Assembly (NCBI RefSeq): GCF_000165425.1
Contig: NW_001799400.1
Span: 399,636 to 463,635 of the forward strand
Direction of reading: 5' to 3'
DNA: 64,000 nucleotides
Origin: Paramecium tetraurelia
Lineage: Eukaryota; Ciliophora; Oligohymenophorea; Peniculida; Parameciidae
This document shows, in pieces, positions 1-64,000 of the stretch. The position numbers were made by a program, and so were the translations under genes. The stretch's first letter is position 1, and the number at the start of each line of letters is the position of its first letter. The notes under the pieces are model-generated. The model did not search any database, was not told the DNA's origin, and saw only the letters and a program-made list of their open reading frames with translations.

Positions 1-425
1 ATAAAATTCTATTTTGAATATAATTTTCTATTTAAACAGCATTAGAATTCAATATCATAATTTCTTTTTATTATATTTCATATTTATCCCCCTATTTCAT
101 CCCCAATTTTTTCTAATGACTTTTTTAAAATGATATTCTGAATCACATTCCATCTTTTTAATTTACCCAATTGTATTTCTGAATCCATCCCCAATAACAT
201 CTCTTATTTTATATCATGTTTATTCAGTTATATCACCTAAATTAATTATAAAATAGTTTATGATATATTTGATGAAATACATATGATAAAATAGGGGATG
301 AAATAAAATGTGATGAAATAGTAATGAAAGAAAGGTGATAAACTAGGGGAAAATGCGAAATTAATTACAAATAAAATAGGTGATGAAAAATTTGAAGAAT
401 GTCTATTCTATCTTTTGAGGATATT
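1..425. other. Non-coding flank with short inverted repeats
   Basis: I see no gene here. The stretch contains variants of GATGAAATA around 270-330 and the inverted counterpart (CCTATTTCATCCCC near 91-105 against GGGGATGAAATA near 295-306), an inverted repeat of about 12 bp. Nothing else is supported. Confidence 0.4.
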
Positions 426-1157
426 CACTATGGGGGATACTTAAAATGCATTAAGAATTTTAATGAAACTTTGGCTATCAATCCATAATATGTGTAAACT
501 TTACATGGCATAGATATAATGGAATCATTTCTTAAAGGTCGAATCCTATTTACAATAGATTATTTTATCAATACAGGATACGGATTAATTTGAATAGGCA
601 ATAAAATACTATGACACAGTTTTCAGTATTAATCCTCAATTTTAAAATTCTTTATATCAATCAAAGGGGTGTTTAAATCAATTTTTTCAAGGTCAATATG
701 CTTATTCCATATGGATCAATATGAATAGGCTATTGCAATATATCGTTACAAGGTTGATGGCCATCAGTCGTTAAAATTTTGATGTCTAACATTTCTCAAA
801 AGTACAATGCTTAGTAATTTTTGATCAAGATCAAGAGAAAATTAAATGCTGTGATATTGCACAGCCTTAACATGCTCTTGTCATNNNNNNNNNNNNNNNN
901 NNNNNNNNNNNNNNNNNNNNNNNNNNNNNNNNNNNNNNNNNNNNNNNNNNNNNNNNNNNNNNNNNNNNNNNNNNNNNNNNNNNNNNNNNNNNNNNNNNNN
1001 NNNNNNNNNNNNNNNNNNNNNNNNNNNNNNNNNNGGTCAATATGAAGAGGCGATTTAATGCTTTGAAAACACTTTGAATATTTATGACTTTTTTATTTTT
1101 TTAGCTAATAAATTGATCAATATTTTTATAATTAAACTATTCGGTTAAAAAAAATGA
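426..1157 (+). pseudogene. Tetratricopeptide-repeat (TPR) gene fragment, interrupted by an assembly gap
   Basis: Several TPR signatures can be read on the plus strand: KCIKNFNETLAINPQ at 450-488, QFEQAIKYYDTVFSINPQ near 586-640, QYEQAIAIY at 717-745 and GQYEEAIQCFENTLNIYD at 1035-1088, followed by TGA at 1155-1157. The first and second could be joined by a 22-nt intron (492-513), but the repeat at 717 is in another frame with no obvious intron, and 885-1034 is N. TPR arrays are protein-binding helical scaffolds and are abundant in Paramecium. I cannot tell a decayed copy from a gene damaged by the gap; decay looks more likely. Confidence 0.55.
885..1034. other. Assembly gap (150 N)
   Basis: A run of 150 N lies inside the TPR gene. 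TPR arrays are internally repetitive, which may be why assembly failed here. Confidence 0.99.
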
Positions 1158-1702
1158 ACGATGAATCACCTAATAGATCAAAAAGCATTGAAATCAATCT
1201 AACAAAGATGTTAGATCGAATGAAAAACAATTCATTTCATATGTAGAAAGTATGTGTTGGTGATTTAATCAATAAAAGTCAAACTCATGTAATTGCTAAA
1301 CCAATAAGGCAATAAATGACTCCGACACCTGAAGAAAAAGAGAATAAAGAACTTACATTTAAACCATAAATTAATGTATTATTATATTCTAAGAAGAAAT
1401 ATCCCAATTATTTAAATCAAACATCCTTTTTAGAGAGAAATGAATAATGGCAAAAAAATAAATTACAAAAGCAATAAGAAACAAGCAAAACTTATTTAGA
1501 GGAAAAAGAAAAGATTATCAATAAAGAGTGCTCTTTTAAACCCAAAATCACTCCTCATCAATCTGCCAGACTACCAAGGCAGTAGAAACAATAACCTCAA
1601 CCAAGCACAAATTCTATCAAGTAATAACCAGTAATACCCAATATAACAATGTAAGCCTTGTAATATGAACTAAGAAAATAGTTGCATGGGTTATAATTAT
1701 GA
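1154..1702 (+). CDS. Hypothetical FKP-repeat protein (182 aa)
   Basis: Single open frame, no intron needed. The protein is basic and Lys/Gln-rich and contains two spaced blocks of the type ELTFKPQIN and ECSFKPKIT, separated by a predicted helical stretch (FLERNEQWQKNKLQKQQE). This FKP-x-I spacing recurs in many uncharacterised ciliate and apicomplexan proteins, but I know no assigned function. Its start codon overlaps the TGA of the preceding TPR frame (ATGA, 1154-1157), so either the start is internal to the upstream transcript or the two once belonged together. Existence likely, function unknown. Confidence 0.65.
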
Positions 1703-2718
1703 GAAAGATTAATTAATTATAAATTTTCATTTTATTGTTTATGACTGAACAACATTATAACTAATAATATAACATAATTATCTATAAATTGTAAATCTAT
1801 TATTGAGTTAGTTTCAATTAATATTGAGTCTCTATTTCAATATTCTAAATAATTATATAAAAAAACAAGATATAAGTTATTTAGCATAAAAAATGGAATA
1901 ATTTGGAAATTATATGAAATTAGTTGAATATTATTACGCAATACTTGATATATTATTATGAAATGCCTCCTTTTAATAACTCATTTAAAATCTATTTTAA
2001 TAATAAATTATTTTGAGTTTGAAGTAGTGGTTTTGATAAGTTTAAAGTATTATTATTATTATTATTATTTTGTTAAGATCTATTTCTTTTTGATTTACCA
2101 AGAAATATTTTTTTTATTAATATTTTATCACTACAAATTAATGTAATTTTAAATAAGATTAAAGTAAAAGTTTTAATAATTAAAATATTCATTATATCAG
2201 AAGCTGAAATACTTTATCAGATTTACTGTTTTATAGTTTTATTAGAATTATTGTAAAGATTAAATTTCTCATTCTAAACACATTTACAATACCCTTCTTT
2301 TTTGATACTAATAATTTAGAAATTCTTAATTTTATTACATTGATTCTATTCTTTATTTCTAAATGTTTACTATAATAATCATTATCTTCATAAATTAATT
2401 CCAATTAAATACAATCAAAGTTAAAGTCAAGACAACATAAACTATTTTAATAATTCTTACTGATTGAAGGTATTCTTTAAAACAACTCTCTAATAACTAT
2501 TTTAATCAAATCAGAAGGGCTCTGTTACATTAAATAAAAAAATCACGCAATTCTCTTCTAAGAAATTTCCATTCTATATTTCTTCGAAATTCTTTTTATT
2601 TTCTTATGTTAAGATGTTTAATCATATTAATTGAGCTTATAAGGTTTGAGAATAGCTTAAAATAGAACTTTTGAGTTGCAATAAAAGAATTTATATGAGC
2701 ATTATAAAATTAATTAAT
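1703..2718. other. Intergenic, no gene seen
   Basis: About 1 kb of very A+T-rich sequence with only short low-complexity frames (for example a Tyr-run from TATTATTATT at 2048-2070). This is unusually long for a region of otherwise very short spacers. Confidence 0.4.
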
Positions 2719-3053
2719 TCATTTTTTTTCTTTTTCCAAACATTATAATAAGTCATTATATAAGTAGTTAATGGCATATTTAATTTGTTCTTCATCAGAT
2801 TCTCTATCATCATCAGATTTCTTCATTTATTATAAACTTATATTTACATGTTTTTATAGGATAGATTAGTATTCTTAAGGAATATTTAAATCTTTGTCAT
2901 CATAGCAGATAAATTACCTTTAAGATTTGTGTTTTTTCAAATTAATCATTGTCTTCATATTACTATGATCAATACCTGTTTAGGTTTCTTATGGATTGGT
3001 CCTCTTCTTCTAATTGGTGTTTATGCTGCACTAGGAAATGGGTACTCGCTCAT
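2719..3053 (-). CDS. Small hypothetical protein (103 aa), one intron
   Basis: Starts at 3053 with MSEYPFPSAAQTPIRRRGPI. A 23-nt intron (2953-2975, GTATTG...GAAG) is required because reading through meets TGA. The second exon ends in a charged segment (KKSDDDRESDEEQIKYAIN) before TGA at 2719. The N-terminus is Pro/Arg-rich and the C-terminus acidic and helical; no known domain. The clean splice and the use of TAA as Gln in both exons support a real gene. Confidence 0.65.
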
Positions 3054-4330
3054 AGATACATTCTATTTTATAGTGTATAAATAATATATATATAGGAAGA
3101 GATATTTATGAGAATTTTGTGGTGAATACCTCTTAACAAGTGACAGACAAGTCTTCTCTCTGTTTTTGTCTATCAGAATTCCTAGTTTTCATTTTATTAA
3201 ATATTTTATTCTATAGATCACTATTATAGTTTGTACAACAATCATAATAATAATATTAAATATTCATTTTACATTGTTTTGTAAAAAATATCCTTTTTCT
3301 TATTCTATTCATTAACTTATTTTTGTTTACCTGCTAATAAAAAAACAATGCATAGATGTATTCAAATGCATTTCTCTATGCAGACAATGAAAACCTTTAA
3401 TAGAACAATTAGTATGAAAAAATTATCCAATTATTTAATATAAAATAAATTATATTTCTAAAATAGAATATCAATAAACAAACATAATTCCAATTAGGAA
3501 ATTCAATTATCATCATCATGATGGAAATGGGAAATTCTTCTGCTAAACCATATATATCATTTAAAAATCTTGTATTTAAAATATTTATTTTTTATAAAAC
3601 ACATAATTCTTTATTTTAAGGTAGAAATTCAAAGGACCTAAATTAGTGAATTCTAGTGTAATATATAATTAGTGAAAATAATTACAATTATTTAACAGAC
3701 TCACTATTAGAAAAATTTGGATCATATTCATTAGTTTTTAAATATCAGATCTAATTTCTTATTATGCAGCTCTATTTTTAGTTCTTTCATGATTTAATAA
3801 AATAAGTAGAATTCCATGTTGGTTCTTTCCTTCTTTTCATTTCCTCCTCATTTTTCTCTCAAGAGTTTAATGTTTGCAATTGGAGATGGTGCCTATAATC
3901 AATTTGAAACGATCTACTGATAATTTAGACGTCATTATTTCTTAAAAGCCTCTCAATTCCTTATGAAGTTTTTATTTCAATAATATCAATGAAATATTGT
4001 CTTATTATTCTAATTATTCTTTCTTAAAGCGATATTCATGTGTAAATTTAATATGCATATTGTTTTTCTCTATTTCTTTTTACAGTTTCTACTTTATTTT
4101 AAAGAGGTTGAGAAGTGATATTTAATATAATTATTGTTAAAATTTATTAAATTCAGACAGTTTATATGAAATGACATATGTTAATACTTTTTTATACTCC
4201 TTTTTTCAAATCCATAGAATGGAATTATATAAAAATTAATCAACACTGTTGAGAACACCTAACTTCCATGTTAAATTTATGATTAACAAACCTATTAATA
4301 TTTTTTCAGTAAAATAAAATTTTTGGGGAT
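3054..4330. other. Long spacer with broken frames, no gene resolved
   Basis: No continuous gene can be built on either strand. Some plus-strand pieces look hydrophobic and coding-like (around 3730-3960) but are broken by TGA with no intron solution I can find. Contains short A+T runs and TAATATTAAATATT-type sequence. Confidence 0.35.
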
Positions 4331-5125
4331 ATGAGAACATCCGTTGTTTTTATTATATTATTATTGGCTTTAGCAACCACAAAAAGAGTTGAAACACACA
4401 AGAAGGCTGAGACAAAGTATATTCAAGTAACAATATATTATATATAATCAACAGAAAGATGTGAAATAAAATGAAGAATTGTCTTATGGAACTTCCTTAT
4501 TAACCCCAGAGGAATAAAAGAAAGCAGATGATGCTAAAAAGGCAGAAGAAGCAAAGAAGGCTGAAGAAGCAAAGAAAGCAGAAGAGGCAAAGAAAGCTGA
4601 AGAAGCAAAGAAAGCTGAAGAGGCTAAGAAAGCTGAAGAAGCCAAGAAAGCTGAAGAGGCAAAGAAGACTGAAGAAGCCAAGAAAGCTGAAGAAGCAAAG
4701 AAGGCTGAAGAGGCTAAGAAAGCTGAAGAAGCCAAAAAGGCAGAAGATGCTAAGAAAGCTGAAGAAGCAAAAAAGGCTGAAGATGCCAAGAAGGCTGAGG
4801 AAGCTAAGAAAAAGGAGGAAGAATTAAAAAAAAAATAAGAAGGAAAAACTCAGGGCACTAATAATGGAAATAATGGAGAGGAAGATGAGAAAGAGAGAAA
4901 CAAAAGAGCTGAATATCAAGAATGTATCAAGGATGTATGTGCATAATATTTTAAAGATTGCAACGAAGAGTGTATTGACAGATTAAAAGGCTGTAAATAG
5001 AAGGCTATAAATGAGGGACTTGATGCTGTAAAATATGGTTTTAATTGTAGTATAATCAATGTGTAAAAAATAACGAAAAGGCCAATTCTTTAATAAAATG
5101 CATTAAGAGTAATTGTTAAGAGTGA
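4331..5125 (+). CDS. Secreted KKAEEA-repeat coiled-coil protein with Cys-rich tail (247 aa)
   Basis: Starts MRTSVVFIILLLALATTKRV, a clear signal peptide, so it should enter the secretory pathway. Two introns restore frame: 4427-4454 (28 nt) and 5028-5050 (23 nt). Residues about 55-150 are tandem copies of the hexapeptide KKAEEA (18-nt unit, with K-T, K-D and A/D variants), expected to form one long highly charged helix. A Gly/Asn linker (GTNNGNNGEEDEKE) leads to a Cys-containing tail (ECIKDVC, CNEECI, GCKQ, NQCVKN, LIKCIKSNC) with regular helical Cys spacing, presumably disulphide-bonded. It could be a secretory-granule or surface component; no family assigned. Confidence 0.8.
4540..4815 (+). 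repeat. 18-bp coding tandem repeat (KKAEEA)
   Basis: About 15 near-identical 18-bp units of the form GCN-AAG-AAR-GCT-GAA-GAR run through the middle of the secreted coiled-coil gene. Units differ mainly at third positions, so the peptide is conserved more than the DNA, pointing to selection on the helix. The array is long enough to be prone to copy-number change. Confidence 0.9.
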
Positions 5126-5337
5126 AATTATCATAAAATAATATTTACATTTAGTATCTTTTTAAAATTATTCACATAATTGATTATGAAGTTTTATTAA
5201 TAAGGATTATTTCTTTTTATTAATATTTTCTTTAGACTTATAAATTACAAAATTTAAGTTTTGAATATATATAGAGAGAATGATATTCTACATTACGATA
5301 AGTTAGATGATAATGAAATTATTGTATAATTATAAAA

Positions 5338-6836
5338 TCATTAACTTACTAATCCAGCTGGCATAGAACTTGTGATTGTTGCTAAGGGTTAGAAGCCAAG
5401 CTCTTCTGGTGGAATACCAAATTCCACTAATTTTGCCTCATAGACTCTAATTGAATCATTGTATGCTTTAGTAGCATGATGAATCGAATATCTAAGGTTC
5501 TTGACTAATTAGTTTTTAGCTCTAAAAATAATAATATTATTAATTACTCAATAGATTCTTTGATTTTGATTGTTAATTATTAGTACATTTAGGGATCCAT
5601 ATTGGTTCTTTCTACTATAGTCTTTAATTAAACTTCCTAATAATTATTTCAAAGTATTTACTTTCTCTTCCAATCCGTCTTACATATTTTGTAATTATTA
5701 ACCTAATACATTATTTTATAAATCTGTATGTTTTTTAACTTCCATAGCAATTCTTTCAAATTTTTCTTCCAATTCTTATTTTTCACGTAGTAATTTGTCA
5801 TACTTAAAATTTAAATCATTGCTATTATGTTTTAATTCTGCATATTTCTCTGTTAAAGTAGTGTTTTTTGACTGTAAATTTTGTAGTGACATTTTATGCT
5901 AAAATAATAATGGGGAATATTACCTTAGAAAATTATTTAAGAGCATTTTTTAATATATCTCTTTCTTCAGTAGCTTATTTCAAGGGGATTCGAATATTAT
6001 TGTTGGCGGCCTTCATGTCAGCTATGATTTTGCTATTTTTTTATAATTTGGCATTGATGCTAGCTATTTCTTCCTTTTAATTTTTAATCAGTTCTAAATT
6101 CTCTCTAGTGATAGTATTATAATATTGTTTAAGTTCAGCAAAGGCTGTTTCATGATTATTAATCAACTCGTTGATGTGTAGATTCTTTCTTTCTTCAAGT
6201 TCGTGGATTTCTACTTTTAATCTTAGTTCTAATTCTTCTTTAAGTTTTTGAAGTCTCATTTTATATTTCTCTTCCATATTTTGTAAAGTTTCATCAAAAA
6301 CTTGTTTTGATTTATCAAGTGTTTTTTTATTGTTTTTTTCTTCCTTTTCAATAGCATGAATATATGAATTTTCATATTCCTCTTATAATTTTTTTAAATG
6401 TGTTTTTTATCTTTTCTATTCATCACTTCTCTTAGAAAAATGATCGTTTTCTAAATTATGCGCTTCCTTTCCATCTTTTTCGATTTCATCATTTGCTTTT
6501 TCTTATTCATACTCAAGATGTTTAACCTATCCTGATTGATAGTTATACTTTTTATAAATAGCTTTTTAATTGGATTCTATGAGTCTCCTCTAATTATTCG
6601 GCTTCAGTTTCTTTGTTCACTATTTTAATATTCAGCTCTTAGATTTCTTATAAGCAATTTGAGAAAAAATTTTGAACCATATCACGATCCATTTGGATAT
6701 AATTTCTTTTTTGCTTTAATTCAGTTAACTTATCTCTGAATATTTGTAAATTCTATGTAAGCTCTTAAGCAGTCATCTTAGTAAATTCATCTTCTGGTTC
6801 TTGTGGTGCTTTCTTAGGTTTCGGCTTAGGAGGCAT
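5338..6836 (-). CDS. DRC4: Dynein regulatory complex subunit 4 (GAS8/DRC4), 466 aa
   Basis: Coiled-coil core of the nexin-dynein regulatory complex, which links axonemal doublets and regulates dynein. It starts MPPKPKPKKAPQEPEDEFTK, like the basic Pro/Lys N-terminus of the family. The hallmark segment VEIHELEERKNLHINELINN (family consensus EIHEVEERKN) lies near residue 210. The conserved end reads RVYEAKLVEFGIPPEELGF then MPAGLV, matching GAS8 proteins. Four introns are needed: 6527-6548 (22 nt), 5899-5923 (25), 5637-5661 (25) and 5522-5547 (26); the third restores the conserved LKTIVERTNMDPQ block. Length matches the family (about 470-480 aa). No truncation. Divergent from the RING gene at 7166. 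Confidence 0.95.
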
Positions 6837-7165
6837 TAAGAATAATTAAATAAATATATAATTTATAAAATTTGTAATTGAGTATTATATCATTTGATAA
6901 ATAGGTAACGTTTTACCAGTACCTTACTTATTTAATTGATTTCTTAATAATATTTTTATGTTGTTCATCATCTAAATAGTTTTAAAAATAATTATGAGTA
7001 ATAAATCAAACATAGTAATCTAAAGGTTAAAATGAACTCATAGGAGTACATCTATTATGTTATGAGATTATGTTTGATTCGACATTAATTATCTACATAA
7101 AATCAGGAAAATAATAAAATGATCATCATAAATAAACTTTAAAAAAAAATAAATTTTCTATTTTT
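6837..7165. promoter_or_regulatory. Divergent intergenic region (DRC4 / RING gene)
   Basis: 329 bp separate the divergent starts of DRC4 (minus) and the RING-like gene (plus), so it must hold both promoters. It is A+T-rich with a Poly-A run next to the plus start; no specific motif is recognisable. Confidence 0.4.
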
Positions 7166-7924
7166 ATGAACCCAATTTGCTCAAATGGCTATGATTACAA
7201 TAATTTCAAAACAAACAATGGATATCCCTAAATATTAACAAATCATATATCTCCAATAAAGAATATCTTAGCACCAAGCAGATAGGAAATATTAATAGAT
7301 ATTCTACAAAGCAAGTTTAATGGATTCATTAAAGATGTTGAGCTAGCCAAATAAAAAATTATCAAGGTTATTAAAGACTGTTCAGAAAATAATATATTTA
7401 CTATACAAGACAAACCAATTAATTTTGATGACTACATGAATTTTATAGAAATCAACACCAAAAGCTATATAAATGAGATTAAAAATCATCACAAACTGAC
7501 TATAAACTTAATAACCTAGGAGAGCTCTGAAATAACACATTAATCATCATCTTTTGATATGTAACAAATGTGTGATAAATGCTAAGTGATGGTTGAAAAA
7601 GACTTAGTTTAGTTGGATTGCTTTCATTGTTATCATTAAAAATGTGTAGGGGATTATATCAAAATATAGATTAACAATAATTGCAAAACATTGAGATGCC
7701 TTAATTGTCAATAAAAAATAAAAAGCTCAATTCTCAGAAAATTTGTTCCATTTTAGTAAATAGATAAAATGTTTAAAGAATAATTAAAATCAATAAAAAA
7801 TAGTTTCTTACCAAATCAAATCTTTAGCTGCAAGAAGCCTGGGTGTAATTATTTTTGCATTAGGCTTCATGGAACTAAGGGACCAGTTAGATGTCAAATA
7901 TGCGAAAGCCTTATAAATAACTGA
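7166..7924 (+). CDS. RING/IBR-like zinc-finger protein (252 aa)
   Basis: Intronless frame from ATG at 7166 to TGA at 7922. Residues about 135-190 hold CDKC, CFHCYHQKCVGDY and CLNCQQKI, a Cys/His array of RING type; near the end CKKPGCNYFCIRLHG and CQIC give a second array resembling an IBR/RBR half. The N-terminal 120 residues are helical and without known domain. Likely an E3 ubiquitin ligase or a zinc-binding adaptor acting in the cytosol. Whether it has the catalytic cysteine of RBR ligases cannot be settled by eye. Confidence 0.8.
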
Positions 7925-7948
7925 ATATATATATATAACTAAATCATA

Positions 7949-8887
7949 TCAAGCATTTGTTAATTCAACAGCTAATTCACTTCTTCTATCTATTAACACA
8001 TTAATGTCTAAGACGTTTGCAGCCCTATAATTGAATTGCTACCTCTGTTTATAATACAGAATATAATAAATAGCAATTGGAGATATCATTAGCGTTAGCA
8101 CTTTCATAATAAATATAACAAATATCTATTTAATAATATTAAATTATTACGCTAGTAATAGACGAGGCCTCATAATATGATTTACAATCAGCGATAGTAT
8201 AAGCACTCATATTAGCCCAATAATCCCATCCAAATTGGATAAGACCAGACAACAAGTCACAACCCAAGAATATTTTAATTTCTAAGGCTTGTTCATCCAT
8301 CTTATTCTAATCTTCAGGTTTTAATTCTTGCTTTGATATTTATAATTAATCCAGTGCATAAAATCCAAAACCACTAGCCATCAGAGTCAAAATTACTGTA
8401 GTTCCAGATAAATAAACCAAATCCATTTTCAAACAATAATAGCTTAATATTTATCTAATAAATTACTCATATTCTTCATTTGAAATAATTGCAGTCCAAA
8501 ACCATTCTATAAATACAAACCCGCTTAGGATCTTCAAAACGATTTCTAATTTATCTAAAAAGTCTTTTTCGAATCCTATTTCTGCTAGCAAGGAACATAA
8601 TAAAATTTCATTCAAAATCCTAAGACATCTAATAGTTGAAATAACAAAATCAGATCCTACAGTTTTATTGAAAACTTACCCCAAAAGATGAAATAGGCAC
8701 TAAGCAATATTAATTAACTCATAGATATGCCATAAATAATTTTATTCAATTTCGATAGCAATTTATTACGATCTCTAAATATTATTCGGAATCCATTTAT
8801 TGCCATTATTGAAGATGTAGTGGAGACGGCCACTTCAAGAAAAGCTTCAATGCAGTTTGCACCATCACATTAAAATAGTGTTGCCAT
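7949..8887 (-). CDS. Multi-pass membrane protein, unknown function (296 aa)
   Basis: Starts MATLFQCDGANCIEAFLEVA. Introns 8657-8679 (23 nt) and 8126-8150 (25 nt) restore frame. At least five to six hydrophobic stretches are visible, including MSQLILLSAYFIFWG, LVYLSGTTVILTLMASGFGF and IFVIFIMKVLTLMISPIAIY, with a charged loop (ISKQELKPEDQNKMDEQAL) between. The tail is hydrophilic (VLIDRRSELAVELTN). No family recognised. It converges on the RING gene, whose stop is 25 bp away. Confidence 0.8.
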
Positions 8888-9140
8888 TGTATTTTATTAT
8901 TTTTATAATTCAATAATTACAGAACTATGTAATTTCAAAATTAAAATCCTTAATCCCTCTTAAGCATTGATACTAAAGCTATAATACTCAAAACAATTAA
9001 TATGTAAATTTACTCCATAACTTGAACTTACAACTTTATTTCTTATAAATATCAACTATAGAAAACATTTTGTTTATATTAAAATCAAAACATGAATTTG
9101 GAATTATTTAATTAACTCAAATTATCTATATTAATTTGAC

Positions 9141-9638
9141 ATGGATCTAGATTATTTAGCCAACATGGCGTTAATTTTTGTGTTTTAACAAATCTATTGG
9201 AAATAATAATTTAAAAAACTTGACTCTCCAGTGAGTATTCTTTTTTGTTCTAAAAAGCTCCGAAAAATAAAAACTGTATAAAAATAGATACAATTAAATT
9301 ATATAAAATTGGATTAATTAAAATTGTCTCCATAAACTCAGATGTTTATTTCTTGTTTTATAAAAATGCAAATAAAATAGAATCATCTAGTTGATACTGA
9401 AAATAAAATGATAATCAATTTAATAGTTAATATAAGGAAGACTGTAAATTGGAAATGTAGAAACAAAATAGATACTGGAGATTATTTAATTTCTCTAATG
9501 ATATATTATTTTTTAAATTTAAAAAGAGAGAGAATAAATAACAGACAAGATTTGTCCTAAGTTTATAAATATTAGGCCTACTTGGAACAACAAGATATTC
9601 TAGAAACTAAATAATATGTTAATCAAAGAAGAGAATGA
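9141..9638 (+). CDS. Hypothetical protein (165 aa)
   Basis: Open frame from MDLDYLANMALIFVFQQIYW to TGA at 9636. One N-terminal hydrophobic segment (about residues 5-18) could be a membrane anchor; the rest is basic and Gln-rich. A 27-nt GT...AG stretch inside (GTGAGT...AAAAAG, near 9230) could be an in-frame intron. It lies 81 bp upstream of the PKG gene on the same strand. Many TAA/TAG-Gln codons without TGA argue for coding, but no domain is seen. Confidence 0.5.
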
Positions 9639-9719
9639 CTTTAAGATTATGTGGATTTTGCCAAGTGTTTTATTTAGGAGTAATCATATTGTTTATATTA
9701 ATATATTTATTTATTAAAT

Positions 9720-12354
9720 ATGGATCCCAGGTCTTAAAACAATTCTGACAATTAGATTCATGGTGATGACAATGATGATTAAAGATCAGGCGATGATGGA
9801 GTACTAATTTTATCAACTTTAAGGATAAATTACATAATTTCAAACACAACATCAATGAAGGTGGTGAAGTAATCCATGAGAATGTCAAGAAAATAGATAT
9901 GAAAAAAACATTAAATGATACTACCTTCATTTTGACTTGCTTAAAAAACCATTTTGTATTTTATAATCTGAGTGAAGCTGAACTGTAAAAATGTTTATAT
10001 ATATATTTAATAGTGAGAATATCGTAAACAAGATGTTCTATTGCGAAGCTGCTGCATAAACTTATATCTTCAAATAATAAGATCATGCAACCTGCTTTTT
10101 TATTTTATAAAGAGGGAGTTTAGAAGTTATAGTTAATGAAAAGGTATGAGTACTCAATTCAAAATTTTAAGGCCAAGAGAGAATTGAAAACTGGAGATGG
10201 ATTCGGAGAGTTGGCTCTCTTGTACAATGCTCCTCGTTCTGCATCAGTGAAATGTTTTGAGAATTGTAATCTTTGGGGAATCGATAGAAATACTTTCAGA
10301 AGAGCTGTTGAGGAGATGATAACAAAAGAATATGAAGAAAACAGAAAATTTATGGAAGTGGTTAGATTTTTTCGTAAGTTCTTTTATAATAAACCTAGAT
10401 AATTTAACAAATGAGTAGAAGGATGCAATCGCTGCAGTTTTAATTGTACAGAAGTTCTATAAAAATTAAATTATTGTAAATGAAGGCGATCCTGGATCTT
10501 CATTTTACATAATCAAAGAGGTATAGAAATTCAGTATAATCTTCTAGGGAACAGTGTCGGTTCTTAAGGGAAACAAAGAAGTTAGAAAACTATATAAGGG
10601 TGACTCTTTTGGTGAATAGGCCTTGTATTATAACACTGTCAGATAAATGACTGTTAGAGCAGAGGACGACGTTAAGTGTTTGGCATTGGGAAGAGATTCC
10701 TTAACAAAGATCTTAGGAGATCAAGTGCATGTTGTCACATTTAGAAATTTATAAAAATGGGCCTTTGAGAAAAATGCATTATTAAGCAAATTAACCAAAG
10801 CCTAAATTGACAAAGTGTTGGATGTGATGAAAATATCTTCATGTAAAGCAGGTGATGTGATTCTGAAAAAGGGTACTCAAGCCAATCAAAAGATTATTGT
10901 CATTATTGAAGGTAGTTTGAAAAAGAGTAAGTCTGGTATTACAGTTGCAACTAAGGCTTAAGCTTGGGGTGAAGAGTATTTCTTATAGACCAATAAGGCT
11001 AAGATGTATAAGATCTAAACAATAATTTAGTTTGGATGATGATATCGTAATGGAAACTGATGGAGTAATTGCAGAAATTACTGCTGACAATTTTATTGAT
11101 TGTATTTCAGGTGAATTAGAAGAAGTCATTAAGAAGAATGAGAAAATTCTTGAAAAGAAGTTACAAAAGTCAGATCAAACTAAAAAGAAGGAAGCTCAAA
11201 ATATTAAGAAATCAGAGCTGATTCATATCAAAACAATTGCTTATGGTCAATTTGGTCCAGTTTATTTAGTTAAAGCTAAATATAATTAACAATTGTATGT
11301 CTTGAAGGCTTTCAACAAAAATTAAATTAATGAATAAACTCTTGAAAAGTATTGTTAATTAATAAATAATTTAGATATTTACAATAGGAAAAGCAGGTTT
11401 TAGAAATTGTCAATTTTCCATTTATCATCTCGTTTATGAAAACATTTAAGGATTCAATGGATGTGTATTTTCTCCTTGAATATGTGCGAGGAATGGAATT
11501 GTTTGATGTGATTAGAGATATCGGTAATTCTTAACATAATATATTCAGGTCTCTTATCAACATATGATTCTCAATTTTATGTTGCCTCTATGATTCTAAT
11601 CACAGAATATCTACATCACCAAAATATCATTTATAGAGACATTAAACCTGAAAATTTCATGGTTGACGAAAAAGGATTCCTAAAATTAATAGATTTGGGA
11701 ACTGCCAAAATAATCAAAGGAAAATAAGGAATTATTCGTACCTACACAATTATAGGAACCCCACATTGTATTATCATAATGTTAGTATTTAATAGACATG
11801 GCACCAGAAATCATTTGTGGAAAAGGATACAATTGTTTGGTTGATTTATGGTCCATTGGTATATGTCTCTATGAATTCATGTGCGGAATGGTTCCTTTTG
11901 GAGAAGAAGCCGAAGACCCTTATGAAATTTATGAGGAAATCATCAAGAAGGATATTACATATCCTAATTATTTGAAAGATAAAAAAGCCAAGAAGCTTAT
12001 GGATTAGTAAAACTGAATTAATAACATTTTAGATTGCTATCTCGAGTTCCTGAAGTGAGATTAGGAGGATCTTATGCAAGTCTTAAGGGAAATCCTTGGT
12101 TTGAAAATTTTGATTGGGTAGTGCTTTGATTGATTAAGTTTAGGAAAAATTGTTAGAAAAAGAGATTAAAACACCATACCTACCCCCGGCAGACAAATTG
12201 CTACCAGACATAGAAATAAAGTAACTTGAATAAAATGGTAGAATGATTGAGGATGAAATTAAAGTAAGTATTATATCTACTCAAGTAAGAACAATCCGTA
12301 AGACAAATTGATGGCAACAACTAAGGAGATCAAGGATGGGAAAAAGACTTTTGA
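9720..12354 (+). CDS. PKG: cGMP-dependent protein kinase (774 aa), 12 introns
   Basis: AGC-family kinase activated by cGMP; in ciliates it acts in the cytosol and cilia. Phosphate-binding cassettes of two cyclic-nucleotide domains read GDGFGELALLYNAPRSASV and GDSFGEQALYYNTVRQMTV; a third, degenerate domain follows, without a recognisable cassette. The kinase domain starts near residue 448: glycine loop AYGQFGPVYLV, lysine in YVLKAF, catalytic loop YRDIKPENF (about 570), DLG in place of DFG, and YMAPE. It ends GWEKDF, typical of this family. Introns: 9801-9823, 9985-10013, 10144-10171, 10374-10398, 10521-10547, 11006-11030, 11349-11374, 11524-11548, 11768-11795, 12007-12032, 12118-12143, 12264-12285. 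The first glycine of the loop is Ala. Confidence 0.95.
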
Positions 12355-12437
12355 AATCTAAAATTAATATTAGAAAACCACATTCATCAAATATTATACA
12401 CTTTTCTCTTTCTATTAAAATATATATGCTATCACAT

Positions 12438-12814
12438 TCATTAATCTGATTATTGTTTATTTTCTGGCAGCTTTCTTTATAAATCTTTTTCAATCATTTA
12501 TTTTCCTTCCTCAGTGACTTCTAATATGGCAATCAATTTAATCTTTTTTCCACCTTGATCTGGAGTATATGTTTAGGTCTCTATCTTCTTAATCGTAGCA
12601 TAATTCTTAGATAGCAACTACATTTTACTTTTCTTGAAAGAGATTCGGCCACTGCTGCCACAGTCTTTGTAGCCTCACCCAAACCATGCAATTCAACTTT
12701 TTCAAATTTATTCAAGAATATTTTGGATAAGAAAATGAATTGACCTGAGGATTTCTTTAATGAAATGTTCAAAATTGAATCTTTAGGGTCCAAGGGTTGC
12801 TTTTGCTAATCCAT
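12438..12814 (-). CDS. Alba-domain nucleic-acid-binding protein (117 aa)
   Basis: Small basic DNA/RNA-binding protein of the Alba superfamily (in eukaryotes RNase P/MRP subunits Rpp20/Rpp25 and translation-associated Alba proteins). It reads SGQFIFLSKIFLNKFEKVEL then HGLGEATKTVAAVAESL, the characteristic Alba strand-helix core with the GLGxA motif, followed by YATIKKIET and GGKKIKLIAILEV. One 23-nt intron (12606-12628). Its stop faces the PKG stop 83 bp away. Which Alba subgroup it belongs to needs a tree. Confidence 0.93.
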
Positions 12815-12877
12815 AATAATTAATGTTTAAATAAAATATTTAAAATGAATTGCAATAGATACTAATTGTCATAACAG

Positions 12878-13063
12878 ATGCCAGAATAAATTACATTAGA
12901 AACTTAACAAATGTATAAGGTGGAAAATAGATGGCAGCCATCTTATTTTGAAAACGTAGAGTGTATCTATAATATTATTTGTGTTATTTCTAGAAATAAT
13001 TCTTTTTTGTATAGAATAGTTGAAAACAATAATTATTTTTAAATGGATACTTCTAATCAATGA
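12878..13063 (+). CDS. Possible small protein (61 aa)
   Basis: Open frame MPEQITLETQQMYKVENRWQ... to TGA at 13061, using TAA for Gln three times near its start. The opposite strand (12875-13183) is also open for about 100 codons (MLGILINRLFIKTLNIHKWI), so only one of the two is real. The plus frame has a more protein-like composition. It starts 63 bp from the divergent Alba gene. No domain. Confidence 0.35.
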
Positions 13064-13385
13064 ATTCCTTATGTGAAGATAAATAATTGATTCATTCTTA
13101 CTTAACTCCATTGGATCAGAACCTATCCATTTGTGAATATTTAATGTTTTTATAAATAATCTATTAATTAAAATTCCTAACAATTTTCCTATATTAATTT
13201 ATGAAATTATAGAATTTATATAGAAACAATTTTAAGAATGTAAACTTAAAATAAGTAATTTGCAGAAAAGCATTAGAATAAGAATTATTCTGTGTTATAC
13301 ATTTAATTGGTACCATTAATTTACAACCTAACTATGTTTGTTAGTATTATTTGATTAAGAAAAATAATTTTTTTATATATTCTGG

Positions 13386-14801
13386 ATGAATCGGCAGAAT
13401 TAAAAGGCTATAAGAGCTTCCTTAAAGAAAGCGCTATTTAATGACAGGAGAAGAAATGCATGTCCCATTCAAAGTCGCTAAAACTCATCTCCTTCTATTC
13501 CCAATAATTAACCTAGAGCTATAAATTAATAATTTAGACATTTTAGCGACGTCTATGAATATGGGGATGAGTAAATAGGTAAAATGAATATTTATGATTA
13601 GGTGAGGGAGCCCATGGAATTGTCAAGAAATGCTATAGAAAAGATCCAAATACCAATTATGGAGCATCTGACAGAATTGCATATGCTGTCAAAGTGTTCA
13701 GAACTGGAGACACAGAAGTAATCAACACGATAAGGGAGACATTTAACCTAAATCGTGGATTAAACGATCTTAATTGTGTTGTTAAAGCTCTAGATTTGTT
13801 TATAAATTCAAAAAAAGAAGAGCATCATCTAGTGATGGAATACTGTCCATTTCCTAGTCTAGAATAAAGAATAGGATCCTTATGTGAAGAAGACATCTAA
13901 TAGATCACCTTAAATTTGGCTTAATCTTTGCTTTCTTTGCACTAAAGAGGAGTTTGTCATAGAGATTTAAAACCTGATAATATTCTAATAGGAGATTAAC
14001 TCTCAATCAAATTGATTGACTTTGGAGTCTCAAAAAGATTTTTAGTGAAAGGAAAAGTAACAAAAAAAATTGATATGTGGACTAGGACTGGTTCATTATT
14101 TTATTAAGCACCAGAAATATTTATGGGTGGAGGATATGATGAGAAAAGTATTACAATTACACTATTATTGTAGTTGATATTTGGTCAGCCGGTATAATTC
14201 TGTATCAGCTATTATTTGGGTAATTGCCTTTTCATTAAGAAACAATTCTAGATACAATCGAAATGATTATTGATTCGAAATTGAACTCCACTGCTCTCAG
14301 TCAACTAAATCCCTTAATTCAGGATTTATTGAGAAGACTATTGGAAAAAGATCCAAATAAAAGACTGTCTGCTGAAGGTATATGTATTTACTATGGTGAT
14401 TAGGATTTGTTCTACATCCTTGGTTACATACTACTCAATAAAAAAAATCAAATAAAAGTTTTGATGATTGCGACATAGTATAAACAAGAAATAATGAAAA
14501 CATATTACAGACTTCTTAGATAACCATTTAAAGATAGAATTATAGATATTAAAATCAATTAACGGTACCAATCTAAGAAGAAAGGGAATAAAGCTCATTA
14601 AAGAATAGTTGGAATTATTGGGAGAACCATGTTCATTATGTCCCTCAAGATGTAATAAAAATGATAAATCTTGATGATGGCTACATAAATTAGGCTGGTA
14701 CATCTTAAGAATTAGTAAATGATAAAAAGATATCTGATGATTTGACTGATTTTTAAATTGGATTAGTAAGAACCAATTCAGAACAATTTGATTAACTATG
14801 A
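13386..14801 (+). CDS. Ser/Thr protein kinase (446 aa), 3 introns
   Basis: Protein kinase with all key residues: GEGAHGIVKKCYRK (glycine loop, about residue 65), lysine in AYAVKVFRTGD, HRDLKPDNIL (about 185), IDFGVSKRF, QAPEIFMGGG and IDIWSAGIILYQLLFGQLPF. The C-terminal 130 residues are hydrophilic and Gln/Asn-rich. Introns: 13579-13601 (23 nt), 14148-14173 (26), 14378-14403 (26). General layout resembles the CAMK-like kinases that are greatly expanded in Paramecium; substrate unknown. The start ATG gives a basic N-terminus (MNRQNQKAIRASLKKA). Confidence 0.92.
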
Positions 14802-15248
14802 CTAAAAACACTAGATTCATCTTTTTTATTTAAAATAAATCTCCATTATAGCTTGACATCTATTAGCAAGAAGTTTCTAATTTTTGTTCATAAAGAATTC
14901 ATAGAATTGGTTGAATTTATGTATTCTTTTTGACAAAATAACTTTACTTTTCGTCAAAAGTTAAGAATTTCTGAAAATCTAAAAAAAAGAAAATAACATA
15001 AGGATACTTTCAATACTTAGCACCCAATAAAATAATTACCATTTTCTAAAGAAACCAAAAAAACTATATAGAGAGGATAGGTATTTTATTTAATTATCAA
15101 GAGCACTCGAAATATTCTTGTGAAAATACCTAAATGTAACCATATTCTATTTAAAAAAGATCTCCCTACAAAGAAATTCAAATTAGAATAATAAACATAA
15201 TTATTATATAAACTAATCTATTCCTTATGATAAATTGAACCTACTCTC
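14802..15248. other. Spacer, no gene seen
   Basis: 447 bp downstream of the kinase. A frame at 15115-15230 (KIPKCNHILFKKDLPTKKFK) is open and in phase with the next gene, but one TGA (about 15227) separates them and no intron removes it. Confidence 0.35.
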
Positions 15249-15745
15249 ATGAAGTTTCCAGAAATTCATGAAAAATAATTGTAAATTATATTTTATTTCA
15301 ATTAAGTGCTTATTTAGTATATAATTAAAATTCATATCATTTTACTTTTTTAAAGCAGCCAAGATCAGTATTTAATCTCTATTCAAATCTAAAAATGAAT
15401 AATTTTGATGGTTATTCATTTAAAAAATGGAAAATTGCTTCAGAATTAACAGAAAATTATCAACTGAATTCTGATAGAACTATCATTGAATTTTAACAAT
15501 AGTCAATCTTTTTATCTCAAAATCTAATAAATTTATTCCTAAAGAGTGTTCTAAAGAGACTTTTATTAAGTAAAAGAAATTAAGAATTTAAAAACAAAAA
15601 TTAATTAAATTCAGTTTTCTCGAATTTTGTATATGTATTCATAGAATTTCATTTGTTTTTGTTTTTACTTTACGACATCGACTTAGTAATAGATTTATAG
15701 AAATTAGTATTTTATTAAATAACCCCAGCTGAACCTTTTCGATGA
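15249..15745 (+). CDS. Hypothetical protein (156 aa), one intron
   Basis: MKFPEIHEKQ is followed by a 26-nt intron (15281-15306), then FAYLVYNQNSYHFTFLKQPR and a basic, Leu-rich body to TGA at 15743. The last third is hydrophobic (FVYVFIEFHLFLFLLYDIDL). It overlaps the 3' end of the opposite-strand phosphatase by 97 nt; over the overlap the phosphatase tail looks better, so this gene may really end earlier through an unseen intron. No family. Confidence 0.45.
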
Positions 15746-16319
15746 ACTGGTGCATAGAAATTATTTTCAAACTAGTCTTATGTCTACTCGAAATGATTGG
15801 GTCTAGAGGTTTTTGGGATGGGAGGCTGAGAATGTCTAGCAGCGAATTGCATCAATTAATTGGCAAACCCTTTGTTAGGATTTATTTGAGGTCGTTTAGA
15901 TTTAACAAAAGTAAAGGCCTAATAATAAGTCATTTTTTTCTTCTCTATTAAATAGGCAATTACTATGGCTGCAGATCGGGAGACGCCTGCCATACAATGA
16001 ACTTAGCTTCTTATAACAGATCAATGTTACCTAATACTCCTCCTATGTTAAATCCTCTTTCAATCCAATCAATGGCTGTTTGAAAATATTAAGAAATATT
16101 GGTTAATTCGATATCCAATATTTCTATTTTGTGATGGACTATTCCCTCATATTTTTCATTTAACCCTGCAGCCACTGTTATGATTGTCCTGATTCCTTTG
16201 CTTTTAAGGAACTCCTTTGAGATAATAAATAATGATCATACTAAGTTCAGAGTAGACTCGTAGTCCCCTAACCACAGAGCTCCTCGGTCGTTGAGAATCA
16301 AATTGCAATGTTATTACAT
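15649..16319 (-). CDS. Dual-specificity protein phosphatase (204 aa), 2 introns
   Basis: Cysteine-dependent phosphatase of the DUSP family. Begins MQQHCNLILNDRGALWLGDY, the usual strand leading into LGDYESTLNLEFLKSKGI. The presumed general-acid Asp is in ILDIELTNI; the signature loop is VHCMAGVSRSA (HCx5R with the following Ser), then AAIVIAYLIEKKKMTY and the SKRPQINPNKGFANQL segment. Introns 16215-16241 (27 nt) and 16002-16030 (29 nt); the second must be removed to build the active-site loop. The C-terminal 60 residues are a Pro/Gln/Ser-rich tail. Its start lies 11 bp from the stop of the upstream RING-TRAF gene on the same strand. Confidence 0.94.
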
Positions 16320-16330
16320 AAAAATTAATA

Positions 16331-17622
16331 TCATAAAAATTGAAGAGCATCTCCTTAATACTCAAGACTAAAGAAACTGAAATATTAATCTCCCATCTCT
16401 TATAACTCATTTCTATTAAAACAAAATGTCAAATGTCTTGTTTCATTCGTAATTCTTAAGCACTACATAAAGGGTAGAATTTGAAATCGGATGACATCTC
16501 CTTCTCCGAAAGTAAAATTAACCTTTCTAATAATATGATATCTATTGTCATTTTCTTCCTTCTTTTTTACTTCTCCCAATCTATTAACTATAAAATCAAC
16601 TGAATTAGATAATTGTGAAGAACAAACTCCAATTAGTAGATTACCCCTTAAGCGAATTACTCTGCATTTCCATTCGTAACCCTCTAAACCTGTAGTAAAA
16701 TAATAATCTACGTAGAAGTGAAGGAAATCATTTTTCTATTTATTGTAATTGTATGAATTTCTAATATTCAAATGAATTTTACCTAACAAGCCTTGCAATA
16801 TATAGATTATCTGTAGTGAATTAGTAGTTTGCAGTAAAAATTGTAAAAAAGTTATACTCAGTTAAGGCTATAAGATCTCCTTTCATCATCCTAGCTATCT
16901 TCTCCTCATAATAATTAACCATGTCATCGCAAATTAAATATTGTGTGTATAGATTCTCCAATTGCTAATCTTAAACCTTAAACAAGTTTTCTATGCAATT
17001 CTGCTAATCATTTTAATTATTACATATTTATCATGTGTAGACTCAAGATCACATTTTGGCATCCTCTTATGACATTTCTAACATTCAACAGGAATCTAAG
17101 AGCATTATGCCTCATGTTCCTCTAGTTTATTTTATAAAATGTATTATTAACAACCTCTGCATTATTTTTTTCTTTCCTTGCAATTAACAATATGGTTTTC
17201 ATAATCTGTATATGGTATCACCTAAGTGCAATCTTTTAAATACATTTCCATACCTGAATGAATGCATTTCAGTTCGATTTACGATAATAATACTTTCACC
17301 AAAGGTATTTCAGTCTTGATAAAGACTCTCTTGCACTTCGGACAATTACTTTCATTCGCAAAGGTTTCTTCCTCTTCTTCGAAAGTTGATTGTGCACTAA
17401 CCATTATATGGATAAGTACTTTTTCTAATTTAACCAAGACTCAATGCAGTATTAGCAAAATGATGAGAAACATCTGTCTTACCCACATGCAATTGGTTTC
17501 CATAGAATATTAAAACAAATTGGGCATTGAAGTAAATCGATATTAACACTTGAATTGCATAATTATGAAATTGGAATTCCACCTTGTTCTAACATTAATT
17601 CAGCTTCTTCTTCCTATTACAT
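16331..17622 (-). CDS. RING - TRAF-type zinc-finger protein (408 aa), 3 introns
   Basis: Probable E3 ubiquitin ligase. RING at about 30-105: CPICFNILWKPIACG, CFSSFCQYCIESW and, after an acidic insert, CPKC. Next come TRAF-type zinc fingers: LKCIHSGMEMYLKDC, HIVNCKERKKQCRGC, HEAQCSQIPVECQKC and CDLESTHDKY. The C-terminal half is beta-rich (GYEWKCRVIRLRGNLLIGVC, FGEGDVIRFQILP), resembling a SPRY-like domain, which would be the substrate-binding part. Introns: 17397-17419 (23 nt), 17004-17023 (20 nt), 16761-16782 (22 nt). The long Glu-rich insert inside the RING is odd. Confidence 0.88.
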
Positions 17623-17779
17623 TTTATACACTAAATTTAATAATAATAAATGATCTCAATTAATAAAGATGAGATCAATCTAAAATTGCACAATATAAAA
17701 ATAGTATAATAAAATCTAGAGAATAATACTAATTAATTTCTTAGATATCGTAAGATTTATTTGTTAAATCAATATTTAT

Positions 17780-19027
17780 TCAAAATTTCAATTCATTAAC
17801 AATAAATTATTGCCAATCGCTTTTCTTTATACCCATTTTTATGGCTTTGTCGTATAATTCATTAAGCATTACATCTTTGTTTGGGTGATTAAAGGGCAAT
17901 TCGAGTTTTCTGTTTACAACTAATTAAAAAAATCGTTTTTTATCATCCTAGATTTCCTCTGTGATATTGTCTGAAGTTGTTTATCTTGACAATATACAAT
18001 TTGCTTTTGGACTTTGAAGACTATCATTTGAGCTGCCATCTTTATTGAATATCATTATTAATTCTATTTTTTTTTGCTTCTCTTTAACTACAGATATTAA
18101 TTTTTAAACATTAAATTAAATATTGTATTTTGATTCCTTAAATGATTTTGAGTTTGTGATGTCCTTAAGATGCACTACCTCTTTTTGAAGGAGATTACTA
18201 TCTTCGTTTTGTTTAATGATCTTATCTATCGAAACTTGGATAGGTTCCAACATGGGATCGTATTTTATGGATTTTAAGATGATATTTTTCAGTTGTATGA
18301 TTTTCCCATTGATATCATCTATTTAGGTTTTAATCAATTATTTAGGGTAATATTGAGATTTTGTTCTTTTTTGGAGGAGTTAAATAATATTTGTGCTATC
18401 TTACTTCTAGTTAAGATTGGCATCCAAATTTTTGGAACTATAGTGACATACAGTGATGGCTGATGTCTCAGCTCTTGGGGTATAGTTGGTGGATGATCTA
18501 TGTTTATGAGATTTGATATCATTTTCATTTTATTTGGATGGAGGTTGGTTTTTAGGAGTAGAATCGTTTTTGATTATATTTTTCATTTTGTTGAATTGAA
18601 AATGTTTTGTCTCAGGAGAAATCTTAATTTTCTTTGAATTATTAATTTGATTTATTATTTATTCCTTCTGTGGTTTCTATTTACATTGATGATAACTAGC
18701 GAGGATCTATAGAATTTACTATAAGGAATTCTTGTCAAATTTAACGATTGGTCGCTAATTCTTCTATGACACAGGATGATTTGTAGAAAGACTATTATTA
18801 TTCTAAATTAAGAGGGTTTATTCATATTTTGAATTATCAAATGGCTATAATATGCTATCATTCAGCTGTTACGACGAGTCTGTGATTGACGAAAAAATTC
18901 GCTCATATTCTTTAGGCAATTCGATATTCGAACTAAAATTTTATAAAGGTATTTGAAAAGTTCTTCTCTCTTCAACCTCAATTTCATCATCAACATGATG
19001 GAAAATTGGATTCATAAATCCTTTCAT
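17780..19027 (-). CDS. Hypothetical hydrophilic protein (415 aa)
   Basis: Uninterrupted 416-codon frame beginning MKGFMNPIFHHVDDEIEVEE and ending AIKMGIKKSDWQQFIVNELK then TGA. Low-complexity Asn/Gln/Ser/Lys composition in the first half, helical in the second (IIQLKNIILKSIKYDPMLEP, KLISVVKEKQKKIELIM). The C-terminal 45 residues (KLELPFNHPNKDVMLNELYD) look folded. No family recognised. An alternative start is the Met at codon 5. Confidence 0.75.
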
Positions 19028-19220
19028 TTTTAATTATTATTTAATATCTCAATACATGATCAATTATTATATAATACGTTATTGATAACAAGGTTCTAGA
19101 ATAGTTGCTCTTATACTACTTCCAAGTGTTATATCATGAATCTTGATGTAACTAAGATGACTATAGAGTTTTAACAAATTTGGGTGAATGATGATAAATT
19201 ATAATTAACATATATATAAT

Positions 19221-20519
19221 TCAGTTAAGTTTTTTATGTAATCTAGTTTAGAAACACCTCATTTTTTATTTAAGATCATAGTTTTCTTAACTTAATAATA
19301 TTACCTATTCTTAATATTTATCAGCCTTCTCACATAATAATTATTTTGAAACCAAGTAATCACTTTCCAACATCTGAACATATTCTTTAAGGTTCCTCTA
19401 ATTAAATTATTATTTCCTTATAATTTTGAGCTGATTTTATAAGAGTTATAATTATGCTCTTTGTTCCTTCAATTATTTTGTTGATTTACAAAGACATTCT
19501 TCATATTATATGCATAATTCTGACTTTTCATCTAAGGCCTTTCTAAGATGGGTAGTCAAGTCTTTATCTTCATAACTATCTTCCAATAATTCAAAAGCTG
19601 TTATATTGATATCTTCTCTTTAATTCTAATCATTTGAATGAGCTGTCTATTATAATTAATAATTCTCTGAGTGCACTTTGTCTTTGCTTTCATTATGTGT
19701 TTCCAACTAATCTTTCAATTCATTTATCTGACAGAGTAGTTCTTTGTTATTTTATGTTAATTTATTATTTTAAAGCTTTAGTGCAGATGCCTATTTTGAT
19801 GTTTAACTTATTTGGATATTTTATTTCTTTTATAACTTGTAATGAATACATTAAGTTTAATATCTATGCTATTTTTCTCTTTCTAGAAATGTTCCTTCAT
19901 TAATTCCATTTGTCTTTGCATTTTGATTAACTGTTAGTTTAGTTCTTAACTTTCATCTAATAACTATTAATTAATATTTGTCAACTAATTGATAGTGTTC
20001 CTATCAAACATCTACTAATTCTCTTTCATTTCCAACTAGAATATGATAATTGTTATACCTCCCTATCAAGCGAGTATACCTTCTCTTCCAAATAATGTAA
20101 AGTTTCCAACATTTCAATTTTCTCTTATTGTCCATCATTACTACTCTATTGCATTTGATCCAATAGGTATGTGTTCCACTTTCTTTCCTATTCTTATAAT
20201 TACTCGAAATGTTTCATCTAAATTGCGTCAATCCTTTAATTCAATTCATTTATGTGACTTTGTTAAAACAAACTATTTACTTTTTGAGTTGCATAATTTC
20301 ATCATCTTTATTATATTATCTAGATCCATGATTGGCTTAAATCATAGCTTCTAATTATTATATTTTTTCATCCTTCTCCATTATAATATCAATAGCACTC
20401 TTCTCGAGTTCTTAAATCTATAACTACAATTGAGATATGAATTATTTCATGCTCTTTAACATTTGGCTTTTCTAATCCTAATCTAAATGCTCGAATTCTT
20501 CGATATATTTGTTATCCAT
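19221..20519 (-). CDS. Coiled-coil protein (409 aa), 3 introns
   Basis: MDNKYIEEFEHLDQDQKSQM begins a protein that is helical throughout, with heptad-like Leu/Ile spacing (IQELEKSAIDIIMEKDEKIQ, QLLDESQELNQQLIKMQRQM, ALDEKSELCIQYEECL). Introns 20258-20280, 20036-20058 and 19827-19849, each exactly 23 nt, restore frame. It is probably cytoskeletal or a basal-body/ciliary scaffold by analogy with many such ciliate proteins, but this is inference only. Confidence 0.8.
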
Positions 20520-21392
20520 ATTAATAATTATTAAAATAGGGCATTATTTACAAATTTAGTGCTGAATAATTTTCATAACATCTAAAATAACAGAACAATC
20601 TTCAGTTATTCTTAGATTAAAGATTAAATCACTTAAATTTAAGTGGCTCAAGAAAACTCAATTACTATTGTTTTAAGAGTCTCCATATGAATATACTAGC
20701 CTCAATCTGTATTCTATGTGACTATCTTACAATCTATTCCTATACTCTCTTCTATAACCTTAATTGAAATAAATAAGTAGATTAAAAGCATTAAATGACT
20801 ACCAATATATTTGAAATTTAATTAATTGTCTATATACTGAAATATTATATATAAGACCATAAAGTCAGCTTATTCTAGAATCATCTAAATATTCATATAA
20901 ATCATTTGGTAAAAATTTAGTAACAAGGGAATAATAACTAGTTGCTGGATGAGTTTTTGAGTTTCAAGATAATATATAATAAACTATAAATGAGAGAGTA
21001 CAATTAATAATTTTGAAGTACCAAAAAATAGTTTATCTTTATTTATTTAGATATAAAAAGATCTATTAACTATGTAACTTTAAATGCAATTTATTATTGA
21101 AATATGATGTGATTATAGTTAGAAATGAGGAAGGAATTAATAGAATGAGTGCAAAATAGAATTTAAAAATTTGACAACAATGTTGTTTTGGAAGGAATAT
21201 TTATTAGTTTTTAATTAAAAGATAATGTATTTTGACAATTTAAGATTTCTAACTGGAAATTATCTCGAAAGAATATAATTAGCAATTTAATGATATAGGA
21301 ACTCAGATTTTAGAGTCTTCAGTGAGTATGAGTAAATAATCGAAATAAGCTAACTGATTAAGAACAAATTTTTTGATTATTTTATTTGAATT
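20520..21392. other. Divergent spacer, no gene seen
   Basis: 873 bp between the divergent coiled-coil and MORN genes. No frame of useful length on either strand. Contains the inverted repeat CACTTAAATTTAAGTG near 20630-20645 (perfect 16-bp palindrome). Confidence 0.4.
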
Positions 21393-21933
21393 ATGGGCTG
21401 TTGTATTAATACTCCGTATGTATATCCTGATGGAGGGGTCTATGATGGTGAACTGAAAAACGGTCTTCCTGTATATAATCAACTTAATCTAGCACGGAAA
21501 AGGTAAAATTTAGTGGAAAAATGGAGATTACTTCGAAGGAGTCTTCGAGTGTGGGAAAAAGAATGGTAGAGGAATATTTAAATGGAGTGATTCATCATAT
21601 TATGACGGAGAATTTAAAAATGAAAATTTTCATGGATAGGGAGAATATCAATGGTATGGAGGCAGACTCTACAAAGGATAATGGGTTGAAGGAAAAATGG
21701 AAGGTCAAAGTGTACTAATTGATGATGGCAAACATTATCAAGGTTGAATTCTTTATGTATTTTGAGGCTAATTCAAAAATGACAAAAAAGAAGGCATAGG
21801 TGAAATGAAATGGTCTAATGGGTAACAATACATAGGGGAATGGAAGAATGGGAAATAAGATGGTAAAGGAAAACTTATTGATGCTAATGGTCATTTAACA
21901 GAGGGGTTATGGATTAAAGGAAAGAAATAATGA
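21393..21933 (+). CDS. MORN-repeat protein with predicted N-terminal acylation (164 aa), 2 introns
   Basis: About six MORN repeats (membrane occupation and recognition nexus): GGVYDGELKNGLPHGKGKIQ, NGDYFEGVFECGKKNGRGIF, YYDGEFKNENFHGQGEYQW, LYKGQWVEGKMEGQ, YQGQFKNDKKEGIGEMKW, QYIGEWKNGKQDGKGKL. The protein starts MGCCINTPY: Gly2 fits N-myristoylation and Cys3/Cys4 palmitoylation, so it probably sits on the inner face of a membrane, possibly ciliary or cortical. Introns 21471-21492 (22 nt) and 21743-21766 (24 nt, containing TGA). MORN proteins of this size act as membrane-linked scaffolds in ciliates and apicomplexans. Confidence 0.93.
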
Positions 21934-22305
21934 TTCATTATTTTTGTTATTTTCACATGTTGCTGTTTATGTTTTTATTATAAATCAATGACCAATATTA
22001 TTTTAATTTAAATAATCTTATTTATGTACTTAAAGTACAAAATATTGTTGCATTTACTATTTGATTTTTGAGTAGATGAATGTAGTTTTTCAGATGATTT
22101 AATTATTAATTAATTTTATCATAATATTGTGAGAATAATTTGAGTGCTTCAGAATTAACTGATTATAATGATCGTTATTTCAGAATGATAAAATAATATC
22201 TGGGTAATATTAAGTTTTTAATAATAGACTGAATTTCATTTTTTTCTTCTTTAACTCAATTAAGGAATATTAAAGCTAGTTTAGAATAAAACATATTAAA
22301 TATTA
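21934..22305. other. Convergent spacer, no gene seen
   Basis: 372 bp between convergent genes. No coding frame, no repeat noticed. Confidence 0.4.
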
Positions 22306-22811
22306 TCATTCACATTCGCTCCAGTTCTATTATGAAAATCGTTCATTGAAGATGAGAGCAATGCGATTATCACTTGATCTAGCACTGCTTAAAAGAAAAC
22401 CTTTGGAACTAGTAGTGATATCTGTATCTCTTTAATATAATTTTTGACTCATACTTTCTTAAATTGATCATAAATTTCTTTTTCGGCAATAGCATTTTAG
22501 CAGGTCTTTTACCTTTAAATTTGCTATGACTCCCAATTGAGACATCATCTGAAAAATTCTTGAAGCTTTTTGGAGAATAGTCCTCGCCAGAATAATTATG
22601 AAAATTTTCTAGGAGTCGAAATTCATCTCTGTCTTCAAGGAATTAATTCATTGCAATTTCTATTCTTTCATCTTTTTAGATTACCAGGTCTAATTCAATC
22701 ATAGCAGATACCTTTTAATTTGCCTTTCTATTCTTCATTTATCTGATTTTTCTTACAAAGCATGTAGATCTTGTAAAATAGTTTTCCCTCGAAGCTATCT
22801 ATCCTCTCCAT
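22306..22811 (-). CDS. Hypothetical protein (152 aa), 2 introns
   Basis: MERIDSFEGKLFYKIYMLCK leads a small hydrophilic protein. Introns 22690-22711 (22 nt) and 22430-22454 (25 nt); the second gives the C-terminal exon DITTSSKGFLLSSARSSDNR...NWSECE. Without that intron a different frame runs to an earlier TGA, so the last exon is the less certain part. Basic central motif KGKRPAKMLLPKKK. No known domain. Confidence 0.65.
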
Positions 22812-23303
22812 TTATATTTATTAATATTATTACAAAACAATTTATTCGCAAAAATTACAATAATGCAAAAATTAATTAGAATCTTAATTCCAAATGACTC
22901 CAAAATAAAATTTAATTACACCTATTAGATAATAAATTATGATTAATTGTTTACATTATAGAAATGCATTGTCATTTAGGATTCATAATATTCTAGTGGA
23001 TGTTATTTTATTTATTTTCTTCTTATTAATTTCATAATTTGAATTTAGCAATCTGATTTGAATATTAACTAAGTGTATTTATTAGTTTAATATCTAGAAT
23101 GGTGTTAAGATCGAATTATAAGATCAATAATAATGAATTTTCGCAGTAACAAATAGTAGATTTATGGAATAAAATTGATGTATTTTATAGATGATAGTAA
23201 TATTTAATGTGCATTTTCGAACTTCATCATTAAATGATTGCATTATCTAATAACAAATGGTTTATTTAAATCAAAAAATAACATTTTTAAAATTGAATAG
23301 TTA
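22812..23303. other. Divergent spacer, no gene seen
   Basis: 492 bp between divergent starts. A+T-rich, no coding frame. Presumably contains promoters for both neighbours. Confidence 0.4.
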
Positions 23304-24299
23304 ATGTAAATTACACCTTTTATTGATGCTTATAAACTTGATGATTTAGTGTCAGCTCAAAAGCATAAAATAATTGCTCCTGTTTTTCAAAACTATAAGG
23401 TAGAAACATAAGATTACCTGATTTCACCAAATGGGTAATTCATAGCAATTATGTATAACATGGAGCCGATGCTGAAACAGGACAAATAATTCTCTATTGT
23501 GTAATTATTCAATATAATAACTGGAGAACAGAGTCACTCACAATAAGTGGATTAAGAATGCCCCGTCATCTCTATGTAATTTAGTTTTGATTCAAGCATA
23601 TTTGTTGTATTGGATTTCTTCAATTTAATTCTCTTCAATGTTGAAGAAAAAAATAAAATAGCCATAATAAAATTAAAAAGTGATGGCATAGTTTCGATTG
23701 ATTCAGAGAACAATGTTATTTTGGGCTCATCAAATAATCAAATTATTGTGTATTCTACAAAAAAGGCATTTTAAGAAACTTTGCAATTTGATAGATTAGT
23801 AGATCATCTTCAAAAGCTGGGAGCCAATAAGGTAATTTATATTTGTGGTTGCAATTAATATCTATTTAATTTGCAAAATAACAAAGTACTGCGAAGATGG
23901 ATGAACCATGAATTCGAAATAAAGGATTAAATAATTTATAAAAAACTTCTGATGATTTAATCATGGTATGACAAGTTTAGATCAGTGTATATTAAACTAT
24001 AGTAATCAGGAAGAATTATTAGGAAATACATCAGAAGTTCTAATAGAAAAGAGATATTTAGAATAATGGAGGATAAATCATCAGTTTCAATCTAGAAATT
24101 TTATATTTGCAAAACAAAATAGCCAATATTGAATGTTTCAAAGAGTGTATTTAAAATTGAAATGATAATTACAAAATTTGATTTAATATAAGGGCGATAG
24201 AGAAGATATTATTTCAAGATTGATGAGGATTCTTGGAAGGAGATTCCAATTTATATCTTATTAGATAATTAACTGAAATATTATCTTTTGATAATTTGA
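23304..24299 (+). CDS. Hypothetical beta-rich protein (331 aa)
   Basis: Intronless 332-codon frame from MQITPFIDAYKLDDLVSAQK to TGA at 24297. Strands such as YLISPNGQFIAIMYN, SFDSSIFVVLDFFNLILFNV and VILGSSNNQIIVYSTKKAFQ alternate in a way reminiscent of WD40-like propeller blades, without canonical GH/WD residues. It could be a degenerate propeller; structure prediction would decide. Confidence 0.7.
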
Positions 24300-24363
24300 A
24301 TTATTCATTACTGCATTTTTAGTATTGTTATATCTGTTTATATATTTAGCCTATAGCAATTTA

Positions 24364-24951
24364 TCATTTTTTATAAAATGGAGCTGACAGCTTTCTTATT
24401 CTTTTATAAGGATCTTCGGATTTCTTGGGAACATTTAATCTTCGAGTCAAATCAGTTTACTAAGTAGCTGTTTATTGAGTTTTTAAGAATTGTTTAAAAG
24501 ACTGTGCACTTGGAGTTTGAGCCAATCTAAAGCAATCCTATTATTTTATTGGAGGACAAGGTTCGTAATCTCTTAAAGATGTGAAGAAGTTCGTTCTTCT
24601 TTGAAACTTTTATGATGATGGAGCCAGTCCTCCTTCATCAGCACTAGAAAATAAGAAATTAAAATTACATTACATAATTATCTCTTCCAGATCCATCACT
24701 TTGATAGTGTCTAAATTTGGGTACCATCATAGGAGCAGGAGGTTTCCATTGTTTTTATTTGCTAAAGGTTCCTAATTCAGGATGCACACATTAAATTTAA
24801 ATTTCTTTCCAAATTCCTCCATTTTATAAAGTGACATAGGAATCCCTACCTTATGATATCCTTCGATAAATTTACCAGTTCCATCTGGTGCATAGTGTGT
24901 CATTTTGGCTTCCAGGGTTCCAGCAGTTGCGCATCTTTGTAATTTTGACAT
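24364..24951 (-). CDS. Probable ciliary protein with two DG(T/S)GRD repeats (178 aa), 2 introns
   Basis: Two matching blocks, YAPDGTGRDSYV (residue about 19) and YQSDGSGRDNYV (about 70), each precede a Gly-rich patch (LQNGG, ADEGGLAPSS). Between them lies KQKQWKPPAPMMVPKFRH. The Pro/Tyr-rich, weakly structured make-up resembles small microtubule-inner or axonemal proteins. Introns 24850-24875 (26 nt) and 24643-24667 (25 nt); the first is essential to recover the repeat-bearing frame. I cannot name the orthologue. It converges on the preceding gene, 64 bp apart. Confidence 0.75.
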
Positions 24952-25139
24952 GTCAATATTTAATATTAAAAATAATAATTGAAAATGCTCGTTATATTAT
25001 GTTGATAATCATTAATAAACTTGCATAGATAATTTATAATAATATAATCTTAACAATTTAATTATTTATCAACTAAATAACATTCTAACTGTTCCTTTGA
25101 AATGAAAATCTAGATCTATGATTAAGTATACCAGATGGC

Positions 25140-26995
25140 ATGGCATCTTCGATCTTGCTTTGTTTTCTTGATTATTATTAAAATAAAATAATATTATTAA
25201 TGAGATATGCATAAAATAGTTCAAGTGAATTCGTTTTAGGGATAGCATTTTTGGTGTTGGGCATGATTTACACAACGATATTCTTTTTTGGTGTAATCAG
25301 ATATTGTAAAATGGGGAAGAGAACAAAATACTTGGGAAAGCAATTTTACTTATCTATTGTATTGTCTTGTTTGGCATATATGTTGAATATGGCTTTGTAC
25401 TTATATGATGTACATTTACAAATGTAAAATAGGTTTTTAAATCTCAACCTACTGATGAGTATATTGTGAGTATTGAAAAATAGCTGTTAAATACAATATA
25501 TGTTCCTGATGGCTTATTTTGGATAGTTTATCAATCATTGTTTTGGACAGTGGTTTGTTTGCATTATGACTCACATCTGCATATAGGATAATAGGATGAA
25601 CTTCCATATAATCCAAATATGTTGATTAATGCTACAAAAGACATTTGTTTAGTATATGGAATAGCTCAATTAATTGTTGTGTTATTATATAACTTTGATT
25701 AAATTAAAAGTGGAGTATTATTTTACATCAACATCTGCATCAATCTATCGATTCCTGTCTAATTGATAATAACATCTCTATACCTATAATATAAATATTC
25801 AGGATCCCCATTCAAATCGTCAAAATAAGAAAATAATTCAAATAGATTGTAAAAGTTAATATTTTATTGGACAATCCTAAGAGTTTTTCAAATCATTAGC
25901 AATATTTTATTAATGGAAAATCAGGAAAGTATAGAGAAGTTCTTTTCATCCCAATTAAGTCAAAACCAACTGTTGTTGTATATTTCAATACTCATAATTG
26001 ATCTATTATTGACTAACATATTTCCATTTATCTTGGCCCTTAGACAGTAAAGTTTTTCGATATTTTTGGGTCACAAAAATACTACAATGAGTACTGTTTC
26101 AGATCAGCCAATTCATTAACAATTGATAAATGATAATAAGAGCTCAGTAATGGAGAGGAAATAGATTTAATTTGATTACAATGAAATAATGAGATAGAAT
26201 ATGAATTAATAAGCAAAACGATAAAAACCAAATGGATTCGGATACATTATTGTCTGTCAAATATAATAAAAAAGTTATGGAATGAGAGTGATTGAATTCA
26301 AATAACTGTAACCTTATTTGATTGAATAGATAAAGTAGGAAATTGAATAAGTGAATTAATTAAATCATTAACAACTTTATCACATTCGTGGATTCAAAAT
26401 AGTAGAAAGTAAGGTAGTATATCTAACCAAATTTTATTAATATTCCTTACACAGTTATCTAGCATAGTATTAGATTTCGATAGAAGAAAAGATTAAGATC
26501 TTAATTTAACTGTTAAATGGACTCAATTATCTGCACAAATAAGGTCTTTGTCATGGGAGTTTGACATCGGAAAATGTAATGGTTAAACCAAATGGTCATG
26601 TCAAAATAAGTAAATGTGATATGTTATCTTTTCTAGTTGATTTCGGTCTATTTGGGATTAAGAAATACTAATCATTATTGTAGTTTTACACAAACAAATC
26701 TGCATTTACAGCTCCAGAATTGATTTAACAAAGAGGGTTGGTTGTGAGTGGATCATAATAAGGAGACATATACAGTGTTGGAATGATTATGTATGAGATG
26801 TTTGAAAAGAAAGTGCCTTTTGAAGGATTATAACTATAAAATATTTAGGATTGTCTTAACAAAGCAGTAAGGCCTAAGATTGAGTCTCAATCTTTGATGG
26901 ATGATATCATTAGATGGTGTTGGCAACAGGATATAGAGAAGAGACCATTGGTTGATTAGTTATTAAATGTAATTGAAAAAATATAAATAAAATGA
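25140..26995 (+). CDS. Seven-helix membrane protein fused to a kinase-like (pseudokinase) domain (601 aa)
   Basis: N-terminal half: seven hydrophobic helices, e.g. EFVLGIAFLVLGMIYTTIFF, FYLSIVLSCLAYMLNMALYL, DICLVYGIAQLIVVLLY, LLLYISILIIDLLLTNIFPF. C-terminal half, from about residue 360: kinase-like fold with PNGFGYIIVCQ (loop), YGMRVIEFKQ (Arg at the usual Lys), LCHGSLTSENVMV (about 463; HRD catalytic Asp replaced by Ser, as in the kinase-homology domains of receptor guanylyl cyclases), IIDFGLFG (DFG kept), TAPEL and GDIYSVGMIMYEMFEKKVPF. Introns 25410-25432 (23 nt) and 26610-26636 (27 nt, in frame without stop; removal gives the usual VKIIDFG). Likely a membrane receptor signalling without phosphotransfer. 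Confidence 0.85.
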
Positions 26996-28984
26996 GTGGT
27001 ACAATAGTTGTGGGGTCAAATATTTACGAGACTGAATTCTTGGACGAAATTTTTATCTATTATGGCAACAAGACCAACAACACCATTGGCTTTAAGGATG
27101 GGTTGATAATTAGTCCAAAAAAAATGGAATTGCCAGAATATAAAATGAATAGATCTGAACGAGGAGAAATCATCATGGCAATAATTAAGGAAGCCATGAA
27201 TCTGATGGAATACTCAAAGTTATCAGATATGGGCATTATTAACATGTTTGAATTACAATACATAAATCAATTGAAATCATATCCATCACTAAGATTTTAA
27301 TTGATGGATAGAGAGCAGCCATCAGTGTTAATGGATGTTCGTAAATCCTATTTTACTATGCATAATTGTTACTAAATAATTAAGACTTTAAATACAGATC
27401 CCTCCACATATTTTAAGAATAAATTTGTGCTTTTGAGGTACCCTGAAAAAAAAATGATTGTTCAAATTAAATCAGTTGTGCTTGATTAAGAGTTCACATA
27501 TAAGGGTTTATCTTTGGAAGACTACTTTAAATAAAAATATTAATTGAGGAGCAAATCAAGTGTTTATTTAGAAACATACAACACTCAGAATATTAAGAAA
27601 TAATTCTTAATTGCAGAATTTTGTGAATTGAAAATAGATTATATTGAATAAGATGTCACTGTGTATTGTCAACAGCTGGAATATTGGAATAAAATTATTA
27701 ATAATAGTTCATCATTTATTTAATTCTTAAATTAGTATAAATTCATAATCAGAAATGAGTAAGTTGAATTCAAGTAATAATACTTAGAACCTGGAAATTT
27801 AGCATTAAATAATCAAACTAAATCAATATTTTAGATTGTGGCCTCCAGAACATCAAGTGAATTTGAGTACTACTACACTGATTTCTTTCTTAAAAATCCC
27901 ACTTCTTTTACAACCTCACTGACCATCAATAAATTGATGATTTTAGTAACTAGAGAAATCATTGAACTTAGAGACAACTTTAAATCATTTTTAGAAAAAT
28001 TTGATTTATTCATCAAATCCAGATAATACAAAATATCATAACCATAAATTTATGATATAAATAATAATTTGAATGAAATCCTAGAAAAATATGTCACTGA
28101 AGATGCATATGTACTTTTTGTTGGAGATCAAAATACAGATTTTATCTAAGCAAGAAATACTTTGTTATCCAAGGCCATTCCTAATTAAATAATTATTCTT
28201 CCCATATAAGATTAAGAAATAAATAGATTATTAGCCATGATGACTGCCAATCTTGGTAGTGTGCCTTGGGCTATTAGAGAAATTAATGGATTAATTACTA
28301 ATAAAAAGAGCGCTGTCTTAGGTATCTGGAAAAGCGAGAATTCTTATTCTGCATGTCTCAGCATCAATAAATATCTCAACAAGTATATATCCTCGTTTGG
28401 AGATTTAGATTAAGTTCTAACCCTTCTTTTAGCCACTTATTATGCCACCCATAAAATATTGGCTAATTAAATCATTGTGTTTGCTTAAGATGATTATACA
28501 CAGATTATGGAACAAAGAATTCTAGGAGTCATTTAATTGATAAGAGATCAAGGATTGGCATAGCAAATCTTAAAACCTGAAGTTGTTATGGTTTAAGTAA
28601 AGGATGCCACGGCAGAAAGATACTTCACATATTTTGAAAGAAATTTGTAATATATTATTTCTATCTTATTCTAGTGAATCTTACTATTGTAAAAACCCTT
28701 AAGTAGGTTGTATAATCCCCATCAATGAGAAGTAAGGGAGATTTTCATTCCATTCTTAGAGAGGAGAACAAGGATGTTTATAAGCCTAATAATTACATAT
28801 TAGTTCAACCAACACAAAAGAAATCGCTTAATTATACTATCATCTGATTTTCTTAAATTTCGATTTGAGTTCCACCACTTATTTACCTGCACCACTTCAT
28901 TATGCCAAAAAATTGTCAAAACACCAAATTTAGAGTGAACAATACAAAAAAGCAATAGAAAAAGGATTTTTGTTATTTGTTTGA
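26992..28984 (+). CDS. Divergent Piwi/Argonaute-family protein (654 aa), probably slicer-dead
   Basis: Argonaute proteins bind small RNAs; in Paramecium Piwi-type members guide DNA elimination and silencing. Domains: N-terminal/linker with VLMDVRKSYFTMHN; PAZ at about 140-260 (NKFVLLRYPEKKMIVQIKSV, LEDYFKQKYQL, FLIAEFCELKI, matching FLEYY...Y and LIPELCxLTGL); PIWI at about 395-640 (MMTANLGSVPWAIREINGL, LGIWKSENSYSACLSINKYL, FAQDDYTQIMEQRI, SFHSQRGEQGC, YLPAPLHYAKKLSKHQ). The first catalytic Asp (GID) is Trp (GIW), and the final His (YAH) is Lys; only the middle Asp may remain. One 28-nt intron, 28647-28674. It starts within the stop codon of the preceding gene and is shorter than typical Piwi proteins at its N-terminus, so the start may be incomplete. 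Confidence 0.88.
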
Positions 28985-29098
28985 GTATGATTTATACCAT
29001 GATCTTATAAAAAAAATTTATGATTTGGATTAATCAGGATAAGAAAATTGAATATTTAGTTATCACTAATATTTTAATAATGTTCAATATATTATATC

Positions 29099-29411
29099 TC
29101 ACAATTGAGTCACTGTATTTGGCACTGTTCTTTAATAAAGCAATACTTATTTTGAATAGAAATCTGGTACTGCTTGATATTCAACTTTTTGCTATTAAAT
29201 ATTTTAATCTAAAATTTACTCTCTTATATAAGTATGGGAATGTTATTCCATTGAATGTGTTAAGGTAGATTACCAAAGTTCCACCGACCAACAATCCCAA
29301 GTATGCTTGAATTCCTACTCTGGCTCCATAATAAACTGGATTCAATGAAAACTTTAATGACTTTGGAAAATGTTTGCTTAATTGCTCAAACTTACTGTTG
29401 TCCATGGCCAT
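29099..29411 (-). CDS. Small membrane protein (94 aa), one intron
   Basis: MAMDNSKFEQLSKHFPKSLK precedes a single hydrophobic helix (IQAYLGLLVGGTLVIYL) and a tail YQAVPDFYSKQVLLYQ. A 28-nt intron (29192-29219) restores frame. Size and shape resemble accessory subunits of mitochondrial inner-membrane complexes in ciliates, which is inference only. Confidence 0.75.
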
Positions 29412-29453
29412 TTTTATTTATTAAATTTATATATATAATTTCTATATTTATAT

Positions 29454-32400
29454 TCATTTATATTTCCTCATCAGATAGCATAATTTTTTTGGTATTCCTT
29501 TCTAAAATAATGTTTCCAAAGGAATCTATCTAATGCTTTCTCTCCCTAAATCAAATTTCTATGAAAAGCTCAATATTACATAAATTTCTATATAAAGAGT
29601 GAAAAGTAACATAGGGATACCAAAGATTAAAATGTAAATAATATTGGATTCAGTTAATTTATTTAAAGTAGAGATAGTCAAATTTAAAAAGTATTAACAA
29701 AACCAAGAAATTTAATATTGTGTGGCATCAAGACCATAAAAAATGTATAAAAGATAATTATTAGAATTGTGCATCTAAAAGATCCCATTCGTCCTTTGTT
29801 CAGGAGTTAAGGACTCATCACTTATCAAATATTCATACTCGATAATCACCTGCAACGTGTTTTTAAGTAATTGCATGAGACCAATTTAGTAATAATCCAA
29901 TAAAACATCAGAAAATACTCTATTCTTTAATAATTCCGAACTCATATTACAACCAATTAGCAAGCAAACATCTTTCCCAATCAAGATCTATTTATTCTGC
30001 TCTGATATTAATAGATTTTAGTTTTACTCCTTGGCATTTCTATACAACAAATCAGTTAAATCATAAGCCTACAAAAGTTTAATTTGATTGAGTAAAAATG
30101 CTTTATCAATTTCCAATAAACTAAAAAGTTGTTAATTATTTTGTATGTTCTAATTAGAATAATTAAAATAATTATTCTCGTAATAAAATTGCTTCAGCAA
30201 ATAAGTATCCCACAAATTGATAGTGATTATAAAATTCAATCTCATAAGCTAAGCTTCTATTTCTCTTGTAGTTGCAGGAGCAATTCCTGAAGCTACATAA
30301 TCATAATAAATTTGGAAAACAGCCGAGAAGCTGATTTTTAGGATAACCAATATAAGATACACGATTATATATTTTCTAATCGACAAGGTTGGTGAATTAC
30401 GAAACATTTTTTTAGCTTCTATCGCAGATTTATTTTTATTATTCTAATTTTTATTGTTATCTATCAGAACTGCCATCTAGTTTGTTTCTTAATATTGTAT
30501 TAATGTCAGGATGTTAGTCGGAATTAATTTAATTTAATCGAAATGATTTTGTTTAACTAAAAGATTATCTTGATTGATACTATTCTACAATCTATCGTAG
30601 GAATCTATGATAAATTCGCACTCATCAAATTCTAGAGTTATAAATTGATTTAAATAAATTTGAATTACCTTTTTTAATCTGAAAATTGCTAAACCATGGA
30701 ACATTCCAAATAGCAATGCTATACAATATATCAACACAAAAATAATTGAAACTAATTGATCGTATTATCCATTTATTTTATCATTATAATCATTGCAATC
30801 ATAAAGAGATTGATTTACTACAGATATGATGTTCTGATAATTAAAATATAAAAAATATCTGTTTCTTAATCTAAAATTTAAAATGTTAAATACCCTATAT
30901 TGCTTTCATTATTATTCTATAAATACATGTTCAGGGATACATCATTCTAAAATGTCATATACAACAATTAATATAAAGTTGTGTAATGAGTTGCAAAGTT
31001 GTTTAATGTTTGGCTCTTCACTTGTAAATTAGAAAAATCAGGGTAAGATAAATTCACTGGCACATCCTCATAAGTTTATAGAATATTTGAATAGATTTAA
31101 AACTTTCCTATAACTCCTTGGGAACCTTGAACTAGCAGATCCCATGATATATTTATGCGATCTGTACTTGTAATAGTAATGATCCCATTATCAACTTTCA
31201 ATTTGATAGGATCAAAAAGGGTCTAAAAATTAGAGTTAAATATCATATGTCTAGACCCAGACAATACCGAACTGTAACCATTAAAATAATTGATATCTTC
31301 AGTACTATTGATTATGCAATTCGATTAAATCACTTTTTTTAAAAAATAAACAGCACAGATTAATGCTATAATAACTATTGTCATCAATAGATGAATTGAG
31401 ACTATTCCATAAGTGGCTATAAATACTGAAGGATAGCGATTATCCTAAAGAAATTCAAAAAATTTATGAATTCGATTTGGAATATTAATAATAGAAGAAT
31501 TTTAACTTTGAATCTCCTGGAGATGATGCTGATATTCTATAAATTTCATTTAAGATTTTCTTCTATTGTTGTTTAAAGGAGGCTCTTAAATCATTTATTA
31601 TTCTTCACCATTATGAGATATCATCTTATCACTAGTGATAAGGTTAACACTATCAAATTAATATTATAATATTGTCGATCCTCTTTAAAAATCAATATTT
31701 TTAGATGTAACTTGTTGCTGCTTTAAAAACTATTTACTTTTTATTTGTTATTCTATTTATACATTGAAATCTTCCAAGAATTCTATTTCTATCAAATAAT
31801 ATAAAAAAGATTCTAAATTTTACTCACTGCTATAAGGATGCAAAATCCTTTGGGTAAGAGTAAATTCTATGGGGTAATATTTTGTATTCTAATCCGCTTG
31901 CGAATTTTACACCATCATTGCCTATTCAATCACATGGAGAAGTAATTTTTTATTAGTAAGCTTGGATAGTGACATTCGTTTAAGATCTGGTTTTTATTCT
32001 GACTTTTGTTATTTATTGGGTTGGATATTGATTTTCATAAGCCCTTTTTCTTTAACAAAAATTACTTCATTTTCTCTCAAAATACCTCCTTGCATCTTTT
32101 CGTAGTAATTCTACAAATTTGATTACAATTAGGGAATAATACTAAAAATACTACAATTATTATAAATTTCTTCAGGAGTAATTAATTCAACATCTTAATT
32201 CCTTTTGTAATAGTACTTGTAATTTAGTTTTTAATAAAGATTCTGTGTCATTCCAAATATCTTAAACTCTTTATCCAAAAGCAGATGTCCTTTTAAATTT
32301 TAATCTTGCTAATTTTGTTAAACTTTAGAAGTCTTTTAAATATGTGCTATCATGTAGAATGACAATTCTCTTAGATTTACTGGAAAAAAATAACTTAAAC

Positions 32401-34498
32401 ACAACTTAACTTATTCAATCAGGTTTTTTTTATTTAGAATGAATGCAAGGGAAGAGTTATTTATTCTATCGCTCTGTCCTTTAAAAAAGAAATTTTCAAC
32501 CAATCCAGAATGCACATTACCTAATTTGCTTGGCATTAAATCTTTTATATGAGTAAATGGTTATCCATCTTCTTCGCTGAATCCAAAAAACTATTTAAAT
32601 TCAGTAGTTATTTTTTATTCTAATCTGCCTTAGTGTTCTGGACTAATGTTAGAAATTATTGAGAGTGCTGAGCCTGTAAGAAATGATAAATCATTGAAGT
32701 TATTGATATTAATATCATATTGATAAGCTGATTCAAGTTCGTTTAGTTGTTATTAAATTTTTAAAGTCAATTTAAGATCTTGGTAAATTATTAAATAATA
32801 CAACAATTTAATTTTTAATGAGTAGATCGTTTCTTTAGTTTAATTCCTATATTTTTAATATTCTTCAAATTAAATTCGAGATACTTTTTTTAATTTCTAA
32901 ACCTTCTCAACAGCATTTAATAAATGATCAAAATTAATCAGCTAATTTTTTTGGTAGTCCTCCCATAACTTCTTTTGACAAACAAGGACTTGCTATAAAC
33001 TTTATATTATTGAATCTCCTAAAGTATACAAAATATTGATATCGGTAATAATGAAGTATTCTTATTGGCTTATCTTAATTTGTTTCAAGGATTAACTCAT
33101 CAAGTTTACTCTGCATTTTTACCAGATCAAATATAATATAGTACTTGTTACATCAAACTTCTTTTCTTTTTTTTGAAATTATTTTTTAATTTCAATACAC
33201 TAATAAATAGTTTTGCATGTCAAAACATGATTTTCAAGGTAAAATCTTTGAAATGACAAATAATTGAGGATTATTAAATCATATTCTTGTTAATTATAAT
33301 ATTTAATCTGTTTCCCTCTAAGTTGATTTTTAAAAAGATGTAGAATCCATTTTTTTAAAATAAACTTCTTTTGGGTTTTTTGTTTTCTTGTACCTTTTAA
33401 CAAAGTAATTCTGTCAATATCTAACACCTAACACTCTTTGCAAGGGCATAAGACATCAAGGCAATTATTTTTATGTATCAATAATTGTATTAAGAGTTCA
33501 ATGCTTTGGGACTATTCACAAATAAAGTATTCAATAGATTAAACTAAATAACAGTTATTGGATCCAATACAAAATTCTTAGATTATATTTTATATTTTTC
33601 TCTTGAGCATGGAATCAACAACGTACCATAATAACTACAATATATCAAAATGTTACTTGACAAGAAATAAAAAAAGTAAAGAAAATAAATTTATCGTTTT
33701 CAGACGAAACTCTCCAAACAATTAATAGTAAATTGAAAAGTGCGCTTAATATCGAAATTTGATAAAATAAAATTGATGAGGATGTTAAACCAAAGGCAAA
33801 TTTCTGAGCAATTCTTAAATGCAATAATATGATCACACAATGAAGCATATGCATTATTATTTATGATTCTTTCTCTTAATATATGATTGATAAAGTAATA
33901 TAGCAAACTATGAGGGGACTTAACAAGAAAGATTCTATAAAATTATATTTGAGTAAATCAGTTTAGTGGATTTCTCTTTTTTTAAAAAAAAAGGTTGAAG
34001 TAATTGAATTAAGTTATACTAAGATTGTGCCTATGATACTTAAAAATAATGTTAGAGAATTATCCTGGGTATTTAACTAACTATTATGGTAGTTTAACCC
34101 TATCCACTAGCTTAAAGATTGACTAAAAATAGTTTATAATGGACACAGAAGGATCCAATTAAAATAAAGAAAATAAACTTTAATTATTCTAGATTACTAG
34201 GTATAGATTGTTCATATTTTACTTAGAGTTTTAGAATAGAGCAGATAATTACTGCTACTAAAATTACGATTAGAAATAATAGTATAGCCCATAATAGAAA
34301 GTCAAGGCTAAAATAATTTACAGCTTCTGTGATAATATTGGCATTAGATAAAATAGTAAACATATATTGGTTTTCTTAAACTATATTTGAATTTCGTTTC
34401 TGATCCATTACTAAAAATCCATTTAGTTAAAAAAAATATATCCATAGAATGAACTGTTCAACAGCCGTGTGTTTGGTTAATTTCTAATCGTTATCCAT
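29454..34498 (-). CDS. Large TmcB/TmcC-like membrane protein, paralogue A (about 1,650 aa)
   Basis: Long minus-strand gene with several short introns, of which I resolved 34105-34130 region (26 nt) and 33638-33659 region (22 nt). Start MDNDQKLTKHTAVEQFILWI; N-terminal block of about ten helices (LWAILLFLIVILVAVIICSI, SFLLSPLIVCYITLSIIY), then a Cys cluster NNCLDVLCPCKEC, a long helical region, a central conserved block SVLSGSRHMIF and further helices near the C-terminus (NIIYILIFGIPMLLFTLY), ending LFQKGIPKKLCYLMRKYK. It is collinear with paralogue B. The layout matches the tiny-macrocyst TmcB/TmcC family of PAS-containing membrane proteins, presumed sensors. Exact exon set not fully resolved. 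Confidence 0.82.
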
Positions 34499-34612
34499 AA
34501 TTGAGATCTGTAGCAAAAATTCGAAAATCCTTTGAATCATTAAGCGTATTATTAAATATTGAAATTAATTTAGAACTAATCAATCAAACATATAAATTAT
34601 AAGATCATAAAA

Positions 34613-37600
34613 TCATTTTTCATATTTTCTTCGAAAGCTTTCTAAATGTTTTGGAATGTTTCTTTAAAATAAGATAGGGAGTGGTATAGATTTGATGATA
34701 GCTTTTGAAAGCAGATATCTGTTGAATTAATAATATCCAAACGTAATTTAGAATGCTAAAACAAAGATAAACATCAAGATTCCTATTGAAATGATAAGGG
34801 TTTAATTGTCCTTAGTTAATTTATCTATAGTTTATGACGAGATATCTAAGAAGTATTGACTAAATTGACTTATCTGAAATTAAATGATATCGATTCCCCA
34901 TAACATATAAATCAGATATTCACTATCATCGAATATGCTTTCCAATGCAATAGCTTTCTCTAAGTAAGATTATTATCTAAATATTAATTAAGAGGCTCCT
35001 TCTACAAAAGATAGCACTTTAGATTAGAGATGAACAATTCCAGTTTAAAAAAGAGGAATAAATGTCTATTAGTACAGCCTATCATATAATAATTGAGTTT
35101 GCATATCACAACCTGTTAAAAGACATACATCTTAACCTAAAAGCTAATCTTATTGCGAAGCATTGAGTCCAGAATTGGATTGATCAGCAGTTAGAATCAG
35201 ACTTGTAAAATCTATCATCTTTAACCTTGAGATATCTTCTTAAATCAGTTCTTCATCTATTTCTAACAAATTCAAAATCTAAGTATTAGTTTATATGTTT
35301 CTCGTTTTGAGTTGATGACCTGGATCAGAATTATTAAGTTACGCGTAAGTTTCAAAATACTATTTTATTAAAAATAAGTCAAATCTATTAGCAGCTACTA
35401 TAAAATTCAACCTGTTTTCTTAAGCTAAAATGGCTCTATTGCTAATAGGTCCAATAGATTTGGTTATTTAAAGATAATAAAGTAGAAAAGCCATTACATA
35501 TGAGATAATGATTATTGAGACTATGACAATGGAAAAAATAGAGCAAAAGTTTGAATATTTAGAACTTTCTTAGATCTCTCTTTAATTAACCCTTTTTTTC
35601 TAAACAACTACAACTGTAGCTTTATTTTAGCTTTTTCTAATATCATCCAAAAAGCATTTAGGCAAGCTCAAAATTACACTATAATCTTTCTCTCTTAAGA
35701 AGATCCTGTTATATGACACCATACTTATTAATTAATCACATTAATGAATGATCTACACACAATCCTCCTTATCACACATTTAAAATAATTTGAGATAGAT
35801 TTTGATAGTGTGAACTACCTTCAGATAATTAATAATCAAAGCTGTCAATTACAAAATAAGAATTATAAAGAATCCAACAAATTAATAATTAACTATCTAA
35901 TCAAAATAATCATTCATCTCAGTGTTATAAACATGACAATCCTCTAGAGTTATATTAGCACTCTCACTGACATCAAAAAAGTTATAATAAATTTGTGATC
36001 TTGCAATTTAAGTTGGGTATGAATCATTTCTCCCAGATAAATAAGTTTAAGGTGAGGATGAAAATGTCTTATAAGACAAAAAGAATGATGAATGCATTAT
36101 CTGATAATAAGTAGAATAATCTTATACTGTTTGAGATATTTTGCTTTTCAAATCGAAATTGATAAAATAAATTGTAATAAGTTTAATTTAGCTTTTTGCA
36201 GCTATTTCTTTATAACTTGAATACATATCGTTGAGTCGAACACTTCCTTTTGCAATATGCTACCAGGCCATATATATTTTATCATATCTGGTAATATTTA
36301 TCTCATCATTATTGAATGGAATAATTGTGTCCTTTTATAATGGATAAAAATCTCTATAATAGATTACATGTCTAGATCCTGACATGGTTTAGCTATATGC
36401 ATCCAAAAAGTTTAAATCAGCTGTGATTTATGAAATGCAATCGGATTAAAGATATTTTTTATGTTAAAAAATGTTGGATATCAATATTATTATTATTAAA
36501 AATACAACAATTTACAAGAGAAAATGAGCAATTAAATTTTTGATTGCTTTTGGTAAAAGAGTATCATTGATAAACAAAACTATTTTTTCTATTTGTTCAT
36601 TGATTTCATTTGAGCTATGCTTTGTGGCAGTATTTGTCAATTCAGCTACCAATTCAATCTATTCATTTAAATCTTCTCCATCATTTGAGAGTATAAGATT
36701 ACTTTAATTAGGTCTAGTCTATTCTATGACTGCTTATTATCTTCTTAAAATATCAGAAAGTGCTGGTGTTCTTACAATTTATTAAGTTGGTGATTAAGTA
36801 ACTTTCGGATCTTCCAAAAAATCAATTTCAATTACAAAATATAGAAATTGACAGGTTTGATCTTTTACCAAATAAGACAGAACCTTTTAGACAACACTAA
36901 ATTCAATAGGATATAATTTTGAAATTTATGAATTAATGTTTAAGATGCTAGTATTAATATCTTTTAAAGTATTCATCATTTATTTATTAGTATATTTTTT
37001 GGTTGATAATGATTAAGATGTTCTGTATTGATTATGTTTTTAAGAAGGTACTGATAACACTCCTATTTCTCTCTAACATATCATATCCTATTTAATTATC
37101 CTTTTCTTATTTTACATAGTTAATACTCTATAATATTCTTCTAAAATTTAGGACATAGAAGGGATTAACTCTTAAATAGCAACTTATTCATAAATTTCTT
37201 CAGGTATAACTAAATCGACATTGGTATTATTTTTATAAAAGTATTTATGATTGATTCTCTCGTAGATGTTTCTGGTTATTCCAAAAATTAAAAAATCAGA
37301 ATCAACCAATATATATCCTCTTTTGTTAAAATCAATTTCCCTTTTTTCATATTTCACCATTTTCAATAAATGTCCAATAATCCAAAATTAATATTAATCA
37401 TTAGAATATGGAAATAATGCTGTAAGACATATATTAACTTTTTCAATCAAGTTGTCTGAGTTCAGAATAAACTATTCAGAATTCGCATACAATCTATTTG
37501 TCTTTCCTAATTATAAGTAAGATTCGATCAAACCATTATGTATTCTACCAAGTTTTATCGGCAACAATTATTCTATTTTGGTTAAGGGAACATTTAAATT

Positions 37601-39600
37601 TTAATATCCAAAAAATTCACAAAATTAATCATTTATCTTTTGTGTAATGTATCCCAGAGTTTAAGACTGTACATTAGAAACTATTGATAAGGCTTGCCCA
37701 TTTAAAAAGTATAAATTATTGAATTATTAGCCTTTTGAGATAGTTTGTTCCTTTACTTAACACTCAATTTATTAAGCTAACCTTAAACAACTATTAATAT
37801 CTTCCATGCAGACTATTGAGACTGCTAGTTTTATTTTTTAGATTAGAATAGAATCAATAGCTGGAATTTCTCTTTGATTTTAAAACTTTAGGAATTCATT
37901 TTTCAAAATTTCAGTTTTATTTCTTATCTATTATGAAAATTAAATGATTTTATCAAAGGAAATTAAATGATTCATTTTTTATGACCACAATTATTTTTAA
38001 CAAAGGAGCAAATCAACCATTCGTTTAACAATTTCATCTTCAAAATTATAAAATAGATTAAAATCCTATAAAGTTCTAAATTCCAAGGATCCAATTTATA
38101 TACCTGCTCTATTATGGTTTTCGATTTCAATTTTATTCAAAAGTTGTATTTAGTTTGTTAAATTAATAAAAAATTAAGGCATACTCCCTGATTACATTTT
38201 TTTAAATGTGTAAACAACGTCTTAGATAATTTTATATGATAAGACTGAGTTTTCTCTGTATTTTTATAAGAAAGTTACAAATTTAATTGTAAGTTGCTCA
38301 AAGTATTAAAATTAATTAGGATTTTGCAAAATTGATTTAATCATTTTTTAAAACTAATGTTACACCCAAACGTAAATCTATGGTGTGTTAAGTTGATTTT
38401 AACCAAAAATAAACTTATTCAACTTTTACTTACAAGGGCATGATACATCATTACAATTTTTACAATGAATCGCTAAATACTTTAGAAATAAATAGTAATC
38501 TCGTTTATGAATACTCTCTAAATGGCATAATTCACAAATGAACTCTAATGGATGTTCACTATTTTTACAAAATTTAGATTTTAAATATATTTTGCATTCT
38601 CTATCAATGTAATTGTCATAGAGTGTTTGATTGATCCCAAAAATCAACTATAATAGATATATGAATTACAGGAACACAAATGCAAAACGTTATAAATATG
38701 TGACCATCACTTAAGTCAGAAAATATCCACACAGCTACCAAAATTTCGAATAACCATGCGCACCACAGGCATTTGCTAAAAAAGATTGTTTCTTATTAAA
38801 AACCAAAAGGAATGTTAAAATATGTATCAAAAGCGATAACAATAATTATGAGATTGAATATTGCATGTATTACTATATTGTAGTTAGTATACATTTCCTT
38901 CCAAAAAGATGCCATCTATAACGACATATGCAATATGATTGTCATCAGATTAAAATAGCTAAATTTTCTCATCAAATCTCCTTAGACAAATTCATAATTT
39001 CTAAAACAGTATAATGATAAAAAACCTGAAAGGATAACGAGTACTTAGCCTATGATACTAATTACCAAAAAGTGAGGTGAAATCAAAGAGAAACAGTGTT
39101 CAGGGTCGAGATTACCATGTTAAGCCAAATATGCCAATCGACCACAAGTCAATACTCCAATCATGCATTCATGAAAAGGTGTTAAAAAATACCATTAAAA
39201 GTTCTTAAAGTAAAATCTTATAAATCTATTAACAAAGTTATTTGGGGGGAATGGCTAGTATAGGATTTTATATTACTTTGTAAGCAATTTAAAAAATTAT
39301 TACTGCATAAATAGAACACATCGTACCGAAAACACAATAGTAAATTGCTTTTGTAAAGGGGTCATAATGTATAACTATCATCATAAATGGAATAGAGGAA
39401 TATTATCCTATTTGAGCCAAATAATCATTCTCATAAAATACGATGGATTTGCTTTCAAATTAACTATATAGGTAACCAAGCAATTAAATATAATAAAAGA
39501 CAATCATGCCCAAATTGCCATAATCTATTTAAGCTTTTCTTCTTTCAGTGTTACATCCAATTGTTAAAAAGAAGGAAATTAGTTTAGAAAAATGTTTCAT
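34613..39600 (-). CDS. Large TmcB/TmcC-like PAS membrane protein, paralogue B (about 1,640 aa)
   Basis: Start MKHFSKLISFFLTIGCNTER. About ten N-terminal helices (MIVFYYIQLLGYLYS, FLVISIIGQVLVILSGFLSL, LWCAWLFEILVAVWIF) with introns of 22 nt at about 39267-39288 and 38648-38669. Then Cys motifs ECKIYL, ICELCHLESIHKRDYY and NCNDVSCPCK; a helical region; a PAS-like fold (LGYITQKINDQFCEFFGYQN, LLPIKLGRIHNGLI); a second membrane part with MSGSRHVIYYRDFYP; and a C-terminal helix (LIISIGILMFIFVLAFQ) ending PLPILFQRNIPKHLESFRRK. Probably a plasma- or ciliary-membrane sensor. It is 114 bp upstream of paralogue A in the same orientation, a tandem duplicate. Confidence 0.85.
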
Positions 39601-41319
39601 TAATCTTAAATTATTATATATATAAACATATCAAGAATCTGTAAATAAGTTAAATCAACAATTTCATCAGTTATTTATATGCGAGCTTTATTAGTTTTTT
39701 AAACAATAATATCATTAACTAAATTATTTATAACTATGGCCAAATTTTAGGGAAATTAAGAATTAATCATTTAATTATTCAAGTTTTATTATTAAAGTTG
39801 GCAAAAAGATCAATTTTTTTTTGCACAAATTTGAAATTTTACGATTTATACTCAAATAATAATTGATATGAACATTATAAAGCTTTTTATCATAGTTTAG
39901 GATGAAATATTTGAATTGTTAAATTGAATTTTTTTTAGTTCAGTATATAATTATTACTCACTGTCATACATTACATACACTTTTAATGAAGATCTAAAAT
40001 CAATTAAATATTCAAATATCTAATTACTAGCCTAGTACTTCATAAATACACCAGCATCAGTATAACATTGTTTCTATTAGGACTTTAATTCTAGGAGTAT
40101 CGGTTTCCTTTTTCTACTGTTATTAGCATTTCATTTAAAAAGAAAATCTTTAATTTGATTCATAGCGTTTGTAAAATATCTCAATACTTCATATAATCTT
40201 CCGTTTTGATAGATCAAGTCTTTATATCCGAATAAAGATATCAATATTTAAGTTAGATATTTTCCTTAAGTGACTATTGATGTTATCCCTATTTAACATA
40301 TTAGGAATTTTATAAATTATTATTACTTGATATTATTTAGATGATTATTTGATGTAAAATTTCGAAATTATTAAAAATGTTTATATAATTTCAATTTTGA
40401 AGCTTTATTTTAATAATGTGTTATAAATGACCAAGTTGGAACTTAAATTCTATTTTCAAAATAGATAAGAATTAAATAACATTAAGAAAGCATGTTCTCA
40501 AATATGAAATATGGTTAATTAGGTTTTTGAAGCATTCGCTCTCTAAAAATGCTTTCTTTAAATTAGGTTTTCTAATTCTAATTTTAAATTGTTATAACGA
40601 ATTATGGCTTACAATTTGATTGAAATATAACCTATTTATCTGTTTTATTTTACTTAAAATACATAACATTGTAATATATTTCCGCTTAGATGGAATTAAC
40701 AACATACCAAGTATTAGATGTTTAGATTTTTCAAAATTATTTCCAATTTGAATTGTTTTATTCTTTAAATTTGAAGATCAATCAGATATTTTTAATCTTG
40801 TAATGAATAACTTATTATATTTTAAAAACATAATTAAATAAAATTGCTGTTGTGTATTGCCCAGTCTGAATTTCTTATTATTCTCTGATATATTTATTAA
40901 TTGATCCCTAAATTATATTAGTCCTTAATTCGGCATACGATAATAGCTTATTAAAAATATTATTGGACACTTCAACATTCACACATTCTATCGTTTTCTT
41001 AATTTGTTCGAATAACAAATATCATTCAATCTTAAGCAACTCTCCTATATTGGTAATGCTTATTCTGCATAAATCACTTATGAGAGGATTGAAATGACAT
41101 ATTTGGGTGTTATCTAAAACTTTAGGGTTTTTTGGTAAGGTTATTATAAGGAATGTTACTATTGTATTGACTTATTTCTGATAAACTACAGTTTGATTTT
41201 GTCTGTAAAACTAAATAATACAACTATTATTATAGTTTAATTTACTCATTTATTTTTGCATTTATAATTATAATATTGTAATGAAACTGCACAAAAAAAA
41301 TATATTAATTCGTTCTAGC
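39601..41319. other. Long spacer with broken minus-strand frames
   Basis: 1.7 kb without a resolvable gene. Minus-strand open pieces are present at about 40430-40800 (NNFEKSKHLILGMLLIPSKR; LKKAFLESECFKNLINHISY) and 40810-41090 (CHFNPLISDLCRISITNIGE, then TGA, then FEQIKKTIECVNVEVSNNIF). One short piece (TWYVVNSI, near 40700) resembles LWYVVDSM of neighbouring paralogue A, so a decayed third copy is possible but not shown. Confidence 0.35.
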
Positions 41320-43438
41320 ATGCATTCTCCATCAAATTTTGATTCGAAACCCTCAACCCAAATTCCTAGATAGAGATCTGTCAATTAATTTGAAGAGGCT
41401 GATCCTATTTCAAAAGGTATTAGGAAAACTATATTTATGAGATAGAAAAATTATAAAAATGAGGAATGTTGTAGACTTAGGAGATGCAACTGAATCTGTT
41501 CATAAATCCTCATCTAAACAAAGGAGAAGATAAAGCAAAGATGAATAGGATTAACTACTTGAATAATTAGATCAATGGCATGAATAAGTGATTTCAAAGA
41601 AAAAAGCATTTGCATTTGAATAAGTTAAGTAAAATGATAACAAATTCATGGAGAACGAATTCTCTAGCGAGGGAGGACCTTAAATAAATTAAACCATTAT
41701 CAATTCTATACTCAAACCATAAGATAAATAATAGTTGAAGAACTTGTCATTAGAAGATGAATAGAACTCCAATGTTTAAGTGAAATTTTAATAGTTAAGA
41801 TCACACAAGGATTCTAATCCAGTCTTAAAAACTCTAGATTAAGTTAGGATAGAAATGAATAAACATATCTTAAACTCATTATTATTATAAAAAGTTACAA
41901 AGAAGTTGGATGATTTGTAAATTAGCAGAAAAGGCAAATCAAATTGGAACCATTAAAAAATGGATGAAGAAACAACCCAAGTAGTTAGAGATTAATCATA
42001 AGCATTAAAAAATTCAACCCTCAATAATTTTAAAGGATTAACTGAATATTTTAGTAATCCTTCTTAATACATCGATTACGATATAGTCTTATCTAAGGCT
42101 AAATATTACAGTAATCGACCTCCAAATTAGTTTTCGGTGGAAATTGTATAAACTGGATAATAAACTTCTTAGACAGCTAAATAATTAATGGAATCATTTT
42201 CATAATTCTAGATTTAAATAAAAGAAAATAAATAAGTCCTTTATTAAATGAGATTAGATAATAATAGATTAGTGTAAAAGGCAACCGCAAAAGAAGATGA
42301 AATAAGCGAAATAAGAAGGAAATATTATGGGAAAGAGGAAAAAGCTAGATTAGGATATGTTTCTGAGTAAGAAGGAAAAAAAAGAAATATGATGGAGATT
42401 TTAGAAAAAATTAGATAGTAGAGAGATGTAGAAATTAGAAATATTCAAAAATTTATCTCATAAATAAAAGATGAAATGCATAGAAATACTGAGAAACAGG
42501 AGATAATCTAGAAAGATTTAGATGAATTAAGGTAAAAAAAGAGAAGGTGCAAGATGCTATTGAAGGATATATTCTTAAAGCAACTTTAAGAGGCAAATGA
42601 ATCTTTGATGCCTGAAGGATTAGTTTAAATAATTAAACAAATGAAAAAAATTAATGAAAACGCTAAAGTCGAACAATTTCCAAGATATTTAGATGATTAA
42701 TCAAGACAGTATCTTCTTTAGGCTGCATAATTAGAAATATAAATAGAAGATACTAGGTCTCAATCTTAAAAATAAAATCATAACATTACTAATTTAAAAA
42801 GTACTCAATCTTAGTAATGTTTATTCTAAACATAACCAGTGAGTGTTTCTCAACTGAAAAGCCAAGTGAAGACAATGCTTAAAAGAAGTGGAGTTTCCAT
42901 AAAAAAACCAGTGTTTGTTTAAGGTATAGATCCTATGAATCCTTCATCATTTGCTCATGTAATTAAATGGGAAAACCAAGAATTAGAATCTATCAAATTG
43001 CAGGATTCAGAAGAAACCCATTTTAAATTATAAAATATGCCTAGTGAAGGCAATCTAAATTTTAAAGATTTTAATCAAAAATTAGTTTAATTTTAGCAAT
43101 AATTAGAATAACTTCAAAAGGAAGAATAGAAAAGAGTACTAAAACTATATTAAAATAAAAGACATTTATCAGATGTTCAAGAATTGAAATTAGTTTTATA
43201 CTCTTTATTCGGATAAGTGATAGGAGATTAGGTATGGTATGAGTTTGTTATTGAATGGACTGAGTAAAAATCCTTAAATCCTCAGTCAATATTGATGAAA
43301 GATTCAGAATTAAAAGCAAACGATAAAGGATAAAGTTAAAAGTAGATAAATGAAAAAATAAAATAAAGAATAGCTAATACTTATCGTAAATTATAATAAA
43401 GTAATGAAATTGAATATAATTTTAATATGCTAGATTGA
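41320..43438 (+). CDS. Gln-rich coiled-coil protein (697 aa), one intron
   Basis: MHSPSNFDSKPSTQIPRQRS, a 25-nt intron (41417-41441), then an uninterrupted frame to TGA at 43436. An upstream in-frame ATG at 41281 is possible but lies in an A-rich leader. N-terminal half is hydrophilic and disordered; 42290-42560 is strongly helical (EEKARLGYVSEQEGKKRNMM, KDEMHRNTEKQEIIQKDLDE). The C-terminus has a possibly folded patch (LKLVLYSLFGQVIGDQVWYE). No family recognised; cytoskeletal scaffold would be a guess. Confidence 0.8.
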
Positions 43439-43453
43439 TTCTTATATTATTTT

Positions 43454-44386
43454 TCAAATAATTAATAAAAATGGTCTGATTTTTTATAAAGCGACTTTCT
43501 CATCAACTAAAACAACCTCTTTGTGTTAGCCATTATGAGTTATTTCAGCTTATAATTAAATATTATTGGATACCTCTCAAATCATAGAAATAGAATGGCT
43601 CTCCAATTTAATATCTGTATTTTCCTGGGACAGGCATAGTCTTAAATTTCAAATTCATAACTGCACCTGTTTCAACATCAGCCATTTTGAAATGTCCTGT
43701 AGTCATTGAAGTGTCAGTGTTAAAGAATTGCCAAAACTTACGAGTTATTTTTAATCAATACCTTATTTTTGAATTCTGGGAACTTTTCAGGACATGGATA
43801 TCCACGATCATATTCGCAATCGTAATCTAATACATGAATAGTTTCTTCTTTAAAGAGAGCGTTAATCTCATTATTCTTATAGAGCATATCCCTAAGATAA
43901 GTTTCCTTAAAATCGGGATCACCACATTTATCTCTTGCTCTCACATATAGCATGGCTAATGGCAAAACAGTTAAAACCTATTTTTAATTGAAATTCGTTA
44001 CTTTGAATCCAAAGGCTAAAGGATAAAATTGATAAAAGAAGAGACTGAATGCAGGCAAGAAGTAAACATTAAATTTATCAAATAATCTATGTCTTCTTTC
44101 AATTAAACATGAAAAATTAGGGACCTAAAATTGAGGTTGTAAATCTTACATGTCTGTGCAATACATCCTAAATCCATGCCCATCCAAGTGGTACTGATTC
44201 CCAGTTATCTTTGGGGGTTTTTACGTATGTATGCTCTTGATTAATATCTCTTGGGTATGTATAATAAGCATTCTTAAATTTGTATTGCCATCTCTTATTG
44301 TATGGGTTTGAAGATTGCCACACAATCTTGTTGTATTGTGAACGATGCACTAATTACTACACTGTTTTGCTCTTAATAATTTACAT
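43454..44386 (-). CDS. Probable mitochondrial protein, unknown (285 aa), 3 introns
   Basis: The first ATG in frame gives MQIIKSKTVQQLVHRSQYNK, a basic, acid-free leader consistent with a mitochondrial presequence. Body: YNKRWQYKFKNAYYTYPRDI, LGWAWIQDVLHRH, one hydrophobic stretch (VYFLPAFSLFFYQFYPLAFG), DYDCEYDRGYPCPEKFPEF and a beta-rich end (VETGAVMNLKFKTMPVPGKY). Introns 44125-44149, 43737-43761 and 43549-43573 are each 25 nt. It looks like a ciliate-specific subunit of a respiratory or ribosomal complex, but I cannot assign it. Its stop is 15 bp from the convergent coiled-coil gene. Confidence 0.72.
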
Positions 44387-44680
44387 TATTTATATCTTTT
44401 AATTAGCAATATAAACTTAAAATATAATTATCTTTAAAATTCTCCTCCACATCCCCAATTTCTTTAACAATCCTCAATTGAATATCAAATTCTTGTGGAA
44501 ATCAAACATTATATTTGAGATTCCATATTATGTTAAATTATTGCTCTTTGATATCTTCAATTGAAGTACTAAGGCTTCATCGTTGTATAATAGAATCTTA
44601 ATTGCTTATGGAGTAATTAAGTTAATTAGTGTTCAAATATTAAAGATATATATATATATTTCAAAAGTCCTTAATTTATT
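44387..44680. other. Spacer, no gene seen
   Basis: 294 bp with a TATATATATA run near 44648-44660. No coding frame. Confidence 0.35.
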
Positions 44681-45558
44681 TCAGCTGTTTGTTCGATAGT
44701 AAATTATTGGTTGTGTTTAGATAATTTTTGTAACTTGCCTTCCATTAATCTAACGATTGAAAACATTCAATGGAGACGCAGATCCCATAACAAGTTTTGT
44801 TTGCACTTACTTTTTGGTCTGCAAAGGGGACTGATGCAAACAACAAGTCATTGATTGATTTGGTTTTAGAATTGACTCTTTATTTGTATCTCTATTACTA
44901 GATATGAATTGTTGTAATAGTTCAGTATCATCATTTTATTCTTTATTTTCCTTTTGTTTTTTTGGACAGAAGATTGACATGACAAAGGATTCCACTTATT
45001 TATTAATAACATCAAAATTGATGTTAATTTTAATCTTTTCAGATATGCCATTAATAATGTTTTTATACTCTTCAATAATTTCATTAGGGATCAATTAATT
45101 CATTAATTTATAGGCTTCAAACTTTGAATTAATATTCTAAACAACTTCAATCTCATTGTTCATCATCTTTTGGATTTAATCCTTGTTAATTTAAACCAGT
45201 TTTTATTGAAGTTCATTAATCAAAGAGATAATTTAGTTTTTAATTTGAAGAAAGTAATTTTCATATGGCTTTTAAATTGCTTTAAATAGTTCTTAACTTT
45301 AATTCATCAATTCTTCTGCTTTTTTAATATTTTCTTCAATCAAAAGCTCGTAATTCTCAATTTCTTTCATTTGACTAACATGTTTGGTATGCATTTTGAT
45401 AACACAATGTGCACATGCTTTTTGCAACCTATATGGACAATCATTATCTACACATATAAACTTATATTAATTATTTTCATGGCCTGGTAGTTTGCAAATA
45501 TTAGTCTTTTCTATTTATACTTGGAATGATTATTGCTAGCTGACTAATTATTCCTCAT
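44681..45558 (-). CDS. B-box-like zinc-binding coiled-coil protein (about 280 aa), 5' end unresolved
   Basis: Coding frame is secure from 45520 to TGA at 44681: IEKTNICKLPGHENNQYKFI, then a zinc-binding block CVDNDCPYRLQKACAHCVIK with MHTKHV, followed by about 180 helical residues (EIENYELLIEENIKKAEELM, KIKINI) and a basic tail. This module (CKLPGHENNxY...C...C..H) opens a large Paramecium family usually followed by WD40 repeats; here no WD40 follows. The only near ATG (45558) is in another frame and no GT-AG intron of suitable length joins it, so the true start, or an error, remains open. Confidence 0.65.
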
Positions 45559-45561
45559 TTT

Positions 45562-45992
45562 TCAATCTATTTATGGGAGAAAAGGTTTGATCATTAGAGT
45601 TCCTTTTGGTTATAGGTGAAAAGGATGAGATCTTTCATTTATTGATGCCAATTGCAGCCATTCATCTTTATCCTAAATTCCTTTTTCGATTTAATCTTCT
45701 AAAAAAGTCTTGGTATTAGGTTTCTCCTTATTTTTGATGAAGGAATTGTGTTGTTCTTTTAATTTTTAGGTGATTGTGTATTCTGAGATTGATCTTTGGC
45801 TCTGAATATAGTTTAATGAAATACTAGATTCTTCTTATTGGAATCAACGATCTAACCCCAAGTAGATTCCTTTTCTTCAAAGGCTTGTTTAATATGATTG
45901 CGTAAACCCAATTGATTCCAGAGTTCACGTGAAGACTTCTTTGGCTTAATCATATTCGTTAAATTAATATAATGCTTATCGATACTACTCAT
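45562..45992 (-). CDS. Small hypothetical protein (135 aa), one intron
   Basis: MSSIDKHYINLTNMIKPKKS opens a basic protein with a 23-nt intron (45802-45824) and ends TLMIKPFLPQID. Helical middle part (RELWNQLGLRNHIKQAFEEK). The ATG lies inside the start region of SEH1 on the other strand; the next Met (at 45953, MIKPKKSSREL) would remove that overlap. No domain. Confidence 0.65.
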
Positions 45993-47069
45993 TAGGATAT
46001 TATTCATGATATAGCTTTTAATTTCGACGGAAATCGATTTGCAACAGCTTCCAGCGATCAAACAATGAGAGTTTACAACAAAGTAAATGGGTAACGAAAT
46101 ATATTTAATGATTTAAATAGGAAATGGGAAAAGAGTGCCGAATGCAAATGTCATGATGGTCCAATCTGGAAGATTAGATGGGCTGATCCTAAATTTGGAT
46201 AATTGATAGCTACTTGTAGTTAAGACAAAGGTGTTTGTGTTTGGGAAGAAAAGAAATTCTTACAAGAAAATCCATCAGGATAGAAATAAATAATTATATA
46301 ATGGAAACAGAGAATATTAATTTTAGAGAGCAAGGAAGCAGTGGCTGACATATAATTTGGTTCAAAATCGAATGGCTTATTATTGGCAATAGCGTATGTC
46401 GATGGGAAATTACAAATTCATAGAGTTTATGAGCAGAATTAATTCATCAAGGAAGGTGAAGACATTTAGATAATGACCTATGGGTTGAGAGCAATATCAT
46501 GGAATCATGCTCCATTAGAAAGGGAGATGCTGGTAGCTGCAGGTAATGCAGAGCAATAAAAGTATTTAAGTAAAATAAAAATGGACCACTTTAATGAAGT
46601 AAAAACTATGGCAATTTGGATGTTGGAATATGAGAATCAAAAATTTGGAATGAAGAAGATTTATGAATTTGATGAGGAGAAAACTATAAATGATGTTCAA
46701 TGGGCAAATCAAAATGGGAAGAGCTTTCATTTAATTGCATCTGCTAGTGCTGAAGGAGTTAAAATATGGTAGATTAAGATAATCAAAGAGAGTCAAGTTG
46801 AAAAAATGAAAGTCTTTAATATCAATCGAGAAACTAAACCCAATTATCATGCTTATAGAGTCTCTTGGAATATTTTGGCTAATCTTTTAGCAGTATCTTG
46901 TGAAAGCAAAAAGATGGATGAAAATTAAGCCTTTGTTACTTCTAGAGAGGTTAGAATTTATTAAAATTAAAATGGGAGCTGGGTTGCAAAAGGAATCATT
47001 TAGGAAGCCAATTTTATAAGAGATAGTATATCACTGCAACATTTTACAACTAATGGATTGATTTCTTGA
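45972..47069 (+). CDS. SEH1: Nucleoporin SEH1 (WD40), 355 aa
   Basis: WD40 propeller subunit of the nuclear-pore Y complex and of the GATOR/SEA complex. Start MLIDTTHQDIIHDIAFNFDG aligns with the SEH1 N-terminus (HKDLIHDVSFDFHG); next NRFATASSDQTMRVYN, KSAECKCHDGPIWKIRWADP, KFGQLIATCSQDKGVCVWEE, GLRAISWNHAP and YHAYRVSWNILANLLAVSCE all align with SEH1 blades. One 30-nt intron (46097-46126 region) rejoins NKVNG to KWEKS. Length matches the family. 5' end overlaps the divergent small gene; 3' end overlaps the convergent mS41-like gene by 39 nt. Confidence 0.93.
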
Positions 47070-47571
47070 GATTATCTTTAGAGTTTTAATTTAATTTTTC
47101 TAGTAATTAATGATGCCCCTAATTGTCTGTTTGCTCATAAAACCTATATGATAATATAAACTCATTTTTTTGTTGCCTTTTTCTTAGGTATTCGTGACTG
47201 ATGTTCTCCTTTCTAAATATTCAAATGTAAGTACTCCTCTACGTAATTACTCTTTGATTGAAAATATATATTTTCTCACCTTTGGAGGTATGCCCTTCTC
47301 TTTCATTTATATCTACATATAAATAACAAAGTACTCTATCTGCTTCAAATAATTCAGTCAGCTTTTCAAATTTATCTCCATAATCGGAGCAGCCCTTTCC
47401 GATTCTTAACATGAATTGTTCGACTGGCCAATCTGGTATGGCTAAGTTGTATCCTGGTGGTGGAAATATTGGAGTAATTGTTCTCCTTCTCATAGCAGGC
47501 TACTATAGCAAAGTTGTCTTGAAGAATCTGCTAACAAAATTTAATTGCTAATTTCTCAATATAGAAATCAT
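47031..47571 (-). CDS. Mitochondrial ribosomal protein mS41-like (IGR motif), 170 aa
   Basis: Start MISILRNQQLNFVSRFFKTT is a good mitochondrial presequence. The mature part has IFPPPGYNLAIPDWPVEQFM, LRIGKGCSDYGDKFEKLTEL, then REGHTSKEQLRRGVLTFEYL, matching the IGR-type fold of the small-subunit protein mS41 (yeast Fyv4). Intron 47252-47279 (28 nt). A later start (MRRRTITPIF at 47493) would lose the presequence. The C-terminal 40 residues run into the 3' end of SEH1 and are less certain. Its first ATG overlaps the TGA of the CFAP77-like gene. Confidence 0.75.
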
Positions 47572-48240
47572 AATTAATATATTTTCGATTTTATTTCTAA
47601 AAATCTCTTTATCTTAAATTCTTTCTACTCCTCTTCTTTTTTTTTGGTATTATGCTCTAATCTCAAAGAATATGATCTGTTCTTTTGTATAATCTGCTTC
47701 TTAGGGATTCGTTAACTCCTCATTCGATATATATTCTCTATAAAATCTGCTGCTTCATTTCCATAATTCATTTTCATTACATTCCCAAAAGGAGTTGAAG
47801 GTCTACTCTAAGATATTTGGTTACTTGTTCCTGAGTCCATAAACAAAAGTATCTTCTGGCAAATTTACAGTCTTTGACTTTTTATGATGCGAAGTGTTCC
47901 CATACTGCCAATCAGATGTAATTTCTTTCATCCCAATCCCATCTCTATTTATCTTCTTCCCATATTAATAACTGGAATCAGGTAGATCTGATACAGAAGG
48001 CTTTGCTTTTCCCACATCTCCTCTCAACAATAAAATATTGTTGGTTTTATTTATCAAATAAGGTAAAATAGTTGACATAAAAATAATAAAATTTTCATAT
48101 ATCTGATTAACAAATGTATTAATTTAACTAATTTAATTCTTTTCCATAAAATCTATCATCAGAAGGGGGTAATTATTAGGAGTGCTTAATTATTTTCTTA
48201 ATTTCTCTACATTAGTGCTCTTCTAACGATCCCTACTCAT
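47568..48240 (-). CDS. CFAP77-like ciliary protein (216 aa), one intron
   Basis: Matches the pattern of CFAP77, an axonemal doublet-microtubule protein: LLLRGDVGKAKPSVSDLPDS, SYQYGKKINRDGIGMKEITS, DWQYGN, then TFVYGLRNKPSTPFGNVMKM and NYGNEAADFIENIYRMRSQR. An intron of 22 nt (47803-47824; a 19-nt alternative also works) restores frame. I chose the upstream ATG at 48240 because the frame is open to it; ATG at 48078 (MSTILPYL) is an alternative. The C-terminus is Lys-rich. The stop overlaps the start of the next gene. Confidence 0.72.
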
Positions 48241-48564
48241 CTTTTTCTAAATAATAATAAATATCATTATGTAATAATTTTAGAATAGTCTTTGTTTTTC
48301 CGTAAAATAACCAATCTAAACATTATTTTTTATTCGTAATTATTGTTCTTAAAAGGATTAGACACATTCAGACTAAAGCTCAATTAATATTTGGCATAAT
48401 TTATTAATTCAGAGTAATTCTTAAAATATTTTCTAGTTTTAATAAATAAAAAGAGTTAATGGAATTTAGATTTTCTTAATTTTACAGACTAACTAAAATT
48501 GAAGTTATCATTATATATATCTTAAAAACAATTTACAGGGATTATTATTATTTATAATAAATTA

Positions 48565-49083
48565 TCAATATTTTTTTAATTCTGGTATTCCTGTCCAATC
48601 AAATTATGTACCTTATTCCATAAATTCATCTAATCTATTTGCTTTATGAGCTCTTTCTAGAAGATCCATTGCTTGATTGTATTGATAAAATCCAAATTGA
48701 TATTTTTCAGCCATTTCATAAAATAGTTTTTCGGTATCCTCGCAAAGGTATTTACCTGTAAAATAAAAAGATAATAATGGTATTCCTAAGTATTTGAAGG
48801 AAAAGACAGCTGGCCTAAATACAGGGATTCTTTAAAAATTTCTGAATAATGTTTTGTTAGCAATGAAAACTACCAAAGGACTTCCAAATAATGCTAAACT
48901 AGTCCTAGCCCTATAATTTAGATAGGCAGCTGTGCACTATAAATAATCATCTTAGTTAATAAATCCAAATTGCCTATTATATTCAAAAAAGAAATTAAAA
49001 AGTTTCGCTCTATCTTCAGCAATTACTTCAAAGTGATCTTGCCTAAATTCTTCAAAATTTGTTAGTTTTCTTTGCCTATTCAT
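48565..49083 (-). CDS. Hypothetical membrane-associated protein (172 aa)
   Basis: Intronless frame MNRQRKLTNFEEFRQDHFEV to TGA at 48565. Two moderately hydrophobic helices (ARTSLALFGSPLVVFIANKT; VFSFKYLGIPLLSFYF) and a C-terminal helical part (EMAEKYQFGFYQYNQAMDLL). Composition resembles small ciliate mitochondrial membrane proteins. Unknown function. Confidence 0.75.
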
Positions 49084-49156
49084 TAAAATAATTAGAATAT
49101 ATATTATATTCAAAATTTTTATGATAAACTAAGATAGTATGAAATTAGTATAACTA

Positions 49157-49697
49157 TCAAGCAGTCTCATTATCTATTTCTTGTGCTTTTGAATATTCAG
49201 CTAATGATAGATCCATTTCCCAGATACTACAAGAATGAAAAAATAACATGCTTATCATAGCAGTCACCTTTAGACGTTTTTAGAAGTTAAATAATCCATA
49301 GCCTGATATAGCTATATGGATTTTACTTTAAGAAATTCTCCAATCATATCATTGCAAATTCCTATCTTATAGATGGGATTGATAAGAACTGGATCTAAAT
49401 TTTTTGCTTAATTAGAAATCATTTAGATCTTTCTAATTCCCTTAATTTAGCAAGTCAATATCTTCAATAATCAAGGATCTAAATTTTCTCTTAAATAAAT
49501 TAATTCAATTTGGAATAATCATCGCATTTTCTTTAAAGATTACAGGAAAATTTTTTTGGTAAGAGATAAGAGCTTTTTGATTTGACCTTAATTTGTTCTC
49601 AAAAACTTTCCCAAGTTAAATTCCAAAGATGTTTATTATTTGTCACAATTTAATCTGGTGGCAATCTTTTCATACTTTTTATTTTATTATTCTCCAT
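49157..49697 (-). CDS. Hypothetical protein, exon structure unresolved
   Basis: Coding pieces in three frames: MENNKIKSMKRLPPDQIVTN...HLWNLTWESF at the start, KALISYQKNFPVIFKENAMI, then NLDPVLINPIYKIGICNDMI and GEFLKVKSIQLYQAMDYLTS, and an end SLAEYSKAQEIDNETA. Introns must join them (a 20-nt candidate is GTTTTTGAGA...TTAAG near 49603-49622) but I could not find one consistent set, so boundaries are tentative and a pseudogene cannot be ruled out. Confidence 0.45.
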
Positions 49698-50376
49698 AAT
49701 GGCTAAAATTGATTTTTGGGGGTAATTTCTCACAATGAAGCACCAACAGAGTAAAACCTAAGTGTTACTTGATGTTGGAACAATATTGAATGTTTTGATA
49801 GTTAATTAGTCAGGAGGATGATTACCAGCTTATTTTGAAATAAAATATTATGGTTTTTGATGCAAATACATCTTAACTGTATTCGATATATTAGTTCTGG
49901 AATATCAGATCTAATTATTTTATAATAATATGAAACTGAAAATGCAGATGTATTTAGCATTAATTATAATCATAATTTGATATCAATTTAAGTATGAATG
50001 ATAAATTTAGCAACTTAAATTTTTTATTAAAATGTATTTTCAATTATTATGAATCTATTGCAACACCTATGTCAATTTCCTTTAACTAATTTTACATCCT
50101 GAATTAACGAGTTGGTAGTTAATAATTTTTAAAACAAAAATTATTGACTGTGTATAATTTTATGTCAATGTGAATTATATAAATTTTCTCATCTAAAATT
50201 CTAACCTTTTTAACATGATAATCAAAGAAAAATGCAAATTAAACATTTTATGAATTAATTACCATAAATATTGCTAAATTTTGGAATCAAGAGTGACCTC
50301 TTTTATTATTGTAAATTATAGAATGATTAAATTAAAAGTTTTTAAAGTATTGATTAAAAATAAATTAATTAAAATA
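49698..50376. other. Divergent spacer, no gene seen
   Basis: 679 bp between divergent genes. The exchanger frame is open upstream to ATG at 50281, which may extend the protein N-terminally by 32 residues. Confidence 0.4.
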
Positions 50377-52177
50377 ATGTCAGAATATGGAGCAGTCCCA
50401 TTTGCACTCATGATTGTCATCGTGATTTACATTGTCATTGGAGAATACTTTAAATCGATTCACGTATGCATGCAGTCGTGATTGCTTAGTTCCATTTAAT
50501 CCATGAAACAAGTTTTGGCATAATAATAGGAATGCTTGTAGGTCTATTATTGAAATGGATGGATGAAAATGCATATGCCTAATTTGTACTAAGAATCTTA
50601 TTATCTAGTTTTCATTGAATGCAACAATCTTCTTTTACTTACTTCTACCATTAATTATTTTTTCAGGAGGGTACAATCTGAAAAAGAAGCAGTTTCTGAA
50701 AAATTTTAAATATATTGTTTCTTTTGGGTTTCTGAGTACATTGATTAACTTTATAATTACATTGACTCTGACAATAGCATTCAATTCGTGGAGTAAGAAT
50801 TTGCGAATTATTAATATAGAATTGGTCAGATTGGGTACAAATTTAGATTCTCATCTTTCTTTGAGCTATGATGAGATGATCAAATATAGTGCTACGATAT
50901 GCGCAACAGATTCAGTGGCAGCCCTCAATTTGATACCTTCTCAATAATATCCTAAATTATTCAGCGTTGTTTTTGGAGAAGGCATGGTTAATGATGCTGT
51001 TTCTATTATTATTTTTTAAGCAGTCACAATTTTATAGAAAAGCGGAAAATCATTTGAATGGTACACTCCTTTCGAATTTATTGGTCGTTTCTTGGAAAAT
51101 TGTATAATATCTTTATTGATTGGCCTTTTTGTTGGTTTATTTTCTACTTGGTGTTTTAAGAAGTGTAGATTTTTGACAAACAGCACTACTACTGAAACAG
51201 TATTTGCATTCTTAATGGCTTATATGGGTTATTCAATTTGTGAGATGCTCAATTTAAGCGGAGTGATAAGTCTTTTGATGATAGGAATCATGATGAGCCA
51301 TTATTAAGGATACAATATTAGTTAGTTGGGAAGAGTTACTACAAGAGTTACTTTTGAATCCTTGTCGTTAGGGGCAGAGGCATTTCTTTATGTTTTTTTG
51401 GGATTTGCCATGTGGAATCAGACTACATATTATAGTCCACTCACCTAAGATCTTTATTACGTTGAAGTTTCCTGGGTTTTTACATTATTATAATTGGGTG
51501 TTGTAATCGTTGCAAGATATTTAAGCATATATATTGTGTACTGGATTTTCATAGCGTAAGATATGCTGTATATTTTTAGTATTAAGGGGCCAAAAGTATG
51601 GAAGTTAACCAAATATGAAATGAGTATTTGTTGTTTTGCTGGTATGGTTAGAGGAAGTGTAGCCTTCGCTTTAATCGAAACTCTTGTCGCCTCCCCTACC
51701 GATGGTATATAGATTAACTAAATTAATATACTTTAAAGTTGTGTTCTCTATATTGTTGTTGTCACCACATTGATTTTTGGCACAGCTATGCCTTTCTTCA
51801 TTAATATTTAGATTAATAAGCAATTAGAGGAAGAAGAGCGTAAATCAATTAGTGAAATTCCTACTCCTGTTCTTAATGATACTCCAAAATAGAAGGAATT
51901 AAGTGAAGCTCAAAAGATTATCAAATATATGGATGAGCATTACTTTAAAAGGTGGTTCATATACGATTATGAAAATCGTAAAGAAAGAATTACTTAAGAA
52001 AAAAAATAAATTAAAACTGAAACTTTATAAGAAATATATGAGAAGGCATTCAGCGAAGCAAGTGAAGATGAGTCAGTCAAGTAAAGAAATGAAGATTTCA
52101 TTTCTTTACCCTCTATTGAAGAGAAACCTACATCTCCATTAATTGTAAAAATGCAAGAATTATCTTAACAAATTTGA
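50377..52177 (+). CDS. Na+/H+ exchanger, CPA1 family (583 aa), 2 introns
   Basis: Electroneutral cation-proton antiporter. Introns 50464-50489 (26 nt) and 50586-50608 (23 nt). Signature regions: SFGIIIGMLVGLLLKWMDE, IIFSGGYNLKKKQFLKNF, ATDSVAALNLI, VFGEGMVNDAVSII (transport-site Asn-Asp pair), GYSICEMLNLSGVISLLMIG, SLSLGAEAFLYVFLGFAMW and CFAGMVRGSVAFALIE. About 11-12 membrane helices; a C-terminal hydrophilic tail of about 110 residues (QINKQLEEEERKSISEIPTP) is presumably regulatory. It is shorter than animal NHEs. Plasma or organellar membrane location cannot be told. Confidence 0.95.
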
Positions 52178-52581
52178 ATATTATTTTGTTTAATTTTGTA
52201 GCCAAATGTATTGATTTCCATTTTAATTACTGTTTTCTTCAATTTAAAGTTTATTGCAAATCTTTCCCTTTTGGCTGTGTATTTATTATTAATCAGAGAT
52301 GTATCTTCTATTTCATTGTTACAATCTATAGATACGTTTTAATAAATTAGATAAAATATGAGATTGTAATCAAGAAAAATTGAAAAACTTTTAGATTATA
52401 TAATAAAATCTATCTTCTTTTTATATTTCTCTATGTATTTTGACGTTATACAATCTTTTGGATTAAGTAAGGTGATATCCTGATAGGTAAGTGTCGTTTT
52501 TATTATCAAACACTAGTTAGAGATATTAACATTAAACTGTAATACTAATAAAATTCGTTTTTTTATTCATTATATATAAAA
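52178..52581. other. Spacer, no gene assigned
   Basis: 404 bp between same-strand genes. A minus-strand frame (near 52160-52310: NNKYTAKRERFAINFKLKKT) is open but has no start or stop that makes a gene. Confidence 0.35.
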
Positions 52582-53793
52582 ATGAGAATCGTGTTTGCGT
52601 TGTTGATTAGCTTGGTATTTCGATTGATTATAATTTAGGTCTTAAGTAAATTGGCCTCAGATCCAAAAGTTGTGCTTGCAGAAATAGATAACAATCATAT
52701 GGGAAAAACTTTCTTGAATGCCTTATAAATTAGTCTTGCCACAGGCTCACCTATCCATGAAATCTAAAGTTATATCAATAATATTAGGTAATAAGAATGC
52801 TATCCTTAGATTCATGTTAGAGCAAGAACAAAAGGATTCTGATCTTTATATCTAAAATACTTAAGCTTCATGTAACAGATTGCTCCATGATTTTTCTACT
52901 AATTTAGCATATCATCAAAGTTAATTGAAAGCTCATAGCAAAATTGTTGATGATAATACAAGCAATTTGTAAAGGTCTCTAAACAAAATTGCAGAGGTCT
53001 CTGTTGAGATTGAAGAGAATTCAAAGAAAACAAATGCTGGATAAAGTGAAAGAGACTTATAATATGCTGAGTTTTAATCTAAAATTAAGGATCACACTGA
53101 AGCTATCGCTGCTATTGATGAAGCTTATGCGTTGATTGAACATTTATCTGGAGGATCTTCATTTATTTAAGTTAAAGGAAGATTTAATAAGGTTTTGTCG
53201 AGATTATCAAGGTAAATACTATATTTTTCTACTTAAGTTAATCAACATCAAGCGGATTGTTGTTCTAACCAATTCTCACAATGATGACTTAATTATCAGC
53301 AAAATCAGATTCTGATACAGCAAAAAAGGTTTTGCAATTGTTGTCCAACTTAAGGGTTTAAATAGTTGAAAGCAAATCTAGTGATGAAGACATCGAAAAA
53401 CAGTAAAGTTTGAATTGGTAATAATTTTTGTCTGACTTAACAAACGAAAGAAACACCTTGTATGTTATTGTATTACTCATATTTAAGGTCTGATTAAAGA
53501 TAAAATCTTGAATAAGCCATATTGAATTATTAAAGCATTATCGAAGAATCACAAGGAAAGGTGGAATATCACGCAGCAGAGGTTGAGAGAAATTAAGTAT
53601 TTCATTTGATTACATTTATTAGTCTAATTTAGAAGGATAGGATCAATGGTGTAGATAATAGCAAGACATCTATTAAATGGAGACTTAATCAAGAGTTCAA
53701 ACACAAGATTTGATTTCGAGAATTTCAGATCATATCTAAGACAAGATTGTCACACTAAAAGAATATCTTAGAGAAAGGCTCTAATTAAATTGA
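52582..53793 (+). CDS. Trichocyst matrix protein (369 aa), 4 introns
   Basis: Acidic coiled-coil protein stored as a crystal in trichocysts, the defensive secretory organelles of Paramecium. Signal peptide MRIVFALLISLVFRLIIIQV, then the family opening AEIDNNHMGKTFLNALQISL. Coiled-coil segments (YHQSQLKAHSKIVDDNTSNL, EIEENSKKTNAGQSERDLQY) alternate with Cys-bearing turns. A processing-type boundary (AYALIEHLSGGSSFIQVKGR) precedes the second half (ILTMMTQLSAKSDSDTAKKV). The C-terminal hallmark WCRQQQDIYQMETQSRVQT and LKEYLRERLQLN is present. Introns 52788-52809, 53212-53237, 53460-53487, 53597-53622. Multigene family; the subgroup is not assigned. Confidence 0.9.
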
Positions 53794-54191
53794 GATTAAA
53801 GCATTTCATATTATATTATCAATTAATTCAAAAATTAACAACTTAGATGTCAAAATTAAAAGAAGTAGTTAAAATGCAAGGTTTAATTCATCTACTAAGC
53901 TATATAGATAATCTGGTTTCCAAATAGATAATATATATAAAAACTTTTTGATGATAATTTATATCATTATGTTTCTAAACTGATAAATCCATTAAAGCTC
54001 TAGTAAATGTGATAATTTTAATGTAAATTTCACTAACAGTATTAAGACTAGAAATTGATCAACTATTAATTAATAATAACTCCCAATCAAACCAAAATAA
54101 TAGATACTTATATTATCAAATTTCAGTTTTTGTTTAAGGAACAAATTTAGAGGTTGATATTCGATATTTTTTTTTACATAACAATTATTAA
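53794..54191. other. Convergent spacer, no gene seen
   Basis: 398 bp with no coding frame. A run of nine T lies near 54167-54175. Confidence 0.35.
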
Positions 54192-54356
54192 TCAATCAAA
54201 ATCCCATTTTTCTTTCCTCTTTTTCTTCTTATCCATTAACTCGTGAATTCCCTTATTGTACATTTATTTATTAGCCCATATGAAATAGAAGGCTAGTCCT
54301 CCAAAAAGTGATAGAATTACTGCTATCACAATAAATTAATCAGCAGAAAGAGTCAT
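54192..54356 (-). CDS. Small single-helix membrane protein (54 aa)
   Basis: MTLSADQFIVIAVILSLFGG begins a 20-residue membrane helix (FIVIAVILSLFGGLAFYFIW) followed by a very basic tail (MDKKKKRKEKWDFD). Too short for most ORF callers, but the hydrophobic-then-Lys-rich design and TAA-Gln codons suggest a genuine microprotein. It starts 72 bp from the divergent G-patch gene. Confidence 0.65.
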
Positions 54357-54428
54357 AACTTTTTAATTAATTATATTTAGTATTAATAATCATAATTATT
54401 TATCATATAAAATAATTATAAGGCATTT

Positions 54429-55418
54429 ATGAACTAGAATTTTGTATACTAGGAATCCTCACACTATACTCATCAAGATATTGAAATCGATCTTTCTGAT
54501 TCAAATCAACATAATTTTTACATATCCCTTTCCAATTAATCCCCAAATTCTAATAATACATCCTAACAAGAATGTGACTTCGATTATAATTATGAAGATG
54601 AATCTCTTAGTTCATCAAAAATTGTCAAGAAATAATAAGCATTTGAAAATTTTTCTAAGTCTAAATAGTTGTATTAGTACAACTCAAATATATAAATCAC
54701 ATTATTCGATAACAATTATAGAAATCCATTGATTCCTTTAGAGCGGAATTAAAAGACCGTTCATTTCAATTTAGAAAATAATAAAATATCATTAATTACT
54801 AATTTTGATACAGATTATTATATGAGCTTTGAAGAACGAAAGTCATTATATAAGCCATTTTCTATCTATAAATAATAGCTACTTTTGGAGGAAGAAGATT
54901 TCTTAGAAGATGAGGATGATGAATAATTTATGTAGTTCCAAAATACTTCAATTAAAGTAATAGCTGTTAGAGATAAAAGTCTTAAAGGAATTTTGAAATA
55001 GAATAATAAAAAAGTAGAAATATTAAAATAAAATGAATACTTGGTGATGAATATTGTGCAACAAAAATTCTCCATTGCATAAGAAACTACTGTGACTGAG
55101 CGAGAAAAATAATAACTAGAGAAGAAAATCGAAGATCATCAATATGGAATGGGACTAAAATTCTTAAAAAAATATGGATTTGAATGTGGGTCTGGCTTAG
55201 GTTTAAAGAAGTAAGGAATTTTAGAACCAGTTTAGGCATAAAAATTAAGTAATTTTTCACAAAATGTAAAATAACAATAGACATGTATGTCAAATATTGG
55301 TTGTGCAAATCGGAAAAAAAGAAGAATAGAGTTGATTGCAGTCTCTGATGATGAGTAAGATAAAGGGTAGAGCGGTTATTAAATAAAATTTCCTTAGATA
55401 AGTTAGAAAAGTGGTTGA
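54429..55418 (+). CDS. G-patch domain protein (329 aa)
   Basis: Intronless. The C-terminal part has a G-patch, DHQYGMGLKFLKKYGFECGS then GLGLKKQGILEPVQAQ, the module that binds and activates DEAH-box RNA helicases in splicing and ribosome assembly. Upstream is a Ser/Asn/Gln-rich region with acidic runs (LLLEEEDFLEDEDDEQ). The end is basic (CANRKKRRIELIAVSDDEQD). It could be a TFIP11/Ntr1-like or another spliceosomal G-patch factor; a nuclear location is likely. Confidence 0.88.
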
Positions 55419-55629
55419 TATTAATGAAATTTTCAATTTTAATTATTTTTTGATTGACAGTATATCGAAAATTAAATTCTAGTAATTTGTCCCTTCTTCA
55501 TTGAATAATTATTGATTCTATACTGCTTACAATCTTTTAAATATTTATGATATTTTAACAGCAAACAAATTTATGAATATATAATAACAAATTTTTCTTT
55601 GATAATGAATTTAATACAAATAAAGGTAA

Positions 55630-57412
55630 TCATTACTGAAATTATTCATATTAAATCAGTGAGTCATCTGTTTTTAAAGAGTTAACATGTTAAAGCAAGT
55701 ATTAATGACCTTAAAGGATATTTTAATAATTTTTTTAAAGTTCGCTTAGAAATTATTTTTCTTTAATGAAATGTAAAGTCAATAAAATATCAGAAACAAT
55801 TGTTATTTAATCAATTTTAGTTATTTTTAATTCACAAATCCTTTAAATCATTTATTTTATCAAATAATTTTTCTACTATTTCGTTAACAATGTCTAAAAT
55901 AGAACAAATTACCTCAATAATTTTATATAATTTTATGATTTTTATGATTGAGATTGATTCTCATCAATATTATTGTCTTCTTAAACTTTTTTTTGTCTCA
56001 GAAAATTACTAGATTGCATATCTTTCTTGTGAATCAATTTTACTTCATAATTGAAATTATTTTTAGAATCCATCTATTTTTTTAATTATTTTTGGATATT
56101 ATAATTTTCATAACTTTTAAGGACTCTGTATATTTTGAGATTTCTACAAATTGCAATTTTTGAGAATTCCTCAACAGGATAATTATTGTTAATTAAAAGC
56201 ATTACTGCACCCAAGTTATCATATCTAGCTGCCATCATAAATAAATCATCTGCTTCAATCCTATAATGTTTTAGCATATTAGATAGCAACCAATTCTTAG
56301 CTTATTTCATTGAAATAATTACATTTTTATATGGCTAAGTGAATAGGCGATTAGCCATAAATATTAAAGTTCATTTAAATATTTAACTATTTTGCCTTCA
56401 TAATGATTTTTGCATTGATGTCGTCATAATCGCATTTATTTAAATAATGCAGAGGAGAATTTCCGTACACATCCTAAGTGAATAAGGAGGAATTCAATTT
56501 TGGATAGATTAGATTAATAATTGTAGGCAGATTATTTTCTAATGCGAAAGAAAGAATATTTCCTTAAGCATAGCTTCCTAATTCTAACTAGGCTCCTAAT
56601 TCTATAAGATGTCTAACGGAAAACAAATTGTCTGTTTTTAAAGATAAACTTAGCGCTGTATCTCCATTTTCGTTTAAAATATTAATATCCATAATTGCTG
56701 CCAAGCTGCTCAAAACCCCCAGATCCTATGCTAATGATGCTTCGATAATTTTATTTTACAACTACTTCTTACTAAACATTTTTAGAAAGTCAATACAATT
56801 AACTGATTGGTTTGTTAATAAATTTATGTAAGGTTAAGTTTAAATCTAGGTTAGAGGTGGTTCAGTATACTTAAACCAATCTAATTCCAACTTTTTTATG
56901 CTTTTAGGCAACTGAGGTAAAATCGTGAATTCATTTGCAAAAATATATAATTCTTCTAATTAATGCCCAAAATTGAATTCTTGTAATTTGTTTTAAGAAA
57001 GATCCAGGACTTTTACATTTTCCCCTGCCTTATAATGTAATAAAAGATTATTCTTTAAAGATAAAACTTCCACATCTATTACAGGAGCTACTTTTATAAA
57101 ATTTCCTTCCAATTTCAAAACTCTTAACTTTTACATCTTAAAAATTTCATCTGGCACAGTTTTTAAACGACATTCTTTTAATTCCAAAATTTCAATCATA
57201 TATTGATTTTGTAAAGACTTGGTGATTTATTTTATATCAGCTTCCTGCAATTACAAAATATATTTAGTTGATTAATTAGGAGAAGTTACTACTTAAACTT
57301 AGCATTAAGGCAAGTCATCAATTTCAACTTGAAGCTTTTTTTTTTTGAAAAATTCCTTTTGCTTTGATGTGTAAATGGTCTGTTATTTGATCAAAAAATC
57401 AATGTTATTCAT
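55630..57412 (-). CDS. Leucine-rich-repeat and ankyrin-repeat protein (about 586 aa), one intron
   Basis: Start MNNIDFLIKQQTIYTSKQKE. LRRs at about 90-200: IEILELKECRLKTVPDEIFK, LRVLKLEGNFI, VKVLDLSQNKLQEFNF and LEELYIFANEFTILPQLPKS. Ankyrin repeats at about 280-430: NENGDTALSLSLKTDNLFSV, RHLIELGAQLELGS, DVYGNSPLHYLNKCDYDDIN, NIYGQSPIHLAI; DLFMMAARYDNLGAVMLLIN follows a 22-nt intron (56301-56322). Protein-interaction scaffold. The last 130 residues are low-complexity and the true C-terminus may lie further upstream (near 55870), since alternative short introns exist there. Confidence 0.82.
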
Positions 57413-57880
57413 AATAAATAAAATAATTTGTATTTTATTGATATGCACAATTATTAAAAATGAAAAAGAGTGATTGAATTGATAACTAGAAATTTGAAGT
57501 TAGCATGAAGTTTCTTTTCATATTTTGTTAATAATTTTTAATTATAATCAAAAAATTACAGAAATAGGGTGCTTGATTTTAGCTGCTGTCCTAAAGTTAA
57601 TCAGCCTTTTGCAAATAATTTTGATTGAGTTCAAAAATCTATAAAGACTTATCCACCATACTATTTTAATCTGATGTGATTACACTTAATATTTCTAGGA
57701 TATTCACTAAGTTGTTTGAGTGACTGCCATCAAATCAAAAATGTATAATTAAATAATATAAGATATAAAAAAACCTTCTTTAAAGAGTTATGCATATGAA
57801 AAATTAGAGTCATTATAATATCATCACTTAAAATATTTTTTTCATTACAATATTAATTTTCTTAAAATATTTTTTAGATT
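57413..57880. other. Divergent spacer, no gene seen
   Basis: 468 bp between divergent genes, A+T-rich, no coding frame. Confidence 0.4.
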
Positions 57881-58316
57881 ATGTCAAATTAAGCTAGAAC
57901 TTGGGTTGATTAAGTTGAAGATTCTGTGTCAGGAGTGGCCAATTCCATTAAGGAAAATGTTAAATAACCAATTTGTAATGCGATAAACCAAATTCCTTTT
58001 GATGATTGGAAAAATAATTTTTATCAGCCATTACGCAACAAATATGACTAATGGCCGGAAAGATTTACTTAATTCAAATAAAATAATATATTAAATTTAG
58101 GAAATGAAAATCAAAGGCTAATTTTTCTTGGGTTAAGTACCTTAGCTATTGTATCCATTACAAAAGGATGTATAACAAATATGTATAGCTTATATAGTTT
58201 CATCTGGATTAATGCCCATTGTGAGAAATTCTGTTGTGACTTATTTTGGTTTGGGATTAGTAGTAGCCCCAGAAATCTATAATCCATTATTGGTCAAGAA
58301 AAATCAAAATAAATGA
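57881..58316 (+). CDS. Small membrane protein, possibly mitochondrial (135 aa), one intron
   Basis: MSNQARTWVDQVEDSVSGVA is followed by an amphipathic region (NNFYQPLRNKYDQWPERFTQ) and two hydrophobic helices (LIFLGLSTLAIVSITKGF; VVTYFGLGLVVAPEIYNPLL). The 28-nt intron 58170-58197 joins them. The arrangement (soluble N-terminus, two glycine-bearing helices) is reminiscent of MICOS apolipoprotein-O-like subunits, but there is no decisive motif. Confidence 0.7.
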
Positions 58317-59500
58317 AATATACAATAAATATATAAATAAAATTATGTTATCACCACCGTAGAATTTTTTTAAAATATTGAGTCAGTTCACGTTCTGATC
58401 GTTTGAGAAACGCAGGCTTAATAGGATGGTGATATATCCTGTAAGTGATATAAATTTTGATTAAGAGAAACAACTCTAAATTAGGTAGAAATAACAATCT
58501 ATATCAAAATAATTTACATTTGGTCTTATTTCATAAGTCTAATGAAGCGCCAAAAGTAATTAAAGAGTGGTGTTAACCAAACATTACAAATATTTTTGAT
58601 ATAAGTTAAAATTGTTATTTGAAATTTAGTTCTCTGATATCTAATGGGATAAAGAGAGCTTTTTAATTTTCTAAATTGCTAATACTAATTATATTTAAAC
58701 AATATTCTGGACCTAGAAAATCAACAAATTGATAGATAAAATGAATTGATTTTGAAATTTATATATTTAGTTGCTAAGTTTAAAAATATTGCAACAAAGT
58801 AATCTAGAATTTGCAGTTGATATAATAGAAATAAAAAGTGTCTACTGTTTGAATAAAACTAGTGATTAATTTAACTCTACTTTATTATCTGAAAGAATTG
58901 ATTTAAATATTAAATATCATAATTTATTAAACTTGGTAATAAATATACTTATATTTAACAAATAGATTTAAATTTTACCAACACATTGCAATTAATTATT
59001 TGAGATATTTGAATTGAAATATTAGATTAGCAACCAAATTACATTAGAAATTTCTTAATACATCAAAATTTCAACTATAACATGATAAAGAATGAAAAAA
59101 GAAAAAACACAATATTTCCTTCACTCTCTATAGAGGTTTTTTTTCATAATATCGATATGATTGTTGATTAAGTACAAGCTTTCAGATTAAAATACTATGA
59201 TTTCTGTTTATCGTTTTCATAATACATACTCAGGTATTATTTAGTTACATTTAATAATGTTAATCTCTTTATATCGTCAATAAATTCACCTTAATTCTGT
59301 CTAATGAGTGTTTTACATACTTTCATTTTTATCTCATCCAATATATAATATATATAAAAATTATTCTAGCAAATAAAATAATAAGACTTACCTTGGATTA
59401 ATTATTATTTGGTTGCAACTTATAAAGAATTCATAGGCTAATCTTCATTTTTTTCCCATTATAGATTCTATTTTAGAGATTTTAAATATTTAAATAATAA
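58317..59500. other. Long spacer, no protein gene seen
   Basis: 1.2 kb. No coding frame on either strand. It contains the possible RNA hairpin at 58349-58434 and otherwise only A+T-rich sequence. Confidence 0.4.
58349..58434. other. Possible structured RNA: 8-bp stem enclosing 70 nt
   Basis: TATCACCA (58349-58356) pairs perfectly with TGGTGATA (58427-58434). The enclosed 70 nt are richer in G+C than the surroundings, with TCACGTTCTGATCGTTTGAG inside. The shape (short terminal stem, about 86 nt overall) would suit a small nucleolar or other small RNA, but I cannot identify box motifs in the right places. Chance pairing is possible. Confidence 0.25.
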
Positions 59501-60448
59501 ATGTAAAATATAAATTCATTACAAAATTATTATATTTTACGGCTAATCTATTCATTAGGTGGAATAACACTCATTTACTAGGTAATCAAATATTAATTTA
59601 AAAATTTCAAATACTTAATAAGAAATTGGAAATCTTGTAGCAAACCTATAAATTAAAAATAAAATATTCAGCAAAAGTTAGTTGAAAATGGTTCTTTATA
59701 AGTTTTAAACTAGCAAATAATCTATGGAAAAACAAAACAAGAAAACTTATCTTTATTACCTAGTGAAATATAATTAAATAGAGAATTCTTGGCTTTGAAA
59801 AGATAAAATACATTTCTAAATGATCCATGCTTCCTCTTAATAGATTCTCAAGATGACAATATTCAAATTAACTAATGTTCAGATATCATATTTAAGTCTA
59901 AGATTTATGAAAAAGTAGAAGGCAGGGATTTTAAATATGACAAAATATTAAAAGTTTTTGGATATAATAAATTATTTTTTACAAACATAGTAGAATATAG
60001 AATTTAGGTACTTTATTCCTCTATTCATTAGTTTGGTACTCCTATATTTATTATAGGAGATTTGATTATTAATAAAAATACAAAATCTGTTCGATGTTAC
60101 AAACAATATTTTATAGGTGATTTGGGGATGATGAGAAAGTATCTGAAATTGTAAATAATAAAATAGTCTTGCCTTTTACTCGCTAGCTTATTTATTTTTA
60201 GTTATTTTTTGTATGATATTTATAGAGTGCATAAGAAAAAAAATAAAAAGTGTTCAAATCTATCAAAAATTATCATTTCTAAAGGCAATGATTCACTATA
60301 ATGTTAAGAATGCAAAAAATAATTGATTGATACTTTTTTTTCTCCTTGTGGACATTTTAATTTATGTTATGACTGTTCTAAACCTTACTAAAATTGTCCT
60401 AATTGTGGTGAATATGTGGAAGAAACAATACGAACATTTAAAAACTGA
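59501..60448 (+). CDS. MUL1/MAPL-like mitochondrial E3 ubiquitin ligase (315 aa)
   Basis: Intronless. Architecture of MUL1: N-terminal membrane helix (YYILRLIYSLGGITLIYQVI), a central GIDE/BAM-like region (KIYEKVEGRDFKYDKILKVF, TPIFIIGDLIINKNTKS), a second helix (SCLLLASLFIFSYFLYDIYR), and a C-terminal C3HC4 RING CQECKKQLIDTFFSPCGHFN, LCYDCSKPYQNCPNCGEYV with zinc ligands at about 267-310. MUL1 sits in the outer mitochondrial membrane with the RING in the cytosol and regulates mitochondrial dynamics. RING and topology are clear; orthology is inferred. Confidence 0.82.
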
Positions 60449-60984
60449 TAAATCAAAAGTTTACAAATTTTATTGAATAATTTAAATAGTATTAAAGAGT
60501 TGTTATGAATAAGAAGCTAGAACTGATTTTCCTTGATAAAATTGGTATAAAAAAAAAAATAGCTTCTTTATTTATATTTATTTTTGATTTAATAACAAAG
60601 ATATGCGAATATTAATTTTAAACTTTCATTTATATCTACACCCAATCAATATAACTAAGTATATTGAAAAATTCTTGTGATTCAAGTGTTAGTTATTCTT
60701 TATATTGGCAGATTTATTTGTATTAATTTGGAGATTTATATTCTAAGAAGCGTAATTAAGACACTAGTGTGGAATCAAGATTTTTTCTCGTTGCTTAAAA
60801 AGGCAAGGTCAATTTCAACAGTTAACATTTATCAGTTCTTCAAAAAATTATATCGTTGTCGATATTTTATCAAATTTATGTTGGTTAATTGTAAAAAAGA
60901 AAGGTGATACCCTCCTTTTATCAAGCTATCATATATTTTAGTGTGTTTTCTGTTCTGTTCAATAGATTTCCTAGGAAATTTAAT
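60449..60984. other. Spacer, no gene assigned
   Basis: 536 bp. A 75-codon plus frame (60677-60907, IQVLVILYIGRFICINLEIY) is open in any code but has no ATG and no homology I can see. Confidence 0.3.
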
Positions 60985-61833
60985 TCATCTTTATCTAAAT
61001 TGTGTTATTTACGAATAAAATTGGAGTAAGACTTGAGGATCAAAATAGTTGTATTGTTCTTGAAATTATTCTCTAATGATTTATAATTTTATTGAATTTA
61101 CTGTTTACTTACCTCTTTCAATGGGCTAGTAATTTTTCTATTAGGTAATTTTGGCAATCTATTTTTCCTATTAGACTCCCTCAGAATATTGTAACATTTT
61201 TAGTTAAATCTTCGAAGGTTAGTTGCAATTTCGATTCTGCATAGATTTAGTTTTTAAGATTTTTTTGTAAAGAATGCATAACTATATCCACCAAAATAGT
61301 AGTTCAAAAATCATTCTTTAGCAAAGCAATATACTCTGTATTAAAGGGTTGCAAAGTTGAATTGACAACATCATGCTCAATATTTTCATATTTTCCTTCG
61401 ACTCGCAATCATTATAATCAATGTTCATCTCTTTGCAAGAATCAAATTCAGCTACTAATTACTCCTAACTCGAATTAATTAATTTTAGGGTATAATGTTC
61501 ACTCAATATGTTTAACTTAATGCAGTAAATTATTACCTTTGGATGAAAATACACATTTGGATTGTATCTATGTAATTTTAGCTAACCTAGACCATGGAAT
61601 AATACTCATATGAGTAATAATGCAAATCCTATTAATCTAGTAATACAAAATGTCACAAAGTAAATGCCAAATATACATGATTTTACGCTGCTTTTGATTA
61701 TTTAATTTTCAATTTGTGCATTTTGAATACTTACACGTATATAAGTCATCATGATATCTTCTTCTAATTCAACATACTAGTCCGCATTTAAAACCTAAAG
61801 ATTGTGTTGCTGTATTTCATTTTTTTGCAGCAT
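60985..61833 (-). pseudogene. Decayed membrane-protein gene with in-frame TGA codons
   Basis: From MLQKNEIQQHNLQVLNADQY the frame runs through IRVSIQNAQIENQIIKSSVK and a membrane helix (CIFGIYFVTFCITRLIGFAL LLI in two pieces) to TGA at 61606-61608. The same frame then continues to 60985 (VLFHGLGQLKLHRYNPNVYF). Another frame further on also looks coding but is cut by TGA twice: EGKYENIEHDVVNSTLQPFN ... NDF-stop-TTILVDIVMHSLQKNLK ... TIF-stop-GSLIGKIDC. The combination of stops and frame changes without suitable introns suggests decay. A pair of short introns (20 and 19 nt) could rescue the first stop, so a live gene is not excluded. Confidence 0.5.
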
Positions 61834-62907
61834 AAGACTCACAGTTTGATGAAGTGATACTTGTTTATATTGTCTACTCTTTACTTATATGTTACCATCA
61901 AAGCACTTATTATAAAACTAATCGCTGCTTGGCTCTTCCAGAAATAGCCTGGTTATTTTGGCAATATTTGCGAATTTGACCAATATTTATAATAATTTTA
62001 TGAAAATAGTAATACATTAGAGTTAATTATAATTATTTTTTACTCACATCTAAACTCATTGATAGAAATACAAGTGGTAAATATGCTAGGATTACAAAAA
62101 ATAATTTTAGGTAAATTGTTATGGGGATTGGACAGAGTTTAAATTATTTGCTAGTTTGTTTTGATTGATATTTAGTAATTATTCATTCGTTATTTTTGAT
62201 ATGGGGTTTTTAGACATTAATATTCTTATTTTTTCTTCATTACATTAAATATTTGGGGATTTTTTTTAAAGATAAAAATTTTGAGCTTGCCTAAATATTC
62301 CCATATTTAAAGTAAGTTTCTTCATAGAGTTGTAGACAATAAATTGAATATTAAGTGATTCTCAGATGTATTACAACATTTTTGGATATATATTTTGTTG
62401 ATAAAGTTGAATTTTGTGTTAGTTGTATTTACTTATAAACACTAAAATTTGATAGTTTATGGAATCAAATATTAGAATTTTTTTGCAAATCAAATCGATA
62501 ATCAATTTTTTTGATGATGAATATTTACTTATTTTATAGATTGATTTTTTGTTTTAGTATAATATTATATTATATCCTTTTTTGTAATAATGAATTTAAA
62601 ATGCAACTATCCCCTTTATTGAAAGAATACCCTCAAGTCTGTTCCTATATGATTAATAAATTGTCCTTTAAAGATTTGAGCCACTTATGATTAAAATGTT
62701 AAGTGTCAGCTAGTTCGCGGTTATTTCAGAGGTAGCTAAATAATAGTTAAAAATAAACCATTTTTTTGAAGAAGGTTATGTTTAATAATTCCAAGTTCAA
62801 ATTATGTTAGAATATCTTAATAACGATTTTCTACTTCCAATATTTGTTATATTTTCTTAACATCCCATAAAAGGATAGAAATTCGTAGGGAGCTTAGGAA
62901 AACCATT
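61834..62907. other. Spacer, no gene seen
   Basis: 1.07 kb of A+T-rich sequence. One plus frame piece near 62150-62250 is hydrophobic but short. No gene supported. Confidence 0.4.
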
Positions 62908-63048
62908 CATATTCCGGCCGCGCTGGCTAGGAAGATCCATCCATATTCCGGCCGCGCTGGCTAGGAAGATCCAGCATCCATATTCTGACCGCCCTGGCTA
63001 GGAAAATTCCAATTCATATTCCAGCCGCGCTGACTAGGAAAATCCAGC
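62908..63048. repeat. GC-rich minisatellite, four copies of 34-37 bp
   Basis: Units start at 62908, 62942, 62979 and 63015, each opening CATATTC and containing CCGCGCTGGCTAGGAA or a variant. Copies 1 and 2 are identical; 3 and 4 carry substitutions (CTGACCGCCC; CCAGCCGCGCTGAC). The core is over 60% G+C in a genome of perhaps 25-30%. It is followed by another G+C-rich stretch (TCGAGCAGTTGGTATCAGAC). Confidence 0.95.
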
Positions 63049-63244
63049 TGTCCTTAACGTCGAGCAGTTGGTATCAGACCCGTTATTGGTGAATTTGAAA
63101 ATTTGCAAAATTTACCATTTTTTAGTGAGGTAAACAAAAAAAACTAAATGGTGTTAAAAATTTTCTCTCTATTCCTATAAATTTAATATTGTATATCTTT
63201 GATAATAAAAAAAAATACTCATTAGTCTAATACTCTTAATATTT

Positions 63245-63520
63245 ATTCTAAAACTACAGCTTGAGAAAAATATTCTCTCACCCTTTAATATTATAATTCT
63301 AAAATTTCAGGTCGAGGAACATATCCCGATTCTAATTTAATGATAAAAGTTTTTCTCGATTATTAGACTGTTATTAATGGCATTCTACATATTTTAGGAA
63401 AATTTTTTTTTAGTAAGAATATCAAATTTAATGTTGTCAATATAGCAATTCTAATTTTACAACTTGTGTGAAATATTAAATTAAATTTGTAAATGTAGCA
63501 ATTCTAAAGCTACAGGTTGC
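63245..63520. repeat. Degenerate dispersed repeat (AATTCTAAA..TACAG.TTG)
   Basis: Four related motifs at 63245 (ATTCTAAAACTACAGCTTG), 63295 (AATTCTAAAATTTCAGGTCG), 63447 (AATTCTAATTTTACAACTTG) and 63500 (AATTCTAAAGCTACAGGTTG), spaced 50, 152 and 53 bp, consistent with a decayed tandem of about 50 bp with one or two copies lost. No coding frame here. Confidence 0.5.
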
Positions 63521-64000
63521 TTATATAATTAGCTCTCTCAATAATCGTTTTAAATATTATAATTTAATGGCGTTTATTAGAAATTTATGTAGAGCTTTAG
63601 CTCTAATCTGAATTACAAACTAGAATGTGATGGCTTTTTACAAATTACAAGCTTATTTATCGTATAAGTTGTCTTAAATTCATAATTAGATAATATTAAC
63701 GCCTATTTCAAATTTCAACCTAATTCAAAAAATACTAGACAACAAAATTAAAATTCGATGATTGAATACTTTTCAATAGAATTCACACTTCTGAATTTAT
63801 ACAGTTACAATTATTATTATAGATATTAAATGCATTTTTGAAGGTTACCTATGTTTTCAACACAAGAAAATTCCTGTGGAGCTTTCTTCTGTATTTCAAT
63901 GTTCAGCTTGTCAAAGGTCTTTTTTTTGTTTTCCCTTCACTGGTTCCTGCCTTAAGGGTCACGAGAACCACGACAAATCAATTTCAGCCCCGTTCCAGCA
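63521..64000. other. Window end, G+C rises in the last 150 bases
   Basis: No gene seen. From about 63850 the composition shifts (CCCTTCACTGGTTCCTGCCT, GGGTCACGAGAACCACGACA), similar in G+C to the minisatellite. No CCCCAA/CCCAAA telomere repeat is present within the window. Confidence 0.4.

What the first reader, a model, noticed from the sequence alone, without database searches (positions are those of the whole stretch)
26992..28984. Divergent Piwi-like protein lacking catalytic residues
PAZ and PIWI domains are readable, but the first catalytic Asp of the RNase-H fold (usual GID) is Trp (GIW, about residue 445) and the terminal His (usual YAH) is Lys (HYAKK, about 627). Only AQDD may supply the middle Asp. 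It is also short at the N-terminus. A slicer-dead Argonaute could act as a small-RNA carrier or competitor, or be a degenerating paralogue. Basis: motifs seen; DDH requirement known for slicer Argonautes; loss of activity inferred.
Basis: partly seen in the sequence, partly recalled or inferred. Interest (0 to 1): 0.75.

Follow-up and report, generated by a model that had tools for sequence, protein, structure and literature searches.

The report
Conserved slicer-dead Piwi in Paramecium
This Paramecium gene encodes an Argonaute-family protein that has lost its RNA-cutting site and most of its usual guide-RNA anchor, yet natural selection still preserves it, so it probably does a useful job without cutting.

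Summary
One gene with one 28-nt intron (26992-28984, 654 aa, ciliate code) encodes a diverged Piwi protein, 109-157 residues shorter than ten relatives in the same genome. None of the four DEDH catalytic residues is present: Asp to Trp446, glutamate-finger loop deleted, second Asp to Gln499 (Glu in the paralogue), His to Lys630. Lys alone would not be decisive; Drosophila Piwi has it too. Four of five MID positions that hold the guide's 5' phosphate are changed.

It is not degenerating. An intact whole-genome-duplication twin (C164, 88.5% identical) gives dN/dS 0.092 (bootstrap 0.066-0.125), and dN 0.056 equals that of two other Piwi twin pairs. PIWI changes most and PAZ/L2 least in amino acids, the reverse of those controls, but after correction for synonymous rate this contrast is weak.

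It is probably the named, uncharacterised PiwiD group (Ptiwi16/17, also in P. bursaria); no sequences were available to prove it.

Best reading: a retained non-slicing Piwi that still holds RNA through PAZ and a remodelled, partly basic MID pocket. An RNA-free scaffold is the main rival. No expression or RNA-binding data were available.

The parts
26992..28646 (+). Exon 1 of the Piwi-like gene: reduced N/L1, PAZ, L2, MID and first half of PIWI (residues 1-551 and two bases of 552)
   Evidence: Open frame in code 6; gene model; first 45 codons dN/dS 0.048 against the paralogue
28647..28674 (+). 28-nt intron GTA...TAG
   Evidence: Its removal continues the frame into the PIWI C-terminus; intron at the same place, 31 nt, in the paralogue; no transcript data
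28675..28984 (+). Exon 2: C-terminal half of PIWI, ends LLFV, stop TGA
   Evidence: Pfam Piwi hit spans residues 458-635
27523..27540 (+). PAZ motif YFKQKY (178-183); Y/F/Y at the aromatic positions that read Y/Y/Y in the ten Ptiwi proteins compared
28141..28155 (+). MID pocket F384 (usual Tyr) to R388 (usual Lys)
28186..28188 (+). MID pocket Q399, the one of the five pocket residues kept
28225..28251 (+). MID pocket R412 to N420 (usual Lys at both)
28327..28329 (+). W446 at the first catalytic Asp (hhalign), or that Asp and six following residues deleted (MAFFT)
   Evidence: hhalign; MAFFT
28393..28398 (+). S468-F469, where the glutamate-finger loop of other Ptiwi proteins is missing
28486..28488 (+). 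Q499 at the second catalytic Asp (Glu in the paralogue)
28907..28909 (+). K630 at the catalytic His
   Evidence: same letter in Drosophila Piwi 6kr6

Best explanation
It is a stably retained, non-slicing Piwi protein, one of two whole-genome-duplication twins. It very probably cannot cut RNA (shown: the four active-site residues and the finger loop are missing in alignment; inferred: no activity). It most likely works by holding RNA, or a protein partner bound to RNA, through its PAZ and L2 region together with a remodelled MID pocket that remains partly basic (F, R, Q, R, N). In this reading it carries or sequesters a small RNA whose 5' end is not handled in the standard way, or supports other Piwi complexes, instead of slicing. 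RNA binding and the pathway are inferred, not shown.
For: Both copies are intact at 654 aa; dN/dS 0.092, bootstrap 0.066-0.125. dN 0.056 equals that of the two other Piwi twin pairs with full models (0.056 and 0.056). Regional dN: N/L1 0.062, PAZ 0.034, L2 0.031, MID 0.057, PIWI 0.072, against controls PAZ 0.066/0.070 and PIWI 0.026/0.031; an older pair also has PIWI lowest. Interaction on amino-acid differences z 3.6, p 3e-4, contrast chosen after seeing the data. PIWI dN/dS is 0.123 here against 0.048 and 0.063; PAZ+L2 is 0.053 against 0.038 and 0.055, that is, undiminished. The PAZ Y/F/Y positions and the pocket Gln are kept, and two pocket lysines become arginine. Collinear flanks with C164: 13 blocks over 150 bases between window 6556 and 48131. 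Passages of two papers give precedents: worm WAGOs combine divergent pocket residues with 5'-triphosphate guides (PMC10101689), and ERGO-1 is said, data not shown, to have a degenerate MID although it must bind a guide (PMC6468775).
Against: No transcript, small-RNA, protein or phenotype data. The inversion of constraint is weak once synonymous rate is used: PIWI over PAZ+L2 dN/dS ratio 2.33 (bootstrap 1.02-5.91) here against 1.25 (0.46-3.73) and 1.13 (0.46-3.01) in controls, whose PAZ/L2 dS is high (1.59, 1.12); the intervals overlap. PAZ scores below the Pfam cut-off; one PAZ aromatic (Y>M) and the LIPEL proline (P>A) are changed, and only 1 of 6 apolar and 3 of 6 polar invariant PAZ positions are kept. 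The structure model was unusable (pLDDT 34.5), so pocket geometry is unseen.
Confidence: 0.45

Rival explanations
1. RNA-free scaffold: the Argonaute fold is kept as a protein-binding platform and no guide is loaded.
For: Four of five 5'-phosphate pocket residues and all four active-site residues are changed; 2 of 12 polar positions invariant in ten Ptiwi proteins are kept in PIWI. Precedent: Med13 keeps many Argonaute features but is judged unlikely to bind nucleic acid through that interface (passage of PMC12477606).
Against: The PAZ Y/F/Y positions are kept and PAZ+L2 dN/dS is as low as in the controls; two of the pocket changes stay basic.
Confidence: 0.35
2. Competitor or regulator of active Ptiwi proteins: it shares partners or small RNAs with slicing Ptiwi proteins and limits them.
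For: It shares the domain order with catalytically intact paralogues, and 15 other Piwi loci were found in the genome.
Against: No evidence of shared partners; the altered pocket argues against sharing the same guides; not tested.
Confidence: 0.12
3. Degenerating paralogue or pseudogene.
For: Long branch (2.2 substitutions per site), loss of many invariant residues, and PIWI dN/dS about twice that of the controls.
Against: dN/dS 0.092 over 654 codons, no stop or frame break in either copy, same dN as the two full control pairs.
Confidence: 0.03
4. Still an active nuclease with a rearranged active site (for example D500/D501 and K630).
For: Acidic residues stand near both lost Asp positions (E449 here, D449 in the twin; D501 in both), and Lys at the His position occurs in Drosophila Piwi.
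Against: The first Asp, the finger Glu and the second Asp are out of register or missing in two alignments; the second position differs between twins (Q/E); PIWI has the highest dN of the five regions.
Confidence: 0.05

Closest known systems
Ptiwi16 / Ptiwi17 (PiwiD group of Paramecium)
   Same: A two-copy Piwi group in P. tetraurelia; this genome also has 17 Piwi loci found, two of them this diverged pair (PMC8059543 passages). PiwiD has one P. bursaria gene, and 20 of 22 predicted copies are kept in 11 aurelia genomes.
   Different: No Ptiwi16/17 sequence was available here, so identity is by count and divergence only. No small-RNA class is listed for them in the table seen.
Canonical Ptiwi proteins of the same genome (for example C175, C73/C198, C155)
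   Same: Same domain order, homologous over nearly the whole length; 14-20% aligned identity to the ten compared
   Different: Eight of the ten have DEDH and C25/C166 have E-D-D-H; nine of ten have Y-K-Q-K-K in MID (C163 has Gln at the fourth). The window protein has neither.
C138 (L043), a second Piwi without the catalytic set in this genome
   Same: Catalytic residues mostly lost (I, C, D, Q)
   Different: Keeps all five MID pocket residues: by sequence an ordinary non-slicing guide carrier
Nematode WAGO Argonautes
   Same: Divergent 5' pocket residues (passage of PMC10101689); that WAGOs lack the catalytic residues is recalled
   Different: The WAGO used in PMC12477606 falls on the AGO-clade branch (passage); WAGO guides are 5'-triphosphate RdRP products; nothing comparable is shown for this protein
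Med13 / MedPIWI
   Same: Argonaute-like features without a usable nucleic-acid interface (passage of PMC12477606)
   Different: Med13 is a Mediator subunit (recalled); the window protein aligns to Piwi proteins across N-PAZ-MID-PIWI

Membership tests
Argonaute/PIWI superfamily | PIWI domain | tested here: met
   Pfam PF02171 36.2 bits over cut-off 28.9; hhalign to ten Ptiwi proteins E 7e-16
Argonaute/PIWI superfamily | PAZ domain | tested here: inconclusive
   Pfam PF02170 only 11.7 bits (cut-off 28.8), and no six-frame match at this place in the genome scan; PAZ region aligned in hhalign and the YFxxxY motif kept
Slicer Argonaute | DEDH/DEDD catalytic tetrad | tested here: not met
   W446 or gap, deletion, Q499, K630
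Guide-loading Argonaute (5'-monophosphate) | MID pocket Y-K-Q-K-K | tested here: not met
   F-R-Q-R-N; 1 of 5 kept
Ptiwi16/17 (PiwiD) | Orthology to Ptiwi16/17 sequences | not testable with these tools
   No sequences held; 17 Piwi loci found here and 17 named in the table
WAGO-like Argonaute | Binds RdRP-made 5'-triphosphate small RNA | not testable with these tools
   Needs immunoprecipitation and small-RNA sequencing
Pseudogene | Broken frame or dN/dS near 1 | tested here: not met
   Intact in both copies; dN/dS 0.092, bootstrap 0.066-0.125

The most novel reading that the evidence does not exclude
A PIWI-clade Argonaute has been rebuilt, and held under selection, as a non-cutting protein that no longer uses 5'-monophosphate guides. 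It would either be a ciliate parallel of worm WAGOs that binds RdRP-made small RNAs with an unusual 5' end, or an Argonaute whose working part is PAZ-L2, holding RNA 3' ends or partner proteins.
Probability: 0.27. Interest if true: 0.7.

Novelty: new variant of a known kind. Interest (0 to 1): 0.42.

Why it matters
Argonautes without slicer residues are common (a passage of PMC10101689 says relatively few AGOs possess the tetrad), but they usually keep the guide pocket (recalled). This pair has lost most of both and still has the same dN as two other Piwi twin pairs. It gives a testable case of what an Argonaute can do without cutting and perhaps without an ordinary guide, in an organism where gene silencing by feeding makes the test easy.

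Tried and rejected
Structure prediction of the window protein alone gave mean pLDDT 34.5 and was not used; no fold search was made. The paralogue and other Ptiwi proteins were not handed to that tool because its stated rule does not list the loci they came from. Relatives outside this genome: two scans of genome contigs and one of viral contigs found none by tblastn; the patterns are back-translated, apparently with the standard code, so ciliate Gln codons could be missed. NCBIfam: no family. PDB: the single protein had three hits at E up to 1, of which only Drosophila Piwi (6kr6, E 0.0028) is a relative; the two-sequence profile found it at E 0.078. A kinase-Piwi fusion by a hidden intron was considered: the only GTA...TAG stretch across the junction that one search lists (18-41 nt) is 39 nt, which leaves the two frames apart; rejected by hand reasoning. 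'Constraint inverted towards PAZ/L2' was my stronger claim; on checking dN/dS by region it stands for amino-acid change but not firmly for dN/dS, so it was weakened, the best explanation lowered from 0.5 to 0.45, the scaffold rival raised from 0.3 to 0.35, the novel reading lowered from 0.3 to 0.27 and interest from 0.45 to 0.42. Papers not held: PMC3105430 and PMC4066745, two Ptiwi papers cited in PMC8059543, and a DOI tried from memory for the published version of a third cited Ptiwi preprint; they may already discuss Ptiwi catalytic residues. Literature searches made: (listings and abstract openings only). In the held library one paper, PMC8059543, came up for Ptiwi16/17 with Paramecium. 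Of the papers opened only passages were seen: PMC8059543, PMC4937312, PMC11724296 (nothing on these genes), PMC10772731 (not used), PMC12477606, PMC3528672, PMC10101689, PMC6468775. Rows left out: C202, C134, C192 and pseudogene C80 are not in the protein alignment and residue table because their models were incomplete or broken; C134, C192 and C202 entered as partial sequences in the dN/dS controls and the tree; C80 in neither. C138 is a partial model without its N-terminus and was left out of the ten-protein profile and invariant count. The regional contrast was tested on three pairs (window, C25/C166, C73/C198); an older pair (C155/C196) is only, and C90/C163 only (dN/dS 0.146, dS 3.3).

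Full report
What is there. The window reads as Paramecium DNA (ciliate code 6, short GTA...TAG introns, Ptiwi relatives; species not determined), on contig C178 of a 69-Mb genome. The gene runs from ATG 26992 to the stop at 28984, with one 28-nt intron, and encodes 654 residues. An intron lies at the same place in a paralogue on contig C164, with a different sequence and length (31 nt).

Family. Pfam recognises Piwi (36.2 bits, cut-off 28.9) at residues 458-635; PAZ is below its cut-off. Against PDB sequences the only relative found is Drosophila Piwi 6kr6 (E 0.0028); a profile of the two twins does worse (E 0.078). A canonical Ptiwi of the same genome (C175) matches Piwi-like protein 1 at E 2e-87. 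Profile-profile comparison of the twins with ten other Ptiwi proteins aligns residues 5-654 to 98-810 at E 7e-16. The domain order is therefore that of a whole Argonaute with a reduced N-terminal part; it is 109-157 residues shorter than the ten. The two alignments differ on whether the first 97 residues are missing or gaps are spread through N/L1. Aligned identity to the ten is 14-20%.

Catalytic site. In hhalign W446 sits on the first Asp, the glutamate finger falls in a deletion, Q499 sits on the second Asp, and K630 on the His. MAFFT agrees except that it places the first Asp in a gap. In the paralogue the second position is Glu. Lys at the His position is not decisive: Drosophila Piwi has it (a figure legend in PMC3528672 calls it DDK). 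The loss of the other three residues is decisive by sequence; no activity was assayed.

Guide pocket. The pocket residues named for human AGO2 include Y529, K533, Q545 and K570 (passage of PMC10101689; K566 is recalled). The five columns read Y-K-Q-K-K in nine of ten comparison Ptiwi proteins and Y-K-Q-Q-K in C163; the twins read F-R-Q-R-N. A separate count over positions invariant in the ten (whose five polar MID positions overlap the pocket set only in part) finds the window protein keeping 1 of 5 polar MID, 2 of 12 polar PIWI, 3 of 6 polar PAZ and 3 of 4 polar N/L1; 3 of 3 apolar MID, 4 of 14 apolar PIWI, 1 of 6 apolar PAZ and 0 of 2 apolar N/L1; and 0 of 2 in L2. So fold columns are eroded as well. 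A second Piwi without the catalytic set, C138, keeps all five pocket residues, which makes it a useful contrast.

Selection. The twins differ by dN 0.056 and dS 0.61, dN/dS 0.092 (bootstrap 0.066-0.125). The two other Ptiwi twin pairs with full models also have dN 0.056 (dN/dS 0.062 and 0.076); two pairs with partial models are lower (0.016 and 0.015) and one old pair is higher (0.146, dS 3.3). The gene is thus not decaying, though it is less constrained than the most conserved Ptiwi pairs. The first 45 codons are under strong constraint (0.048), which supports the annotated start. By region, the window pair has dN 0.062 in N/L1, 0.034 in PAZ, 0.031 in L2, 0.057 in MID and 0.072 in PIWI, while the two control pairs have PIWI lowest (0.026, 0.031) and PAZ higher (0.066, 0.070); region limits were drawn by me on C175. 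On amino-acid differences, the PIWI versus PAZ+L2 contrast between the window pair and the controls gives z 3.6, p 3e-4, chosen after seeing the table. Against this, synonymous rates also vary by region in the controls. The PIWI/PAZ+L2 ratio of dN/dS is 2.33 (1.02-5.91) here, against 1.25 (0.46-3.73) and 1.13 (0.46-3.01), with overlapping intervals. The fair statement is that PIWI looks about twofold relaxed (0.123 against 0.048 and 0.063) while PAZ+L2 is as constrained as in the controls (0.053 against 0.038 and 0.055).

History. C164 is collinear with the window in 13 blocks over 150 bases between 6556 and 48131, at 78-87% identity (only 42 kb of C164 were compared), so the twins are read as a retained whole-genome-duplication pair (the duplications themselves are background knowledge). 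In a midpoint-rooted FastTree of 16 Ptiwi sequences, three of them cut partial pieces and C138 a partial model, the pair sits on a branch of 2.2 substitutions per site. The genome scan found 15 other Piwi loci (a lower bound), one of them a pseudogene, which makes 17 with this pair. The table in PMC8059543 names 17 P. tetraurelia genes, of which Ptiwi16 and Ptiwi17 form PiwiD with one P. bursaria gene; 20 of 22 predicted aurelia copies are retained (passages). Identity with that group is likely but unproven here.

How it probably works. A non-slicing role is close to certain by sequence. Two readings remain for what it does instead. It may bind RNA through PAZ and a remodelled pocket; for this speak the kept YFxxxY positions, undiminished constraint on PAZ+L2, the kept pocket Gln, and Lys-to-Arg changes that keep charge. 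Worm precedents suggest that a divergent pocket can go with unusual guides. Or it may be an RNA-free scaffold, for which Med13 is the precedent. I favour the first, at about 0.45 against 0.35.

Already known context. [quoted passage not shown] The gene group is named in print. I found no description of its pocket loss in the searches listed under Tried and rejected, but key Ptiwi papers were not held.

Limits. No expression, RNA-binding or phenotype data; no sister-species sequences; the structure model is unusable. Gene models are by script, without transcripts. dN/dS is by the Nei-Gojobori counting method, without correction for codon bias.

Noticed in passing
26951-27026: The upstream kinase stop (TGA 26993-26995) overlaps the Piwi start (ATG 26992) as ATGA, in both twins. 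The 76 nt around it differ at one base between twins, against about 18% over the aligned blocks (429 of 28,044 overlapping 76-nt windows, those of this block included, have one mismatch or none). The Piwi promoter may lie in kinase coding sequence, or the two genes may share an mRNA.
   Followed up: partly
25466-26995 (+): The upstream ORF has an N-terminal part that looks hydrophobic by eye, followed by a kinase domain (Pfam Pkinase 1.2e-27), with HGSL..EN where HRDL..N is usual (recalled) in both twins and DFG kept: a possible pseudokinase under purifying selection (dN/dS 0.087). A 27-nt intron is inferred at 26610-26636; the true start was not determined.
   Followed up: partly
L043 2176-4066 (contig C138): A second Piwi without the catalytic set: Ile, Cys, Asp, Gln at the DEDH positions but all five MID pocket residues kept; partial gene model.
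   Followed up: partly
L035 and L038 (contigs C25, C166): A Ptiwi twin pair with Glu at the first catalytic Asp and Asp at the glutamate-finger column.
   Followed up: no
L044 (contig C80): A Piwi pseudogene with in-frame TGAs and frame breaks.
   Followed up: no
L040 near 2780-2900 (contig C202): One apparent frame break in an otherwise conserved Ptiwi copy (dN/dS 0.015 over the part compared): assembly error or recent lesion.
   Followed up: no
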